Assembly: GCA_030849075.1 (NCBI GenBank)
Contig: JASAOO010003540.1
Location: 44,284-108,283 of the forward strand
Length of the DNA stretch: 64,000 nucleotides
Direction: 5' to 3'
DNA from: Zelonia costaricensis
Taxonomy: Eukaryota > Euglenozoa > Kinetoplastea > Trypanosomatida > Trypanosomatidae
Position numbers and translations under genes: made by a program. The notes beneath the pieces are model-generated. The model was not told the origin of the DNA, did no database searches, and saw only the letters and a program-made list of their open reading frames with translations. This document shows, in pieces, positions 1-64,000 of the stretch (the first letter of the stretch is position 1; each line of letters opens with the position of its first letter).

Positions 1-1927
1 GCTTCAGAGACGGGTCGAGCCCGGCGACGCCGCAGCCGCCCTGTCGGCGGATGCGCTCGTCACACGGCACGGCGACCGCTTCACCACTTGCGTTGGCGGC
101 CTTCGCTTCGGCCGCCGCGCGGGCCTGCGCCAGCAGCACCGCCCGCTCCGGCGACACCGCCCACTTCTCCGCGATGGACAAGATGGCCTCGCGCAAGTAG
201 ACGTACTCCTCCTGCGAGTTGTAGACGAAGGCGCTGATGCGCAGGTAAAAGCGGTTCTCAATTCGCTTGACTGGCACCTCAACCCGGAAGACATCGTGCA
301 GGTTATCCTGAATGTACTTGGCGGTGATGACACCGTCCTGCAGCTGCTCCGGGAGCTCGACGAGGGACATGAACGGCGAGTGGCGGGCAACGCGGCGTGA
401 GCGAAAGGCATCTGTGAGCATCGCCGCTGCCGACGCCACCAGCCGTGAGCAGTACCCCCGCACGCGATCGCACCCTTGCTGCTCCCAGAAGTCAACGATG
501 GCGGGGATGGAGAGGTAGGCGCCGTAGTCGCGCGTGCCGTCCCAGATGAACTCCGAGAGAAGCCCTTCGCCGGCGCCGTGCGAGAGCACCACGCTGTGCA
601 TCCGGTCCATGTCCGCCGCGCGCACCCAGAAGAAGCCGGCCGACTTCGGGGACGAGAACCACTTGTGCAGGTTGCCCACAAACACGGTGGGCTGCGAGTC
701 TGGTGGCAGTGCGTTGAAGTTCAGCTCCACCTGCAGGGGCGCGTGGGCGCCATCGACGATGATCTTCTCCACACCACGCTGCCGCAGCGCCGGAATGATG
801 TGCGTGAAGACGGGAAGGCAGAGGGCGCTCGTCGACGTGACGTAGTCGAGTACAACAGTCGTGCAGTTGGCTGGCAGCTGCCGGCAAATCTCCGCCGTCA
901 GCGCAACGTCGTCGCCCATGACAGCCGGGTCGTGCAAGAACTTGTTGAGGGCCACCTCGTGCAGCGAGGCGCCCACCTCCTCGCAGCGGAACCACATCAT
1001 CTTGTACACCGCGAGGTACTCGGTGTCCAGAAACGCAACCACGTCGTCCTTCTCAATCATCCGCGTCGCGCAGTTCAACGCGAACGTGGCGTTTTGCAGC
1101 AGCACCACCTGGCGCGGGTCGGCGTGGAGGAAGCGGCTGAGGGAGCGAATGCTGTAGACGATCAGCGGCAGCAGTTCCCTGTCAACGAACTCGACCACCT
1201 CGACCTCTGCGAGCTCCTCGTACAGCCGCTTGATCAGCATTGCACCAGCCAGCGTGCTGCCAAAGGCGCCGTGGTTGATGAACACCATGTCCGCAGTGAT
1301 GGTGAAGTGCTCGGCGCGAAAGGCGGCGCCCAACTCCGTTGGCACGACATCTCGCGAGGCGAGCGCACGCATCAGCTGCTCCCTATCCGGCGTCCAGCCC
1401 CCGATGGCTGGAAACGTGGGCAAAAGACAGATATCTCTACAATTATCATCGCTGTCCTCGTTCGCCGTGTCGTCCGTGTCACTGTAGCCAGCGCCGGAGA
1501 GCGCGCCGTCGTCAGCCACCGTCTCTCCGCTCACGTTGATGGGCTCTGGCAAGGGGCCCGCGCCACATGCGAGACCCGCGTCACGACGACTGCGCTTGCG
1601 GCGAGGTTGGGTGCCTGGCGCCCGCGCGTGGAGGCCCTCCTCCGGCGGTGTGCTCATGAGACGCGCCATCTCCGACTTGGACAGAAGACGTTTGGCGAAG
1701 GCGGGCAGTCGAGCGGGGGGCTTGTACGACGCCTCATCCATCGCCATGAGGTCTTCGACGTTGTCGGAGTGGAACGAGCCGAAGCCCTCGAAGGCCGACA
1801 CGTGGCCGCCCAGGGTGTGCTGTTTGCTGGCCGCCAGCAGTGCCTGCAGGCGGCCCGGCAGCCGGATCGAGTCCCACGGCACTGGGGCGCCGTCCGCGCT
1901 CGTTTTTACCACGGCAACAAAGGACAT
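1..1927 (-). CDS. Class V aminotransferase, isopenicillin N epimerase-like (3' end cut by window edge)
   Basis: PLP-dependent fold-type I enzyme of the class V aminotransferase family, closest in motifs to isopenicillin N epimerase-like proteins; the substrate cannot be read from sequence. Reading from the ATG at 1927, the motif INHGAFGS (about residue 217) opens the catalytic domain. DYVTSTSA and IIVDGAHAP (the cofactor-binding aspartate) follow, then GNLHKW, whose Lys422 is the expected Schiff-base lysine. RISAFVYNS near the end is typical of the C-terminal small domain. The frame is open to base 1, giving at least 642 residues, so only a little of the C-terminus is missing. Family members are usually about 400 residues; here about 200 extra N-terminal residues precede the fold, including a basic patch (RRKRSRR) and an acidic stretch. 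The start is favoured by a pyrimidine tract and AG just upstream (1941). The function of the extension is unknown. Confidence 0.85.
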   Translation of the reverse strand, partial: MSFVAVVKTSADGAPVPWDSIRLPGRLQALLAASKQHTLGGHVSAFEGFGSFHSDNVEDLMAMDEASYKPPARLPAFAKRLLSKSEMARLMSTPPEEGLHARAPGTQPRRKRSRRDAGLACGAGPLPEPINVSGETVADDGALSGAGYSDTDDTANEDSDDNCRDICLLPTFPAIGGWTPDREQLMRALASRDVVPTELGAAFRAEHFTITADMVFINHGAFGSTLAGAMLIKRLYEELAEVEVVEFVDRELLPLIVYSIRSLSRFLHADPRQVVLLQNATFALNCATRMIEKDDVVAFLDTEYLAVYKMMWFRCEEVGASLHEVALNKFLHDPAVMGDDVALTAEICRQLPANCTTVVLDYVTSTSALCLPVFTHIIPALRQRGVEKIIVDGAHAPLQVELNFNALPPDSQPTVFVGNLHKWFSSPKSAGFFWVRAADMDRMHSVVLSHGAGEGLLSEFIWDGTRDYGAYLSIPAIVDFWEQQGCDRVRGYCSRLVASAAAMLTDAFRSRRVARHSPFMSLVELPEQLQDGVITAKYIQDNLHDVFRVEVPVKRIENRFYLRISAFVYNSQEEYVYLREAILSIAEKWAVSPERAVLLAQARAAAEAKAANASGEAVAVPCDERIRRQGGCGVAGLDPSLK

Positions 1928-1940
1928 GAGCACGAGCACA

Positions 1941-1955
1941 CTGGGGAGAAAAGCG
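1941..1955 (-). promoter_or_regulatory. Candidate spliced-leader acceptor for the aminotransferase gene
   Basis: On the minus strand this reads CGCTTTTCTCCCCAG, a short pyrimidine tract ending in AG 13 nt before the ATG. A second, richer tract at about 2189-2206 with AG at 2181 is an alternative. Assignment is by pattern only. Confidence 0.35.
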
Positions 1956-4058
1956 CTGCTGTGGCTCTTTTTCTTTGTTTGTGTGCGGTTTGTGAAGTCG
2001 TGAGTGTTGTGCGCTTGCGCAGTCAGCGTGCGGGCAGTGCTCGCGTACGCTGTCAACCCGCAGGGGATCCGGACGGGGGTGTTGCCGAGGCGGGAAAAAC
2101 GTCAGCGCTGCGGTGCCGTCTCAGCGCACAAGGGTCGAACGGAAGAGACAACAAAGCGCGCACCTCAAGAGGGGTGTTGGCTAGGGAAAACAAAAAGAAA
2201 AAGCAGGACTCTCGCGGGGTGTATGTGTGGAGGTGTTGGCGTAAAGCCGGGGCGACGGGGACGCAGACACACACGCGTACGGGGGAAAAAGAGGACGCAG
2301 CACAGGCTGTCACAGGCGCCAGGTGACAGAAGCGGGTGAAATAGAAATCAAGCAGAACACCAGGAGAGCACGCAAGACGCACTCCGGCAGAGGAAGAAGG
2401 CGAGGCAAAGGAAAAGGCAAAACGGTAGACACCGTGACAGGGAGAACCAAGTGAGGGACGCAAAGAGGAGGAGGAGGAGAGAGGACTCGTGAGGCTGGCG
2501 AAGAGGCGGTCCTCGGCGGGGTGAGCGTTCGGTGAGTGGTGAGCGAGCAATGCACTACGACGCAGCTTAGTCGCGGCAGTGTGGGCCGAAACGGGGTGTA
2601 CGAAGAAAGGGGACCAAACGGCGATGGAGCTGCGACGCCGATCGTAGATCAGCTTTTCAACTCGATGGTGCACAGAGAGCGGGCGGCGGAGCCGTTAACC
2701 ATTGCGCTAACCTGTGCCGCAGCAAATACGCAGAAGGAAAGGAAAAGCGGTGGGAGGGGGAAGGGAAGAGTGTCGACATGATGGAGAGTTTGAGGCGCTG
2801 AGGTGCTAACCTGGGGCAAGAGGACGCTTACCGAAAAGACGGAAGCGCAACCGGAGGGTTCTTGCTGGGCGGTCAACAGTATTCCGTGCCGACGTCAAGT
2901 CCTCTAGAGACGTCGTCGAGTGCGTGAGGAGGCCCGCCGTGGGTGACGCACGCTACTCCAGCTTGAGACTAGATGCATTGGAGCGTTTTCACGCTGACCC
3001 GCTTCGTGACCGCTTCGAAGGGGGGAGGCTGCAGTGGCTCGTGACGACCCAATCACCCCCACGACGCGGCACAGGACGCCGTTGTTCCGTTGGGCTGGTT
3101 TGACTCCTTCGGTTTTTTTTTTGCTGCGTTTTATAAAGTGAAGGCAGAACCAAGAGACGCTGTTGTCAGTGCTTTTACAATTCGTTGAACCCGCAAGACG
3201 GACGGGCGGAAGGATGAAAGAGGAGCCAGCCCTTGCCGTGCAAGACGAGGCGGGACGGGCTGCCAACGTGGAGGCGCGCCCCTTCCGCGCAGTCGTTTGG
3301 AAACACAGCGAAAACGGCGTGGCGCGTGGCTGCAGTTCAGACAGAGCACAGACGCACGTATCATCAAACACACACACACAGAAGAAAACGCGGGCAGTAA
3401 AGCGGCGACACGCGAGGGCAGTGAACCAGGCGAGCTGGAACAGGCGGTGATGGGGTGGGGGTTTGGGACAGCGGCACGTGCCAGGTATAGTGGCAGTTGA
3501 GGATCTCTGACGACCACGAGCATGCACGGCGGCTGAGACGAGGACGGCACGGCATTCTTGGTAGACTCTCCCAATGTCAAACGCACACATACACACGCAC
3601 ACGCTCACACACAGGAAGAGGGAATGGCAAAGCGAAGCTAGGGACGGAAAAGGGGGTGAGCAGACAGCATCACAACAAAGACAGCACGCGCAAGAAAGCT
3701 ACGGTCCGCGCAGGGGAGAAGCAAAAATGAGCCGCAACAAAAAGAGCACACGCGAGAGAAACGCAGAGACCAAATCACGAGTGCCTCGAACGGGAACAAA
3801 GCGCATACTCCAAAAACAGAACGGGCGCGGCACAGGCCAGTATGTGCATCGGAGTGAACGGGAGGGAGGAGGACGAGGCGAGCGTGGAAGGGCACGCATC
3901 GCGCGTAAAAACGCCAATGCAGCGCCGCCCCCACCCAATGACCTCCATCTCCGAATCAAATGATATGCGAGACCCGCCTTTTCAACGTACCAAAACCCCT
4001 GCCGTAGGCGAAGCAAACGACCGAGCAGAGGGGATCGGCACCCGACCGAGATAAGGTG

Positions 4059-4107
4059 ACGCACGCACACACGCACACATACACATACGCACATACATAC
4101 ACACACC
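4059..4107. repeat. AC-rich microsatellite (GT-rich in the transcript)
   Basis: Imperfect CA repeat with CATA interruptions on the plus strand, about 50 bp, inside the long spacer. A similar shorter tract lies at 3581-3614. Confidence 0.85.
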
Positions 4108-4227
4108 ATGAGCAAACAAACATAAAAAAGTGAGAGAGACAAACGTCATGATCATCAGAGGTACACAAAGGGGAAGCTGAGAAGCACAAATGCTGAAATC
4201 GGAGAGTTTTTGTGAGTGTGTGTGGGT

Positions 4228-4240
4228 GGGGGGGGGGGGG
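4228..4240. repeat. G13 homopolymer (C13 in the transcript)
   Basis: Thirteen consecutive G on the plus strand, preceded by GT repeats. The length is likely to be polymorphic or prone to sequencing error. Confidence 0.8.
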
Positions 4241-6948
4241 TCGAGTTATGAAGGCGCGAAGCTGAGCGTAAAAGAAGTACCAGAGGGTACGAAGAGGCAG
4301 ACATGGTTTGCCGAAGGAAGTCAAGTGCGTGCGCAAGAAGAGCGCAAACATGTAAGGCTCATGGAAGCGAAGAAGTCACAAAGTACCGTGGGGCGCAACA
4401 GCGTGGCAACGAACTGAGAAGCGCGCGGGGGGGGGGGAGAGGGTCGGACCTAATGGAAAGCAGAACAACAAAAAAGGAAGAAGTGAGGACGCATCATTTT
4501 CCGCAACAGCCCTGTGCGTGTGCTGCTGTTTTGGGGTCTGTCGTTGCGGCGTCGTCGACGGCGGAATTGGCGTTGTGGTGACCTGACCGAAAGGTGGTGG
4601 GCCCGTGAACCATCCACGTGGGTGTTTCGGGGTAACCCCCGGCGCACGCGGCGCTGCGGCGACCCTGGTGTCGTGCTTTACTGGAATGACAAGGGTTGAA
4701 GGGAGCCGGGGAGAGGCGGGAATCGGCTGCCGCACGCGTGGTACGAGTTGCATCAGAGGCTTCGTTTCGCGGCGTGTCCGCCCGTGCGCCACAAACTCGC
4801 CAACGCCTGCCTCTTCCCGCCACGGCGCTCCTTTTTCGTTGGAGCGCCGTCGGGGGAGGAGGGAGGGAAGGGCGAAGGTCCGATGAAGAGGGCGGGCGAG
4901 CCGCTTGCCTACGCCCACGCATACCTGCGAGTGCACGTGCCTGGGTGGAGGCCGGCCACGACGCGTGCCTTATCCCCTCCTCTCAGGCGTGTCACCTCAG
5001 ACAGACTGCTCACGGCTACCACCGTTCCGTGCGTCGGTGCGTGGTGCAGAATGCCACGCTGGTCGCCACTGTGTGGCGTCTCGTCGGGGGGGGGGGGTTG
5101 TGGAACACGAAGGGGGAGGGAGAAGACGTTGCCTTTGGTGACGGTGTGAGATGAAGAGGAAATGAGAAAGCGGGAAGAGAGAGACGCCAATGCCAGATAA
5201 GGGGGGAAAAGCGCTGGCTGACTTACAACACGGAAACACAGAGACCAAGATACTCGAAAGCAAAACGGAGAGAAAGAAAGAAAAAAGGAACACAGCAGTG
5301 AGGGAAGGGGCAAGACTTGTTCTACAGTACCCAAGGCTTCTACCAGATCGCAAGTACGCACGCCGAGCCACCACAAAGAAGCCACGGTTAGGTGGCGGCT
5401 GCGACGGTGCTCGAGCATTTGCGGAAACGAGAAACAAAAACCTCATCGTGTGGACAGGACTGCCCTACCAGAGTGAAGAGGGACAGCGAGGAAGCCGTAC
5501 CCGCGCCGCTGCCACCGCACGCGTTAATGGGCAGCGCGCTCCCCGAGCACCCCTCTGATCTCTTCACCCCTCTGCCACGGAAAGAAGCCGGTACCAGAGG
5601 ACCCCGTTTGCCACACTGCCAAGCTTAAGCGGCCTCTGGCGTGGGCCGCATTGCCGCGACGCATACGGCCTTACCTGAGACCGTGCCCGACACCTTCACA
5701 CACGTCCTCGACGCGACACTTACAAGCCGAGAGACCCACCGCACGCAGGCTATCTAGGTGGAAATTAAAAAGATGAAGAGAGGCCGCCCCCAACAATAAA
5801 TTACCGCAGCGTCGTGGGGAAGAGGGGCGGGACAGGAACGGCGCCGCAACTGCGTGAAAGCGGCACTGAAGCTGGGACGGGGGGGGAGGGAATCGTGCAC
5901 AACGTGCGCCGCAAGTGGGTGCGGGCACCGTAAGCAGGGCAGGGGCATGGCAGCGAGAGGGGGCCCCGAGGGGGAGAATAGTAACTCCAACCGCGAGCGC
6001 CTGCCGCCCGGTGCACTCCACTGCGCATCTACCACATCGACACCTCCTCCTCACCTCTCCGCGTCTGGGCAGGGCGGGCCTTTACAGGGCAAGGCAGAGG
6101 GCGCGCGCACTGAAGAGATGCGGTGCGCCAGGTGCAGCGCGCAGGTGGGGGGAAGGTAGGGGGCGGAAGGGAATCGAGAAGAAGAAGAAGGGAAATAGGG
6201 CATCCGAAAAGGAGCGCCGCGAGAGGACAAAAGACGCCGACCGGCGTTTGCGAAGAGGGTGCCTTCTCGCCACCCTAACCGCTCCACGGCAGTCAGGCAC
6301 GTCGCCGCGGGGTCCAAAGCGCTGGAGAAAGAGACAAATAAGAAGAGGCGCCAAAGCCCACGGAAGTATCCTGGATGTGATCACCGAGCGGAGGAGGCGG
6401 AAGGGCGGGCTGCAAGAAGAGCACCACACGTCACCGGCTTGAAGCAAGGAAGATCCAAAAGCCAAGCTTCTCGCTGCTTCGACCTCTATCTCACCTGCCG
6501 GCACCTTCAAAAACTCACCATGCGCGACGTGCGGCTACAGAGATTTTCATGTGAGAGAGAAAAAAGAAAGGGGGAGGGGCCATGCGAAAGCGCGGCGCCG
6601 CGTGCGTGCGTGTGAGTGTGAGCCGGGCAACAAACAAGGCTCGAGCAGCGCACAACTGCTCATGAAGCGGGAGCAAAAGGTCAGCCGCGTCACGAAGCGG
6701 GCGGCGAAACGCCCAGAGTAGCCGTCCGCTGCCCCGGCAACGGCGTGCCGCAGGTGCGGCTACAAACACGACAACAAAAGAGGAGAGCACAGGGAGAGAG
6801 GAGAGGAAGCCTCGAGGAGCCCAGCTGGACCGCAGTAGGAGAGCCGCCCACGCACCAGGCAAAGCAAAAAAAGGGAGAAGCGACACAAGTCCGTCACCCA
6901 CCCCAAAGTCGCGCGGCAGCCAGCCGGGCACGTGACAGGAGATCCCCC

Positions 6949-8880
6949 TCACCACAACTCCTTCACGTGCTTCTCTTCCTCCGGCGACACCGCTGGCATG
7001 GTCGCGAACGAGTTAGGATAGCGCACCGGGTCCACGCACACGCGGTCGCGGCGGATGTGGCTCGGGTAGCTTGGAGGGTACTGCACAGGGTACACGAGGG
7101 TGTAGTCGCCAGCAACGGCAACGCCGTGCCCGTATGGGATCGGTGACACCATGACAGGTGCCGGCGGCATCGGGTTGGGGTGGAAGAGCACACCGCTGGG
7201 CGGGGCATACGGAGCCAGGCATGGCGCAGAGATCTGCGGCAGGCACATCGGCGGTACTTGTGGCGGGCACGGCGGGGGGCTGGCGACGGTAGGCATCGGC
7301 CTCTGCCGCCCTGGACGGATCATCGTCGCCCCGGGCAGGGCAGGAGCCGGCTGGCCGCCAAATCGCGCCGCCGTCTTCTTGCCGCGCGGCTTCCTCGGCG
7401 ATGCCGCCTGCCCCGGCACAGCGGCAGAAGCCTGTGGCACGAGACCGATGGGTGCCGGCGGCGACGGGGCAGGAGCGGTGCACGCGGGCACGGCTGGAGC
7501 CGGCGCGTCAGCTACGGAAGCGCTGCCGGCCTCCAGCCGGCGCGGCGCCCGTGATGGGCGGACAGCCGACGGTGGCTGCGGAGCGCCGGCCGCGGGTGAC
7601 GCCGTTCTCGTGGAAGCGAGCCGAACGCGGGTTGTGGCGGCCGCGACGGTGGCGCGGCGGCTGGCGATGAAGAGGCTCGATGCGAGGGAGCGCGAGACGA
7701 AGGCGCTGCCGAGCACAACGATCTGGCGTTTCTCGAGGAAGCGGTGCTCGTCGCTGCGGATGGGGCCCGCGATGGACGGTGACGGCACCGTCGTCGGCAC
7801 CCCTGCGAGGAGGGCATTGGGCGACACGACCGACAAGCCGCTGTGCGCAGCCTCTGACGGAGAGGGCGCGGTGAGGAAGGTTCCGCTTCTCTGACCAGCA
7901 GTGGTGCGCGCCGGCGACACGAGCGGTGACCCGTCGGGTGCCATGCCAGTTTGGAAGAGGTGGCGGCGTGCCGGGAGTGGGCGCAACGCGACGCGCGGCG
8001 TGGCCAGCCGACGCGGCTGGCAGACCGAGGCGCCATCGTCGCACTCGGCGGCGGCGTTGTTGCTCGAGGAGTCGGCGCAGGGGGCGAGAGGCACCATGCA
8101 CGCCGAGGCGGGCGCGTGCACGGATGGCGGCACGGCCTGACTACCGCGGCGGTTGGCACTGCCGGCAAACCCACTGAGCTCGCCGAACTTGCGGTTCTCT
8201 TCAAAACCGAGGACAAAGCCGGTGGTGCTCCACGGGTAGACAGAGGCGATGCACGTAACGGCCCTGCTTGCAATGCCCGGGACGTCCCCGTTGCGCTCGC
8301 GCGTGCGCTGCAGCGTGCGGCGGTACTCCTTCTTGATCTGGACCAGAGCTAGCTTCAGCTGCGACACTCGGGCGGCGTAGACCTCCTCCGTGATGACCCC
8401 GCTCGCGCGGGAACGCTTCAGGTTCTTGTGGCTGGAGCGGAAGGCCTCCTGCATCAGCAGGACCAGGCGCTGCTCACACCACCCCTCGTGCTTCATGTAC
8501 GCCGTCTCTTCTTCCTGCCAACGGCGCACCTGGCTCTCGTACGCGGCCTTGTGAAAGGCGTCGTTGCTGATCGCCTGCGAGCCAGCCGGATCCGGCAGCG
8601 ACGACGAGTCTGCGCCCAGCGTGCGCACCTGATCGTCTTCCTCGTCTACAATCGGCATCCACGACCCAATGCCACCGCGCTCATTGGCCGGCAGCGGCGC
8701 GCCGTCTGGCAGATCATCGCGGTTGTTGTACGAGTTGGGCTGTGACGAGCACTCACTGGTGGTCGCGGACAACCCGTACGCGCCGTCGAGCGCTGCCTCG
8801 CGCGGCGAGTCCACCGGACTCACCGCCAGCCCTTCGTCGCTCAGCACTGCATCCTTGCAGTCGAGCTCGGTCGCGAGCAT
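6949..8880 (-). CDS. Conserved-looking hypothetical protein, proline-rich C-terminus
   Basis: Not recognised. The 643-residue product starts at the ATG at 8880 (MLATELD...). A longer in-frame start at 8994 is less likely: AG dinucleotides at about 8951-8958, after a CTTGCTTTTCC tract, would remove it from the mature mRNA. Residues about 125-250 form a charged, probably helical segment rich in Arg, Lys, Glu and Gln. The middle is Ser/Ala/Arg-rich and probably disordered. The last 150 residues are dominated by proline with many PP and PxxP steps (PPCPPQVPP), suggesting SH3/WW-type or profilin-type binding, and end in a charged tail. No signal peptide or membrane segment is visible. The base composition matches its neighbours. 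Confidence 0.65.
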   Translation of the reverse strand: MLATELDCKDAVLSDEGLAVSPVDSPREAALDGAYGLSATTSECSSQPNSYNNRDDLPDGAPLPANERGGIGSWMPIVDEEDDQVRTLGADSSSLPDPAGSQAISNDAFHKAAYESQVRRWQEEETAYMKHEGWCEQRLVLLMQEAFRSSHKNLKRSRASGVITEEVYAARVSQLKLALVQIKKEYRRTLQRTRERNGDVPGIASRAVTCIASVYPWSTTGFVLGFEENRKFGELSGFAGSANRRGSQAVPPSVHAPASACMVPLAPCADSSSNNAAAECDDGASVCQPRRLATPRVALRPLPARRHLFQTGMAPDGSPLVSPARTTAGQRSGTFLTAPSPSEAAHSGLSVVSPNALLAGVPTTVPSPSIAGPIRSDEHRFLEKRQIVVLGSAFVSRSLASSLFIASRRATVAAATTRVRLASTRTASPAAGAPQPPSAVRPSRAPRRLEAGSASVADAPAPAVPACTAPAPSPPAPIGLVPQASAAVPGQAASPRKPRGKKTAARFGGQPAPALPGATMIRPGRQRPMPTVASPPPCPPQVPPMCLPQISAPCLAPYAPPSGVLFHPNPMPPAPVMVSPIPYGHGVAVAGDYTLVYPVQYPPSYPSHIRRDRVCVDPVRYPNSFATMPAVSPEEEKHVKELW

Positions 8881-10623
8881 GGGACGCGTCTGGGCGTCAG
8901 TGGCTGGATTCGACAGTCCCCCCGCAACGATTTCGATGAAGCGATGAGGACTAGTTCTTGGAAAAGCAAGCAACGAACACGGAAACGAAAACACTAGGCA
9001 CTGCCACGCTCTGGTGAAGCGGCACGCGCGCGTCTTTCCCCGACGTCCCCTCTCAAATGCTTAATCAAGAGGAAAGGTGCACGTGCTGCCCATTCAGGCT
9101 GCAGCTGGACTCACCCACACAAGCGACGGTGCGAATGGTGGTACGAGATGAGCGCACAGACGCTCCGTCTCGCTTAACCTGTGAAAGCAAGTTCTGCAGT
9201 GTACAGTGCGACGGTCACCAGACAAGCCGTTGCGCACACTTACGGTGAAGAGAAGGGATGGGGTTAGCACTCTGTGAGCTCGCGGAGGCACGAATTCGAA
9301 GGGCCGCAGACGGGCGGCGGTGTGACACGAGTCAGAGGGAAAAAGTGAGAGGACGTACGAGTCCACCGACTGCAGTCGCCCTCTTTTGTCTTCTTTTCTG
9401 TTTGCTTTTTTGACACACAGGGACGCTGGTAGAGACGAGTTACTTTCGAACCTACGGCTGCGTGCCGGACAGCTGCGTGGGCCGCCTCTGGTGATAACTG
9501 CCTCGGCGGCGAGAAGGGAGAGGGGGGGGCGAGAGCTGACGCGGCAACCAGCCAAGAACGCCGCTTAAAACGTGGTGGCGCACGGTGGGAAATAGAAGCG
9601 AGCAGGGGGAGGGGGGGGGACAGCGCAAACGGGCGAAGTGAGAAGTGATGGAGAAAAACGCGCAATGAAGAAAAATTCGATGACGGGGCAATCAGGTCGA
9701 CGAGGGAGCGACAACAGCCGTGTAGGCTTGTCACCTTCTGCTCAAGCGACGGACAGGTGTGCCAGTATGATGCTTGCCTTCTCAGGAGGACAAGCTGGGG
9801 CGTGGTACCCGCTGCAGACGCATGTAGACAGGTCACCGATCTGCCGCGTGGCGGGGCAGGTCAGCTGCAAGACAGAGTCGATCCAGGCGAGGCAGAATAC
9901 ACAACGCGGGGATGGAGAGAAGAAAAAAAGGGCGAGAGAGGGGAGTGATCGCGTGCAGAAATGGAGGCTTAGAAGCAGAGGGAGCCACCACTACACTTGA
10001 AAGCACGCTTGATCACGTGAACAAGACAACGCAAAAGACGACGACGGAGCGCCGACGCACAAGCACCGACGCGCCAACAAGGGGCGAAGTGCGCGAAGAA
10101 AGGGAGCAGAATCAACGCACAAGCAACCAAGAAACAGGTGAAGAGAGATAACGACTAGGCGGCAACCAAGAGAGGAGGGCAAGGGAAAGGCACGTATCTG
10201 AGAGTTCGAGAAGAGGGCTCAGTTTGGTAGAAAAGGATGCCGTGGCGGTGGTTGCGTTTTGAGGCAGAGCAGGTCACCTTGGTGGTGGCAGTGCAACAGG
10301 AGCGGAAGCGCAACCGTAGCGACCACGCCCGTACACGACTGGGGACGAGCGAAGAATGAGAGGAGGGGGGAGTCTTGTTGCCACTAAAACTCACTGAACG
10401 TAGAGCAGCAGAGCTCGCAGACGGCTACGGCAAATAAGGGAGCGGAGAGCAACAAAAAAAGGAGAGAACGGCAGAAAGAAAGGGAAGATAAGCAACACGG
10501 AGAAGGTGTGACCGACGCGAAACAGCGAGTGTTACTGGGGGATCAGGTCGGACGAGGTCGAGAAGACGTCAAGGAGAGGTACGAGAGAGGGTGTACATGT
10601 GTGCGTATGTGGATGCGTGTGTA

Positions 10624-10655
<32 letters not shown>

Positions 10656-11466
10656 TGTGTATGTGTGTGTCAGTGTGTGCGTATGTGTGTGTGTGTAAGG
10701 TCGTGAAGCGATCCACGCAGACGCCGTTTGATGCGGTCAAGTAAATGAGGGATGGGGGTTGTTGAGAAAGTGCACGTGGACAGAAGCGCAGAAAAGACGT
10801 GCCGAGGCGGTGGGGCATGACACGCGCCAGGCTGCAGAACTCTGCAAGTGTACCCGCCAGGATCGCGCTGCACACGGCGATATGCACAGTGCTCATTGGG
10901 TGTGATTGGCTATCTCTTGTGCTCCCCCTTTAACACGTCCGTTCGCTCGCGGTATCGCTTTTTTTTTTTTGCTGTTGCTCACCCAAACTCTTGAGGGCTT
11001 GGTCGCGGTGTGCATGCACACAGTGGACGATATCCTAGACGCGCGTGCAAGATGAATCCATACGAAGCAAAAGTGGTGAAGAGAAGCACGCCGAGGTCAC
11101 AGAGAAGTGGTGTGAGCGCCGACGCGCCACATCACTCAAAAACACTGTGTAGCAGCCTGCTGGCAGGAGAGAGAGACAGCGGGGAGTGGAAAGAAGTAGG
11201 CTTGTAGAACAGCGACTCCAGCAATAGCACGGATCCTGCTGCGCACCTTACTTTACACTTGCCCTACCGTGCGGAGTACGGCCACGAATGGCCAGGACCG
11301 CCACTATGGCGCGCTGAAGCGTCGCAGTGTCTGCGCCTGCTGCGTCATCGAGCAGCACCTTCCTGCCCTCTCTACACATCCACTCTCCAACTCTCTCGCA
11401 CGCGGCACTTCTTTCTCTTTCTGTCGCGGGGCAACGCTGGTGCGTGGCGCGGCGCCGTGCCACCGC
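8881..11466. other. Spacer with long GT microsatellite, no gene seen
   Basis: About 2.6 kb between the hypothetical protein and the Mpv17-like gene. The plus strand is purine-rich through 9280-10560. A roughly 100-bp GT tract occupies 10591-10697. Frames in this region encode repeats or low-complexity peptide and match nothing recognisable. Confidence 0.6.
10591..10697. repeat. (GT)n microsatellite, about 105 bp
   Basis: GT units interrupted by AT, GCGT and CA steps; the longest microsatellite in the window. It reads as CA repeats in the transcript and lies in the 3' flank of the Mpv17-like gene. Confidence 0.9.
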
Positions 11467-12087
11467 CTACAGCAGATCCTCGGCCTGCGTGTGCGAGAGC
11501 AGCCCGCACCACGGCACAAATAGGCAGCCGGACAGGAACGTCGCGCCGCGGAAGGGCCCGATGAAGGCGAGGACGTAGACCGGCGCGAAGACGCCCCACG
11601 AGACGAGCAGCGGATAGGGCATCACGTCAGCCGTGATGTGCCGCTCCACGCTGGCCACGTCGTGCCGCTGCTGCGCCGCAAAGGCGTGCGCGCTCATAAA
11701 GCTTGGGTCGCTAAGCCCGCCGCGCGTCGCCGTCATGGCGTTGAAATACGACCAGAGAAGCAGTGGAGTCACCGCGAGCTGCTGCAGCCCCAGAGCGCAG
11801 ATGCACGGCGTGACGCGCCGCGTCAGCGTGCCGAAGATGCGAGGAAGAAATTGGTTGTACTGACCAACAAGCCCGCCGGCCACGACACCGAAGAGGGCGT
11901 TCTGCCCCAGACGCTCCTTGTCCAGCATTGCGAACATCTGCGCCCCGCTCGGACGCGAGCCCTCGCGTTTCTCGCCACGGGCGCGCCGCGCCGCCGCCTC
12001 ACGGTGCGCGCCGTAGAACTGCGCGAAGAAATCGCCTGCGGCCCACACGGAGCCGTAGAATGCTGCGTAGCGTGCGAATGCGGACAT
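11467..12087 (-). CDS. Mpv17/PMP22-family-like membrane protein
   Basis: The 206-residue product has several hydrophobic helices and a pattern recalling the Mpv17/PMP22 family of mitochondrial or peroxisomal inner-membrane proteins. Near the N-terminus GDFFAQ corresponds to the family's GD-x-x-AQ motif. GLVGQYNQFLPR (about residues 73-84) parallels the family's G-P-x-GH-x-WY loop. A segment with a QQL-x-x-TP-x-LLW pattern follows, and the C-terminal W...P...F-x-P-x-R region ends in a short polar tail. Typical members are 175-220 residues, so the length fits. Similarity is by motif spacing rather than clear identity, and the canonical C-terminal WN-x-YLS is replaced by WCGLLSH. A divergent trypanosomatid member is the best call; an unrelated four-TM protein is possible. 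Confidence 0.6.
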   Translation of the reverse strand: MSAFARYAAFYGSVWAAGDFFAQFYGAHREAAARRARGEKREGSRPSGAQMFAMLDKERLGQNALFGVVAGGLVGQYNQFLPRIFGTLTRRVTPCICALGLQQLAVTPLLLWSYFNAMTATRGGLSDPSFMSAHAFAAQQRHDVASVERHITADVMPYPLLVSWGVFAPVYVLAFIGPFRGATFLSGCLFVPWCGLLSHTQAEDLL

Positions 12088-12318
12088 CGGGCTGCTGCGA
12101 CGCTGCTAGCTGCCGCAAGTCGCCTTTTCGCGCGGATGATGGGGCCGTGCGCGGTGAAGTGCACAAAGCAGTGTATCACAAGTGCGGTGCGGCCAACGTG
12201 GGCAGAGCGCCAGAGACGTGTGTGTGCGCGTTTATGTGTGCGGGTGTGCTGTGCTTGCAGAAGCTTGTATGAGCGGGGGAGGGGAGAACTGTGGTGGATG
12301 ACAACGTGCTGTTGAAGG

Positions 12319-12361
12319 CCCCCCCCCGCCTCTCCCCCCCCTCCCCCCAGCCACCCACCCC
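12319..12361 (-). repeat. G-rich tract in the transcribed sense strand, G-quadruplex candidate
   Basis: The minus strand has G runs of 4, 3, 6, 7 and 9 separated by short loops within 43 bp, about 230-275 nt upstream of the Mpv17-like start codon. This meets the usual four-tract quadruplex pattern. It could lie in the 5' UTR or just upstream of the splice acceptor. Confidence 0.6.
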
Positions 12362-13510
12362 GTACGATGGCAGGACAGAAGGAGACACGAGAGGTGGCAG
12401 ACGCACGTGAGGGAGGGCCGAAGGCGAGAGCACCGCGCAAGACGGGGCCCGCTCTTCACTCAGGTTTGTTATCGCGCAAGGCGTTTCGATCACTCCGCGC
12501 CGGACGCTGCCGCCATCGTGGAGTAAACGAGTCGAGCGGCCGCCAAAAAAGCGGAGGGGGCGCGACAGGCTCGCCGGGTACGCGGTGTCTACTTCTCCTT
12601 CACCAAGCACCAGCCGCGCTTAACGTAGAAATGCCTTTCAACGGCCACGACACAACACGCACACGCGCCGTGCCGCACCACAGCCTCGCGTAGCGCCGCC
12701 GTCTCCGCCCTCCTCTCTTGAAACGGTGCAGGCCTCTTTTTGCTGGTGCGCTGTTCGGGGGGTTCAATTCGTGAGTGTGTGGGCTACCCAACGTGCCAGG
12801 TCTGCGAACGAGCCGCGCGGGGGTAGCGGAGGCATCGGCAGCAACGACTTTTACATGTCTCAAGAGTGTTAACCCGCTCGCATCCGCTTCAACAAAACGA
12901 AAAAAGAAAAGCGCCGCGCCCACGCAAAAAGAGCCGCAGCAGTCCTCTCCAGGTTTCTCCGCCGCCCGTCCCCACTCTCCAAGCGCGGCCTGTTCGGTAA
13001 AAGAGCGCCGCCGCGCGGCTCGACTGCCGCCCCTTCCCCTGTCCCCTCCCCCAAACTCCGCACCCCCCTCCCGTCTTTTGCGCCTCTTCACAGTAGGAGG
13101 AGACTCACGTAGTCACGGAAGGGTCCGCAGGGCCCGCAGAGCGGCCCGTGTGCGTGCTGAGACAAGGTCGCAAAAGACAGAGGCCGAGGAGAAAGACGTG
13201 AGCAGCCACTGGGAAGCCACACAGACAACAACTAACGGCTATCACACACATTTGTTACTCCGGCAGCGCAGAAACCGGACCCGCGTGAGCATTTCGGGTG
13301 TCGATCACCCCCAACGGAGGACAAAGAAGTCTGCGCCGGTTGGGGGGAGCGGAGTTAGGCGTCGGGGAAAGGGCGAAGGAGGAAGTGCGCCTTCCTCCTT
13401 CAGCGGTGACACACGTAATGGACAACACAAGTGCGACGGCCACGAGCGCCGAAGACGAAGGCGACAAGGCACAAGAAGAAAACTAACTCGGCTAAAAGAG
13501 CGTTGGTCAA

Positions 13511-13557
13511 GTGTGTGAGTGAGTGAGTGAGTGAGTGTGTGTGTGTGTGTGTGTGTA
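13511..13557. repeat. (GAGT)n-(GT)n microsatellite
   Basis: Compound tandem repeat of GTGA units followed by GT units on the plus strand, 170 bp beyond the stop codon of the phosphatase gene, so probably in its 3' UTR. Confidence 0.85.
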
Positions 13558-13725
13558 TTTGCACAGATACATATAGAGGCACGGCGAGAAAAAAAGCCAG
13601 AGGAAAGAAGACAGACAAGACGGCTGCCACCACCCGCAGACAAGATGGCGGGTGGTCAAAAGAGAAAAAAGAGCCAAGCGAAAGCAGCAGTTTCACAGCG
13701 CCTCGCAAAAGCGCCCGCAACGTTG

Positions 13726-14997
13726 TTACCGGATCGCGCCGCGCTCACGCAGCGTCTCTTCGTAGACCGCCAGCTCGTTGAGGAAGCCGTCGTTTGGGCG
13801 TGCCGCTGGGCGCGCCTGACGCACGAGGGCCAGTGCGTCGTCTCTCGAGATGCCTTTGAGGTGCATGAGGTACGCCACGGCGACCGTCACGGAGCGTGAG
13901 AGGCCGGCGAAGCAGTGAATCAGCACGCCCTTCTTGTGTGAGCGAGCCTTGTCGATGAACTCGAAGGCCTCCTCGAACACCGGCACCATCGTCTGCTCCG
14001 GGAAGTCGTCCACAGGGAGGACGAGCTGCTGCATCCACGGCTCGATGACCACTTCGAGGTCACGGCCTGCCGTGAGCACGTACCCAATGTCGAGGTCGTG
14101 GTACACCGTCACCGTCTGCGCCGTCCGCAGCGAGCCGAGGAAAAGGTAGTCGAGCACCTTATCGGGGTAGATTTTGTTCAGCTCCACCTGCAGCCACGGC
14201 AACGTGGCGGCCCACTGCTGCTTTTCGATCTGTTCGACAAAGCGAGGCCGGTTGTCAACCTTGAGCACCACCCGCTTGCCTGCAGGGTGCGAGATGCGCT
14301 GCAGCCGCTCGTACGGCACCGGCTCGTCCAGCATCGTCTCGTTCATGGCCAACAGCAGCTCCTCCAGCGTCGGGCACCACTCCAGCAACGGTAGTGGCAG
14401 CCGCTCCAGGCGGTTCGACTCCATGCCGATGCGCCGGATCGCCGGTAAAAACGGGCTGCCGTCTGTGCTGCGCTCGGCCCCGTCGACGCCTTCGAATGGC
14501 AGCGACGTCAGCGAGTTGGAGTTGATAGACAGCACCTGCAGGTTGGGCAGGTAGAAGAGGCTGAGTGGTAGCGACGTCAGACGGTTTGTGCTCATCACCA
14601 GCTCGGTGACAAGGACGAAGGAGCCGCTCTCGAACAGGGCAGCGGGCAGTGAAGCCAGCCTGTTCTCGGAGAGGTTGATGCGCTGCAGCGTGCTGGTAGG
14701 TACCGCTGCCGGCACCTCAGCGAGCCCGAGGGCGGAGAGGTTACATTCGTGCGTCGTGCGGCTCTGCTCAATTTCAGCGTTGAGCTCTTCCTCTGTGTCG
14801 CTGACCGGCATCGCGGTGAGCTTGCGCTGCATCTTGCTCATCGGACGCGTGGCAAGGGAGGCGGACTGGTCTTGGGCGAAGGACGAGTTCCTCGAGGAGG
14901 CGGCGGAGCCGGACGAGCAGGAGCGGGCAGAGCCGCTACCGACGGACAAGCACTCACCGAACGCATAGAAGCTGGACGCAGGGACAATGGTCGACAT
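13726..14997 (-). CDS. Leucine-rich-repeat dual-specificity phosphatase
   Basis: The 423-residue protein joins leucine-rich repeats to a dual-specificity phosphatase. A Ser-rich N-terminal about 90 residues precedes at least four LRR units (about 105-240), visible as repeated LSENRLASLP, MSTNRLTSLP, INSNSLTSLP and MESNRLERLP. The C-terminal domain (about 275-415) carries the signature HCFAGLSRS, with nucleophile Cys362 and Arg368 of the C-x5-R loop. Asp330/Asp331 in LPVDDFPEQ are candidates for the general acid. The typical DSP sequence AYLMHLKGISRDDAL follows. All expected catalytic residues are present, so it should be active on phospho-Ser/Thr/Tyr substrates; the substrate is not evident. 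LRR-DSP architectures are known in trypanosomatid phosphatase surveys. No membrane segment or targeting peptide is seen. Confidence 0.92.
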   Translation of the reverse strand: MSTIVPASSFYAFGECLSVGSGSARSCSSGSAASSRNSSFAQDQSASLATRPMSKMQRKLTAMPVSDTEEELNAEIEQSRTTHECNLSALGLAEVPAAVPTSTLQRINLSENRLASLPAALFESGSFVLVTELVMSTNRLTSLPLSLFYLPNLQVLSINSNSLTSLPFEGVDGAERSTDGSPFLPAIRRIGMESNRLERLPLPLLEWCPTLEELLLAMNETMLDEPVPYERLQRISHPAGKRVVLKVDNRPRFVEQIEKQQWAATLPWLQVELNKIYPDKVLDYLFLGSLRTAQTVTVYHDLDIGYVLTAGRDLEVVIEPWMQQLVLPVDDFPEQTMVPVFEEAFEFIDKARSHKKGVLIHCFAGLSRSVTVAVAYLMHLKGISRDDALALVRQARPAARPNDGFLNELAVYEETLRERGAIR

Positions 14998-16151
14998 GAT
15001 GAGTAACGCGGCGCCAGGAAGAAGGGCTGCAACTGTGTGCGAGCTCGGCTCGGTGGGGACGAGGAGGACGGCCGGAGCTGAGTCTCAAGTCGTCGCGGTG
15101 ATGTGCGGCGAGACTGAAATAGCGATTAGCCGAGGAAGCCAAAGAAACAAGGAGCCGCGTTGAAGAAGCCCTCCCCCCTTTCGCGCACGTGAAAGACAAA
15201 AGGGTCGAGTGACGAGCTCGCACTGCGGCTGGCAGCGCGCGTCAGCGGAGGGCCCAAGCGACGCAAAGGGCCACTAGCGCGCTGGAAGGTTGAAAGAAAC
15301 AACACGAAGGCACAGAGAGAGAGAGAAGCCTCGCAGACAGTGAGGGTGGCACGGTGTGAGGGGAGGCGCACCTTCGCCGCAACCAAACAAAAACAAAAGG
15401 GTCGAGACGACCAGAGTAGAGTCGGTGCGGTCCACGGCGACAACAGCGGCAGAAAAGATGAGCAAAGCTGAGGGGAGGGGCGATATGTCGACAGCACGAT
15501 TGTGAAAGATGAAGGAGGGAAGAGGTAGCGGGGTGGGACAGTCGAGCAACAGTGCCCTCGCTGCAGACGGAGACACTTGAGCCCTGGCCGTCGAACGAAC
15601 AAAGAGCGGAGTGAGTGAGGAAGTGGAAAACCGAGGCGCTTCGTCGCTGGTCGCCTATGAAAGGGCCTGCGGTACTCGCAAGCACAGACACACACACACA
15701 CACGAAAACGAACCCTCACAAGAGTCCCACGCCGACGCGAAGCCCCCGAAGCACAAGCGCGCGACGCAGACTATGAGGAGCGTGGGCGCGGGCCTCCTTG
15801 CTCCAGCCGGAGAAGAAGGAAGTGGAGATCCTGTGAGAAAAGGACGGATGTCGGTCGGCTACGAAGCAGAAAGACACGCAAGATACAAAGACACGAGGCG
15901 AAATAAAATAAAAAACCCGCGGCAGATGCACACGGCTTCGCAGCACTTATCTTCAACGGCGCCGGTGCACGGCAGGGCAGTCGGGAAAACGTCCGCTCCG
16001 TGGGGCACGCAGGACTCGACGCGTGAGCGCTGGGCAGTGAAGTGGCAAAGAGAGTATCGTGAGGACAGGGGAGGGCAGAGCAACGCTCGCGTGCCGGACT
16101 AAGTGGGGAAACGCAAAGTGGCCACAGCGCAGCGCTTCTGGTTGTCAAGGC

Positions 16152-16164
16152 GGGGGGGGGGGGG
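16152..16164. repeat. G13 homopolymer (C13 in the transcript)
   Basis: Thirteen G on the plus strand in the 3' flank of the RRM-protein gene; one of a pair about 345 bp apart. Confidence 0.8.
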
Positions 16165-16495
16165 CACCCAAAGTGATCCGAGACAACGCGGTGCAGGAGA
16201 AGGTGATGGGAGAGGCAACGAAAGGGGTGAGTAGAGGCGGAAAAGAGAGTAGTTGCTGGAGGGTATGCGGCCCTGGGTTGGACACGCACTTGGTTCACTT
16301 CATGGAAGGGAGTGGGCGGGAGCGTCAAACACACGCCTGCATCCACACAACGAAGACAGCACCCGAGCAAAGTGGTTGTTTCCAAAGCGTGGTCGAGTTC
16401 GTTGGCTGCTCCACGCAACGGGCGCAGACGCGTTCGCTTCTTTCTGCGGCAGCGAAGGAGTCGGCGTTTCTTTTTCCCTCTTCCTGTGTGTGAGT

Positions 16496-16509
16496 GGGGG
16501 GGGGGGGGG
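16496..16509. repeat. G14 homopolymer (C14 in the transcript)
   Basis: Fourteen G on the plus strand, about 325 nt after the RRM-gene stop codon in the transcript. Likely length-variable. Confidence 0.8.
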
Positions 16510-16832
16510 CTTGCCGCAGGTTCACTTTCAGTTTCTGGACGAGAACAGCTACAGCGTGGCGACGCCCGCACGGCTCGCTCGCTTAAACCACTTACACGAA
16601 GTCCTTTACACAAAAAACAAGAAAGCACACCATCGAGTTGCAGCCCTGCGTAGTGCGTGCGACCGTGCAGGCAGCCACCGCGTTCTTGCCTCCACCCTCT
16701 GCACTCACACACACGCTAGAGCAGAAGATCATAAAAGGCACGCTTCAGCTCCTGCAGGCGACAATGCCGCGCGCGGGGGGCTCGAGGGGAGTGGTCGGCG
16801 GGTGCGACACAGAGTGTCGCTCTTGGTGCAAC

Positions 16833-17756
16833 TCAGCTCCGCGCAGCGTCGCGCCGCCGTATCGCCTCCTCACGCTGCGTTTTGTCCGCCGCGAAGTTGC
16901 AACGCAGCTCGCGGCCCTCCATCTTGTACCTGTCCAGCATCGCGGCTGCGCAGCCGGCAAGCGCCACGGAAGCCATCGTCACGTACATGTGCTTCACTTT
17001 GCCCTGGTGTTTTGCGGGCAGCATGTCCACCTCCTCCACAACCTCTGTCTCCTTGCCGATCTGATCCACGTAGTCGATCGCGTTGGGATCGGAGTCGACG
17101 ACGGTGCTGATGAAATCCTTGACTTGCTTCACCGTGAAACTGGCGGGGATGCCGCCGAGGAACAGCGTGCGCGCACGCTTCTCCTTTCGGTCGCGCCAAA
17201 AGGTGCCATTCCTGAACTTGGGGTCGTGGCGCAGCTTCACCTCCGCAGCGGGGCCCTCGGCAGTGGGCGCCCCGTCCGCGTTGGGCTGCTGGGCGGCCGC
17301 TTCGTCCAGCATCTCCTTGGTCGCCGCGGCGGTGGTGCTGAGCCGCGTCATCTGCCGCTCCAGTCGCTGACTCGTCTCCCACCGGTGGCGCTCCTTGCGC
17401 GAGAGCCCCTCCGGCATGGGCGCCGGCGCGGCCGCCTCCATGCGAGCACGCTTGGTCGGGTGCGCGAGCGAGGCCGCGGCCGACGAAAGCTGGACAGTCG
17501 GCGACGCCGAGGGCGAGGGCCCGCCGAGAGAAGGGTCTGCAGCTCGCTTGCGTGAGGCGGGTGCCGCGCCGCCCTCCCTCCCCTCAGCAGGGCGCCGCGG
17601 GGGCGGCAGCGCCGGCCGGTGGCTACGGGCGGCATTTTCGCCGTCGTCGAGGTGGGCGGGCCTTGTGCGGTGGGAGGGTGCACCACCGCCCTCCTCCGCC
17701 TTCTTGCGCTTCGTGTCGCGCCGCTGCTTCTTGCGCAGGACGGCGCGGCTTGGCAT
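16833..17756 (-). CDS. RRM-type RNA-binding protein
   Basis: The 307-residue protein has one RNA recognition motif near its C-terminus (about 196-290). The RNP2 strand reads TLFLGGIP. The RNP1-like strand KVKHMYVTM is preceded by an extended acidic loop (KETEVVEEVDML). The N-terminal 20 residues are strongly basic (RKKQRRDTKRKK), like a nuclear or nucleolar localisation signal. The middle is Pro/Ala/Arg-rich and probably disordered, with a second basic patch (TKRARM). The longest frame begins at 17855, but a pyrimidine tract at 17849-17867 followed by the first AG at 17809 puts that ATG outside the mature mRNA, so the ATG at 17756 is chosen. Target RNA and process are not evident; a role in nuclear or nucleolar RNA processing is an inference. 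Confidence 0.8.
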   Translation of the reverse strand: MPSRAVLRKKQRRDTKRKKAEEGGGAPSHRTRPAHLDDGENAARSHRPALPPPRRPAEGREGGAAPASRKRAADPSLGGPSPSASPTVQLSSAAASLAHPTKRARMEAAAPAPMPEGLSRKERHRWETSQRLERQMTRLSTTAAATKEMLDEAAAQQPNADGAPTAEGPAAEVKLRHDPKFRNGTFWRDRKEKRARTLFLGGIPASFTVKQVKDFISTVVDSDPNAIDYVDQIGKETEVVEEVDMLPAKHQGKVKHMYVTMASVALAGCAAAMLDRYKMEGRELRCNFAADKTQREEAIRRRDAARS

Positions 17757-17808
17757 TTGGCGCAGAGAGAGGGCAATCGATGTAGCAGAGCTTCGGTTTG
17801 CCGCCGAG

Positions 17809-17867
17809 CTTGGGCGCCGAGGCGAACCGGGAGCATATGTGTAGAGAGCGCACAAGAGAAGGAGAGT
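17809..17867 (-). promoter_or_regulatory. Candidate spliced-leader acceptor for the RRM gene
   Basis: The sense strand has a CT-rich tract (17849-17867) and then no AG until 17809, giving a 5' UTR of about 52 nt. This decides the start codon at 17756. Confidence 0.45.
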
Positions 17868-19005
17868 GAGGTCGTGAGTGGGAGGAAATGGGGAGGAAGA
17901 ACCCCGTCGAGGGCGGCATACTCAAGCAGGGAGGGCAACCCAGACTACCGCAGACACCAGTGGCCTCGCTTTGGGGGCAGCATCGTCGCAGAGGCAGGGG
18001 TCGCAGCGGGGCCTTGCACAAAGCCCTCCGAGCCGCTTTCCGAGTACCGGTAGGCCGAAGGGGAAGGAGGGCTGCACGCCGCGCTGCGCCTTCAGCCATC
18101 TGACCGCGCATGGAGAGATCAAGCGCGACCCAGAGCAGCGCCGTGTGCTGGGCTGCACGAGCGGCACTCCCCTCCCCCTGGGTGGTATACCTCTGTTCTC
18201 GTGCCGTAGTCACTGGTGTTTGGTGCTCGTTTGTTTTCTCGTGCAACGGTGCCTGAGCCGACGCGCTGGCAAGCACTCAAGTGAACAGAACATGTCAAAT
18301 ACGGCGCAACAGAGCGGGCGAGGCGTCACCGCGCTGGGGTGGGGCGCTGGCCGCTTCAGCCTTTTTTTAGCCAGCGCGGAGTTGGCGGGGGATGAAGAAG
18401 ATAGAAGAGGGGAAGAGGCGGGTGCGATACCGCAACAGCGTGCAGCAGCAGACGGCGCGGCCACACAACGCAGCACGAAGAAAGCAAGCGCGACCAAACT
18501 ACAACAAAAGTGCGACGCTTGCCGGCTTTACCTCACCAATGCGGTTGGTGGCCTCCAACACGGGCACACGGACAGGCACGCATTAGTGGCCAGGCGCGTC
18601 GCGCGACAATCGTCTGCCGCCATAACGGAGTTCTCACGCTTCTCCGCCCGCCGCCCTTCCAGGTACGCGCAGACCCCACGGGGGAAAACAGATAACAAAG
18701 CAGAGGGTTCCTCTAAACGCACGCGGATTACACAAGGGGGGGGGCGCTTCTGCACCTGACATCCTCGCGTGCGTCTCCCTTTCGTGTGCTGACTCCAAGC
18801 AAGCATCGCGCACGTCTGCAAACGCAGCCACCCGTCCGCGGCACTGGGCCTCGTGAGCGAACTGAGTTACATCGGGCACTTCGGCCGTCGGGGGGCGACA
18901 AAATACTTGCGACGCAGCGGGAAGCGGTGTGACGCAGGGGGGGGGGAAGAGCAGAGGGTGCCGTGACAACAAGCAGCCGAGAGCGTCCTCGCAGTTCACA
19001 GCAGC
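17868..19005. other. Spacer, no gene seen
   Basis: About 1.1 kb between the MFS transporter stop and the RRM gene. Frames in it have no recognisable domain. G runs occur near 18737 and 18940 on the plus strand. Confidence 0.5.
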
Positions 19006-20607
19006 TCACCTGGATTTCACGGAGTGCGACCGGGTCCGTGGCTGAAGCGGCAGCGCGTCGGCGAGAGCAGTTCCTGGCGACGCTGGCGCGCCCGTGTGTT
19101 CGGGTGCCTCCTCCTCGTCCTCGAGGTCCTCCAAATCTGGCACGACGCCGTCGAAATCGTTCTGCTGCCGCGTCAACTCCTCGACAATCTGCAGCCGCCT
19201 GTGGCTCGGCGCACTGAGGACGCCACCGGTGCGCCGGTCTTCTGTGAGTAGCACGACACTGGCAAGCATGGCTAGCAAGGCAGAGAGCAGAAACAGCGCC
19301 TCGGTCCACATGTACGCGACGAGCGGGGGCAACTCCTGCGCCAACGGGCCGCTGCCGCTGCTGTCGTTCTTGCGGAAGTGGTCGAGGATGGCACCGACGA
19401 GCATCGGGAAGGTGGCGAGGCCGATGTTCTGAATCGACGTCATGGCGCCGTACGCGACCCCGACGACGGAGTCAGGGACGGCCCACGGCACGGAGGGCCA
19501 CAACCCCGACACGAGAAAGCTGTAAAAGCAGCCCATCAGCACCATGAGCGCCGCTCCCGGAACGAGGGTGACCATGAAGAGAACGTGAATAGCGGCGAAG
19601 CACGAGCAGGCGAGGATGAGCCACCACGTGTTGCGGCCCACGGAGTCGACAGCGAGCCCGATGGCGGGGCTGGCGACCGCAGAGGTGATCTGGTAGAACG
19701 AGAGATAGCGAGCTGCCTGATCGCCGGTGTAGCCGTACTTCACCTCGAAAAAGTTCTTGCCGACTCCCATGAATGGGAAGATCGAAGTGTAGCAGAACAC
19801 GCACACGGCGCACAACAGCCAGTATGCAAATGGCATCCGCACAATGTCGGACAGCCGCATCGCCTCCGTCTCGGCCGCGACATCGCGCTCCTCCGCCGCT
19901 GCAGCGGCGGCGAGGTAGCCGGTGCGCTCGGCGTAGCGGTCCGCTAGCACCAGCACGCCACACGCCATCACGGACACGAAGCACGCCGCAATGCCGGACA
20001 CCGCAGCTGCGCCGACGCCCCACTTGTTCGCGATTGCGGGGGCGAAAAGAAAGTTGAATGAAGAGCCGACGCGGGAGAAGCTGATGGTAATGCCGAAGGC
20101 GAGCGCCATGCCGCGGCGACCCTTAAACCAGCGTGCGACAAACGCGGATTGCGCGACGGAGAGGGACTCGCCGCCAAGCCCGAAGATGATGCGACCGGTG
20201 ATCAGCATCCAGTACGCCGTCGCGCACACGCCGAAGTAGAACACGACGGAACCGAGCAGAATGAGGGACGTGAAGAGCAGCATGGCACGGCGCAATCCCA
20301 GGTACTTGTCGATGAGCAGCCCGCCTGCAACCGAGAGCACCGTGTTCGGCCAGGCGTACACGCTGTACAGGTACTGGTTCATGCTCTCCGTGTAGGTCTT
20401 GCCGTTTGTGATGAAGTGGTTTTCAATGGTGCTACCGCTTCCGCTTCCGACAGAGCCTGGAAAGTCGTAGATGTAGTAGCTGCCGAAAGTGAGAAAGCAC
20501 GCAACGCTCAGCACGTACCACCGCAGCTCGCGCGACTCCTCCGCCAGGACATCGTACATCGACGTCGGTGACCCGACGACGATGTCCTCGCCATTCTGCG
20601 CCGCCAT
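19006..20607 (-). CDS. Major facilitator superfamily transporter, MFSD1-like
   Basis: The 533-residue protein has about 12 hydrophobic segments in two halves separated by a charged central loop (roughly residues 215-255, AAAAAEERDV). Signature-like loops include DKYLGLRRA after TM2/3 and FKGRRGMALAFG, the usual MFS region near TM4/5. In the second half, AYGAMTSIQNIGLA closely follows the pattern of metazoan MFSD1-type lysosomal transporters (AYG-x-M-x-SIQN-x-GLA), as does the preceding SVPWAVPDS. The acidic C-terminal tail (LEDLEDEEE) is cytosolic by prediction. A substrate cannot be read directly; MFSD1 relatives handle dipeptides in lysosomes, so a lysosomal or acidocalcisomal location is only an inference. 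The longest frame starts at 20814, but the first AG after the tract at 20817-20833 is at 20793, so MAAQNGED at 20607 is the likely start. Confidence 0.85.
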   Translation of the reverse strand: MAAQNGEDIVVGSPTSMYDVLAEESRELRWYVLSVACFLTFGSYYIYDFPGSVGSGSGSTIENHFITNGKTYTESMNQYLYSVYAWPNTVLSVAGGLLIDKYLGLRRAMLLFTSLILLGSVVFYFGVCATAYWMLITGRIIFGLGGESLSVAQSAFVARWFKGRRGMALAFGITISFSRVGSSFNFLFAPAIANKWGVGAAAVSGIAACFVSVMACGVLVLADRYAERTGYLAAAAAAEERDVAAETEAMRLSDIVRMPFAYWLLCAVCVFCYTSIFPFMGVGKNFFEVKYGYTGDQAARYLSFYQITSAVASPAIGLAVDSVGRNTWWLILACSCFAAIHVLFMVTLVPGAALMVLMGCFYSFLVSGLWPSVPWAVPDSVVGVAYGAMTSIQNIGLATFPMLVGAILDHFRKNDSSGSGPLAQELPPLVAYMWTEALFLLSALLAMLASVVLLTEDRRTGGVLSAPSHRRLQIVEELTRQQNDFDGVVPDLEDLEDEEEAPEHTGAPASPGTALADALPLQPRTRSHSVKSR

Positions 20608-20792
20608 CACGTGCTTGCGCCTCACAACAAACCAACGAAAACGTGAGATCGAAGCGATCTGTGTGTATAATGTAGCCACCAGTTTCAGCGCCGAGCTGAC
20701 TCTGGCGGGGGTCTGCAGCAGTAGCAGCAAGAGCAGGCGAGGAGTTCCAGCCCAAGTTCGCGCCGCCGCAGCGCCCGTTCCACTTCTCTCGC

Positions 20793-20833
20793 CTCGAAGA
20801 GTAGGCGCCAACAACAGAAAAAAAAAAACAAAG
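20793..20833 (-). promoter_or_regulatory. Candidate spliced-leader acceptor for the MFSD1-like gene
   Basis: The sense strand is T-rich (10 consecutive T) followed by a first AG at 20793, giving a 5' UTR of about 185 nt and excluding the upstream in-frame ATG at 20814. Confidence 0.5.
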
Positions 20834-23017
20834 CAAAAAACACGCTAGTTGTAAAAGATGACAGAGAAAGTGAGTTGATGCCAGGCTTGAATGCCGGTCC
20901 CACGGCGTTGTGGAAAGCGGGCGGAAGCAGGGCGAAGGAAAGAGGCAGTTCTGCGAAGGCTTGCAGTGCGGCGCGAGCGAGTGAGTGCGGCGCCGTGACA
21001 GAAGAAGGAGATTTCAGTAGCAGCAGTCTTTCCAGCCGACACAAATGATGGAAGCTGATAGGCAAAGGTACGTCCGGGTAGTGCGCGACACGGCTGCAAA
21101 ACGAGTTGAATGCGGGTGGGGTATTGCAACTCGCGCGTCCGTAGACATCGAGCATGTTAGTGCGTGTGTGTGGGAGGAGGGAGGGGGAGAATTCAGTGCG
21201 GGCATGGAGCAAGATGAATGAAGGGGCTGCAAGCGAAACAGACTAGGGCAGCGAGGACGTAGCTCCCCGCAGAAGAGTACAGCCTCAAAGCGACGACGTG
21301 CACGCAAAAAGAGTCGAGCCCACTTCTTGATCCTGGCCCTTTTTCACCCACCCGCTCCACTCCGGCACTTTCAGCCGCGAGCGGAGGGACACACTACGTG
21401 AAAACTGCGTTGTAGCCTTCACGGTACAGCGGAGCTGATGCTAGGCGGAGCGACGCAGCTGCTCGCCGGTGGCCGGTCAACGTCACCCAAGAAAAGATCG
21501 CATGGAGCTGTTTTTTTTTTTTTCTGCTTTTCTTGGCCATTCACAGCTTCCCCGTCCTCGCGACTGTCGTCGCCGGGGAGAGAAGGAAAAAGACGCTTAT
21601 CGGTTGCGTTTTGAGACATGAGGTCGTGCGTAGCTTTGTTGCCTTCCCGTCGCGAGCTGTGATAATCTGCCGTAATCGTGCTTTGGCGAATCAACGTGGC
21701 GGTGAGGCAGTACCGCGCCACAATGCACGCGCGGGGGTTAGTGAGGTCCTGCTTGCACGTGGATCGTGTCCCGCGTGTGTGCAGAGGGGCAAGAGAGAAG
21801 GTGAGGGAGAAAGGACAAAGCAAATCCAGCGACGACAAGAGCGAACCAGCGGACTGCGTGCGCCTAGTCGCACGAGCCGCACAGCTCGCGCGAGGTGTTC
21901 GCGAAAGAGGAATGGGTCAGGTGGTGCGGCATCACCGCAGGCTGGCGTGTTTGCGGCCGATCCGCTCCCCTCAGCCGTGCTAATTGAGGAAGCATGACCC
22001 GAACAGTGACAAGGAGCCAGCTCGCACCGCCAAACGACCTAGTTTCGAACCAAAGCAGCACATGGCGCGGTCGCCGACACTGCGCTGGCGTGCGTCAACT
22101 ACGAAACCAGAAAAAAAAAAATCATCGTAAAAAACACCGCACCTCTGCGGCAGCACTCGAGCAGGCACAGCGCCGCCAGCTTCGAAAGGCAGCGGATGTG
22201 TCTGTCCCTTCGTTGCCACGTTTACACCCGGGAAAACGGGGGAGGTGGCGAGGGGCTTGAGGCGCCACGCGCGCGCCCTACCCTCGTGCGCGTTGGCTGC
22301 AATACCAGAAAGCACCTCGGGGAGAGTTTACTGAACCCGACACACACGAGACACGCTCGGTGACAGTCACAGCACACTCGTGACAGCGAGCGCGCCTTCA
22401 CAGGGCAGCGCCGTGGATGCCTACAGACACACACACAAGAGGGGAACACTCGCAACGCAGGGCCAGCCGTGCTGCTTCACTCGTCGCCTGATGTCCAAGC
22501 GACGAAGCCACACCCGCACAGCGTCACGCTCTGGTTGGGGAAGGTAAAGGGGGATACAAGCCCGAACACGTTCACGAAAACAAAAAAGAAATGAGCATGC
22601 CGGAGACGGCGGCGGCCGGAGAGGCGCCATGGCTCGCCAGCGCGACAGCACCGCGCGCATTCGAAAACGACAGCAAAAGAACGAGTTTTTGTGTGTCGCT
22701 ACCACCTCGGCAATCCTCGTGCACGACAGCAAAAGCGCCCCCCCCCCTTTGACCCCTGGGTCTCTACGGCCAGTGGTCGACAGAGGTGCTGCGGACAATG
22801 TGGATCAACTGCGTGCGAAGAAGAGGAGGAGAAGGTGCGAGTGAGTGGGCGCGCCAAGACGCCGAGCAAAGCCAGTCCGAGCCCAGCTCGATGCTCCTAT
22901 CACTTGTAGTAACAGCACAACAATAACAACAACAAAAAAGACGCACCTTCGTTGCTCTCATCATCGGTCGACGGAGAAAGCACAACGACGCTTCACTGCG
23001 CCGCGTTCGATTGGGCT
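20834..23017. other. Spacer, no gene seen
   Basis: About 2.2 kb holding the 3' flank of the pantothenate kinase fusion gene and the upstream region of the transporter. T13 on the plus strand at 21511-21523 and a run of C at about 22739-22747 are the only simple repeats of note. Short frames here have no recognisable domain. Confidence 0.5.
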
Positions 23018-26000
23018 TTACGAGTCTGCCGGCGCATCCGCGTGCGGGTCGAGAATCGCGCACCCAAGCGCGCCGAGGTAGCCGTCGTGCTCAAGGAAGT
23101 GCGCTTCGCACGCGCCCGAGGACCAGTAGCGCATCGTGCCGCTGATGAGGCTCCAGATGATGGGGTTTTCACGGACAAAGCCGCCGGCGAAGAAGATGTT
23201 TGGCACGCCGTGCAGTTTTGCATGCAGGTAGGCCAGCTGCGTGATGTTACCCGCGATCATGTTGAGCAGGGAGCGGACAATGTCAATCGCCGACGCCGCC
23301 TTGGTGTCACTGCGCGGGTGCAGCTGAAGCAGATTCGACGGCGGCTTCGACGCCAGCGGTGACAAAATCTCGCCAGCCGCGTCATCGTCAGCGAAGTGGT
23401 CGGTGCTGTTGCTGCGCTTCGCGTCGTAGAAGCGCTCCGTGCCGAGCTTGCCAAACGTGCTAGCCACCGTCTCGCTCGACAGCATGGCCGGGAGGTCCTT
23501 CGCGTTGTAGCCGTAGATGTCGCCCACGAGCAGGTCGACGTTTTTGTTGTCGCCAGGCCCGTCGAGCCGCATAATCTCCAGCACCTCCGCCCACGACGTC
23601 AGGTTTGTCATGGTGCGCACGAGTCCCCAGAAGGTCGCCCCGCCGATGGGCGACCCGCCAACACGAACGTGCGAACCGTCGGCGCCGGTGCACTTGATGA
23701 ACGAGATGCCGGAGCCGATGTTGATCAGCAGGTACGGGAAAGGCGCGAAGCCGTCGCCGCTGCTGACCAGTTTGTGGGGGTGGTGCGCGCCGGTCGCGGG
23801 GTCCACCGTGAAGACGGAGTCCGGCGCGACGCGGAGGACGAGGTTCAACCCCTTGACCACGGCATCCATCTCCTTGACCACGTCGAACTCGATGCCCAGG
23901 ACGTTGCGTGTCAGAGTGGCGTACTTGAAAGCGCCGCCGCCGGTGGCTCGCACGTGGCGCGTAAACTCTGGCTTGAAGCAGCTGATCGCGTTCACCTCCG
24001 CGAGGTACTCGGCGAAGCGCGGAATCTGCTGGGAGGGGATCTTGAGGAAGCGAAGCGTACCCACGCGGGTGTGCGCGTGCGCCTGCAGCTCGCCCTCGGC
24101 GGCTTGCTCGTCAGCGAGGAAGCGGAACGTCCGCAGCCCCAGCCGCTCCGACAGCGACGACGCCTCGTGGATGACTGAGGGGAACGGCGTTAGGCCCGGG
24201 ATCTCGGGTGGCATGATGAACGCCACCTTGGCGAAGGTGCCGCCAATGTCGATGGTGACGGGCACCTGCAGGTCGAGACCGTTGAGCGCGCCGAACCTCG
24301 TGCCGGTGCTCTCCGCATCGCTCACCTCCTCCTGCCACTCCGTGGTGAGCGAGGCGAGCGGGGAGGTCGTCGTGCCACTGTAGAGCCGCTCGAAGACGGA
24401 GCTGAAGTAGCTGTGCACGGCGTCGCGTCGCAGCTTGCCAAACGGAGTGAGGAACGTGCTGTGGTCGCTGAAGGCGTGCGGGTGCAGGTGCACGTACTCT
24501 GGCACCTGCGAGGGGTGCAGCTGCTCCTCGCGCGCGATGCTGGCGAGGTCGGCGGCGATGAGCGCCGTCGCGTACCCGACCAGCTCCGTCCAGCCCAACT
24601 GCTGCGTCGCGCCCTCGCCGTGCTGCGACTGGCGCCACTCGAACTCAATCGTGTCGCGGTTCGGGCACACGACTGCGATGATGGGCTTCAGCGGGTCGCA
24701 GTGCACAAAGATGGCGTTAACGTAGCGCGAGACCGCAAAGATGCGCTCCAACTCGACGGCGATGGTGTGCTGGAAGCTGACGGGCCACAGGATGCCGAGC
24801 GGGGCGCCAAGGAATGTCAGCGTGCCGTCTCGCTTCCACTGCGCGGCGATCTCGAGCGGCACGCGTCTCTCCCCCGCCTGCGTCACCACGAGCTGCCCGA
24901 TGCCGGCACCGTCGGAAAAGCCGTCGATCGGCTGCAGCTCCACGTTCAGCGACGGCACCGGCGTCCCGTCGACGGTACACACGCCGACGCAGTTCTGGTA
25001 GCTCACCTCACACACGAGCGGCACATAGCAGACGCTGATGTGCTCGAGCAGGCTGAAGGTCGTGCTCTCCTGCGACGCGCTCAGGATGATCTTGCGCACC
25101 CGCCCGCCAAGCTGCTCCTGGAAGGCGCGGAAAAAGACGAAGCGGAGCAGGGAGCTGTCCTGCCGTTTGAGGTGGATCAGCCGAGAGCGCAGCTGGAAGG
25201 CGCGGTTGAAGAGCCAGTTGTACACCGCGCTGTACCGCCGCTGCGCGCGGCTCAGCTGCAAGCGGCTCGTGCTAAAGAGCGCCGGCGACGTGACCAGCAG
25301 GGTTGGGTGGAACTTGATGAAGGCCTCCTGCAGATGCGCGGCGTCGACTGTGGCGATGGCATTGCCCTGGCTGAGCATGCCCAGCACACACACCCGGTGG
25401 AACAGCAGCGCCATGGGGCTGAACCACACCATCGACTCCTGCTTGTAAGAGGCGGGCAGGACACCGGTCATGAGCAGCACGCTGAGGTCGTGCAGGACGG
25501 CAGAGTGGCGCACCGGCAGCAGCGCGCCCCCGTCGTAGCTCGCGACGCTGCTCGTGTTGTCCATCGCGAAGGTAAACACGGTGTCGGCCGTCACGTGCTC
25601 CTTTGACGGCGCCACCGGGCTCAGCCGCCCTTTCTGCTCCACGAACTCAAACGGGATGAGACCGATGTTGAGGTCCTTTGCCGTGGCATGGTCGTCCTCG
25701 TCCGCGAACGCGCTGGTGTAGATGACCGTTTCCAGCTTCGTCGAGCGGCACGTCAGCAGCGTCGCCACGGAGCTGCGGTCGCTCACCGCGACGCGAATCC
25801 TGTGGTGATCGAGCACGCTGCGCATCGTCGCCCGCTTCCCGGCCAGCGGCACTGTCGTGAAACCGTACAAGGCGCACGCCACCTCCAGAATGACAGCGTT
25901 GCGGCTCGGCTCACTCGCCACGCCAATGAGGTCGCCGGCGCGGAAGCCCATCTCAAGGAGACCGGCACCCAGCTCCCTCGCGCGGATGTCAACCGTGCCG

Positions 26001-27385
26001 TACGTCATCCACTCGGGCTCGCCGAGCTCGCTGCTGGCGCCAAGGCAGCGGAAGGTGCGGAAGCGCGCCACGCTGCGCTCCCACATCTCGCCAAGAGTCC
26101 GTACCCCCGCGAGTGGGTTGAGTGCCCTGTTCTCGAAACAAGTTGCGCCCTTCGTCTTCAGCGACTCGAGCGTCAGCAGTGGTGGCTCCCCAAGCACCGG
26201 TGAGGCGCTGTAGTCCTGCGCCAGCCGCACCACCCACGCGAGTGCGGCGCACACCACCAGCGACTTGAAGCTGAAAGAGAAGAGCCACCACGCAAAGGCT
26301 GCGATGACCATCGCCTCCAGCCGCACGTCAGAGGTCGGGTTCGAGTGCTCGTGGTTCGCAGCCTCTACAAGCGACGAGACGTTGAGCCGCGACGGCGAGC
26401 GGGCGTGAAAGCTGTGGTTTGCGTGCGGCGCGACCTTCACACGACACGTGATGCCGAAGTGATCCGAAAGGTACGCGTATGGGCGGCGGCTGCTCACCAC
26501 GTACTTCTCCAGCCGCGGCCGCTCCACCTGCACGTGCGCCTCGGCCAGGAAGTAGTCCTGCCGCTGCGGCGTCGCCTCGAAACGCTCCAGCTTCGACAGT
26601 TTGGGGAAGAAGAGGATAGGTGGGCGAGTCGGTGGGTTCTGGCCGGTTTCCTCGAAGATGACGTCGCGCACGGTGCCGATGTCTTGAAACTGGTTGATCA
26701 AGTCCTGGAAGCGCTTCGACGGCTGCCCTGTCGCCGCGTCGATGCCGTGGATGTTGAAGTCGCCCGCGATGACGAACGGCACGTCGCCCTCTGACGGCTG
26801 CTCCCGTACCTGCGTCAGAGCCGCCTCTACGAAGCGGTGCACCTGCTGCATCTGCGACGACTCGGACGGCGGGTTGTCCTCAGCGCGCAGGTGGATGTTG
26901 AAGAAGACGATGCGCTGGCTGTTCTTGCCGTCCGGCGACGGCACCTCGACCTCCGCGAACAGGCACCCCTTGTTCACTCGTGCCTCACCGCGCTCGTGGT
27001 TGCGGAAAGTGTAGGAGCCGCGGTGCCAGATGGGAAAGCGGGACGCGATGATGAGACCGTTGCCAGAGCACACGTTGTACTGCAGCATTGTCCAATACGA
27101 CGGCTGACGCGAGATGACGTAGTAGTGGAAACCCTTTGCCTTCAGCCCGTCCAGTAGCATCTTCTGGTAGCACAGCTGCTTCTGCAGTGCGTACGGGAAA
27201 TAGCTCGTCGCATACACCTCTTGCAGCATGATTACATCGTGCGCGTCCACGCTGGCAAGGAAGGTGTCGATGCGCTCGTGCTGGTAGCCGCCGCTGCCGC
27301 GTGGCAAAATGTTAAAGTTGTAGCTCAACACCCGCACCGACGCGCTGCCCTCTCCGGCGCTGTTCCCGCCGTCGCTGTCGGACAT
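23018..27385 (-). CDS. Tri-domain protein: EEP/neutral sphingomyelinase-like + acyl-CoA synthetase-like + type II pantothenate kinase
   Basis: The 1455-residue product starts at ATG 27385. Residues about 15-330 form an endonuclease/exonuclease/phosphatase fold like neutral sphingomyelinases, with metal and catalytic motifs LQEVY, GDFNIHG and SDHFGI intact. A hydrophobic stretch at about 360-395 could make one or two membrane helices. Residues about 395-1010 align in order with long-chain acyl-CoA synthetases, but the ATP-gripping Ser/Thr/Gly loop is replaced by FAMDNTSSVASYDGG, so this part looks catalytically dead. Its C-terminal LRRDAVHSYF retains the family's late motif. Residues about 1035-1450 are a eukaryotic type II pantothenate kinase: VTIDIGGTFAKV (ATP loop), ATGGGAFK, KEMDAVVKGL with the catalytic-type Glu, NIGSGIS, LLVGDIYG and FLEHDGYLGALG. 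The kinase would catalyse the first step of CoA synthesis. The longer frame from 27619 lies upstream of the likely splice site. Confidence 0.9.
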   Translation of the reverse strand: MSDSDGGNSAGEGSASVRVLSYNFNILPRGSGGYQHERIDTFLASVDAHDVIMLQEVYATSYFPYALQKQLCYQKMLLDGLKAKGFHYYVISRQPSYWTMLQYNVCSGNGLIIASRFPIWHRGSYTFRNHERGEARVNKGCLFAEVEVPSPDGKNSQRIVFFNIHLRAEDNPPSESSQMQQVHRFVEAALTQVREQPSEGDVPFVIAGDFNIHGIDAATGQPSKRFQDLINQFQDIGTVRDVIFEETGQNPPTRPPILFFPKLSKLERFEATPQRQDYFLAEAHVQVERPRLEKYVVSSRRPYAYLSDHFGITCRVKVAPHANHSFHARSPSRLNVSSLVEAANHEHSNPTSDVRLEAMVIAAFAWWLFSFSFKSLVVCAALAWVVRLAQDYSASPVLGEPPLLTLESLKTKGATCFENRALNPLAGVRTLGEMWERSVARFRTFRCLGASSELGEPEWMTYGTVDIRARELGAGLLEMGFRAGDLIGVASEPSRNAVILEVACALYGFTTVPLAGKRATMRSVLDHHRIRVAVSDRSSVATLLTCRSTKLETVIYTSAFADEDDHATAKDLNIGLIPFEFVEQKGRLSPVAPSKEHVTADTVFTFAMDNTSSVASYDGGALLPVRHSAVLHDLSVLLMTGVLPASYKQESMVWFSPMALLFHRVCVLGMLSQGNAIATVDAAHLQEAFIKFHPTLLVTSPALFSTSRLQLSRAQRRYSAVYNWLFNRAFQLRSRLIHLKRQDSSLLRFVFFRAFQEQLGGRVRKIILSASQESTTFSLLEHISVCYVPLVCEVSYQNCVGVCTVDGTPVPSLNVELQPIDGFSDGAGIGQLVVTQAGERRVPLEIAAQWKRDGTLTFLGAPLGILWPVSFQHTIAVELERIFAVSRYVNAIFVHCDPLKPIIAVVCPNRDTIEFEWRQSQHGEGATQQLGWTELVGYATALIAADLASIAREEQLHPSQVPEYVHLHPHAFSDHSTFLTPFGKLRRDAVHSYFSSVFERLYSGTTTSPLASLTTEWQEEVSDAESTGTRFGALNGLDLQVPVTIDIGGTFAKVAFIMPPEIPGLTPFPSVIHEASSLSERLGLRTFRFLADEQAAEGELQAHAHTRVGTLRFLKIPSQQIPRFAEYLAEVNAISCFKPEFTRHVRATGGGAFKYATLTRNVLGIEFDVVKEMDAVVKGLNLVLRVAPDSVFTVDPATGAHHPHKLVSSGDGFAPFPYLLINIGSGISFIKCTGADGSHVRVGGSPIGGATFWGLVRTMTNLTSWAEVLEIMRLDGPGDNKNVDLLVGDIYGYNAKDLPAMLSSETVASTFGKLGTERFYDAKRSNSTDHFADDDAAGEILSPLASKPPSNLLQLHPRSDTKAASAIDIVRSLLNMIAGNITQLAYLHAKLHGVPNIFFAGGFVRENPIIWSLISGTMRYWSSGACEAHFLEHDGYLGALGCAILDPHADAPADS

Positions 27386-27441
27386 CTGCCAAAAAAGCGG
27401 GCGAAACGCACGCAAGGGGAGAGCAAAGACAAAAGAAAAAA
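27386..27441 (-). promoter_or_regulatory. Candidate spliced-leader acceptor abutting the start codon of the pantothenate kinase fusion
   Basis: The sense strand reads a T-rich tract (27431-27443) followed by pyrimidine-rich sequence without AG until CAG immediately before the ATG. Splicing there leaves no gene-encoded 5' UTR, only the spliced leader. Confidence 0.45.
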
Positions 27442-28428
27442 AACGCTGCGAACACACGGGTGCGTTTTCACCTGTGAGACTGGCGTGGGAAAGAGGCCGA
27501 CTGGAAAAGTGCGCACAGTTGTGAACTGCCGCGCCACCGCAGATACGCGGAGGACATGCAAGAGGCAGAGTGGGAATGCGAAGCAGAGGTGCATGTGCGG
27601 GTATGTGCGCGCTCTCCATCCGCTTTCTCCTTGCGCGTTAAAAATGTCATGGCGAGAGAGCCGTCGCTGTCGAACGAAGCGGATTCGTCACACAGGATCC
27701 TCTGTATGCGACATTGTGTGTTTCTGTGTGTGTGTTCTCTTCTTGGTTCTGCAGATGCAGTGAGCTGCCATCAGTGCGCTGGCGTCTACGGCTTGAGCGC
27801 ACATTGGTTGCGATCGTGCTGCTTTCGCTTTCTCCGTCGGTGCGCACTTCACAGGTGTCGGCGTGCAGGACGTGGGCGGCGGGTGCTGTACAGCATCCAC
27901 AAGCGCATGCTCAACTGTGCCGGGAGCCAGCGAGGGAGAACGGGAGTGCCCACAGCCTTTGGCGCACACTCGCTTCTCTCCAGCTTCCGCGCGTGTCGCA
28001 CCTGCACGTGGGGACGCGAAGTGTGCCGTGTCTGCCTCAGGCGCTATCCAGCAGGAACAGGAGTGAAGTCAGAACGCAGCTAGCTCATAGGCACAGCCGT
28101 TGAGCGGGTCTGCTTGGTGAAGAAAAATAGCCTTCTACACGGCATCAAAGGACGCCTGAGCGAGCGCGTCACCACGCGCCGATCTAAAATCTATAGGGTT
28201 GACGTGTTGGTGAGCGCCGACACCGCTCGTGAGCCGTGCGTCCCTCGCCGGACCTGGCCGACGTGCAACGGAGAGCCGCCGCTGTGCCCAGCAGACCACC
28301 GCAAAAGTGTGAAACCTCAAACAAAAGCAGCAGCGCGAACGAGAGAGTAGGCGGCCGCGATGTCCGGTGACTCCTTCCCCCCTTCTTTCTTCTGCTCTCG
28401 TCACCCCGTCGCGTGCCGCACTGCTAAC
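27442..28428. other. Spacer, no gene seen
   Basis: About 1 kb between the fusion gene and the four-TM protein gene; no recognisable frame or long repeat. Confidence 0.5.
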
Positions 28429-28977
28429 CTAGATGGTCTCCGGCTGCGATGGCGAGCGATGAACTAGTCGTAGCTGCACATCTTTGCCAGGCCCATTATC
28501 GGCATCGTCGGCGATCTGTCGCTCCGGGCCTCGCCACCGCTGGAGGTAGCGCGCGACGATACGCATGTACGCGAACCAGGAGATGAAACCACCAAAGGCA
28601 GCCGCGATCCCGTGCAGCACAAACACAACTCCATCCAAGGCAGAGACGAGGCCGTCGTTGAGAGTCAGCAGCTGCACGAGCTCGATAATCAGCAGCGGGA
28701 GGGACGAAAAGAAGAACATGATGGCGATGCCGCAATGCAGGCGGCCGAGGCGCGCGGTGGATGTCTTGCCATACTTGTACGCGTACACAAACAGCGGTGC
28801 AGCGCAGCCGCCGTATGCGACCACTTCGATGATGCTGAAGCCAAGATACGCGTCACGCAGCTCCTGCGGTGTGTTCTGAAGCCGCGCGAAAACGACGTAA
28901 TTGGCGATGGTGACGACGACTACGATGAAGTGGTAGATAAGACACATCAGCGGCAGTGAGACGCGCCAGACGTGCAT
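28429..28977 (-). CDS. Hypothetical four-transmembrane protein
   Basis: Not recognised. From the ATG at 28977 the product is 182 residues with four hydrophobic segments: about 7-28 (LMCLIYHFIVVVV), 42-64, 76-98 (IAIMFFFSSLPLLII) and 108-132. A charged cytosolic-looking tail of about 45 residues follows (basic RYLQRWRGPE, then acidic ADDADNG). The open frame extends up to 29382 with two more hydrophobic stretches rich in Cys and Ala, and the choice of start is uncertain. The inner Met is preferred because the upstream part looks like UTR translation, with irregular composition. The topology recalls MARVEL or tetraspan proteins but no motif supports naming a family. Confidence 0.6.
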   Translation of the reverse strand: MHVWRVSLPLMCLIYHFIVVVVTIANYVVFARLQNTPQELRDAYLGFSIIEVVAYGGCAAPLFVYAYKYGKTSTARLGRLHCGIAIMFFFSSLPLLIIELVQLLTLNDGLVSALDGVVFVLHGIAAAFGGFISWFAYMRIVARYLQRWRGPERQIADDADNGPGKDVQLRLVHRSPSQPETI

Positions 28978-29769
28978 CGCGATTGGGCAGCACGCCGGCG
29001 AGGCAGCTACCGCGGCAGCTCTTTTGCAAGCGGCAGGAGCGGCACCTTGAACGCACCCTGTAGCGTTCAAGCTGCCGTTGTGAGTAGCTGCACGGCCGTG
29101 GCAGGCGAGCAGGCGCACGAGCACCGGAAAAAGTGACTGGCCGACGCAGTCTGCTGGGACGCCAGCGCTTGCAGAGCAGACGAGACACAACGCCAGCTGC
29201 AAGTTGTCGTGAAACAGAGCGTGCCGGAGCCGGCCACAAACGAAGAATGCGAGAGGCACGATGAAAAAGGGCAGCAGGCATGGATGAGGCAAGACAGAGA
29301 GCGGGCACTTGCCCGCGCACCACAGGGGAGGCTGACCACGACTGAGAGATACAAGGGACTTCCGATGTGGCGATTTGCGCACGCCCTTCGTCTGTCATGA
29401 GCGCAAGGCAGCAGAACTACCATGTTTTGAACAATCATCGCTTGCTTGCGCCTTTGTTTGGCCTGTGGGGAGCACAGATCGAGCCGGAGACACTGCTTCG
29501 AACTGCGGCACCCCCGTGGTCGTTCCCGGTATCACCTGCAACTGCAATGGAGTCATACTCGGTGCTTGATATTTCCTTTTTTATCTGTACCCCGTCTTTG
29601 TTTCTCACTTCGATGCACACGCCTAATTAGTCAGCGGCAAGCAACACACGGGAATTCGATTGAAGCGTACGCCTACACCTCAAACACCACAGCGTTTCGT
29701 AGCACAGCAGCAAACACGCCGGCGCCGCACGTGCCGCCGTTCGCGGAGTCTGCCGCTGCACGATGCCCC
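28978..29769. other. Spacer, no gene seen
   Basis: About 790 bp between RPB9 and the four-TM gene. It may include coding sequence for a longer N-terminus of the four-TM protein (frame open to 29382). Otherwise it holds nothing recognisable. Confidence 0.45.
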
Positions 29770-30192
29770 CTAGTTCTGGTCCTCAACGGCGGCGCCCTTC
29801 CAGACATGCCGGCACGCCGTATCGGAGCAGGCAAAGTAGAGCGTCATGTCTTCCTGTGGCTGCCCGAGCGGGTTGACGAAGCATGCGACGCCCTTCTTGC
29901 CGCATTTCGGGCACGGCTTATCCGGGTCACGCTGTGCCGTCGGGTCGTTTGCAAACTCGGCAATCAGGTCCATCCCGCCAATTGCGTCCGCCTTCATTTT
30001 GAGGTTCATGACGTGGACAAGCTTGCAGTCGTCGTGCTGCTCGGTCGTCTTGCAGTAGTTGCAGCGCCACACCATGCTGTAGTTGTCGTCGTCGCACTCG
30101 GGGTACAGGAGGTTGTTGCACCGTGAGCAGAAGAGCATCGGCGCCGTCGTGGCGTTGCCGATGCTCACCTGCACCACTTCATCCGTCTCCAT
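29770..30192 (-). CDS. RPB9: DNA-directed RNA polymerase II subunit RPB9
   Basis: The 140-residue product has the two zinc ribbons of RPB9. The N-terminal ribbon reads FCSRCNNLLYP with Cys22/Cys25 and closes at Cys44/Cys47 (RCNYC), matching the canonical F-C-x-x-C-NN-x-LYP. The linker holds the DPT-type sequence NDPTAQRDPDKPCPKCG that leads into the C-terminal TFIIS-like ribbon (Cys94/Cys97, then Cys122 and Cys127 in FACSDTACRHVW). In yeast and human the last pair is C-x2-C; here it is C-x4-C. RPB9 sits at the jaw of Pol II and contributes to start-site choice, elongation fidelity and transcript cleavage. Because Pol II makes nearly all trypanosomatid mRNA and the spliced leader, it should be essential or nearly so. 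RPA12 or RPC11 paralogues were considered, but the N-terminal ribbon fits RPB9. Confidence 0.9.
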   Translation of the reverse strand: METDEVVQVSIGNATTAPMLFCSRCNNLLYPECDDDNYSMVWRCNYCKTTEQHDDCKLVHVMNLKMKADAIGGMDLIAEFANDPTAQRDPDKPCPKCGKKGVACFVNPLGQPQEDMTLYFACSDTACRHVWKGAAVEDQN

Positions 30193-30207
30193 CGGGAAGT
30201 CAAGCCG

Positions 30208-30253
30208 CTGCGGGCGAATGTCGCGGCCGACAGTGGAAGTAAGGAAGAAGGCG
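30208..30253 (-). promoter_or_regulatory. Candidate spliced-leader acceptor for RPB9
   Basis: The sense strand has a CT-rich tract (CTTCTTCCTTACTTCC, about 30235-30250) and a first AG in CCCGCAG at 30208, giving a 15-nt 5' UTR. Confidence 0.5.
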
Positions 30254-31310
30254 AGATGACGAGTCTAAGCCCGCCCCCGCTTGCACCTTCTGCCTATGAC
30301 AGAGACAGAGCTGACCGTTCCGGGGAGCAGTTGAGGCGTCTCTGTCTGAGAGCTCAAGCACACGCACCGCGTCCGTGTTGGGGACTACTGGCATCCAAAT
30401 CCACAGAGACACGGGTCGAAAACAGAGTAGCGCAAGAGGTTGAATGAGGCTCAGCACGGACCTTGCATAGGCGGCTCATCAGTTCTTTTTGTGAGTCCGA
30501 TGGTGTGGTTGGGTCCTTCTTAGCGGAGGGAGTTGTGAGAGGCAGAGCGAGAGACTACTCCTAGTGCTCAGCTTCGGGTCTCATCTGCCCCTCACTCGAA
30601 AAAGTGTTACCACAAGTTGCGCGACGCCGCCACAGCAAAAACAGCCCGCGTCACCACACGTTGATGGCAGCAGCAACAGCAGCAGCCCAGCGTCCTAGCG
30701 AGCAGAGCAGCGGTGGTGCGCATAGAAAGCCCTTGTTTTCTGCAGTGGTGCGTCCATCGCTGCACGGACCATCTGTTGTTTGTTTGCATCTATCCGAGCG
30801 ACTCAGGGAACAAGGGAATGAGAGAGTCGGGGCAAAAGAGCACGTCGCCACGCGTCTGTCCTCTGCCTACACACACACACACACCAAAAACCTGATAGTG
30901 CTCACCACAGCACCCTTGTCGGAAGCAAAAAAACAACAACGGAGATTTCATCACGCCCATTTGCACCGCCATAGCAGACTGGCGTACGCCTGCACGCCCC
31001 CCGCCCCCTCTCCACCCCCACGCCTCAGGCCCCATTCCCTTCGTCCAGGTGGCATTCAGTTTCGTGTATAATGACTGTCACCCAGCGAATGGAAAACTAA
31101 CGGCCACGTAGAGGGTGCGGGAAAAGCGAAACGACTGAGCTTTCATCTGCCGGTGCCAGACGCCAGCTGCTGCACCCGAACCGACCAAATGCCAAAAAAA
31201 AGAAAAAGGAAGGGAAGAGTAACGGGACTAGCCGACGTGGGCCCGCAGCTGCCACGGCTGCACCGCGCACCACATCGGTGGTCTTTCTCTTGTCTTTTCC
31301 CAACGGCGCG
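30254..31310. other. Spacer, no gene seen
   Basis: About 1.06 kb between proteasome beta-3 and RPB9. A short CA microsatellite lies at 30869-30884 on the plus strand. No recognisable frame. Confidence 0.5.
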
Positions 31311-31928
31311 TCAATCCTTGCGACCTTTGATGAGGCGCGTCGTGATTTTGTCCTTCGTCACGATCATGGCGACGGCGCCGTAGCCGGAGAGACTGTCGCG
31401 GTCGCAGGCAGAGAGCATTGCCTGGGCGGCGATCTCGAACACCTCCTCCGGCGACATGCCCGGGCGCCAGAGGGCCTCGCACATGCCGTGCAGACTCTCA
31501 GCCGCCGTGCCGGCGCACACGTAGTCCTCCGGCTCGCACGGTGCCCCGATGAGGTCGGTAGCGCAGAGGTACACCTCACCCGTCGCCTTGTCAATGCTAC
31601 CGATAACCGGCTCCACGAACCACGGGCCGAAGCGAGCCTCGTACAGCATGGACGCGATCATGGACGCAAACGCCTTGCCGGTCATGTTGCGCTCCTCGCG
31701 CAGCTTGTACATGTCTGTGCGGAACTGCACCTTGTTCGCAAACGTCTGCTGGTCCGTGCGCAGGCCAGTAAGGCCGTACACGACGCTGTCGTTGACTACG
31801 TGGAGCTTTGGCACCTCCATCGAGATCGTCTTGAGCTGCTCACCGAGGCGGTTATCGGAGATGATCACAAAGCACTCCTTGCCCGCCATGGCCATCACCG
31901 AACCACCGCTGTACTGCATAATGGACAT
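31311..31928 (-). CDS. PSMB3: 20S proteasome subunit beta-3
   Basis: The 205-residue protein matches eukaryotic proteasome beta-3 (PSMB3, yeast Pup3) end to end. It begins MSIMQYSGGSVMAMAGK, where human beta-3 begins MSIM-x-YNGG. Internal landmarks are YGLTGLRTDQQT, YEARFGPWFVEPVIG, DLIGAPCE, HGMCEALW, AQAMLSACDRDSLSGYG and the C-terminal KDKITTR. Like other beta-3 subunits it has no propeptide and no catalytic Thr1, so it is a structural, non-proteolytic member of the beta ring. The usual length is 204-205 residues, which confirms both the start at 31928 and the stop. A CT/C-rich tract at about 31961-31975 with AG at 31958 is a suitable splice acceptor. Confidence 0.97.
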   Translation of the reverse strand: MSIMQYSGGSVMAMAGKECFVIISDNRLGEQLKTISMEVPKLHVVNDSVVYGLTGLRTDQQTFANKVQFRTDMYKLREERNMTGKAFASMIASMLYEARFGPWFVEPVIGSIDKATGEVYLCATDLIGAPCEPEDYVCAGTAAESLHGMCEALWRPGMSPEEVFEIAAQAMLSACDRDSLSGYGAVAMIVTKDKITTRLIKGRKD

Positions 31929-32846
31929 CTTGACGGCGTAGACCTTGTCGGGGGCAGCTCAGGGGGGGAAAGCGGACGAGGCAGGGAGAGGACAGAGTTG
32001 GAAACCGGCTTGCCGCACTTTGTGAGAAGGCAGGACAGCTGTGCAGGACAAGAGGAAAGCACGCTACGAATAAAAACCAGCGGGAAACTGAGCCCAGCAA
32101 TCGAAAGCAAAGGCTGCCGGCAGGTAGAATGCGTGCACTTGCGAAATAGGTGCGAAAACAAAACGACTGAAAAGGGGGCGATGTGGGTGTGGGGAGGAGG
32201 CCAAGGTGCAGCGAGCACGGACCCGAGCGAGACAGAAAAACCGCGTGTGTGCCGCGCGCAAAACGGAACCACAAAAGGGACGAGAAAAGTGAAGAGTCAC
32301 GCGGAAGTATGGAGAGCAGTCAGTTGCTCAGGCGCCTTTCACTCTGGTCCGGCCCTGCTTTTCGCCTAGCACCCTAACTCTCTTTTCCGTGGAAAAGCGC
32401 AACTGCTGAGGGTTCCCTCGGCCTCAAAAACCGCCTCCGGCACATAGTTCAACGACTCTGTCACCGAGGACCCTGCATCAGCGTCATTACACTTCTCCGC
32501 TTCTCTTGGATTTGTGAAAGCCCCGTCAATGGAGAAAATGCACCTCACGTGAAGGCGCGCAAAGAAACAGCATTACCGGGTGGCGTCGCCTCGGCGGCCC
32601 TACGCCTCAAGTTGTGGAATTGCGGTCCACGCTAGTGCGCACCACGGACCCTTCCGTAACAGATCACACCCTCTCCTTGAGTACAGCAGTCAACGCCGAG
32701 ATGCGCAGCCCAAAAGCGTCGACAAGACTTGGCAGAACGACGGAGATCAGTGTCGGCGAATAGCACCTGAACCCCTCCACCTTCACGCCCTCCTCGATCC
32801 TCTCTTCCAAACTGTGACGATGTCAAACGGCACACGTCGCGGTCTC
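31929..32846. other. Spacer, no gene seen
   Basis: About 0.9 kb between the 77-aa protein gene and proteasome beta-3. It includes the C-rich acceptor region at 31958-31975 for beta-3; otherwise nothing recognisable. Confidence 0.5.
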
Positions 32847-33080
32847 TCACGTGCTGCTTCGCTGCTCCTCCTTTTCACGATACCGGTTGCCCGCCTTCAC
32901 GAGCACGGGGTGCGTGAAGCCCTCTAGCTTGCCGTCTTCGGAGTAGATGGGCACAAAATCGTGACCGTGCTTGACAACCTCATAGCGGGTGCGGCTAAAG
33001 TAAACAACGACGCTAAACATCGACATGACAAAGAGTCCTGGCAGGTAGACGCGCCAGGTCGTCCGGTACGGCTGCCTCAT
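32847..33080 (-). CDS. Small single-pass membrane protein, 77 residues
   Basis: Not recognised. The product has a basic N-terminus (MRQPYRTTWR), one hydrophobic helix at about 11-28 (VYLPGLFVMSMFSVVVYF), and a charged polar C-terminal domain of about 48 residues with KHGHDFVPIYSEDGK and a lysine/glutamate-rich end. This N-in topology, size and basic start resemble accessory subunits of mitochondrial inner-membrane complexes (respiratory chain, ATP synthase, MICOS). That is inference from shape only. Reading-frame quality is supported by codon use like that of neighbours and by its position in the directional array between two certain genes. Sense pyrimidine tracts upstream at about 33224-33246 could serve trans-splicing. 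Confidence 0.7.
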   Translation of the reverse strand: MRQPYRTTWRVYLPGLFVMSMFSVVVYFSRTRYEVVKHGHDFVPIYSEDGKLEGFTHPVLVKAGNRYREKEEQRSST

Positions 33081-35606
33081 GGCTGCGCTTTTCCTGACGC
33101 TGCCAATCGAGTCTCCGAGTTTGCGCGCCGCTGGCAGCCTCGTAGAGAGGATTCAGCCGTTTCTGAAATGTGAGCAGCTGGAGTGTGCGCTCTCAGCCCG
33201 CGATGTGTGTGCGAGCGGTGATGGGAGAGCGGGAAGAGGAGCAACGCACTCGCAATCGAGGTGAAGATAAGGGTGGCGACAAACGGAAACGAAGACATGT
33301 CATGGCAGGCGCTGGGCTGCTAGTCGCACGTGGGAGGTTGTTCACGCTGTGGACTGGACCGGGGCAATGGGTCCCCCGCACTCGCGACACGGTCAGGCGC
33401 TCATCTGAATCGGCGCGCAAGCCGTCTGAGGCCAGTGCTAGACAGAATGCAGCACGTTCCGTGCACCAGCGAAGCAGAGTGCTGCATGTAAGTCACTCAT
33501 TCCCAGTAGCACTCATGGAGCAACGCGTCTCCACTGTACTCGACTTCTCCCGAGCCTCCCCTCTCTGCCTTCGAGGGAGGGTAGCTCTTCGCCCCTCAGC
33601 ATGAAGCAGCGCGTCAAGTGTGTACCTTGCCCACTTGCTGACGTAGTTGTGTTTCCTTTTTCGTTGTTGTTTGCGTTTTATTGTTGTTCTTCGCACTAAA
33701 TCTGGTTCGACGTATGTTTAGAAGCTACGTCGAAACACCAACGCCACGTCGTGAGGAGAAAAAAAGAAGAAGGAACACCGTCGCAAGCGTGGAGAGCTGT
33801 GGGAAGGCAGGGAGTCATGAAAACTTGGACAAGACGTAACCCCAGAAAGTGGCCCCGGGGAAGCTCAACAGCGCGAAACTCCGAACGAACAAAAAAAAGG
33901 CATCACTACCCGTTCACGCGTGGCTTCGCAATCCCTTCTATGTTCCCAGAATTCAGAACTCATAGCGCACCACCAAAACACAAGCTCAAGTGGCATCGCC
34001 GCACTCGCAAAAGCAAAAAGAGCAGGCTGTCACATCGACTGAGCTACCGCAGCAACACCTTTGCTCTGATGAAGCAGAGAAACGTTTTGCGCGGCGCGCA
34101 ATTGCATGACAACTCGTACGGTGCGAAGCGACAACGAGAGGGCGGACGCGACAAGAGCGCAGGGCGTAGAATGAAGGAGCAGAGCAAAGTACCGAGGTGC
34201 ACGCGCCTCCACGACAGAGCACACAAAAAAAAAAAAGAACAAAGAGGGCCCCAAACCGAGGCACCGCACCATCAAAAATAGAGCCACGCAGAAAAAAAGA
34301 CGACTTGGGGATGGAGACACGAGAGAAGGGAGTAAAACAGACCGCAAAAGAAGGGGATCGCCACGACAGCACCCCCACGGGCACCGCTGCCGCATCAAGG
34401 CAGCGGCACCAAAGTTCCACGGGGGATTCACGCCGGGCGTCTTTGCAACTTCGGAAGCGGCAGGAAGCAGCACAGCACGGTCCAGTCGAGAAGTGGAAAA
34501 GAGGAGCAGCCAAGATACAGCTAAGTGGTGAGGGCAAAAGAGGAGGAGAGCCGTGGTGAGGTGCGGCACCACGCCCAGACACAGAAAAAAAAAACCGTGA
34601 CGAAACGAGGAGGGGAGTGAAGATACGCGCTAGCGATCCTTCGCAAAGACTGTAGAAACGCAGAAGATAGAAGAGAGCTTGCGGCGGCGCCGACATAAGC
34701 ACGAAAAGCCGAACGGGTAAGGGAGCTAAGGGGAGCACGGCTGCCGGCATTCGCGTCGACGCAAACGTCAAGGCGACGCAAAGCCAGAAAAACAAACACA
34801 ATTCTTCATCTACCGGGCTTGAGAGCCACGGCAAGTCTACGCTGAAAGCGACCGGGGCCGGCACACGGGGCCGTGCGAGAGAGTCTTCAGCCCGCACACA
34901 TCTTGCTGCGCCATGGCAGACGCGACGGACACTCCTTTGCTCCGCACCAGGTTGGCCTCTGCAAATCAGAGTCAACATGGTGGCTCGCGCGACCGTCAAG
35001 GGAACGCACCATGGCGCAGCAGCGCACGCGCCCGTCAACTCTGACGCGCCTCCTCGAGTGCCGGGGTCGCCGAGAAATCAGCTGTGCACACCCCTGAAAA
35101 GAACAGGGCAAGCGGAGGAGCGCTGTGGCACACATGCGCCGTCACCCCAGAGAAGCCCAACGCAGACGCATCCAAATCCGGCTAACAGAAGAACAAAAAG
35201 AGAGAACAATGAGACGATTGCGCTGCTCCCCTTTGTCTGGCACAAAACGCGTGCGCAAACCCCGCGTTAACGGCAAATGAGGGGCGCGAGGAGGAAAGAA
35301 GAGTTGTCACATACGCAGCGCTCCCGTGAGGAGGAACTAGGGGTGCGAGCGCCGACCATGCGCAGCACAGGCACACGAAAAGGTCGAGTCGGAGCAGTTT
35401 CTGAACGAAGCGCGACAAAGCAAACCCGCAGAAGCGGAGAGCGAGTACGCACGCACTGACCAGTGCATGAGAAAACACAGCAAAACAAGGAGCGCTGCCA
35501 CGTAGAAGACGCGGTGCTGTCAATCGACAGACTGCTGCTCACAAAACACGGGACAGAGGACGGTCCGCCAGACGCCGGCCAGCGCCGGCGTGCTGGTAAG
35601 CTGGCT
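33081..35606. other. Spacer, no gene seen
   Basis: About 2.5 kb forming the 3' flank of the adenylate cyclase gene and upstream region of the 77-aa gene. The plus strand is strongly A/G-rich from about 33750 to 34860, so the transcript is pyrimidine-rich. The longest minus-strand frame (33986-35038) is Ser/Cys/Phe-rich translation of that tract, not a protein. Confidence 0.6.
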
Positions 35607-37643
35607 CTACGATGCCTGACCAACCTTGTCGACAAACTGCCGACCAGCGAGGCAGCGCGGCAGCACCGAGACGAGGTGCACCTTTTCGGCGATGCCCTTG
35701 AGGGAGGTGAGGCCCACGTCACGGACGGCTACAAAGTGGTCAAGTCCACGGCTGTCCACCGCGGGCGGTGGGCTGAGAAGCTTGACGCTGCGGAACACGT
35801 ACGGGCACGGCTCATCGTGAAACTCCGGAATCGACTTCAGCTGTTGAAAGGTCTGGCGAGACATCAGAATCTGGCCGCCGCACGCGACGGACTCGACGCG
35901 GGCACACCGGTTGACGCTCGGGCCGTAGTAGTCGTACCGGCGGTGGATGCCGTCGTACGTCGCCGTGGCCTCGGTGCAGTGCTCGACACCGATGCGCACG
36001 CGCAGCGTCCGGTCGTCCCAGGCCTGCGGGTCGCCGCGGCCCTCCGTGTTGTCCACCATCGTGAACCCCGGCGCAATCGGGGCCAAGCGCATCAGCTCCA
36101 GCTGAATGGACAGCGCCAGCTTCACCGCAACCAGAACATCCTTCGTCGCGATGATGAAGGAGTCACCGACCGTCTTGACCTCGTACGCGCCGTGGTCGGC
36201 GATGAGGCGCCGGATCATGGCGTGGTGGTTCTTCACGGCCAGGCTCATCGTCTCCGAGTCCTTGCCCCACAGCTTCGTGCTTGCCTCGATATCCGTGAAG
36301 AGCATCGCGAAGGAGACGCTGTTGCTTGGCGCACGCAGGTTCTCAATGGTGTCGATGCCGCTCACCATACCAGCCGAGATGCCGTCAACCATGTGTTCGA
36401 AGAGCCACAAAAAGCGCGTTTCGACGGCGACGTTCCACTCGTCCTGGAGAAAGTGGCGGCAGGTGAAGAGGAACGGCTCGGTAAAGGAGCGGAGGTTCTC
36501 TGCCGTCACGTTGTACGCGGTGTGTCGCCCACCCAGCTCGCGCATATACTCGTCCGAGCGCTCCTTGTCGTGGATGTTGTTGATGAGGTCCACGTACGAC
36601 TGAAAGACACGATTGCTGGCGCGCAGGTCTTGCAGCGCCTCGAACTTAGACAAGTCGCCGTACATCTCGATCGCTTTGGCGTACATGACGCCGACAAATT
36701 GGTGCCTGGTGTCGCACTTGCTCTGCCGCTCCGTGATGAGCTTGAAGTCGGCTTGAATCTTCTTCAGCGTCTGAGCCTCGTGCAGCTTGCCGTAGCGCTC
36801 CCCTTCTGCGCTCTCGCTGCCGTGCTCGAGAAGGTCCAGTACCAGCTTCCAGAACGCCTGCCACTCCTCCTCTGCCGCCTCGAAGACGTCGCTGCCAACG
36901 AACTTCGGGAACACCTTAAAGAACGCGTTTCGCATCTCGGCAAACACAGCGCCGTTGACGCCATAGCCACGGTGCCGCGCGCCGGCCTTGGTGAACATGT
37001 CCACGGTGACCTGCGGCTTCTCGTAAAAGTGCACCGCCGTACCCACCATGCGGAGCAGCGACTTGGACTGCTCCTCGAGGTCGACGCCGTAGAAGTAGAC
37101 CCGCAGCCGCGGATTGCGTGTCAGGAGCTCGTCGTACAGCTGCTGGCCAAAGCGCTCCACCACACCCTCCTTCTCCAGGATATTCCACGTGCCCTCCACC
37201 GTGAACTGCGAGCGCTTCATCATCTGCTTGAGGTTCTCCAGCTCGCGGGTCAGGAGCACTAGGTCCTCCATCTCCGCCTTGGAGATGCTGACGTTCGTCT
37301 CGCGCTGCCGCAGTCGCAGCTGCTGCGCAGCGCTCACGAGCGTGTCATGAAACGCTTGCTGCCCGTTTGGCGCCACATCCTCGTCTGGCAGGCTCTCCAC
37401 CTCGCGTACGTCCTCCTGAAAATCGCTCGAATTGCGTCGAATGTCGAAGGAGTCCATCTCGCGCCGTCGCGAGCTTGCCGTGACGTCGTTCAGCGACGAG
37501 ACGTTCACTTCCTGCACCGGGCTGTCGGCCCGCTCCGTCAACGCGGTCATCTTTTCCGCCTCCGGTGGCGCTGACCGCGCCGCGCTCGCCTGCGCCGAAG
37601 CCCTGCGCTTTTGGCCGCGAGAACGCGAGGCACCTGCTCCCAT
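35607..37643 (-). CDS. Haem-globin-containing soluble adenylate cyclase (HemAC-like), two globin-like domains
   Basis: The 678-residue protein corresponds to the globin-coupled, oxygen-sensing soluble adenylate cyclase described in Leishmania. Residues 1-145 are polar and probably disordered, starting MGAGASRS, a possible N-myristoylation signal. Residues about 146-280 form a globin with GARHRGYGV, where His224 is the likely proximal haem ligand. Residues about 300-420 form a second globin-like unit, LGGRHTAYNV with His374 in the same position, followed by the G/H-helix pattern. The class III cyclase domain (about 443-655) has metal aspartates in LFTDIEAST and KTVGDSF, and RRYDYYGPSVNRCARVESVACGGQ as in trypanosomatid receptor cyclases. 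No transmembrane helix is present, unlike those receptors. It would make cAMP in response to O2 or another haem ligand. The start at 37643 follows a tract at 37741-37777 with AG at 37701. Confidence 0.93.
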   Translation of the reverse strand: MGAGASRSRGQKRRASAQASAARSAPPEAEKMTALTERADSPVQEVNVSSLNDVTASSRRREMDSFDIRRNSSDFQEDVREVESLPDEDVAPNGQQAFHDTLVSAAQQLRLRQRETNVSISKAEMEDLVLLTRELENLKQMMKRSQFTVEGTWNILEKEGVVERFGQQLYDELLTRNPRLRVYFYGVDLEEQSKSLLRMVGTAVHFYEKPQVTVDMFTKAGARHRGYGVNGAVFAEMRNAFFKVFPKFVGSDVFEAAEEEWQAFWKLVLDLLEHGSESAEGERYGKLHEAQTLKKIQADFKLITERQSKCDTRHQFVGVMYAKAIEMYGDLSKFEALQDLRASNRVFQSYVDLINNIHDKERSDEYMRELGGRHTAYNVTAENLRSFTEPFLFTCRHFLQDEWNVAVETRFLWLFEHMVDGISAGMVSGIDTIENLRAPSNSVSFAMLFTDIEASTKLWGKDSETMSLAVKNHHAMIRRLIADHGAYEVKTVGDSFIIATKDVLVAVKLALSIQLELMRLAPIAPGFTMVDNTEGRGDPQAWDDRTLRVRIGVEHCTEATATYDGIHRRYDYYGPSVNRCARVESVACGGQILMSRQTFQQLKSIPEFHDEPCPYVFRSVKLLSPPPAVDSRGLDHFVAVRDVGLTSLKGIAEKVHLVSVLPRCLAGRQFVDKVGQAS

Positions 37644-37700
37644 TCTCGATGTGGCTCGCGTTGAAGGGAAGGAGGGGCTCCAAAGACAATACCAGAAGGG

Positions 37701-37777
37701 CTAAACAATCGATCACAAACACGAGGCAAGGTCACAGTTTTGAGAGAGAAAGACGCGAAACAAAACCGAAGAAAACG
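37701..37777 (-). promoter_or_regulatory. Candidate spliced-leader acceptor for the adenylate cyclase gene
   Basis: The sense strand has a TC-rich tract (37741-37777) followed by the first AG at 37701, giving a 5' UTR of about 57 nt. Confidence 0.45.
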
Positions 37778-39059
37778 ATGACGACGACGGAGGTTGCAAC
37801 ACTCGGAGACGAGGCGAGACGGCGCTGTCGCGGAAAGCGGAGACAGTCTGCTTCGTTGGCGCTTTTCGATTGAGACTCGACCACTTTCCAAGATGCGTCG
37901 GCGAGCAAGAGGGGAAACGAAACAAAGAAAACAGTCGTTCTTCTTTTTGAGGGAGCGGGCTGGCGCTCAGCAGAGTCAAAAAACAAACAAGAACTTTCTC
38001 CACCTGGAGCGAGAGTTCACACACGTAAAGCCGACCACAACACAGAAACAAAAACAAAAACGTGAGTGGTGTGATGGCAGTGCGCTTAAACGACACGCCG
38101 AGAACGCGTGTCAGGGCACAGCAGCGTCCAAGACACAACAGTAGTGCCCAAGCAGCTCCGAATCCCTCCGTGCGTGCTGCCTTCGCTTCTCCTGCGCCGC
38201 ACCTCCGATGTGCCGTGGACGGGATGACAAGGATCGGATGAAGGGTAGTAAAACCAAGACAAACAGAAGCGCAAACAAGAGGTAGCGCTTTTTTTTTTCT
38301 CTTAGTGAGTCGCACACGTTCCAGAAACTGCGAGACGCATGGAAGGAGAAGACAGTGAAGCGGGTGACGCCAGGGTGCTCGTGTTCCCGTTGATGTGAGG
38401 ATGTGAGGAGGGGGGGGCGGGGGAGGCAGCGGTGTCGCGGCGAGTCGAAAGTGCCATGGCGCAGTAACGTGTTGTGAGAACGCAGTTGCGACGAAGAAGA
38501 GGAAAAGTGCGTAGACGAAATTGAGGACACTAGCGACGCGTCACTCTTGCTCTGACTGGGAGACGCCAAGCGCAGCCCACTTGGCGACCAAGGCACCGCC
38601 GCGCTTTGCGCTAGGCGAGCAGCGCGGGTTTCTTTTCCTTCTACGGTGGCAGGGGCCCAGGTGAATAGTGCCACTCAACATGAGTTCTCGCAGCCTTTTC
38701 TCGCTCTCCACGCCGACGCCGCACGGGTGCCTGGAAGAAAGAAGGAACCCGCCACGCCGGCAGTCTCAAAGACCGCAGATGTGTCAATGTTGCTTTCTTT
38801 TTGTGCGTGTGAGCACTGTGTTTCTGAGTGTGTGTGTGTGTGTGTGTACAACAGACATAGGCTGCCAGATGCGCGGCGGTGGCGTACGGTGCAGCAGAGG
38901 AAGCAAAGTAGGAAAACGGTACGAGCAACGGCGCGGTCGGCCGTGGGAGAGCAAACATCAAACGAGAAAAGACAGCCAGCGGCTGCGTGGAAAGCCCGCG
39001 GCAAAACAACAGGAGCGCAGAACTCCTCACGGACATGAACAGGGCAGCTCTGCGAGCCC
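37778..39059. other. Spacer, no gene seen
   Basis: About 1.3 kb between diaminopimelate epimerase and the cyclase gene. A GT microsatellite lies at 38828-38847, in the 3' flank of the epimerase gene. No recognisable frame. Confidence 0.5.
38828..38847. repeat. (GT)10 microsatellite
   Basis: Near-perfect GT repeat on the plus strand, CA in the transcript, about 215 nt after the diaminopimelate epimerase stop codon. Confidence 0.85.
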
Positions 39060-39866
39060 TCAGAGACAAACGGCACCGTTGAAGACCGTCACGGCCTCTC
39101 CCGTCATCCACACCGACCCCTCCCGGTTCCACGAGATGTCGAGGCAGCCTCCAGCCATCGAAACACGCACTTCACGAGAGGCCAGACCCAGAGTCGCTGC
39201 CGCCACCGCCGTCGCACACGCGCCAGTTCCGCACGCACGCGTGGCACCAGAACCGCGCTCCCACACGCGCACCCGTATCTCGGCGCTGCTGACCACCTGT
39301 GCGAACTCGACATTGGTGCGGTCACTAAAGACCGGGTGTCGCTCAATCAGCGGCCCGGCGACAGCAAGATCCACGGCGTTGACATCGTCAACGAAGACAA
39401 CAAAGTGGGGATTCCCCATGCTCACTTGCACGCCAAGAAACGAGAGGGCGCCGCACGCCAGCGACAGGTTCGCGTGCTGAACTACTGGCTGGCCCATGTT
39501 CACTGTGATACTTTCCACGGCGCCATCAGCGATGCGCAAGTGAAGCTCCCGGATGCCGGCGCGCGTTTCCAGTGTAATAGAGGTGCTGCTGGACAACTTC
39601 TTGTCGTGGAGGTACTTGCCGACGCACCGAGCCGCATTGCCGCACATCAGCGCCTCCGAACCGTCCGCGTTGAAAACACGCATGCTGAAGTCAGCCACTT
39701 TAGACTCGCCAATGAGCACAAGTCCATCCGCGCCGATGCCAGTGTGCGGTGCACTCCACCGCACCGCCGCGGCAGATGCGCAGTAGAGAGGGTACTTGGC
39801 CGAGTTCACGTAAATGTAATCGTTTTCGAGTCCGTGCATCTTTGTGAACTCGACGAGCTCCTGCAT
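39060..39866 (-). CDS. dapF: Diaminopimelate epimerase
   Basis: The 268-residue enzyme interconverts LL- and meso-diaminopimelate, a late step of bacterial-type lysine synthesis. Both catalytic cysteines of the cofactor-independent racemase are present: Cys75 in NADGSEALMCGNAARC and Cys212 in ERGSGATRACGTGACA. Other landmarks are FTKMHGLENDY at the N-terminus, TGIGADGL and SMGNPHFVVFVDD. Length and motifs match bacterial DapF (about 274). The start at 39866 aligns with bacterial proteins. The frame is open upstream to an ATG at 39989; the extra 41 residues (RLHLLTILRLVFKRATRHAGR) are basic and amphipathic, so a mitochondrial-targeted longer form cannot be excluded. The gene is bacterial in origin by family distribution, yet its base composition matches the neighbours, so the transfer would be old. 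No other lysine-pathway gene is in the window. Confidence 0.93.
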   Translation of the reverse strand: MQELVEFTKMHGLENDYIYVNSAKYPLYCASAAAVRWSAPHTGIGADGLVLIGESKVADFSMRVFNADGSEALMCGNAARCVGKYLHDKKLSSSTSITLETRAGIRELHLRIADGAVESITVNMGQPVVQHANLSLACGALSFLGVQVSMGNPHFVVFVDDVNAVDLAVAGPLIERHPVFSDRTNVEFAQVVSSAEIRVRVWERGSGATRACGTGACATAVAAATLGLASREVRVSMAGGCLDISWNREGSVWMTGEAVTVFNGAVCL

Positions 39867-41115
39867 TGCGCGTCCGTTGTGCCTTCCGGCGTGTCGTGTA
39901 GCCCTCTTGAACACCAAGCGCAGTATTGTCAGGAGGTGGAGGCGAGCAGCGTCCACTCTCGGGCTTTCAGTGGGCGATGCGCAGGTCACGTGTCAAAAGC
40001 TACGTTTTGGTTCGCTAGTGCAGTCGTGCCCGCCCGATACGCGCAAGACGCGGAAAGCCCGTCTTCCTTTGAGGCCGCCACGCTTCCTTTGGGGGGTGAG
40101 GAAAGGGAGCCGATCAGACAGCCTGACAAGCGCCTTCGAAGAGCGCCAGGACCAAAACAAGTTGCGGCGGTGGGAGACACGCGTTGTCTAGGGGGAGCAG
40201 GAAGAGGGGGGGGGGAGACGGATGGTGAGGAGCACGTGAGTTGGCCACGGCACTCGAGTGAAGAGCTGTGCTGCCTGGCCGGTGCACCTCAAGCCGAACA
40301 GTGCTGTGGCGAGACTTCTAGATGTCAGCACGGCCGCCACTTCATTGCAAAGTGCGCCACGCTGCGCAGTGAATGGCAAGGAACGTCATACAACGCTGCC
40401 AGCTGTCAGGAACGCCTGAATCCCCTGCCAGAGCGAGGACGTCCACTTCTTCGCGCCTTTTTTGTCGTCCGTTACAGATGCGACCGTAATCTACAGGAGA
40501 GGAACGCCGGTGAGACGAGAGACGTCCATCAGGCAAAACCAGTGACGCTTGACTTCGAACACCGTCTCTTGCCTCCTTGCATCCGCCACAAAAAAAAAGG
40601 GTTGAGTATCTTGAAGCACGCACCCAGGGAAAAAGAATGCGACGAAGCAGGAGCGGCACGTCAAGACAGCAGAGAAATACTATGCAATGGAAGAATGAAG
40701 GTTCAGTTGAAGGAAAGCAGTACATCTCAGGCACGGACACACCATGCACAAACGTCCACTTTTGCACATTCCACCACGCGCATGCCAGGACAGGGGCGAA
40801 AAAAACAGGAGCAGGAAAACAAAATGTGCAGTGGCGCTCGCACATCCATGAGAGAAAAAAAAAAAGAAGGTCAGCCGCGAGAGCCCCCTCCACGTCGCAC
40901 GTTCAAACCCGAGGTCCTCCGTGCACCGTGGTTGAAGAGCAGACCGGCGGCTTGACCGGTGGTGTAGCACGGCGCACGCAATTCTCACTCCCCACCTACC
41001 GTCTTCACACCTCTTCGCCCCGCCCCTTGCGCGAGTCCCGCTCCTATTCCCCCTCTCCCTCCATCTTCTCCCGTCCGGTGCGCACTCGTCAGCACCACCA
41101 GAACTGGCGAGGTGC
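39867..41115. other. Spacer with possible acceptor for the epimerase gene
   Basis: About 1.25 kb. A C/T-rich sense tract lies at 40196-40217 with first AG at 40188. If used, the 5' UTR would be about 320 nt and would include the upstream in-frame ATG at 39989. Otherwise no gene is recognised. Confidence 0.5.
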
Positions 41116-44100
41116 CTACACGGTGGGCTTGGTGCCGTCGGCGCTGCGTGTCAGCTTCCAGAAGTCTGGTGCGAGGTTCAGACTGGTGAAGTGGCCGCGC
41201 AGGCGATTGAGGACGTCGAAGTGGCCCGTGTTGGGGTTGAGCGCCTTGTGCTCAAACTTGATGGCCTCCTGGAAGGATGCGAAGCTCAGAAATCCGATGT
41301 TGCTGCGCAGCTTCTGCTTGCGAAATCCACGGCGCAGGTAGGCGATGAGCCGGCGGTCGTACGCCGTGCGCGCCGTGTCGGCGTCAAAGGCCTTCTCCTC
41401 GCGGTACATGCGCCACAGCGACTGCATCAGTGTGGCACCACGCATCTTTTGCACGACCGAGAAAAAGTCCATCCACAGCTTCGACCCAACAGACGAGTCC
41501 GCCGGGAAGCCCAGCTCGAAGATGGCCAACGCCTGCACCAGCCGCAGCGGGGCGATGTAAGAGTCGCGACGCATTGTGGCCGTCGGCGGAGCGGCGTAGT
41601 ACGGATTCTGCGCCGTCCGGGGCGGCTCCGCGGGAGGGTAGACGGGCAGCTGCGAAAAGCGAAGATGCGCTGGCCCGCCGCAGCGGTAGCACTCCCACAT
41701 GTGCATGAACTCGCGCACCCGCGTCTGCCGCCGCTCGCTCACTGGCAGGTACTCGAGCAGCCGCCTCAGGGCGTACATGAAGCGGCGCTGCCGAGCCGGC
41801 CGGCAGATGTCGAGTTCCTCCAGCAGATGAGGCACGGCCCACGACGGAATCCCCTCCTGCGTGAACATGCGTGTGAATTTGCGGGCCTGAATGCGGCGGC
41901 GCGTCTGTGGACGCATATCGTCGTGGTTGCGCTCACCAAACCGCACCAGGCTGTGAAGCCCACCACACAGCGTGCGGTACAGCAGCAGGCTCTTTGCTGG
42001 CAGCGGCTGCAGGAAGGTCGTGCGCATCGGGACGGCGACGGCGCCGATCAGGATGCCCACGACACTGGCCACAATGGCGATGCCAAAGACGGCCAGCACA
42101 AACGCCAGACGCGACGTCGCGTACGTCTCGGCAACAACGAAGTAGTTGGTCGACGAGTTTTCCATCGCCGCCGCCGCCGCGGTGGCGTTGAAAGGCTGCC
42201 AGTAGTCGTAAAAGTCGGCAGGGATCGACGCCGTGAGGGTGAGCCGCAGAATCGCGTCGAAGGCGGCGCGCCAGGTGGTCGGTGTAAAACGAGTTCGCGT
42301 CTCGGACGCGTACACATCTGCCAACGCACTCGCCGACGCGACGTAGTACACGACGAGGCCACCGGCGCTGCAGAAAATTGGAAGCAGATTGTGCATCAGC
42401 GCGAGCAGAAACTCGCGGCTCAGCAAGCGTAGCAGGAAGACAAAGCGCACGGTGACGAAGTATGTGGGGTACGCGTCCGGTAAAATGAGACAAGCGCGGC
42501 GCTCGACCAGCAGCGTCGCGCAAAGTGCCGCGGCGGTGCAGTAGTACAGCAGCTGCACCACCTCGCACAAGAGAAAGACGCAGTCGCCGAAAAGCACGTA
42601 CCGGTGCTTCGCGTTGCCTTCGCAGCCTCGCCAGCTGACGCTGGACCGGGCGCAGCGGTGCACGGCGAAGGAGCACGACATCACCGCCTCCACCAAGCCG
42701 CACACCGTGAAGCCCACCTCGAAGCCGAAAAAGAAGTTGTGGTCATCAGATGTGGCGTTCGTGGAGGGACTGAAGATGCAGCCGAAAGCGAGACTCACGA
42801 TGAGGACGACATTGCCGGCGTAGCGGTACAGCCACTGGTACCAGCTGAAGGCTGCGGTCGTGATGGGGTCCTCGAGGAGCGGAATCATGTCCACGAGGAG
42901 CCGGTTCGTATCGCGTACGTTGGCACCCACCCCGAACAAGTACGACAAACACGTCGCGATGCACATGCCCGGCAGCACCCAGAAAAAGAAGATGGAGTAG
43001 AAGATGTACGCGTCATCGGCGAAGTACGCAGCAAAGAGGTCGGACGTCTGCGCGACATTGGGCCGCGAGGTGTGGCTGCGAGGGTACGCGGCCAGGTACT
43101 CCGCGTACGACACGTTCGCCCGAAGCGCCGCCACCTCGTCCGGGTTGCTCCAGTTGATGTTCATCCACGGCTTCGCAGTATACTGCACCATTACAATCTG
43201 CGCGCGCAGCAGCTCTGCAATGTACGCGGCGCCGCCAATCACGGCGACAGGGAACACGATCTTGATGACCGAGTCGATGTACAGCTTCACGACGCGCTTC
43301 GACTCGCGAAATGGGAACACCTGCAGCTGCCCGATCCGCAGCAGCGAGAGAAAGCGCACACAGTAGTAGTTGCGGTATGCGTGGCCGGGAAGCAGAACCA
43401 GCACCACGGCGCACAACAGCGCGCCGGCTGACACGACCGTGGTGACGGCGGTTGAGTCGTGCGGGATCACGATGACCGAGACGCCCGCGCTGAGCAGGTG
43501 GACGACGCACGAGGCGATGACCACCCCGCTGCCACGCTCCAGCGACGCGTCGGCGGCCCAGAGAAACGCTATCGACGCAAACGTCAACAGGACATTGAAG
43601 TAGTGCACCAGCACGTTGCGCACGACGATGCGGCTCAGGCGCTGCTGGACCAGGTTGCGGCGGAAGCGGTCCTGCTCGTTGTTCTCCTTGAACGAGGCGA
43701 ACTCGCCGCGACAGATGATCTCCGTCAGCACCGTGTACGTCTCCTCCGGCTCCGGCTCGTAGCCCTTCACAAAGGTCTTCTGCAGCGTGTACAAGTTCAT
43801 CCTGACGCTGCTGCTGCTGCGCGACATGTCCCAGACGGCGGTGACGCGGCGCCGGCGCATGTCGTTCAGCCACAGCTTCAGCCGCACCACCACGCCAACC
43901 GACACGCCGCTCTTTAGCCCCCAGTGCGTGTACCACGACGCGCCCTCTAGGTAGTTCTCCAGGTAATCGACGACGTCCTTGTGAAGGCTCTGCACCACCA
44001 GCCGCAAAAACCGCCCAATGAAGTTTGACAGCCGCAGCAGCGGGTGCAGCGTGATGGCGAGCACGAAGGGCGCGAAGAAAAAGTGCGTGAACAGCACGAG

Positions 44101-47100
44101 GAACGCCATGACGGGGGCCTCGCGAGAGGCATCCATATGGGTCGGCGTAAAGGCGGGCAGAACGAGTTCGCGCAGCGAGATGGCCAAGCAGTCGCCCCGG
44201 TTCGAGCACAGCGAGGGCCGCCCTGACAGCGCGGTTGCCGCTAAAAACTGAAGCGCCGCCACGTAGGCGATCATCCATATCGTCACGAACGACGCGACGA
44301 GGTAGAGCATGCCCCAGCGCACCATCCCAGGAATTCTGAACAGCAGCGACCACCCCTCCACCAGCCGCAGACTGCGAAAGGCCACGAATGGGATAGCAGG
44401 CGGCACGAAGCCGACGACGACGCAAAAGAGGCGCAGCAGCAGCCGCACGTAGTGCGAGAAGATGAACTCCAGCCGCAGAAAGTAGAGCGACACGACAAGC
44501 TCGACGGCAAAGACGGCGCTGAACGCCGCCTCCATGGCGAGCAGGTTCGGCTTGACAGACGCCATGACCAGCATGCCGATCAGCACCCAGTTCATCTCCT
44601 TCCGAAGCAGCCCGCCGGTCCACTGCCGCTCAATGAAACGCTCACCAGCACCCTTGCGCTCCGTCATGCCAAGCGCCGTCTCGACCACGTCAACGTCGTA
44701 CTTGCCGCGCGACTGCGGGTCCTCGTTACGGCAGTCCCACTTGCCCGCTTCCCGCGTCGCCGGCTTGGCCCCAGCCGTGCCGGTGCGCAGCGGCAGCGGC
44801 TGCTGCGGTCCCGCGAGAACGCCGTAGCCGCCCTGGTTGCCAAGGGTGTCCTGGACGCGGCGCACAAAGCGGTGAACGGTGATATCGGTGTTGTGGTCGT
44901 AGTGCGACGCATCGACTGCCTCCTTCGCCGCGCGCACGTCGTCCTCCCACATGACACCGTCAAGCTGCTGCCCTAGAGCCTCGATATTGGCCGCGCGGTG
45001 GGCGTCGAAGAGCTCCTCCTTACTCTCGTTGCGGAAGCGGTGCTTGTTGAGCTTCAACTTCGTCTCGTCGCTGATGTCGTAATGGTGCCGGATCGCGTTG
45101 TGCGTGCCGACCAGGGCCACAGACCAGCAGTACAGAAACATGACCATGCGAAAAACAAGCAGCTGCACCAGCGGGACCTGGAAACGCAACAGAGTGCGCC
45201 CGTCCGGCAGAACGTACGCGGACCGCTCAGAGCGCAGTGTTCGCGGCGCCGTTGCACCACCCACCTCGCCCGATCCGTCCCCCAAGAAGAGCTCAGTGAA
45301 CTGCGGGCTCGACGTTCTGAGCAGCCAGAGAAACACACGGCCCCAGTTGCCGTCGCTCGTCAGCAACAGCCCATTCACGGCCGTGCCGCGCACCGTGGCG
45401 CCGATGCCGCCCAGCGCGAAGGGGGCGAGCAGGAGCATGTACACTGCCGAGTATTCGATGCAGCGGCAGTACGTCCGCGTGCCGGAATGCCGGGGGGCAA
45501 ACAGGCGAACCAAAAACGGCAGCTTCAGCGTAAAGAGGGTGATCACGATGGCGCCACCGTACCGGCTCGCCGCCGCACACACCAGAGCCGTAACGACGAC
45601 GGCGGCGTCCCACAAGCGCCACCACCCCAGTGGCAGGCAGCACGTGACCACCGCCTGGACGCAGATGAACGCGATATCCACCTTGTTGTGCACCTGCGCC
45701 ACGCGGGTGCGCGGGGCGCAGCCCATGTAGATGAGCAGGAAAAGGCTAATGAGAAACTGCCCCAGTAAGACAAATCGCTCGAGCTCGACAGCGAGCCGCT
45801 GCAGCCGATGAAATCGAGAAAGGCGCGGCGCAGCAGGCGCCTTGCGTCGCCGCTGCAGAAAGGCGATTTCGCGAAAAATCGTACAGAAGTTCTCGCGCCA
45901 GACCAGCTGCGTTACCAGACGCGTCACCTCGCCAATCATCGCCCGGATCCGGCGCAGCATCAGGTGCTCCACAACCGCGTGACGCTCCCTGTCGAGTTGG
46001 TGCCGGCAGAGCTCGGCAACAATGACGTCTGCCGCGCTCCGGCGCTTCAGCGCGACGCGGTTGTGGTGCCGCCGCCAAGCCCGTTGCACCACCACGGTCA
46101 TCGCTCTGAGATGCCGGTAGCGCCGCACGGCTTTTCGCATTCGCGCCATGGCCTGCAGGTGCACCAGGAGCCGCTCGGGGAGGTCGCAGAGCGGCAGCTC
46201 GTACGGCGGCGGCGGCGCCAGCTCTGGTGGTGCCTCGCACGGGTCACTGTGCATGGTGCGTACGTCGCGCAACGCGGCCGCACGCCTCAGAGAGTAGGCT
46301 TCCGCCTTTGCCTCCACTCCCAAGTCGAGCATCGCCGCCGCCGCCTCTTCAGCCAGCACGAGCACGCCCAGCTGCGCGTCCCGCTCCAATACGAGCACAG
46401 CCACGGCCCAGCGCTCCCGCTCTGCCAGCCGGGCCGCCGCCGCCTCTTCCTTGGCCACCAGGCGCGCGAGTCGCCGCAGCGTTGCCGCGCGGTGGACGGT
46501 GCGCCGGCCCAGAAAGCCCCGCCCGACGCGCTGCACAGTGGCCGCGGACCGCTCACGGATGGCGCGTCGCTCGGCCAGGCGTTGGGCAGCGCGCTCCCTC
46601 TTCGCGACAAGAGCCGCGTGAGCCGCCGCCTCCTTCTCCTCCTGGTCCACACGCCGCTGTCGCTCCTTCTCTGCGAGCTTCCGCCGCTCGTGGTGGTGCT
46701 TCCGGTGCAGCGCACGTTCACCAGCCTCGCTCTCGCGCACAGCGTCGTAGGCGAGCTCCTCGGCTGCACACACGCTCGCGCGTGCCTCCTCCTCGCCGGA
46801 GACGAGCGCACCCACTTCGTCGTGAAAGATCAGCGCTGCAGAAACGGCGCCGCGCCGCAGCAGTGCCTCATGCAGCTCGCCGCAGCGCGGGTGCCAGTGC
46901 GAGGCCACGTCGTACACCGTCATCCGCTGTGCGTCTACAAGGTTCAGCTGCTCGACGACCTCGTCTCGCTCTGCGAGAGACTCCATCAAGATTGTCAGCT
47001 GCTCGGTGCCGAGGCGTTCATTCGCCACGAGGCAGTGCAGAAACGTTTCACCGCACGCGTTCACGCACGGCTCGGCGCCGTACTTGGCGACAAGAACAAG

Positions 47101-47445
47101 AATGGACACGATTGCCTCTGCGCACCGCGCAGCGACGTGGAGCGGTGTGTCGCCGTGCACGTTTTGGCTGAAGGTGAACCGAATCTGCGATTGCAGGACC
47201 GCCGTCAGGCAGTCTGGGGCAGCGATGGCAGCGGCGCGATGTAGAAGAGTGTTCTCCTCGCGATCGCACCACGTGCAGAGGCACCGGCGGTACCCGGCCA
47301 GTGAGTACCGCACCGTGCGTGCATCGCCGTGGTCAATTGCGTCCAGCAGGTCCGGCGTCGGCTGAAAAAGGGGCGCGCTAGAGGAGGACGTGATGCTGCA
47401 GAAGGCTAGGCTGCTGCCCAAGTGCGACGGGAGGTCTTTGTTCAT
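41116..47445 (-). CDS. Very large ankyrin/IQ protein with four ion-channel-like six-TM repeats
   Basis: The 2109-residue protein begins at ATG 47445. Residues about 30-150 contain ankyrin repeats (ENTLLHRAA, HGDTPLHVAA, GETFLHCLV). Residues about 200-460 are a highly charged helical region with two IQ-type calmodulin motifs (VQRVGRGFLGRR and VQRAWRRHHNR). Four membrane blocks follow at about 550-785, 945-1135, 1280-1505 and 1540-1800. Each holds about six hydrophobic helices in voltage-gated-channel order, with an S4-like segment carrying a few Arg, an S5, a re-entrant-looking loop and an S6. Pore-loop candidates are RTSSPQF (block I) and TASIPADF (block IV), which resemble the T-x-x-x-P filters of two-pore channels. 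Blocks II and III are more divergent. The C-terminal 300 residues are basic and helical. A four-repeat cation channel, perhaps calmodulin-regulated and flagellar, is the inference; conduction is unproven. The longer frame from 48060 translates a CA repeat and is not used. Confidence 0.8.
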   Translation of the reverse strand: MNKDLPSHLGSSLAFCSITSSSSAPLFQPTPDLLDAIDHGDARTVRYSLAGYRRCLCTWCDREENTLLHRAAAIAAPDCLTAVLQSQIRFTFSQNVHGDTPLHVAARCAEAIVSILVLVAKYGAEPCVNACGETFLHCLVANERLGTEQLTILMESLAERDEVVEQLNLVDAQRMTVYDVASHWHPRCGELHEALLRRGAVSAALIFHDEVGALVSGEEEARASVCAAEELAYDAVRESEAGERALHRKHHHERRKLAEKERQRRVDQEEKEAAAHAALVAKRERAAQRLAERRAIRERSAATVQRVGRGFLGRRTVHRAATLRRLARLVAKEEAAAARLAERERWAVAVLVLERDAQLGVLVLAEEAAAAMLDLGVEAKAEAYSLRRAAALRDVRTMHSDPCEAPPELAPPPPYELPLCDLPERLLVHLQAMARMRKAVRRYRHLRAMTVVVQRAWRRHHNRVALKRRSAADVIVAELCRHQLDRERHAVVEHLMLRRIRAMIGEVTRLVTQLVWRENFCTIFREIAFLQRRRKAPAAPRLSRFHRLQRLAVELERFVLLGQFLISLFLLIYMGCAPRTRVAQVHNKVDIAFICVQAVVTCCLPLGWWRLWDAAVVVTALVCAAASRYGGAIVITLFTLKLPFLVRLFAPRHSGTRTYCRCIEYSAVYMLLLAPFALGGIGATVRGTAVNGLLLTSDGNWGRVFLWLLRTSSPQFTELFLGDGSGEVGGATAPRTLRSERSAYVLPDGRTLLRFQVPLVQLLVFRMVMFLYCWSVALVGTHNAIRHHYDISDETKLKLNKHRFRNESKEELFDAHRAANIEALGQQLDGVMWEDDVRAAKEAVDASHYDHNTDITVHRFVRRVQDTLGNQGGYGVLAGPQQPLPLRTGTAGAKPATREAGKWDCRNEDPQSRGKYDVDVVETALGMTERKGAGERFIERQWTGGLLRKEMNWVLIGMLVMASVKPNLLAMEAAFSAVFAVELVVSLYFLRLEFIFSHYVRLLLRLFCVVVGFVPPAIPFVAFRSLRLVEGWSLLFRIPGMVRWGMLYLVASFVTIWMIAYVAALQFLAATALSGRPSLCSNRGDCLAISLRELVLPAFTPTHMDASREAPVMAFLVLFTHFFFAPFVLAITLHPLLRLSNFIGRFLRLVVQSLHKDVVDYLENYLEGASWYTHWGLKSGVSVGVVVRLKLWLNDMRRRRVTAVWDMSRSSSSVRMNLYTLQKTFVKGYEPEPEETYTVLTEIICRGEFASFKENNEQDRFRRNLVQQRLSRIVVRNVLVHYFNVLLTFASIAFLWAADASLERGSGVVIASCVVHLLSAGVSVIVIPHDSTAVTTVVSAGALLCAVVLVLLPGHAYRNYYCVRFLSLLRIGQLQVFPFRESKRVVKLYIDSVIKIVFPVAVIGGAAYIAELLRAQIVMVQYTAKPWMNINWSNPDEVAALRANVSYAEYLAAYPRSHTSRPNVAQTSDLFAAYFADDAYIFYSIFFFWVLPGMCIATCLSYLFGVGANVRDTNRLLVDMIPLLEDPITTAAFSWYQWLYRYAGNVVLIVSLAFGCIFSPSTNATSDDHNFFFGFEVGFTVCGLVEAVMSCSFAVHRCARSSVSWRGCEGNAKHRYVLFGDCVFLLCEVVQLLYYCTAAALCATLLVERRACLILPDAYPTYFVTVRFVFLLRLLSREFLLALMHNLLPIFCSAGGLVVYYVASASALADVYASETRTRFTPTTWRAAFDAILRLTLTASIPADFYDYWQPFNATAAAAAMENSSTNYFVVAETYATSRLAFVLAVFGIAIVASVVGILIGAVAVPMRTTFLQPLPAKSLLLYRTLCGGLHSLVRFGERNHDDMRPQTRRRIQARKFTRMFTQEGIPSWAVPHLLEELDICRPARQRRFMYALRRLLEYLPVSERRQTRVREFMHMWECYRCGGPAHLRFSQLPVYPPAEPPRTAQNPYYAAPPTATMRRDSYIAPLRLVQALAIFELGFPADSSVGSKLWMDFFSVVQKMRGATLMQSLWRMYREEKAFDADTARTAYDRRLIAYLRRGFRKQKLRSNIGFLSFASFQEAIKFEHKALNPNTGHFDVLNRLRGHFTSLNLAPDFWKLTRSADGTKPTV

Positions 47446-47452
47446 TCGCGGT

Positions 47453-47464
47453 CTAAGAGAAACG
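47453..47464 (-). promoter_or_regulatory. Candidate spliced-leader acceptor for the channel-like gene
   Basis: The sense strand reads CGTTTCTCTTAG, ending 7 nt before the ATG. A second candidate, CACCTTCTTTCAG, lies about 25 nt further upstream. Confidence 0.4.
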
Positions 47465-47574
47465 ATTGCGCCATGCACTGAAAGAAGGTGAGAAACGCAA
47501 GCGCCTTGGCCCGCGGCGGGCGGCCGGAATGTGCACGTCCCGGCGCCTGCGTCCGAGTGTGGGTGCTTGTGCGC

Positions 47575-47619
<45 letters not shown>

Positions 47620-48467
47620 TGTGGGTGCTTGTGTGTTGCACCGTCGGCGTAGCGAGACTGAGTGAGCACCGACAGTCCCTTTCCTCCAGCTCAAGCAGAC
47701 GCGCCTTCTATCGTGATGCGGGCACGTGGGGACAACAAGAGACTCTAAAAACTTGCAGAGTTGCCGAGCCACGTCAGTCGCAAAGGGGCAGAGCGAGTCA
47801 CAGCAAAACAGAGCACGCGCGAGACCGCAACAAGCAAAGAAGAAAAGTAAGGATGCTGTGAATGAGAGGGAGGCTGCAACTCCCGGTTTCCCGCCGTTTT
47901 GCTTTCCGCACTTCCTTGCCTGCGCTGCACCACAGCACCAGGTTCTCGCGCGTCCTCTTCGTAAGGCTCCTTTCGTTGCCTTCTGTGCCAATGCAACGTT
48001 TGCGCCGAGCGAGGGCCACTTCAGCGCGGCCGTCAAGACCAGATCGCCGAGCAACAGCACCGCGAGTAGGTCAAGGATTCACCCCTCCGCACTGTTGACA
48101 TCCGCTTTCAAGCCAAAAGCGGTTCTCGTCATCTCCCCATCGACGCTACGACACCGTTGTTGTTACTTTTCCTTTTCTTTTTTTTTTGCGTCGCGAAAGT
48201 AGTGCAACCCGTTGTGGCTTCGGTGCGCGCCAGGGCAAAAGGAGAGCAAGGGGATTCACGCAGGGAGGCAAAGACGGGAGGTGAGACATCGATAGAGCAA
48301 GCGCAACGTGTACCTCAGGTAGGCCAGGAAAAAAAAGGGAAAACAAAGCAACTCAAAAACAGCGTCTTTGCGAATCGCCGCCGCCTGTCCTCCACTCCTC
48401 GGTGGCGGCCGCCAGCACGAGAGTTCACAAGGGGAGAAAGCAAGTCGGGCAACACGGCAATCACGAT
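47465..48467. other. Spacer with GT microsatellite, no gene seen
   Basis: About 1 kb between the frame-broken hypothetical gene and the channel-like gene. It contains the GT tract at 47579-47618; otherwise nothing recognisable. Confidence 0.5.
47579..47618. repeat. (GT)20 microsatellite
   Basis: Perfect GT repeat of about 40 bp on the plus strand, CA in the transcript, 134-173 nt upstream of the channel-like start codon. Confidence 0.9.
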
Positions 48468-50014
48468 TCAAGCATCGTTGCGGTCCATGGTATAGGTGGA
48501 CTCGCCTTCGCCGACGCCGACGCCGAGGCACGCCTGCAGCGGGTGGACGGCAGAGGCCTCAGCACCACCGTCACCGCTCCGCGGGGCAAGCGGGCGGAGA
48601 TACTCTTCGTAGTACTCCGCATTCGTGCAGGACGCTTCGGTCTTGAAGATGCTGCCGCACAGAATGCAAAGTCGCCGCATGCGCGTCTTGATGGCTGCAT
48701 CAGCGTAGGCCACCTCGGCTTCGAAGTGCTGCCGCCAGTCCGAAAACTCCAAGGTGTAGCGCCGGGTCACTTCCCTCGCAGCTGCCATGCTCTCAGGTCG
48801 CGTCGAGGCATCGCAGCCCGCCGGCAGCGGCACCTTGCCGGACACCAGCGTTGTATTCTCGCTCACCACCTTCGCGCGCAGCGCGAGTTCCTCGTAGTAC
48901 GCGACCTGAGACGACGACAAGACGCCAATCTCCGACTCGCACTCCGCAATCGCCTTGAGCAGTGGGAGTAGTAGCTCGGTGTCGAGAGAGCTCCGCCGCA
49001 GGGCGAAGCGCTGAACCGAGGTCGCCACCTGCCTCACCGCCGCATCGTCCTTGCTCGCGGCCTCCAGCGCTGCCGGGGCGTACCAGCCAGAGACAGCGCC
49101 CGAGGCGACAGGGTTCGCCGCCAGCCCCTCCGCGAAAGCTTGGTACGCCGACGCCTCCCCACGCAGTGCAACAATGTACTCGCGGCAAAACAGCTGCATC
49201 TTGCCGATTAGCTCGTGCTCGGCGAGGGTCACCATGTAGCGCTTCTCGAACGCCACCGGCAGCGTCGCTTTGTGCGTATTCATCATCTCCAGCTTCTCGT
49301 TCACGCCTAGCTCCGCCTCCTTGGGCTTCGAGGAGAACCACGAAAACATCTTGCCGCCCTTTTTGGGCTTCAGTGCGTCGCAGCCGGCACCATCGTTGGC
49401 CTTCCGTGACTGCACCAGCGTGCCCAGCTGCTTGAAAAATGCAGAAAAGGCGCGTTCCTGCACCTCGAAGAGAAAGTACAGCAGAGGAAGATACGCGCCT
49501 AGCGCCGACCACTGCCGTGCAATCAACTGTAACAGCACGTTACACGTCGCATGACTTGGCTCGCCGTCGCCAGGAAAGAGGAGGTGCGGGAAGGAGTAGC
49601 GCAACACTGTCACTAGTGTCTGCACGTGAGCCGCCGACCGGTCTACGACAAACGTTCGGCCAGCCAGTGCGCCCGAGAAACGGAAGAAGGACGTGCCTTT
49701 GCACTGCTCCGCAATCGTGCCCGTCGTGTTCGCGTCCGGGCGGCCGTCCCAGCGTCTCTCGACACACGTAGCATTCAACGTGCTGCTATCGTTCAGCAGA
49801 CCAGTGCGCATNACTCCTGCAGAGTTTCGAACGGGGCCAGAGCGAGCGACAGGCGAAAGGCGTAAAAGCGACGGCTGTCCAACGTCAGCGGCTTGAGCAC
49901 CGGCTGGAGGACATCTGCCTGTGGATCGGCGTTGAACAGCTCCTCGGGCGACCACAGCTCCCCCGCAATCCCAGCGCTCGAGCGCCGCAACTCGTGCGCC
50001 GCAGAGCTTGCCAT
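48468..50014 (-). CDS. Hypothetical protein, reading frame broken at an ambiguous base
   Basis: Not recognised. The ATG at 50014 opens a frame (MASSAAHELRR...) of 67 codons that reaches the ambiguous base n at 49812. The rest of the protein (447 codons from MRTGLLND to the stop at 48468) lies in another frame that begins at the same point. One extra base at the n would join the two parts into about 515 residues, so this is most simply an assembly gap rather than a pseudogene. The visible sequence is mostly helical, with a basic Ser/Lys-rich insertion (KPKKGGKMFSWF) in the middle. A Cys pair (CILC) sits near the end, followed by a Gly-rich acidic tail. No signal peptide or TM is seen. Endosomal-type helical folds such as BAR or RUN are conceivable but unsupported. 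Confidence 0.7.
49812..49812. other. Ambiguous base (n) coinciding with a frameshift
   Basis: The only n in the window. The codon phase differs by one missing base on either side, so the n probably stands for an unresolved two-base site or marks a low-quality join. Confidence 0.9.
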
Positions 50015-50041
50015 AGCCCTTCCTCCTACTCGGTCCTTCTT

Positions 50042-50072
<31 letters not shown>

Positions 50073-50755
50073 ATCGTTGTTTTTGTGCGTGGGTTTGAGT
50101 GCGCAATGAGATATGAGGCCTCGTGCCTGCTACGGTGGGTGGCAAGAGAAGAGGGTCTCACCGAAGCATCAAGGAGCTGGAGTCACGGTAGAAGGAGGAG
50201 GAGGATCACTACTCATCCCCCACCCACCCCTCCAAGAGCCCAGTTCACTTCCTTTCTCTTCCGAGCAGTACAAGCAGTGCTTCTCGCCGAATGCAGGTAC
50301 CTGTGGAATGAAGGCAGCGATAACACCAAGCCTCGTCGCCGGAGACGCCATGCACCAAACGCGGGTTCTTGGGCACTGACTTTTCTTCCTCCGCGGCACC
50401 AGAAGCAACTTACGAGTAGCTCCGCACGCGCAAGAAACGCGCTTGGGGCCCCGCGACGTAAACGCAGCGAGCCGGGAGTCGCGCAGGGCAGAGGGATAGA
50501 GCTTTCACCCTGTGAATGTTTGCATCCCTCGAACACCGATCACGCAGTCTTCTCTTTCGATGATTTGATGTGATTGTGACGCTGTTGCAGGCGCGCAGCC
50601 GCAAGCCATGCCCGAAAAGAGCCAGACGAGACCCGCCCTGTCGCCAGTGGGTCGCTTTCGAGGTGGCGAGATGGAGAGACTCCAATGAGAAAACCGCGGA
50701 AGGACACAGGAGTGCCTCGCACCTCATCGACCCTACGCTCTGGCATCCTTCGTCC
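50015..50755. other. Spacer with GT microsatellite, no gene seen
   Basis: About 740 bp between the FIST-domain gene and the hypothetical gene. It includes the GT tract at 50042-50068 and a sense CCTCCTCCTCCTTC tract at about 50190-50206 suitable for trans-splicing into the hypothetical gene. Confidence 0.5.
50042..50068. repeat. (GT)13 microsatellite
   Basis: GT repeat on the plus strand, CA in the transcript, only 28-54 nt upstream of the ATG at 50014 and therefore probably inside the 5' UTR. Confidence 0.85.
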
Positions 50756-52213
50756 CTACTCCACACCCTGGAGGAAACAGTACGTGCTCGACCGCGCAAA
50801 GATGGAGGTGACCTCGTCGACCGTCGCCACCTGGCCAGGAGCGAAGAAGCCGGCGTTCGGGCACGTCCGGCCAACACAGCGCTGCAGGATCGACGGCGAG
50901 AAAACGGCCCCGCCGCTGCCGAGGTTGACGAGCGGCATGTCCGGCTTAGCCACGGTGTTGAGCCCGCCGTGGGAGAAGTGGAACGCCGCGGTGGAGGAGG
51001 CCACGATGTTGCGGCGCGCCTCGCGGGCGACGTTGATGTCCTTCTCGACCGACACCGGTGCAATGCTCTTCTCGGCCGCGATCAGAAGGCTCGCCGCAAC
51101 CTCAGTATCCAGCTCCGCATCGTCGACGAGGAAGTCCACGCTGTCCCCCTGTGCAAGTGCTACGCCGGGCGGAAGCGACAACAGTACCTCTCCGGCGTCT
51201 GGGCGTCCCGTGAACGACACGGGCACGTGCACGTCGCCGTGCCGGATACCGAGGAAGACCTTGCTTGGCTTCTCCGCAATCTCCGGAAGAGCGTAGAGTT
51301 CCCGCACCACCTCGGTGGCCGGACGGCCGTCCAACGCCTTGATGCAGGCAACGCCGCCATCACGCGTCACGCTTGTCACAGTCGCCTTCCCCAGCGCGAT
51401 GGATGGCACGACGCTCATTGCGTGCGCCTTCAGCAGCCGGCTGCGCAGCACCACGGCAGCTGCACTGCCGCGGTAGACTCGATCGTTTATGAAGAACACA
51501 GAGTCGTCGAGCTTGTCCGTCTTCTCGCCAGTGCCGGTGATGCCGCTGACGGGAGGGTAGAGGCCGCCGACGAGCGGGCATGAGCGGCCCAGGGCGCCAC
51601 CGAGGCTGTTGAGATGTCCCGAAAGCACCTGCTCATACTGCAGCGCCAAGCCTGTGTCCAAGAGGGCGAAGGCCGCCACTGGCGGCGCACGGCCCGCCGC
51701 GGCAAGCTCCTCCTTTTCCGGGACCGCGTCGAACGTGAAGGAGTCGGTCTCCAGGTCGGGAATGCAGCCAAGCACGACTTGAATGAAGCCGCCACCGACA
51801 CGCTGGTGACAGACCATGCCGCCAAGCAGGTGCAGCGCGCCGGCCTTCACTGTCGAAGGGGTGAGGTCGTTCGCCCTGCACAGGTTGAACCAGACAACCT
51901 CGGGGGCATCCACCATGCCCGCGTAGTCGACAGAGACGTTCATGTAGCAGAAGTTTGGCGGCCGCGGCAGACCCGCCGCCGCCACGTCGAAGGCCTCCGC
52001 CGCCGCAATGCGCGGCCGGTGGTCCCCGCTGCTTGCGGCGGTAAAGACGACCTTGCGCTCATCGACGGTACGCTCGCGCCCCTCCTGCTCTTTCTCCGCA
52101 CGCTGCAGAAGTTCGCGAATCGCCTCGGGAGTACACGGCTCCTCCGTCTCGACCCACCGTCGCGCCACCGTGAGCGCGACCGAAGCGGCTACCGGACGAG
52201 TCAGCCGACGCAT
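50756..52213 (-). CDS. FIST-domain protein, probably mitochondrial
   Basis: The 485-residue protein looks like the FIST_N/FIST_C sensor-type domains found in bacterial signalling proteins and in F-box protein FBXO22. The N-terminal half has the family's Gly-rich core (GGLYPPVSGITGTGEKTD) followed by VFFINDRVYRGSAAAVVL. The C-terminal half has the hallmark VTSVTRDGGVACIKALDGRPATEVVREL-type segment, and ends with CPNAGFFAPGQVATVDEV...YCFLQG, matching the FIST_C end pattern. No F-box or kinase partner domain is fused. The first 20 residues (MRRLTRPVAASVALTVARRW) are basic, hydroxylated and free of acidic residues, a good mitochondrial presequence. FIST domains are thought to bind small ligands such as amino acids; the role here is unknown. 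A T-rich tract (52535-52550) with AG at 52511 is a plausible acceptor. Confidence 0.75.
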   Translation of the reverse strand: MRRLTRPVAASVALTVARRWVETEEPCTPEAIRELLQRAEKEQEGRERTVDERKVVFTAASSGDHRPRIAAAEAFDVAAAGLPRPPNFCYMNVSVDYAGMVDAPEVVWFNLCRANDLTPSTVKAGALHLLGGMVCHQRVGGGFIQVVLGCIPDLETDSFTFDAVPEKEELAAAGRAPPVAAFALLDTGLALQYEQVLSGHLNSLGGALGRSCPLVGGLYPPVSGITGTGEKTDKLDDSVFFINDRVYRGSAAAVVLRSRLLKAHAMSVVPSIALGKATVTSVTRDGGVACIKALDGRPATEVVRELYALPEIAEKPSKVFLGIRHGDVHVPVSFTGRPDAGEVLLSLPPGVALAQGDSVDFLVDDAELDTEVAASLLIAAEKSIAPVSVEKDINVAREARRNIVASSTAAFHFSHGGLNTVAKPDMPLVNLGSGGAVFSPSILQRCVGRTCPNAGFFAPGQVATVDEVTSIFARSSTYCFLQGVE

Positions 52214-53153
52214 TTCTGGCTCAAGCCACGCCTACCGTGCGTGTCTGCGCGACTCAGTGCTTATGTGGATCTGTGTGTGTGTGTGTGTGTGTCTACGTTT
52301 AGGACAGTGGAGTAGTGGGGGTCCGTACAGCCACTGGAGTGTGCCAAACAGCACGCACACGCGTGAGCAATGCCAAGTCTTCTACGGCGCAGCCAATCAG
52401 CTGCTGTGAGTCTGCCGAGAGACAATGGTTAGAAACTCGGGCGCGCCACGCTCCGGTAGAGCAACCTGCAAATGCGAGAGGCCACGCGTCACCACACCAC
52501 GAGAAGTGTTCTGCGAAAGGTTGTGGAGGCATAACAAAAAAAAAAAAAAACGTGCGGAAAGAACAACGCGCGAGAGAGCACGTGACAGGTTAGAAGCAGC
52601 AGAACAACACAGAGGTAGTCTACCTCGTCCCGCCTCGCAATGATACCGCAAAGTGGCTGACAAGAATGGCGTTCAGCCAGTCAAAGCCGAGTACTCTTTC
52701 CCGTGACGTGCGCAGACAACCTCACGGCACCTCCTACCCCTTTCCTTCTCCTTTTCCCTTCCTCCTCGTTTGAGTCAGGCGTCGTCGAAAACCAGCGCCA
52801 AAGGTAAATAGCCGTCGAGAGCAACACTGTACATCAGCACAACCGAAAGAGAAAAAAAAAAAAGAAAGGCGCTTCGGTGAGCGGGAGAGCAGGAAGGCCG
52901 TGTACCAAACACACTGTGACACGTGGTTTACATCCGCTCTGCCAAAACGGCAAAGCAGCGTCCAGTGCGCCCCACAACCCGGCCCGCTCCACTCGCACAC
53001 AACGCCAAAGCGGGAGAGCGGCGGAAAGGCAGAGCAGCAGGTGCTAGTGTCTCTTCTTTCCGCGTCCCGATGGTAAGCAAACACGCCGAGGACCCTCGCA
53101 TGTGCCGTGTCCCGGTGGCGGGGACCGGTGCGACGCGCTGTCAGAGCCGCGCC
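52214..53153. other. Spacer with GT microsatellite and T tract
   Basis: About 940 bp between DRC2 and the FIST gene. It holds the GT tract at 52272-52292 and the A15 run at about 52536-52550 (T-run in the transcript, probable splice tract with AG at 52511). A second A-run lies at about 52852-52863. Confidence 0.55.
52272..52292. repeat. (GT)10 microsatellite
   Basis: GT repeat on the plus strand, CA in the transcript, 59-79 nt upstream of the FIST-gene ATG. The CA run ends directly in an AG in the sense strand. Confidence 0.85.
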
Positions 53154-54692
53154 CTAATGCCCGACGGCGTGGCGACTCTGATCGTTGACAAACTTGTTGC
53201 CCTCAACGATGTTGTAGCCAGCAGCCGACGCGCCGCCGCGGGCCTGCGCCGCCTGCACGACATTTGGAATCGCCGCCTGCGTGTGGAGGAGCGTGTTGCT
53301 CTGGCGCATCACCTGGTCGCTGATGGAGACGTCGTCCAGGTACTGCTTCAGAATCCCCTGCAGCCCGCGGTTCTCCTCCTCGAGAAGGTAGCGCTCCTGC
53401 GTCAGCGCGGCGTTGTCAAGCACGACCTTGTTGTGCTTCAGCCAGAAACGGTCCAGCAGCTGCCACTGCTCATTCAACGCCGGCGCCGCGCCGCTCCCGA
53501 CCTGCGCGTCCTCCGGTGCGTCACCGGAGCCGTCGACGCCGACGCGCCGCTTCGTCTCCGCCTCGACCGCAGCCGCGGAGATGTTTGCCTCATGCAACAG
53601 TACCTGCTCCCGCTCCGTCTCCATCGGCTTGCAGAGCTGCACGAGCCGCAGGAGGCGCTCGGCACGCTTCGCCGTGGCCTGCAGCGCTTCCTCCGTCGCG
53701 TTTGCCTCCTTCACAAGATCGATGAGCGCCGTCGACTGCAGCTGCCGCCACCGCTGCATCTTTTCCTTGAGGCGCTTCAGGTGCGCCAGCGTCGCGTCGC
53801 GCTCGGCCTGGATGGCTGCGTTGCGGGCCTCCCACTCCTTCGCGTTTCGCGCAATGTTGGTCCGCCACGAGGCCACGCTGACCTGCAGCTTTTCGATCTT
53901 CCGGAGCTGTGCGGCGATGCGCTCGGTCGTGTCTTGGTCCTCCTTGCACTTCTCCGTGTACTCCTTCATGTTCGCCTGGGCGGTGGACATGAACCCCTTG
54001 TACCGCGCATCGAGCTCGCTGCGGAGGGCGTCCTCAACCTTGTTCAAGTCCGTCTCCATCTGCCGCTTCTCCTCGTCCATCTTCTCGGCGGCCGTCTCGT
54101 GCCCCTCAGAAGTCTCCTCCTGCAGTTGCTTCTCCAGCAGCTCCGCCTCGCTCGCCATGTTCTCGAGAATCAGCCGCAGGTCTTCCATCTCGATCTTGTG
54201 CTTCATCTCGAGCTCGGCCCGCTCGAACTCAAAGTCCTGCTGCATTTCAACGACGTTGGTGTCCAGCTCTGCCTCTAGGTCGCGCGTCCGCGCTGCGTGC
54301 AGCTCCAGCAGCGAGCTCACCACATCCATGTGGGAGCGAAACGCATGGCGGCACTGCTCCTCCGCTACATTCAGCTCCTCCAGGAGCGTCGCCGACGAGG
54401 CGTCCTTCCGGTCGAGCGTCGACTCGAAAGTTCGTCGCAGCACCTCGATCTCGGCGGTAAGCTCGCGCTGCTTGCACTCGCGTAGAAACCGCACCCACCG
54501 TGCGTCGATGGTGCCTGACACCGTCGCGGCCATCTCCTTCTCCTCCGCCACGATCTCGCGCAGGCGACTCTGCAGGAGCATGCGCTGCCGACACCGTTTC
54601 TCCGATTCCTCGGCCCGCATGCGCTCCAGTTCGACACCGCTGAGGATCTTCTTGCGGCCGCCCTTCTTGGAGCCCTTCTTTGCTGGCGGCAT
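53154..54692 (-). CDS. DRC2: Dynein regulatory complex subunit 2 (CCDC65-like)
   Basis: The 512-residue coiled-coil protein resembles DRC2/CCDC65, a structural subunit of the nexin-dynein regulatory complex of motile axonemes. It starts with a lysine-rich tail (MPPAKKGSKKGGRKK), typical of DRC2, followed by nearly continuous heptad-rich helix from about residue 20 to 360. The most diagnostic part is near the C-terminus: LDRFWLKHNKVVLDNAALTQE, then LEEENRGLQGILKQYLDDVSISDQVM, matching the DRC2 pattern LDRFW...NKV...LRQYLDGISV. Human CCDC65 is 484 residues, so the length fits. It would help tie doublet microtubules and regulate dynein in flagellar beating. The longer frame starting at 54893 adds 67 residues that look like UTR translation; MPPAKKG is the family-consistent start. 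Confidence 0.88.
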   Translation of the reverse strand: MPPAKKGSKKGGRKKILSGVELERMRAEESEKRCRQRMLLQSRLREIVAEEKEMAATVSGTIDARWVRFLRECKQRELTAEIEVLRRTFESTLDRKDASSATLLEELNVAEEQCRHAFRSHMDVVSSLLELHAARTRDLEAELDTNVVEMQQDFEFERAELEMKHKIEMEDLRLILENMASEAELLEKQLQEETSEGHETAAEKMDEEKRQMETDLNKVEDALRSELDARYKGFMSTAQANMKEYTEKCKEDQDTTERIAAQLRKIEKLQVSVASWRTNIARNAKEWEARNAAIQAERDATLAHLKRLKEKMQRWRQLQSTALIDLVKEANATEEALQATAKRAERLLRLVQLCKPMETEREQVLLHEANISAAAVEAETKRRVGVDGSGDAPEDAQVGSGAAPALNEQWQLLDRFWLKHNKVVLDNAALTQERYLLEEENRGLQGILKQYLDDVSISDQVMRQSNTLLHTQAAIPNVVQAAQARGGASAAGYNIVEGNKFVNDQSRHAVGH

Positions 54693-55701
54693 CTTCCTAA
54701 CTCGGCCTTTTTTGTTTGTGTTGGCACTGTAGGTGTTTGTGGGGATGTGAGGGGAGCTAAAAGCCTCACGTCGTACGCTCGTCTCCTCGAGTGTCAAAAC
54801 CACGCCACGATCAGAAACAAGTAAGAAGTTGGCCCCCCTCCGCACCTTTCGCGCGCACGCAAGAGTGGTTTGAACGAGCGTCTGAGCAGGCACTTGCTGC
54901 GCCGCTGAAGAACGATCGACTTGCTTGTCCGTGTGGGTTCGTATTCACACACACGTGCATGCGTGGGCGTGTCCGTTTTTCCAGAAAAGATAGGTGGAGA
55001 GAGAAAGAAATTGAAAATGAGGGTCACTTGCATTTTCTGTCGCCGGCTACAGAGCTTCCTCACTCACGGCCTCCCGGCGGGCCAGTCGCGCGCTTCAACC
55101 AGCACACCCGCGCACAGTGAAACTCACACGCTGCAACGTGCCCGCCGCGTGCAGCATCGCTGCCGGCTCGATAGAATTCGGCTCAGCAACATCCCCAGGA
55201 AGCAAGCGTGCCCTCCCGCCCACTGAGGAGGGGCGCAACGAGAGACGGATGCACGCGACCTCTGCACGCGGACGGGAATCGCCCCTGGTCTGTGTGTGTG
55301 TGTGTTTGTGTGTGCTGTCCAGGCCTCCGTAACCTGCGAGGAGTGATGCGCCGCGGGAAGAGGGGGCAGCGGTGCCCACGGATGTCTTATCTCATGTGCT
55401 GTGAACCCACAACGGCCAAGACCGAGGCAAGAGCAAGGTGTGGACAGCAAAGCAAAACAAAACTCAGCACAAGGGCGGTTCATGTGCAGTGCAGCACGAG
55501 GCTACGCTACGACGGAGCAACGATCCCCCGCGCCAACACCGAAAGAAAAGCCAGGAGCATCCAGCAGCAGCGATGACGTAAGAGGGAAAAGGAAAGGGGG
55601 CCCGTAGCGTGGCAGGAGGATCCCGAAAAACACTCGTGCCGGGGGCACTAGCGGAGGTGCCGTTGCCCACGCTGATAAAGGAAAGGCGTTGCGGGCGCGC
55701 G
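54693..55701. other. Spacer with GT microsatellite, no gene seen
   Basis: About 1 kb between the PPR-like gene and DRC2. A GT tract with one TTT interruption lies at 55291-55314. No recognisable frame. Confidence 0.5.
55291..55314. repeat. GT microsatellite
   Basis: Imperfect GT repeat of about 24 bp on the plus strand, CA in the transcript. Confidence 0.8.
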
Positions 55702-58518
55702 CTACTTCTTCTTCTTCTTGCGCTTCGCCAGCTCCTTCTCCAGCTTCGCAATCTCGGCCGTCTTACCGTTGCGCTCCAGGCACCGAATCACCTGTGTCAC
55801 CACACTCTCCTTCACCGTCGCGCCGTGGAGCCGTAGCAAGTCCTGGAAGACGCGCAACGTCGCCTGCCAGTCGTGCCCACTCGTCGTGCCGATGATGAGC
55901 GAAAAGAGCGCGGACGGTGGCCTCGGAAGGACGCCACGCAGCTCGTCGTATGCCTCCGTCGCCTCCTTCCACATGTTGTGCTTGCCCAGCAGCGCAAAGT
56001 ACACGAGGTAAGTGTTCGTGTCCCGTTGCGCGAGAGGCGTGGCAGTGAAGAAGTCCAGCGCCTCCGCCCACAACGGCGACCTTCCTACACTGCTCAGCAC
56101 CGTGTTCACCGTCGTGGCGTTCACCACGACCGCGCGGCTCGTCATCAGCGCGTGGATGCTCTTCACCCTCTCGGGCTGCTCCACTGCAGCACTCATGGCG
56201 CAGTTGTACAGCAGCGTCACGGCAGACGCCTCTGCCTTGATCGTGTGCGGCAGCCCCTCGACAACCTCTAGCGCCTTCTGCCACTGCCGCTCCTTGGCAT
56301 ACAGGAGCATCTTCTCCGTGAGCCCGCCGAGGTCGGCGACCTCGCGCGCAGGCTGCGCCGCCACCCGGTCCGGCGTGCCAGCCCCCGTCGCGGCCGCCAC
56401 CTTGCGCGAGAAGCCGATGTCGCTCACACGCACTTCATTGAGCGGCTGACGCCCGACCTGGATCAGAGCCTCGTTGACAAACGCGACGCCGCGCGGGAGC
56501 AGCTTTGTCAGTGGCACTGCCCCGTTCGTCCCATCGGCAAGCTCGACGATGGCGTCGTACTTCTCGTGCTCGTAAAGGACAGGGAAGAGCTTGCGGAGGC
56601 CCGAGCTGCGCGCCTCTGGCGACAGGCGCAACAGCAGTGCCACCGCTGCGCGAACCACCTCGTCGGTCGGGTGGCGGGTGACCGTTTTGGCGGCGACACG
56701 GATGTGAAACGGGCGGATGCCAATCGTGGCCACCTGACGGTCGATCTCCTTGAACGCGGCCATCGGAGACTCCTCGTGCAGCGACTTCATCGCCACTGCG
56801 GCCAGCACGACAGGGTCCTCGCTGTTCAGGCCGCGCGACGTCATTTCCGCGAGCAGACCCGGCATCTGCTCCGCCCCGCTGCACATAATCAGCTCCGCGT
56901 ACACGCTCTCGTCGACATCGCTCGACGCCGTCAGCTGCCTCAGCAGGGTGCGCCGCAAGGCGCCTCTCTCGGCGCTGGCGATGAGTAGCTTCGCCTGCTG
57001 GCCCATTCGCCCAGACTCGGTGAGGCTCTGACTGGCATAGGCCACCACCTCCTTGCGAGGCCCCTCCTCAAGGACGAAGCAGTGACGCAGCAGCGCGAGG
57101 TCTGCCGCGTCGCTGCGGCTGCGAAAGTGAGGCCGGCACTCCTTGGCCAGCTCGAGGGCCGCAGCCCACTGCTGATTGAGAACGAGAAGCGGCAGCGCCT
57201 TGAGGATCAGCCTCTCGTCAAGGTGCCGCTTCTCGGCGGGCGACAGGGCCTCAAAGGCCTCGAGGAACGACGTGCCCCCAGAAAGGTGCAGGTGCGCCCT
57301 GCGCACGAGCGGCTCGGACAGCCTTGCCTTCTCCACGGCGCCAAAGACGGCGTTTATCAGGTCGCGACGCTGCGACTCTGGCGCCCGGCTAATGTGGTAC
57401 GCCGTAGACGCGATGGCCGCAGGGAGCAGCGCCGTCGTCCGCGTCTTCACGTCCAGCATCTTTTGGAGCACGGCCACCGCCGACGAAGCCGAGTTCGCTT
57501 TGTAGAGGTCAAGCAAGAGGGCGCTGCCAGCGGTGGGCTCCGCCTCAAACGTCACCGACTGGGTGCGCCGGTCCGCCCATTCCTGGCCGAGCGTCTCGTG
57601 CTCCTTCTCTCGTACGGCCGCCAGCCGCAGCTGCTCCTCCTCCTCCCGCTTCCTCTGCAAACGCTCCATCTCACGCTCGCGCTGCTGCTCCCACACATCC
57701 ACCGAAAGCTCCGCCGTGGCCGCCGCCGCCCCGTCTGCTCCCGGGCCGTCCGACGACTCCGCCGCCGCCGTGGATGCCTCCCCGGCCGGGCTCTCCACCG
57801 CGATGGGAATGCTAATCACCGGCGTCGGCCTCCGCGCCGGAATCGGTGACTCCGCAGCAGCAGCAGCAGCGGCCGGTGTCTGCACCACCACGACGTCGAG
57901 CGCCGGCTGTGGTGCTACGCTCTGTCGCACCTCGAAGACCGGAGTGTCCTCCGTGATCAGCACCTCCTCCACCGCGGCGGGCCGCGAGTCTGCGGCGGTG
58001 GCGGTCGCGCCGGCGACTGCATCGTCCGCCTCGACGAACAGCGGCGGCGACGCGGCGGCGCGCGCGGTCGGTGCGGGCACCACCGAGGGCTTGGCTGCGC
58101 GCGCAGTCTCGTCAGGGAACAAGGAGCTCAGGCTCGGGAGCGGCGGCAGCGGCGCCGATTGAGGAACCTCTTCCCTTCGAAAACTACTCTCCAGCTTACC
58201 CACTGGCGTTGCGGGCATCGAGGGAATGTCGATGAGCGGCACCTTCTTCGCTATGCTTCGCTCCCGCCCCGGTGTGGCGCGTGTGTGCTGCGGCGCCGGT
58301 GTACGCTGTGTTGCCAGAAACTCGGAAACCTTGTAGGAGACGCCACCGAGAGACCCACCACGCTTCTTGCTTTGCGCCTGAATGCTCTTCAGCTGCTGCG
58401 CATACTGCTTGCTGCTTTGTTCAAGCGGCTGTACCGCGCCGGTGCGCTGCGCCGAGTCGAACAGAACCCGTGCCGCCGCCGCCAAACCCGATGTCGGGCC
58501 TTTTTGCAGTGGCGGCAT
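55702..58518 (-). CDS. Large helical-repeat protein with PPR-like C-terminus
   Basis: The 938-residue protein from ATG 58518 (MPPLQKGPTS) has three parts. Residues 1-270 are Ser/Ala/Pro-rich and probably disordered. A short charged coiled coil follows (VWEQQREREMERLQRKREEEEQ). From about residue 340 on, the sequence consists of paired helices. The last 200 residues resemble pentatricopeptide repeats: TLLYNCAMSAAVEQPERVKSI, VNTVLSSVGRSPLWAEALDFF, TYLVYFALLGKHNMWKEATEAYDEL, each with the helix-turn-helix and the T/N at the start. The very end is KKKKK. Kinetoplastids use many PPR proteins in mitochondrial RNA processing and ribosomes; an organellar RNA role is therefore likely but not proven, since the N-terminus is not an obvious presequence. 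Two AGs at 58532-58536 just upstream decide the start; the longer frame to 58707 is discarded. Confidence 0.75.
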   Translation of the reverse strand: MPPLQKGPTSGLAAAARVLFDSAQRTGAVQPLEQSSKQYAQQLKSIQAQSKKRGGSLGGVSYKVSEFLATQRTPAPQHTRATPGRERSIAKKVPLIDIPSMPATPVGKLESSFRREEVPQSAPLPPLPSLSSLFPDETARAAKPSVVPAPTARAAASPPLFVEADDAVAGATATAADSRPAAVEEVLITEDTPVFEVRQSVAPQPALDVVVVQTPAAAAAAAESPIPARRPTPVISIPIAVESPAGEASTAAAESSDGPGADGAAAATAELSVDVWEQQREREMERLQRKREEEEQLRLAAVREKEHETLGQEWADRRTQSVTFEAEPTAGSALLLDLYKANSASSAVAVLQKMLDVKTRTTALLPAAIASTAYHISRAPESQRRDLINAVFGAVEKARLSEPLVRRAHLHLSGGTSFLEAFEALSPAEKRHLDERLILKALPLLVLNQQWAAALELAKECRPHFRSRSDAADLALLRHCFVLEEGPRKEVVAYASQSLTESGRMGQQAKLLIASAERGALRRTLLRQLTASSDVDESVYAELIMCSGAEQMPGLLAEMTSRGLNSEDPVVLAAVAMKSLHEESPMAAFKEIDRQVATIGIRPFHIRVAAKTVTRHPTDEVVRAAVALLLRLSPEARSSGLRKLFPVLYEHEKYDAIVELADGTNGAVPLTKLLPRGVAFVNEALIQVGRQPLNEVRVSDIGFSRKVAAATGAGTPDRVAAQPAREVADLGGLTEKMLLYAKERQWQKALEVVEGLPHTIKAEASAVTLLYNCAMSAAVEQPERVKSIHALMTSRAVVVNATTVNTVLSSVGRSPLWAEALDFFTATPLAQRDTNTYLVYFALLGKHNMWKEATEAYDELRGVLPRPPSALFSLIIGTTSGHDWQATLRVFQDLLRLHGATVKESVVTQVIRCLERNGKTAEIAKLEKELAKRKKKKK

Positions 58519-58965
58519 CGCTTTCCCACAGCTACTGCGACAGCGACGAGCAGCCGAAACGCGCGCCGTAAAACATGGACAGAGTTCCGATTGTGATGAG
58601 AGGAGCATGTAGAGGAAGCGAAGAAAAAAAAAAACGTTGGCAGCTGTGCACTGTGCAGTGGGTACACGGCAATCGCTCTCATCTGCGCGCTGACGTGCAC
58701 AGCGCACGACAAAACTGCGGGCCGCACCGGTGGCTTCCAGAGCCGTCCCGCTTTCTTTTTTTTTTCGTTTTTGCTAACCTGTTCTCTCGAACAGCACCGA
58801 TGCGGGTCTCTTCTTCCTTTTTTGGGCGGTGTTCAAGCGTCGGCAATTTCTCTTCTTCGTAGCGCTTCGTGTGCCTCTGGCGCCGCCTTCAGTGGCGCTT
58901 CGACTTTCTATGAGCAGGGAGCAGACAACCAAGAAAAACAACACGGCGGTGCGCGCCTTTTCCGA
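58519..58965. other. Spacer between ORC1 and the PPR-like gene
   Basis: About 450 bp. It contains the T-run acceptor region for the PPR-like gene (58623-58634) and a T-rich plus-strand stretch at about 58754-58772. No gene seen. Confidence 0.5.
58532..58634 (-). promoter_or_regulatory. Candidate spliced-leader acceptor for the PPR-like gene
   Basis: The sense strand has a run of 11-12 T (58623-58634) and no AG for about 85 nt until 58535 and 58532, giving a 5' UTR of about 13-16 nt. The long gap looks like a branch-to-AG spacer. Confidence 0.5.
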
Positions 58966-60261
58966 TCACAGGTGGAGCGCAGCGCCGTACGTTGCCCCAA
59001 ACGCGTCATGCAGACGGCACGCGTCCACGACCATCTGATACGGCTGCAGCAGAGACACATGCACGTCTTCCGTCGACTCCAGCAGCTCCTCGACCGAGTG
59101 CACCGGAATGCGGTCGTCCCCAACCGACACCTCGACAAGAGAAACTTGCCGCAGCAGCTCAATCTCCTCGAGAAACGCCACACGCGAGATGCACCGTGCC
59201 GTGCCCATGCATGCCCGCTGCGCCTGCTGCGTGATGGCAAGCACCCGCTCCAGCGGTAGTCGGCAGTCCACCTCCCGCCGCTTCACCAGCTCCTCCGTCT
59301 CCTTGCCAAGAACCGCCACCGTGATGAAAAGTACCGGCGCCCGCATCGTCGTGATGAACTCGACAAATCGGTCGTGGAAGATGTGCCGCACAACCGTGTG
59401 GATCTCACGCAGCGTGATGATGCCGTCCTGCCTGGAAGCGTCCACCGAGACGTCCTGCATGCGCATGAGTACGCTGCAGATGGCTGCCGAGGCGGACTGC
59501 AGCAAGCGCCGCACGTCCCCATAGTGCGACGCCGTCTGCGTGCACAGCTGATTCACCGCCTGGTCGGCAAACAGCTTCGGCTTGATCGCGCCGACGCGGT
59601 GCAACAAAATCTCGCGCAACTCCTGCGTGCCGTAAGAGGAGAACACCAGCTGGTTGATCACGCCGAGACGGCTCTTCGTCTTGGCGTCAAGCCGCAGGTC
59701 CATGCTGTTGGAGATGGTGATGAGTTTGCAGTTGGCGTACGGCAGCGTGAGCCAGTCGACAACCTTGAACAGACCCTTGGCATGCTTTTCAAGAATCTTG
59801 TCCACTTCGTCGACGACAATGACACAAAGAGCCGGCTGCCGGCCGCCCCATCCGTGTCGGAAGCGCTTCTCGATTCGCGACGCGCACTGCGCCACCGGAC
59901 ACTGCTCGGCCGCTCCAAGACGCGCGCGCGTCAGGTGGTGGTGCAGCGTGTAGTACATGTCGGCGCTCTTTTGCACCACGAACCCATTCAGGAACACGGC
60001 GGTCGGCTTTGCGCCCTGTCGCGAGGCCAGCTGCGCCAAGGCGTAGTTCACCGTGGCCGTTTTGCCCGTACCCGGCATTCCGAAAATCTGCATGGTGTGA
60101 TGCTGCGGGTCCGCGAGAAACTCCTCGATAGCACGTGCGTGGTCGCCACGGCACACGAGGTCCTTCGTCGAGATGGCACTTGAGACGCTCAGAGACTGCA
60201 CCCCTGCCATTAGCGCGCGCACCACGTCGTCTTGCTCCGTCGCGTGCCGGCTCCGCTTCAT
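58966..60261 (-). CDS. ORC1: Origin recognition complex subunit ORC1/CDC6-like AAA+ ATPase
   Basis: The 431-residue AAA+ protein corresponds to the ORC1/CDC6 replication initiator of trypanosomatids. Walker A is GMPGTGKT (about 61-68, Lys67), Walker B is VIVVDEVD (147-154), sensor 1 is ITISNSMD (181-188), and the sensor 2 region has HYGDVRRLLQ. A C-terminal winged-helix-like region of about 150 residues follows. It is shorter than opisthokont ORC1 because it lacks the N-terminal BAH domain, as is usual in trypanosomatids, where one ORC1/CDC6 protein helps mark replication origins. The longer frame to 60408 translates a T-rich acceptor tract (FFFFFW), so the start is at 60261 after AG at 60291. 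It should bind chromatin near replication origins in the nucleus and act with ORC1B-type partners and MCM helicase. Confidence 0.93.
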   Translation of the reverse strand: MKRSRHATEQDDVVRALMAGVQSLSVSSAISTKDLVCRGDHARAIEEFLADPQHHTMQIFGMPGTGKTATVNYALAQLASRQGAKPTAVFLNGFVVQKSADMYYTLHHHLTRARLGAAEQCPVAQCASRIEKRFRHGWGGRQPALCVIVVDEVDKILEKHAKGLFKVVDWLTLPYANCKLITISNSMDLRLDAKTKSRLGVINQLVFSSYGTQELREILLHRVGAIKPKLFADQAVNQLCTQTASHYGDVRRLLQSASAAICSVLMRMQDVSVDASRQDGIITLREIHTVVRHIFHDRFVEFITTMRAPVLFITVAVLGKETEELVKRREVDCRLPLERVLAITQQAQRACMGTARCISRVAFLEEIELLRQVSLVEVSVGDDRIPVHSVEELLESTEDVHVSLLQPYQMVVDACRLHDAFGATYGAALHL

Positions 60262-60290
60262 CACCCTTTCTGTCCTCGGGCCTGGGAATA

Positions 60291-60346
60291 CTCGTGGAGC
60301 CGTTGTGAGGCGGGAGAATGGCGACCAAAAGAAAAAAAAAAAAGAC
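60291..60346 (-). promoter_or_regulatory. Candidate spliced-leader acceptor for ORC1
   Basis: The sense strand has a 12-nt T run (about 60331-60346) and the first AG at 60291, giving a 5' UTR of about 29 nt. Confidence 0.5.
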
Positions 60347-60701
60347 AAAAGGACATCAGAGTGAAGGACAAATGAGAGACCACGACACACGAAAAGACTC
60401 CTTGGCACTTACCTCAGCCTCCACAGCGTGCGACAGGATCGCTGCAGCCTCCCGAACCGCCGAAAAAAAAAATGCGCCTTCGAGATATTGGGCAAGAGTG
60501 TGGCACCTTGCATCGCATTGAGCTCCGCAGCTTCCGTCACCGTCAGCTTATGCGCCCATCCCACCACAAGGGCCTTGCATTTACCATTGTTTTCTTTTTC
60601 TCATTGTGCCTTGAGCGAAACAGTAGCAAGCAGAATTCGTTGCTTCCTGAAGCTAGCGAGCGACGCACACAAGAGGTGAACAAAAATGAAGGGGGATACA
60701 A
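60347..60701. other. Spacer, no gene seen
   Basis: About 355 bp between the small NTF2-like gene and the acceptor region of ORC1; an A9 run lies at about 60462-60470. Nothing else recognisable. Confidence 0.5.
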
Positions 60702-61103
60702 TCAGCCGCTTCCAATACCGAAAAGGGCATGCAGCAGAGTGCGGTGCTTTAGCAGCTTGTCCGCCGTGACAAGATCAATTTTGCCTTCGCGCACAAAGTA
60801 GAGCTCGCGCCACATCGGCAGCACACCAAAGTAGCGGAATCCGCTGTTCCCATACTCACCCATGCCACGGTCCCACTTAAACTTGCGCTGGAACGTGCCC
60901 TCGTCGATCTTCTCAATCGCGACGGGGTCGAGGTATCCTTTCTTCACGAACGCCGCTTCGTCCTTTAGCAAGTCGTGGACGCGGTCGCCGTGATGCATGC
61001 CACCCCACGGGCAACCCATAGACGCGCCAGGTGCCAGCAGCTCATACGCCTCCTCGCCCTTGCCTTCCCGGCGCAGACGCAGAAATTCCTCCACGACCTC
61101 CAT
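60702..61103 (-). CDS. Small protein of probable NTF2/SnoaL-like fold
   Basis: The 133-residue protein starts MEVVEEFLRLRREGKGEEAYELLAP, a helix followed by the G-x-x-x-x-A-x-x-LL pattern common at the start of NTF2/SnoaL-like cone-shaped domains. A short loop GASMGCPWGGMHHGDRV precedes a second helix. The rest alternates in strand-like fashion (FKWDRGMGEYGNSGFRYFGV, ELYFVREGKIDLV), matching the curved sheet of that fold. The C-terminus has a short hydrophobic helix (TLLHALFGIG). Members include isomerases, polyketide cyclases and many proteins of unknown function, so no activity is assigned. No targeting signal is visible. The start at 61103 is supported by a T-rich sense tract at 61143-61162 with GTAG at 61139. 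Confidence 0.7.
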   Translation of the reverse strand: MEVVEEFLRLRREGKGEEAYELLAPGASMGCPWGGMHHGDRVHDLLKDEAAFVKKGYLDPVAIEKIDEGTFQRKFKWDRGMGEYGNSGFRYFGVLPMWRELYFVREGKIDLVTADKLLKHRTLLHALFGIGSG

Positions 61104-61775
61104 GTCAGGCAGCGAGAGCCTTGAAGGGTTACGAACGGCTACGGGAAAACAAAGAAAAAAAACGTCACCCAGCTGAGTGCGTGTCGACCGTGAGGCCGTT
61201 GAGAAGCAATGGAAGCAGAAGGCTGGAAAGCACAGGATTGGCCTAGAGAGAAGCTGTGCTTACGGTCCTAAGTTGTGGAGCCCTATGCTAGAGTGATACT
61301 ACCCAGACAGTGCTACTATAGTCTGTTCTGCTACTGTGCGTGCCTGCGTCGTGGCTTCTCTGACGACCGGACGTTGCAGCTTTGAGATCGAAACAAGTCC
61401 GTGCGCTTGTAACACGCACCCCACCACGAGTTGAGAGCAGGAATAATTGATCGATGAAGCGAAAGGTGGGAGGTGCAGCTCTTCGCGATAATTCTATACA
61501 CATGAAAAGAGGGCTAGTAAAGTGCAGCATTTTCTGCTACGTGTAGCCGTCAAAAGAGACTCCAAGACGCCGCTCCCTGACGCGGCCACTCCCCCATAGA
61601 AGAATACAAAACACCCACTCTTCAGCGTTCAGATCGTTTTCTTTTTTTTTTTCACTTGAAGGACTTCTTTTTTCTTCAATTATTGTGAGCTGAAAAACCC
61701 AGGCCACCTCAGAGCACGACCCATAGCAGCACAATACACAGGTGTGAAGGTGGAAAGCCTCGCCGCAGCGCTCGG
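61104..61775. other. Spacer with T-rich acceptor region
   Basis: About 670 bp between the methyltransferase-like gene and the NTF2-like gene. The tract at 61143-61162 with AG at 61139 is the likely acceptor of the NTF2-like gene (about 35-nt 5' UTR). No gene seen. Confidence 0.55.
61139..61162 (-). promoter_or_regulatory. Candidate spliced-leader acceptor for the NTF2-like gene
   Basis: Sense GTTTTTTTTCTTTGTTTTCCCGTAG (in parts: T8, CTTTG, TTTTCCC, GTAG), a canonical tract directly followed by AG, 36 nt before the ATG. Confidence 0.55.
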
Positions 61776-63422
61776 CTACCGATGCTTGCGGAGGAAGGCG
61801 TCACGCGGCGAGCAGCTCTCGTACTCGGCAACCACAGCGCGGTGAAAATCCGCCTTCTCCCGCTCGCTCGCTTCGATCGCCTTCCTAGCACGGCCCGCGA
61901 GCACCGCAGGATAAGTTGGATCGAGCGTCATGCGAACAGCCTCCGCCACGTCGTCCTCCGGCTCGTCCGTCTGCTCCTGCAGCATCTGCACCAGCCGCCT
62001 CTTGTAGTCGCCCCAGTCGCCGCCCATTACTCGTACGTGCTCCTTCAGCGCCTTCTGCCTCTCCAAGCCAACGTTCTTTGTCCGCCACCGATCCATATTC
62101 GGCGGCTTTGCACCGGGAATGCCGTGGATGAAGCCGAAGTGTTGGATTGCCTCCGTTTTGTGCAAAACCCACAGCTCCGACCGCAGCTTCCGCTTCAACT
62201 CCGGGTGGCACTCGATTGCAGGGTCCATGAACTTGGTGCGAATGTTGCCGGAGTACCGTGCAGGTGCATCGTAGTAGTCCAAAATGACAAAACGCCGGTT
62301 TGCTTTGACCTCGTACTCGATGGGGTGAGGCAAAGCCGGGAAAAGCAGCGAGTTGATGTTGGTGCAGCAAATGGCGACGACACCGTTTTCCGTCAAGTGC
62401 GGAGCAACCTCCTCAAAAAACGCCTCCAGCTTTCCAGCATACCCCTGCGCCGTCGGCGCGAACAGGTCATTTTCCCCGTCCCACAACGCCGACACGAGCT
62501 CTTCGTCAGGGTAAAAGACCACAAGATCGTATTTCCCTTTTCGGCCAGCCCCTGCAGCCTCCTCAGTGACCGCAGGGAAATCAGCCGCAACCTGGAAGCT
62601 CACGTTCGAGAGCAGCGGAGACTGGGCAGCGTCCTTGCGGCACATGGTCACGAAGCGGGGCCGTGAATCGACGCCGCGCACCATCGGTACGTGGCACAGT
62701 TTCGTCGCAAACGCCAGTACCCCAGAGCCAGCGTTCAGGACGAGCGCCTTGTTCAGCATCAGCGGTCCTCGAAAATTCTGCAGCCAGTTTTTGAGCAGCA
62801 GAATGGGCTCTTGCGTGAACTTCGTGGGCGTCACGGCACCGTACGGAGGGTGCAGCCGGATTCCCTTGGGCAGCGCCGGCTTAGCCCCTACGCCCTGCTC
62901 GAAAGCTGAGAAGCTCCGGATGAGATGAACGTATTCAGAGTACAGGAGGTGTGTGTGCTCTGCGACAGGAAAATACTCCTCAACAAACGCCTGAAAGCGG
63001 CGCCACAGGACTTGCGACCACTTATAGTTGTCGAAGTACAGGTTTTGTACGCCGAAGCTCTGGTTGAGCTCCGGATCGTTGAAGTCGTCCAGTGTCCAGA
63101 AGTCTCGGCGAATGAGCACGCGCCCGAGTATCTCTTTTTCGCGCAAAAGCAGGTTGAGCACGTCTTGCGCGGAGACAACTGGGAACTCCGAGCGACAAAG
63201 AGCTCGCACGCCAATGCTCGTCTTGTGCACCGCCTCGATGTGATTCAGTGGTGCCACGAAAAAACCGCGCTTGAGCAGCGCGTACACTGCGTCAATGGAC
63301 TCGGTCCCGTCCAGTGGGATGTAGCCCAGTGGGTAGCGCACCGGGTCTGGCGTCGCGTCTGGCCGGAGAGACAGCGAGCGACCAAAAGCGGCGCGAGCCG
63401 CGACGGCGATGAGACGCCGCAT
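61776..63422 (-). CDS. Mitochondrial methyltransferase-like protein
   Basis: The 548-residue protein starts MRRLIAVAARAAFGRSLSLRP, a strong mitochondrial presequence (Arg/Ala-rich, no acids). The central part (about 235-400) has the order of a class I SAM-dependent methyltransferase: ALVLNAGSGVLAFATKL as motif I, RGVDSRPRFV as the acidic ribose-binding strand end, and YDLVVFYPDEE as motif IV. A C-terminal strand GVVAICCTN follows. Motif I lacks the full G-x-G-x-G (it has NAGSG), so catalysis is uncertain. The N-terminal 200 residues are helical and unlike known domains; the C-terminal 100 are charged and helical. Kinetoplastid mitoribosomes and their assembly intermediates contain several methyltransferase-like proteins, so such a role is a reasonable inference. 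The longer frame to 63626 lies upstream of the AG at 63427. Confidence 0.72.
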   Translation of the reverse strand: MRRLIAVAARAAFGRSLSLRPDATPDPVRYPLGYIPLDGTESIDAVYALLKRGFFVAPLNHIEAVHKTSIGVRALCRSEFPVVSAQDVLNLLLREKEILGRVLIRRDFWTLDDFNDPELNQSFGVQNLYFDNYKWSQVLWRRFQAFVEEYFPVAEHTHLLYSEYVHLIRSFSAFEQGVGAKPALPKGIRLHPPYGAVTPTKFTQEPILLLKNWLQNFRGPLMLNKALVLNAGSGVLAFATKLCHVPMVRGVDSRPRFVTMCRKDAAQSPLLSNVSFQVAADFPAVTEEAAGAGRKGKYDLVVFYPDEELVSALWDGENDLFAPTAQGYAGKLEAFFEEVAPHLTENGVVAICCTNINSLLFPALPHPIEYEVKANRRFVILDYYDAPARYSGNIRTKFMDPAIECHPELKRKLRSELWVLHKTEAIQHFGFIHGIPGAKPPNMDRWRTKNVGLERQKALKEHVRVMGGDWGDYKRRLVQMLQEQTDEPEDDVAEAVRMTLDPTYPAVLAGRARKAIEASEREKADFHRAVVAEYESCSPRDAFLRKHR

Positions 63423-64000
63423 TGTTCTACAGAGAAGAGAAAAAGAGGGTGCAGGAGTGAGGATTGGAGGACTCCGCCGCTGCGCATAGGAGCTGCTGCC
63501 CGTACAAGACGAGGGATTCAAGTAATACGTCGAATACAGCTGACATGAAGGTTTGCAATACCAGGCTGAAGTAACGATTGTCGTTTCTATTGTTTTTGAC
63601 CGTGGGCGATGCCTTCCGAGACGCAAGACTCAACCTCAGGCCGCCGTAGGGGTAAGGGGGGCGCATCTGAAAGCCACCGGCGCGGGTGCGACATGCGGGG
63701 GGAGGGTACGCCGGTGTTCATCCACGGAGGACCGACCCTTGGGAAGCAGGTGCGCGTTGGGGGGGGTGGGGGGGAGGTCGCCGCGCGGTGGCCCCTGGGG
63801 GGGGGGCCGCGAGGCCAACCACGCCGCGCCAGACGCCTGACCCGACCAACCCACCGCTGCCCAGAGGGGCTCGCGGGCGGAAGGCGGCGCGGCGCGACAA
63901 TGACGGTGGCGCGGTCTTGGCGCTGGCCAGTGGGTTGGCGGCGGCGACCACAACGACAACGGCGGCGACTGCGGCGGCTCCCGGCAACCAGGCGCCACCA
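63423..64000. other. Right-edge region: splice acceptor, then GC-rich island
   Basis: Positions 63427-63449 hold the acceptor of the methyltransferase-like gene. From about 63640 the composition changes sharply to very GC-rich, with G runs on the plus strand (63651-63662, 63697-63706, 63758-63778, 63796-63807). Frames here encode only Ala/Pro/Arg-rich peptide and no gene is supported. Confidence 0.6.
63427..63449 (-). promoter_or_regulatory. Candidate spliced-leader acceptor for the methyltransferase-like gene
   Basis: The sense strand has CCCTCTTTTTCTCTTCTCTGTAG, written in parts as CCCTC, TTTTTCTC, TTCTCTG, TAG. The AG lies only 4 nt before the ATG, giving an almost leader-only 5' UTR. Confidence 0.6.

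What the first reader, a model, noticed from the sequence alone, without database searches (positions are those of the whole stretch)
41116..47445. Single polypeptide combining ankyrin repeats, IQ motifs and four channel-like six-TM repeats
Seen directly: N-terminal ankyrin units, two IQ-type motifs, then four consecutive hydrophobic blocks with S1-S6-like order in one uninterrupted 2109-codon frame. Known: four-repeat channels (Cav, Nav, NALCN) normally lack N-terminal ankyrins, whereas ankyrin-bearing channels (TRP) have one repeat. The S4 segments carry few positive charges and two of the four pore loops resemble two-pore-channel T-x-x-x-P filters. Inference: a divergent four-repeat cation channel class, calmodulin-regulated, possibly flagellar.
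Basis: partly seen in the sequence, partly recalled or inferred. Interest (0 to 1): 0.82.

Follow-up and report, generated by a model that had tools for sequence, protein, structure and literature searches.

The report
Ankyrin-bearing four-repeat trypanosomatid ion channel
A trypanosomatid gene encodes one large protein with ankyrin repeats and calmodulin-type IQ motifs ahead of four membrane repeats that are predicted to fold like a single calcium/sodium/leak-type channel; in one relative's gene model the same protein runs on into a relative of the cyclase encoded two genes downstream, so the two likely work together.

Summary
In detail: a 2109-codon frame (41116-47445, minus strand) encodes ankyrin repeats, IQ-type motifs and four six-segment membrane blocks. 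Sequence does not show channel kinship: no Ion_trans (PF00520) hit here or in 17 homologues. Structure prediction does: template-free AlphaFold models match Cav, Nav, NALCN and two-pore channels best, though repeats I-II are modelled poorly. S4s keep 2, 2, 2 and 3 conserved basic residues, and the EEEE/EEKE/DEKA ring is missing. It is likely a weakly voltage-sensing, poorly selective cation channel; conduction, calmodulin binding and location are untested. Named homologues come from Leishmania, Porcisia, Leptomonas, Strigomonas, Trypanosoma theileri and T. melophagium; none named T. brucei or T. cruzi came back. Papers read list two Cav-type genes per Leishmania species; this would be a third. 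Unexpected: homologue P0014 (3390 aa) continues into a relative of the globin-cyclase (HemAC-type) gene two genes downstream here. If real, it is a channel-cyclase fusion, but its cyclase motif and presumed heme histidine are changed, so that half may be inactive. New variant of a known kind.

The parts
41116..47445 (-). Open reading frame, 2109 aa, four-repeat channel-like protein
47062..47346 (-). Ankyrin repeats (residues 34-128)
   Evidence: PF12796 29 bits, over cut-off; family profile also finds ankyrin structures
46504..46536 (-). IQ-type motif 1, VQRVGRGFLGR (residues 304-314)
   Evidence: pattern scan
46057..46089 (-). IQ-type motif 2, VQRAWRRHHNR (residues 453-463)
   Evidence: pattern scan
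45091..45789 (-). Repeat I, S1-S6 (about residues 553-785); S4 K641, R647
   Evidence: hydropathy; from S3 on in the low-confidence AlphaFold model; S1-S2 not modelled; charges
44611..45090 (-). I-II linker (about residues 786-945), highly conserved
   Evidence: measured over 783-949: 56-81% identity in 14 of 16 homologues, 44% and 27% in the other two
44020..44610 (-). Repeat II (about residues 946-1142); S4 R1024, R1027
   Evidence: (low confidence)
42916..43614 (-). Repeat III (about residues 1278-1510); S4 R1364, R1370; acidic pore turn 1477-1478
   Evidence: AlphaFold model, pLDDT mostly 70-90
42010..42867 (-). Repeat IV (about residues 1527-1812); S4 R1667, R1673, R1677; pore T1738-x-x-x-P1742; invariant R1734 in pore helix
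41161..42009 (-). C-terminal domain after IV-S6 (residues 1813-2095); its first part, up to about residue 1980-2000, aligns with NALCN
   Evidence: weak profile match to the post-S6 domain of the genome's Cav-like ORF
41392..41442 (-). C-terminal IQ-like helix (residues 2002-2018)
   Evidence: PF00612 best stretch, whole-protein score just under cut-off
35607..37643 (-). HemAC-like globin + adenylate/guanylate cyclase gene; separate here, its closest relative is joined to the channel in homologue P0014
   Evidence: PF00042 1.2e-14, PF00211 4.8e-24; 50% over 225 aa and 28% over 304 aa to P0014
39060..39866 (-). Diaminopimelate-epimerase-family ORF between channel and HemAC-like gene
   Evidence: PF01678 1.8e-61

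Best explanation
The ORF encodes a 2109-residue protein with N-terminal ankyrin repeats and IQ-type motifs followed by four six-segment membrane repeats that are predicted to fold as one Cav/Nav/NALCN-like pseudotetramer and would likely form a weakly voltage-sensing, poorly selective cation channel. Shown: the frame, the ankyrin and IQ-type motifs, family conservation, the low S4 charge and the absence of an acidic filter ring. Predicted: the channel fold (well for repeats III-IV, poorly for I-II) and a NALCN-like start of the C-terminal domain. Inferred: the ankyrin repeats anchor the channel or bind a partner, calmodulin on the IQ motifs gives calcium feedback, and the pore carries mixed cations as in leak channels. 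Inferred with less support: the channel works beside the HemAC-type globin-cyclase, whose relative is joined to it in one polypeptide in homologue P0014.
Confidence: 0.6

Rival explanations
1. Channel fold without conduction: a voltage-sensor or scaffold protein in the membrane that has kept the four-repeat architecture but lost ion selectivity, acting through its ankyrin and C-terminal domains.
For: No acidic ring; repeat III goes from pore helix to S6 with almost no filter turn in the model; an invariant Arg (18 of 18) sits in pore helix IV; linker I-II and the C-terminal domain are better conserved than repeats I, III and IV.
Against: Pore-loop residues T711, Q715, D1478, T1738 and P1742 are each kept in 16 or 17 of the 16-18 rows, which a dead pore need not keep.
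Confidence: 0.22
2. An ordinary Cav-type calcium channel paralogue that has drifted beyond Pfam detection.
For: Cav chains are the best Foldseek hits; two Ion_trans four-repeat ORFs exist in the same genome.
Against: No EEEE-like filter, 2-3 basic S4 residues per repeat, N-terminal ankyrins. No recent paralogue: the core found only itself in the genome.
Confidence: 0.12
3. An unrelated polytopic helical protein (transporter or receptor); the channel matches are an artefact of a hydrophobic helical model.
For: No sequence-level match; helical bundles score as high; low TM-scores.
Against: Two separate models and two aligners put Cav/Nav/NALCN/TPC chains first (not).
Confidence: 0.06
4. Side question, not exclusive of the others: the P0014 protein is a false merge of two neighbouring genes, and channel and HemAC have no functional tie.
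For: P0014 comes from one EukProt model with no contig listed and starts with an N-terminal extension that no other row of the alignment has; the genes are separate in this window, 3.5 kb apart with one ORF between them; cyclase Asp and globin His are changed in P0014.
Against: Homology to the cyclase gene begins 15 residues before the first methionine that could start it (2269), the join is an uninterrupted proline-rich stretch, and of eight cyclase loci found in the genome only the neighbour matches both parts.
Confidence: 0.35

Closest known systems
NALCN / fungal Cch1 (four-repeat leak channels)
   Same: Four repeats in one chain, low-charge S4s (stated for Cch1 and NALCN in a passage of PMC6259924); III-IV-C-terminal model aligns over 497 residues at 5.2 A
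   Different: No EEKE/EKEE filter, added N-terminal ankyrins and IQ motifs, no sequence similarity detected
Trypanosomatid Cav (TbCaV/FS179, LmjF.34.0480; named in passages of PMC12172032)
   Same: Predicted four-repeat fold; the post-S6 domain of the own genome's C385 ORF, presumably the TbCaV orthologue (not tested), matches weakly at the same place
   Different: The C385 ORF is found by PF00520 in all four repeats; this ORF is not
Two-pore channels (TPC1-3)
   Different: TPCs have two repeats and dimerise (recalled); here four repeats lie in one chain
TRP channels with ankyrins (TRPA, TRPV, TRPC, TRPN)
   Same: N-terminal ankyrins before a channel domain; TRPA1 ankyrins among the PDB rows
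   Different: TRPs have one repeat per chain and tetramerise (recalled)
Channel/adenylyl cyclase fusions of Paramecium, Tetrahymena and Plasmodium
   Same: Like homologue P0014, channel and cyclase part in one chain (Weber 2004, seen only as a citation in a passage of PMC12414865)
   Different: The Paramecium cyclase carries an intrinsic K+ conductance (same call); P0014 has a four-repeat channel plus a globin-like stretch, and its cyclase may be inactive

Membership tests
[quoted passage not shown]
   By prediction only. Low confidence for repeats I-II; S1-S2 of repeat I seen only as hydropathy
[quoted passage not shown]
   none in homologues
[quoted passage not shown]
   other filters exist in this superfamily in protists (PMC5824947 passages)
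[quoted passage not shown]
   2, 2, 2 and 3 conserved basics, spaced 6, 3, 6, and 6 then 4; basic-poor S4s are known in the superfamily
[quoted passage not shown]
   Start of the domain aligns with NALCN up to about residue 1978-2002 and weakly with the own Cav-like ORF; the IQ helix itself lies outside that and is 0.3 bits under the Pfam cut-off
Two-pore channels | Two repeats per chain | tested here: not met
   four blocks
TRP channels | One 6-TM repeat per chain | tested here: not met
   four blocks
Voltage-gated channel by function | Voltage-dependent ion conduction | not testable with these tools
   needs electrophysiology
Channel-adenylyl cyclase fusion | Channel and cyclase in one chain | tested here: not met
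   Separate genes in this window; seen only in the gene model of homologue P0014, whose cyclase motif is changed

The most novel reading that the evidence does not exclude
This is a separate class of four-repeat channel, the electrical half of a HemAC-type signalling module: ankyrin-anchored, calmodulin-tuned, with a non-acidic filter, and covalently joined to a globin-cyclase polypeptide in one lineage, so that oxygen/cAMP, calcium and membrane voltage are read by one complex.
Probability: 0.18. Interest if true: 0.88.

Novelty: new variant of a known kind. Interest (0 to 1): 0.63.

Why it matters
The papers read here name two putative Cav-type genes per Leishmania species (PMC3194816; LmxM.17.1440 and LmxM.33.0480 in PMC9799330). 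This family would be a third, easily missed because it lies below Pfam's reach (although UniRef labels one Leishmania cluster as having an ion transport domain). It is conserved in Leishmania, so it is a candidate for unexplained cation currents there. How HemAC, the oxygen-dependent cyclase of Leishmania, connects to the membrane is, as far as I know, open; a natural joining with a channel gives a testable lead. The filter and the low-charge S4s would also widen what is known of four-repeat pores.

Tried and rejected
Per-repeat profile-profile comparison: no significant link among the repeats or to eight Ion_trans domains; reversed controls gave scores of the same order except for repeat IV. 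PDB sequence searches with the core profile (0 rows) and the C-terminal profile (one chance row). The 14-sequence profile search (60 of 357 rows shown) was swamped by ankyrins. NCBIfam: nothing for this protein. Search of the own genome for paralogues: only itself. Tying the gene to Leishmania chromosome 28 from memory of the HemAC gene number was not confirmed (no paper with LmjF.28.0090; LmjF.28.0110 is a proteasome subunit) and was dropped. Flagellar location: dropped, no evidence. An oxygen-sensing reading of P0014 was weakened. Literature: all ten searches used; those naming ankyrins together with four-domain or trypanosome channels and the one on globin-cyclase-channel fusions (0 papers) listed no paper that I recognised as describing this protein. 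Only listings, passages and two sections of one paper were read. The Leishmania transporter screen PMC11696137 (passages) counts 312 proteins and names a voltage-gated ion channel family; its supplements were not open to me, so it may list this gene. The library is open-access only.

VIA-align rows: families not listed were not taken as excluded.
Full report
WHAT IS THERE. The frame runs on the minus strand from ATG 47445 to the stop at 41116 and codes for 2109 aa; the plus-strand frame of the same stretch holds stops. Codon-position GC (0.65/0.45/0.84) is that of a coding frame. The window lies in a 28.67 Mb assembly of 755 contigs. The homologues named by their sources are all trypanosomatids, and in a tree of 17 core sequences (P0015 left out) the window protein groups beside Leishmania plus Porcisia but outside them, so the host is probably a relative of Leishmania outside that group; it is not named.

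FAMILY. Three searches found 17 homologues: 13 of 7985 scored candidates, 15 of 937 (three of them new) and 16 of 1756 (the query P0017 included; one new). Named sources are Leishmania (mexicana, donovani, utingensis, sp. Namibia, martiniquensis, tarentolae), Porcisia, Leptomonas (two), Strigomonas, Trypanosoma melophagium and T. theileri; P0007, P0008, P0012, P0014 and P0018 carry no organism. No protein named T. brucei or T. cruzi came back; candidates are chosen by shared words, so this is suggestive, not proof. In the own genome the core finds only itself. [quoted passage not shown]

N-TERMINUS. Ankyrin repeats at 34-128 pass the Pfam cut-off. Two IQ-pattern motifs at 304 and 453 exceed the shuffled expectation only modestly (3.2% of 1000 shuffles reach two). 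The first is kept in 12 of the 15 rows that have the N-terminal part, the window included; P0010 lacks it, and the T. theileri and T. melophagium rows have a pattern match elsewhere, at 415 and 411. A third IQ-like helix, 2002-2018, follows the last repeat.

PORE AND SENSOR. Conserved S4 basics are K641/R647, R1024/R1027, R1364/R1370 and R1667/R1673/R1677, each in 16-18 of 17-18 rows. Filter candidates: I T-x-x-P-Q, II T-P-x-H, III E/D-D, IV T-x-x-x-P. There is no acidic ring. Acidic residues kept nearby are 1093 in pore helix II (16 of 17), 1477 and 1478 in repeat III (14 and 16 of 18) and 1746 behind the repeat IV loop (13 of 17). An Arg in pore helix IV (R1734) is invariant in 18 of 18. This suggests weak voltage sensing and poor selectivity; it shows neither.

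C-TERMINAL DOMAIN. The 280 residues after IV-S6 are among the best conserved of the protein. Against the C385 ORF the best local match is its post-S6 domain (E 4.8e-4 and probability 32% against the 200-residue piece; 0.0047 and 7.5% against the 2290-residue core; reversed controls 0.49 and 0.36); against the C472 ORF there is none (0.32).

THE CYCLASE. Homologue P0014 (3390 aa) has ankyrins, the channel, then a PF00211 cyclase. Its last 1200 residues match the window ORF 35607-37643, a globin plus cyclase protein, at 50% over 225 aa and 28% over 304 aa. Of the eight cyclase loci that the search found in the own genome the seven others reach 32-35% on the cyclase part only. In the window this gene follows the channel gene on the same strand, with a diaminopimelate-epimerase-family ORF between them (gaps of 1249 and 1416 bases). 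The globin-cyclase pair is the architecture of Leishmania HemAC, an oxygen-dependent cyclase whose loss raises cell death in hypoxia (passages of PMC4534343). In P0014 the homology to the cyclase gene starts 15 residues before the first usable methionine, and a proline-rich stretch joins the halves, which favours a true fusion; without DNA this stays unproved. Against an active oxygen-sensing cyclase there: Pfam sees no globin in P0014, the His of the globin stretch is Phe, and the Asp of the FTDIE motif, present in all eight own cyclase loci, is Asn; that these are the heme ligand and a catalytic metal ligand is recalled. The joined half may thus be a binding or regulatory remnant. The branch is deep (sister to Trypanosoma plus P0018, 65% support). 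Known precedents of channel-cyclase proteins are in Paramecium, Tetrahymena and Plasmodium.

WHAT IS IN PRINT. Prole and Taylor list two Cav homologues in L. major (two sections read); a 2022 review lists LmxM.17.1440 and LmxM.33.0480 (passages); a survey of 277 four-domain channels names kinetoplastids once and ankyrins never in its main text (passages). I could not check whether any listed accession is this gene; that they are the orthologues of the two Ion_trans ORFs is inferred.

VERDICT. Observation confirmed; four-repeat channel fold likely (about 0.85 by my judgement), conducting cation channel likely (about 0.6), functional tie to HemAC possible (about 0.2-0.3; lowered, as were the odds of the novel case and the interest).

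Noticed in passing
window 35607-37643 (-): Globin plus adenylate/guanylate cyclase gene (HemAC type). Its N-terminus reads MGAGAS, which resembles an N-myristoylation signal (recalled), so it may be membrane-bound rather than soluble.
   Followed up: partly
homologue P0014, residues 2254-3315: Cyclase motif FTDIE reads CTNVE and the globin-stretch His reads Phe, so the joined half may be inactive.
   Followed up: partly
window 39060-39866 (-): Diaminopimelate epimerase family protein (PF01678 1.8e-61), an enzyme family best known from bacteria and plants (recalled), in a trypanosomatid.
   Followed up: no
window 53154-54692 (-): NYD-SP28 'sperm tail' family protein (1.4e-18), likely a dynein regulatory complex subunit of the flagellum (recalled).
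   Followed up: no
L011 1521-9998 and L012 2785-6873: Two large ORFs of the own genome (C330, C252) with Ion_trans matches and a GGGVGD pore motif typical of IP3/ryanodine receptors (motif recalled), whereas one per species was reported by PMC3194816.
   Followed up: no
homologue P0015 (Leishmania tarentolae): The deposited protein is only 1021 aa and matches from window residue 1163 on; its first 78 residues lie outside the match, so this gene may be broken or shortened there.
   Followed up: no
homologue P0018: Most divergent member (30% overall), 1647 aa, starts just before repeat I and lacks the ankyrin/IQ part; only a sub-threshold C-terminal IQ hit.
   Followed up: no
homologue P0003 (Leishmania donovani): Lacks the stretch with the second IQ-type motif present in its close relative P0002.
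   Followed up: no
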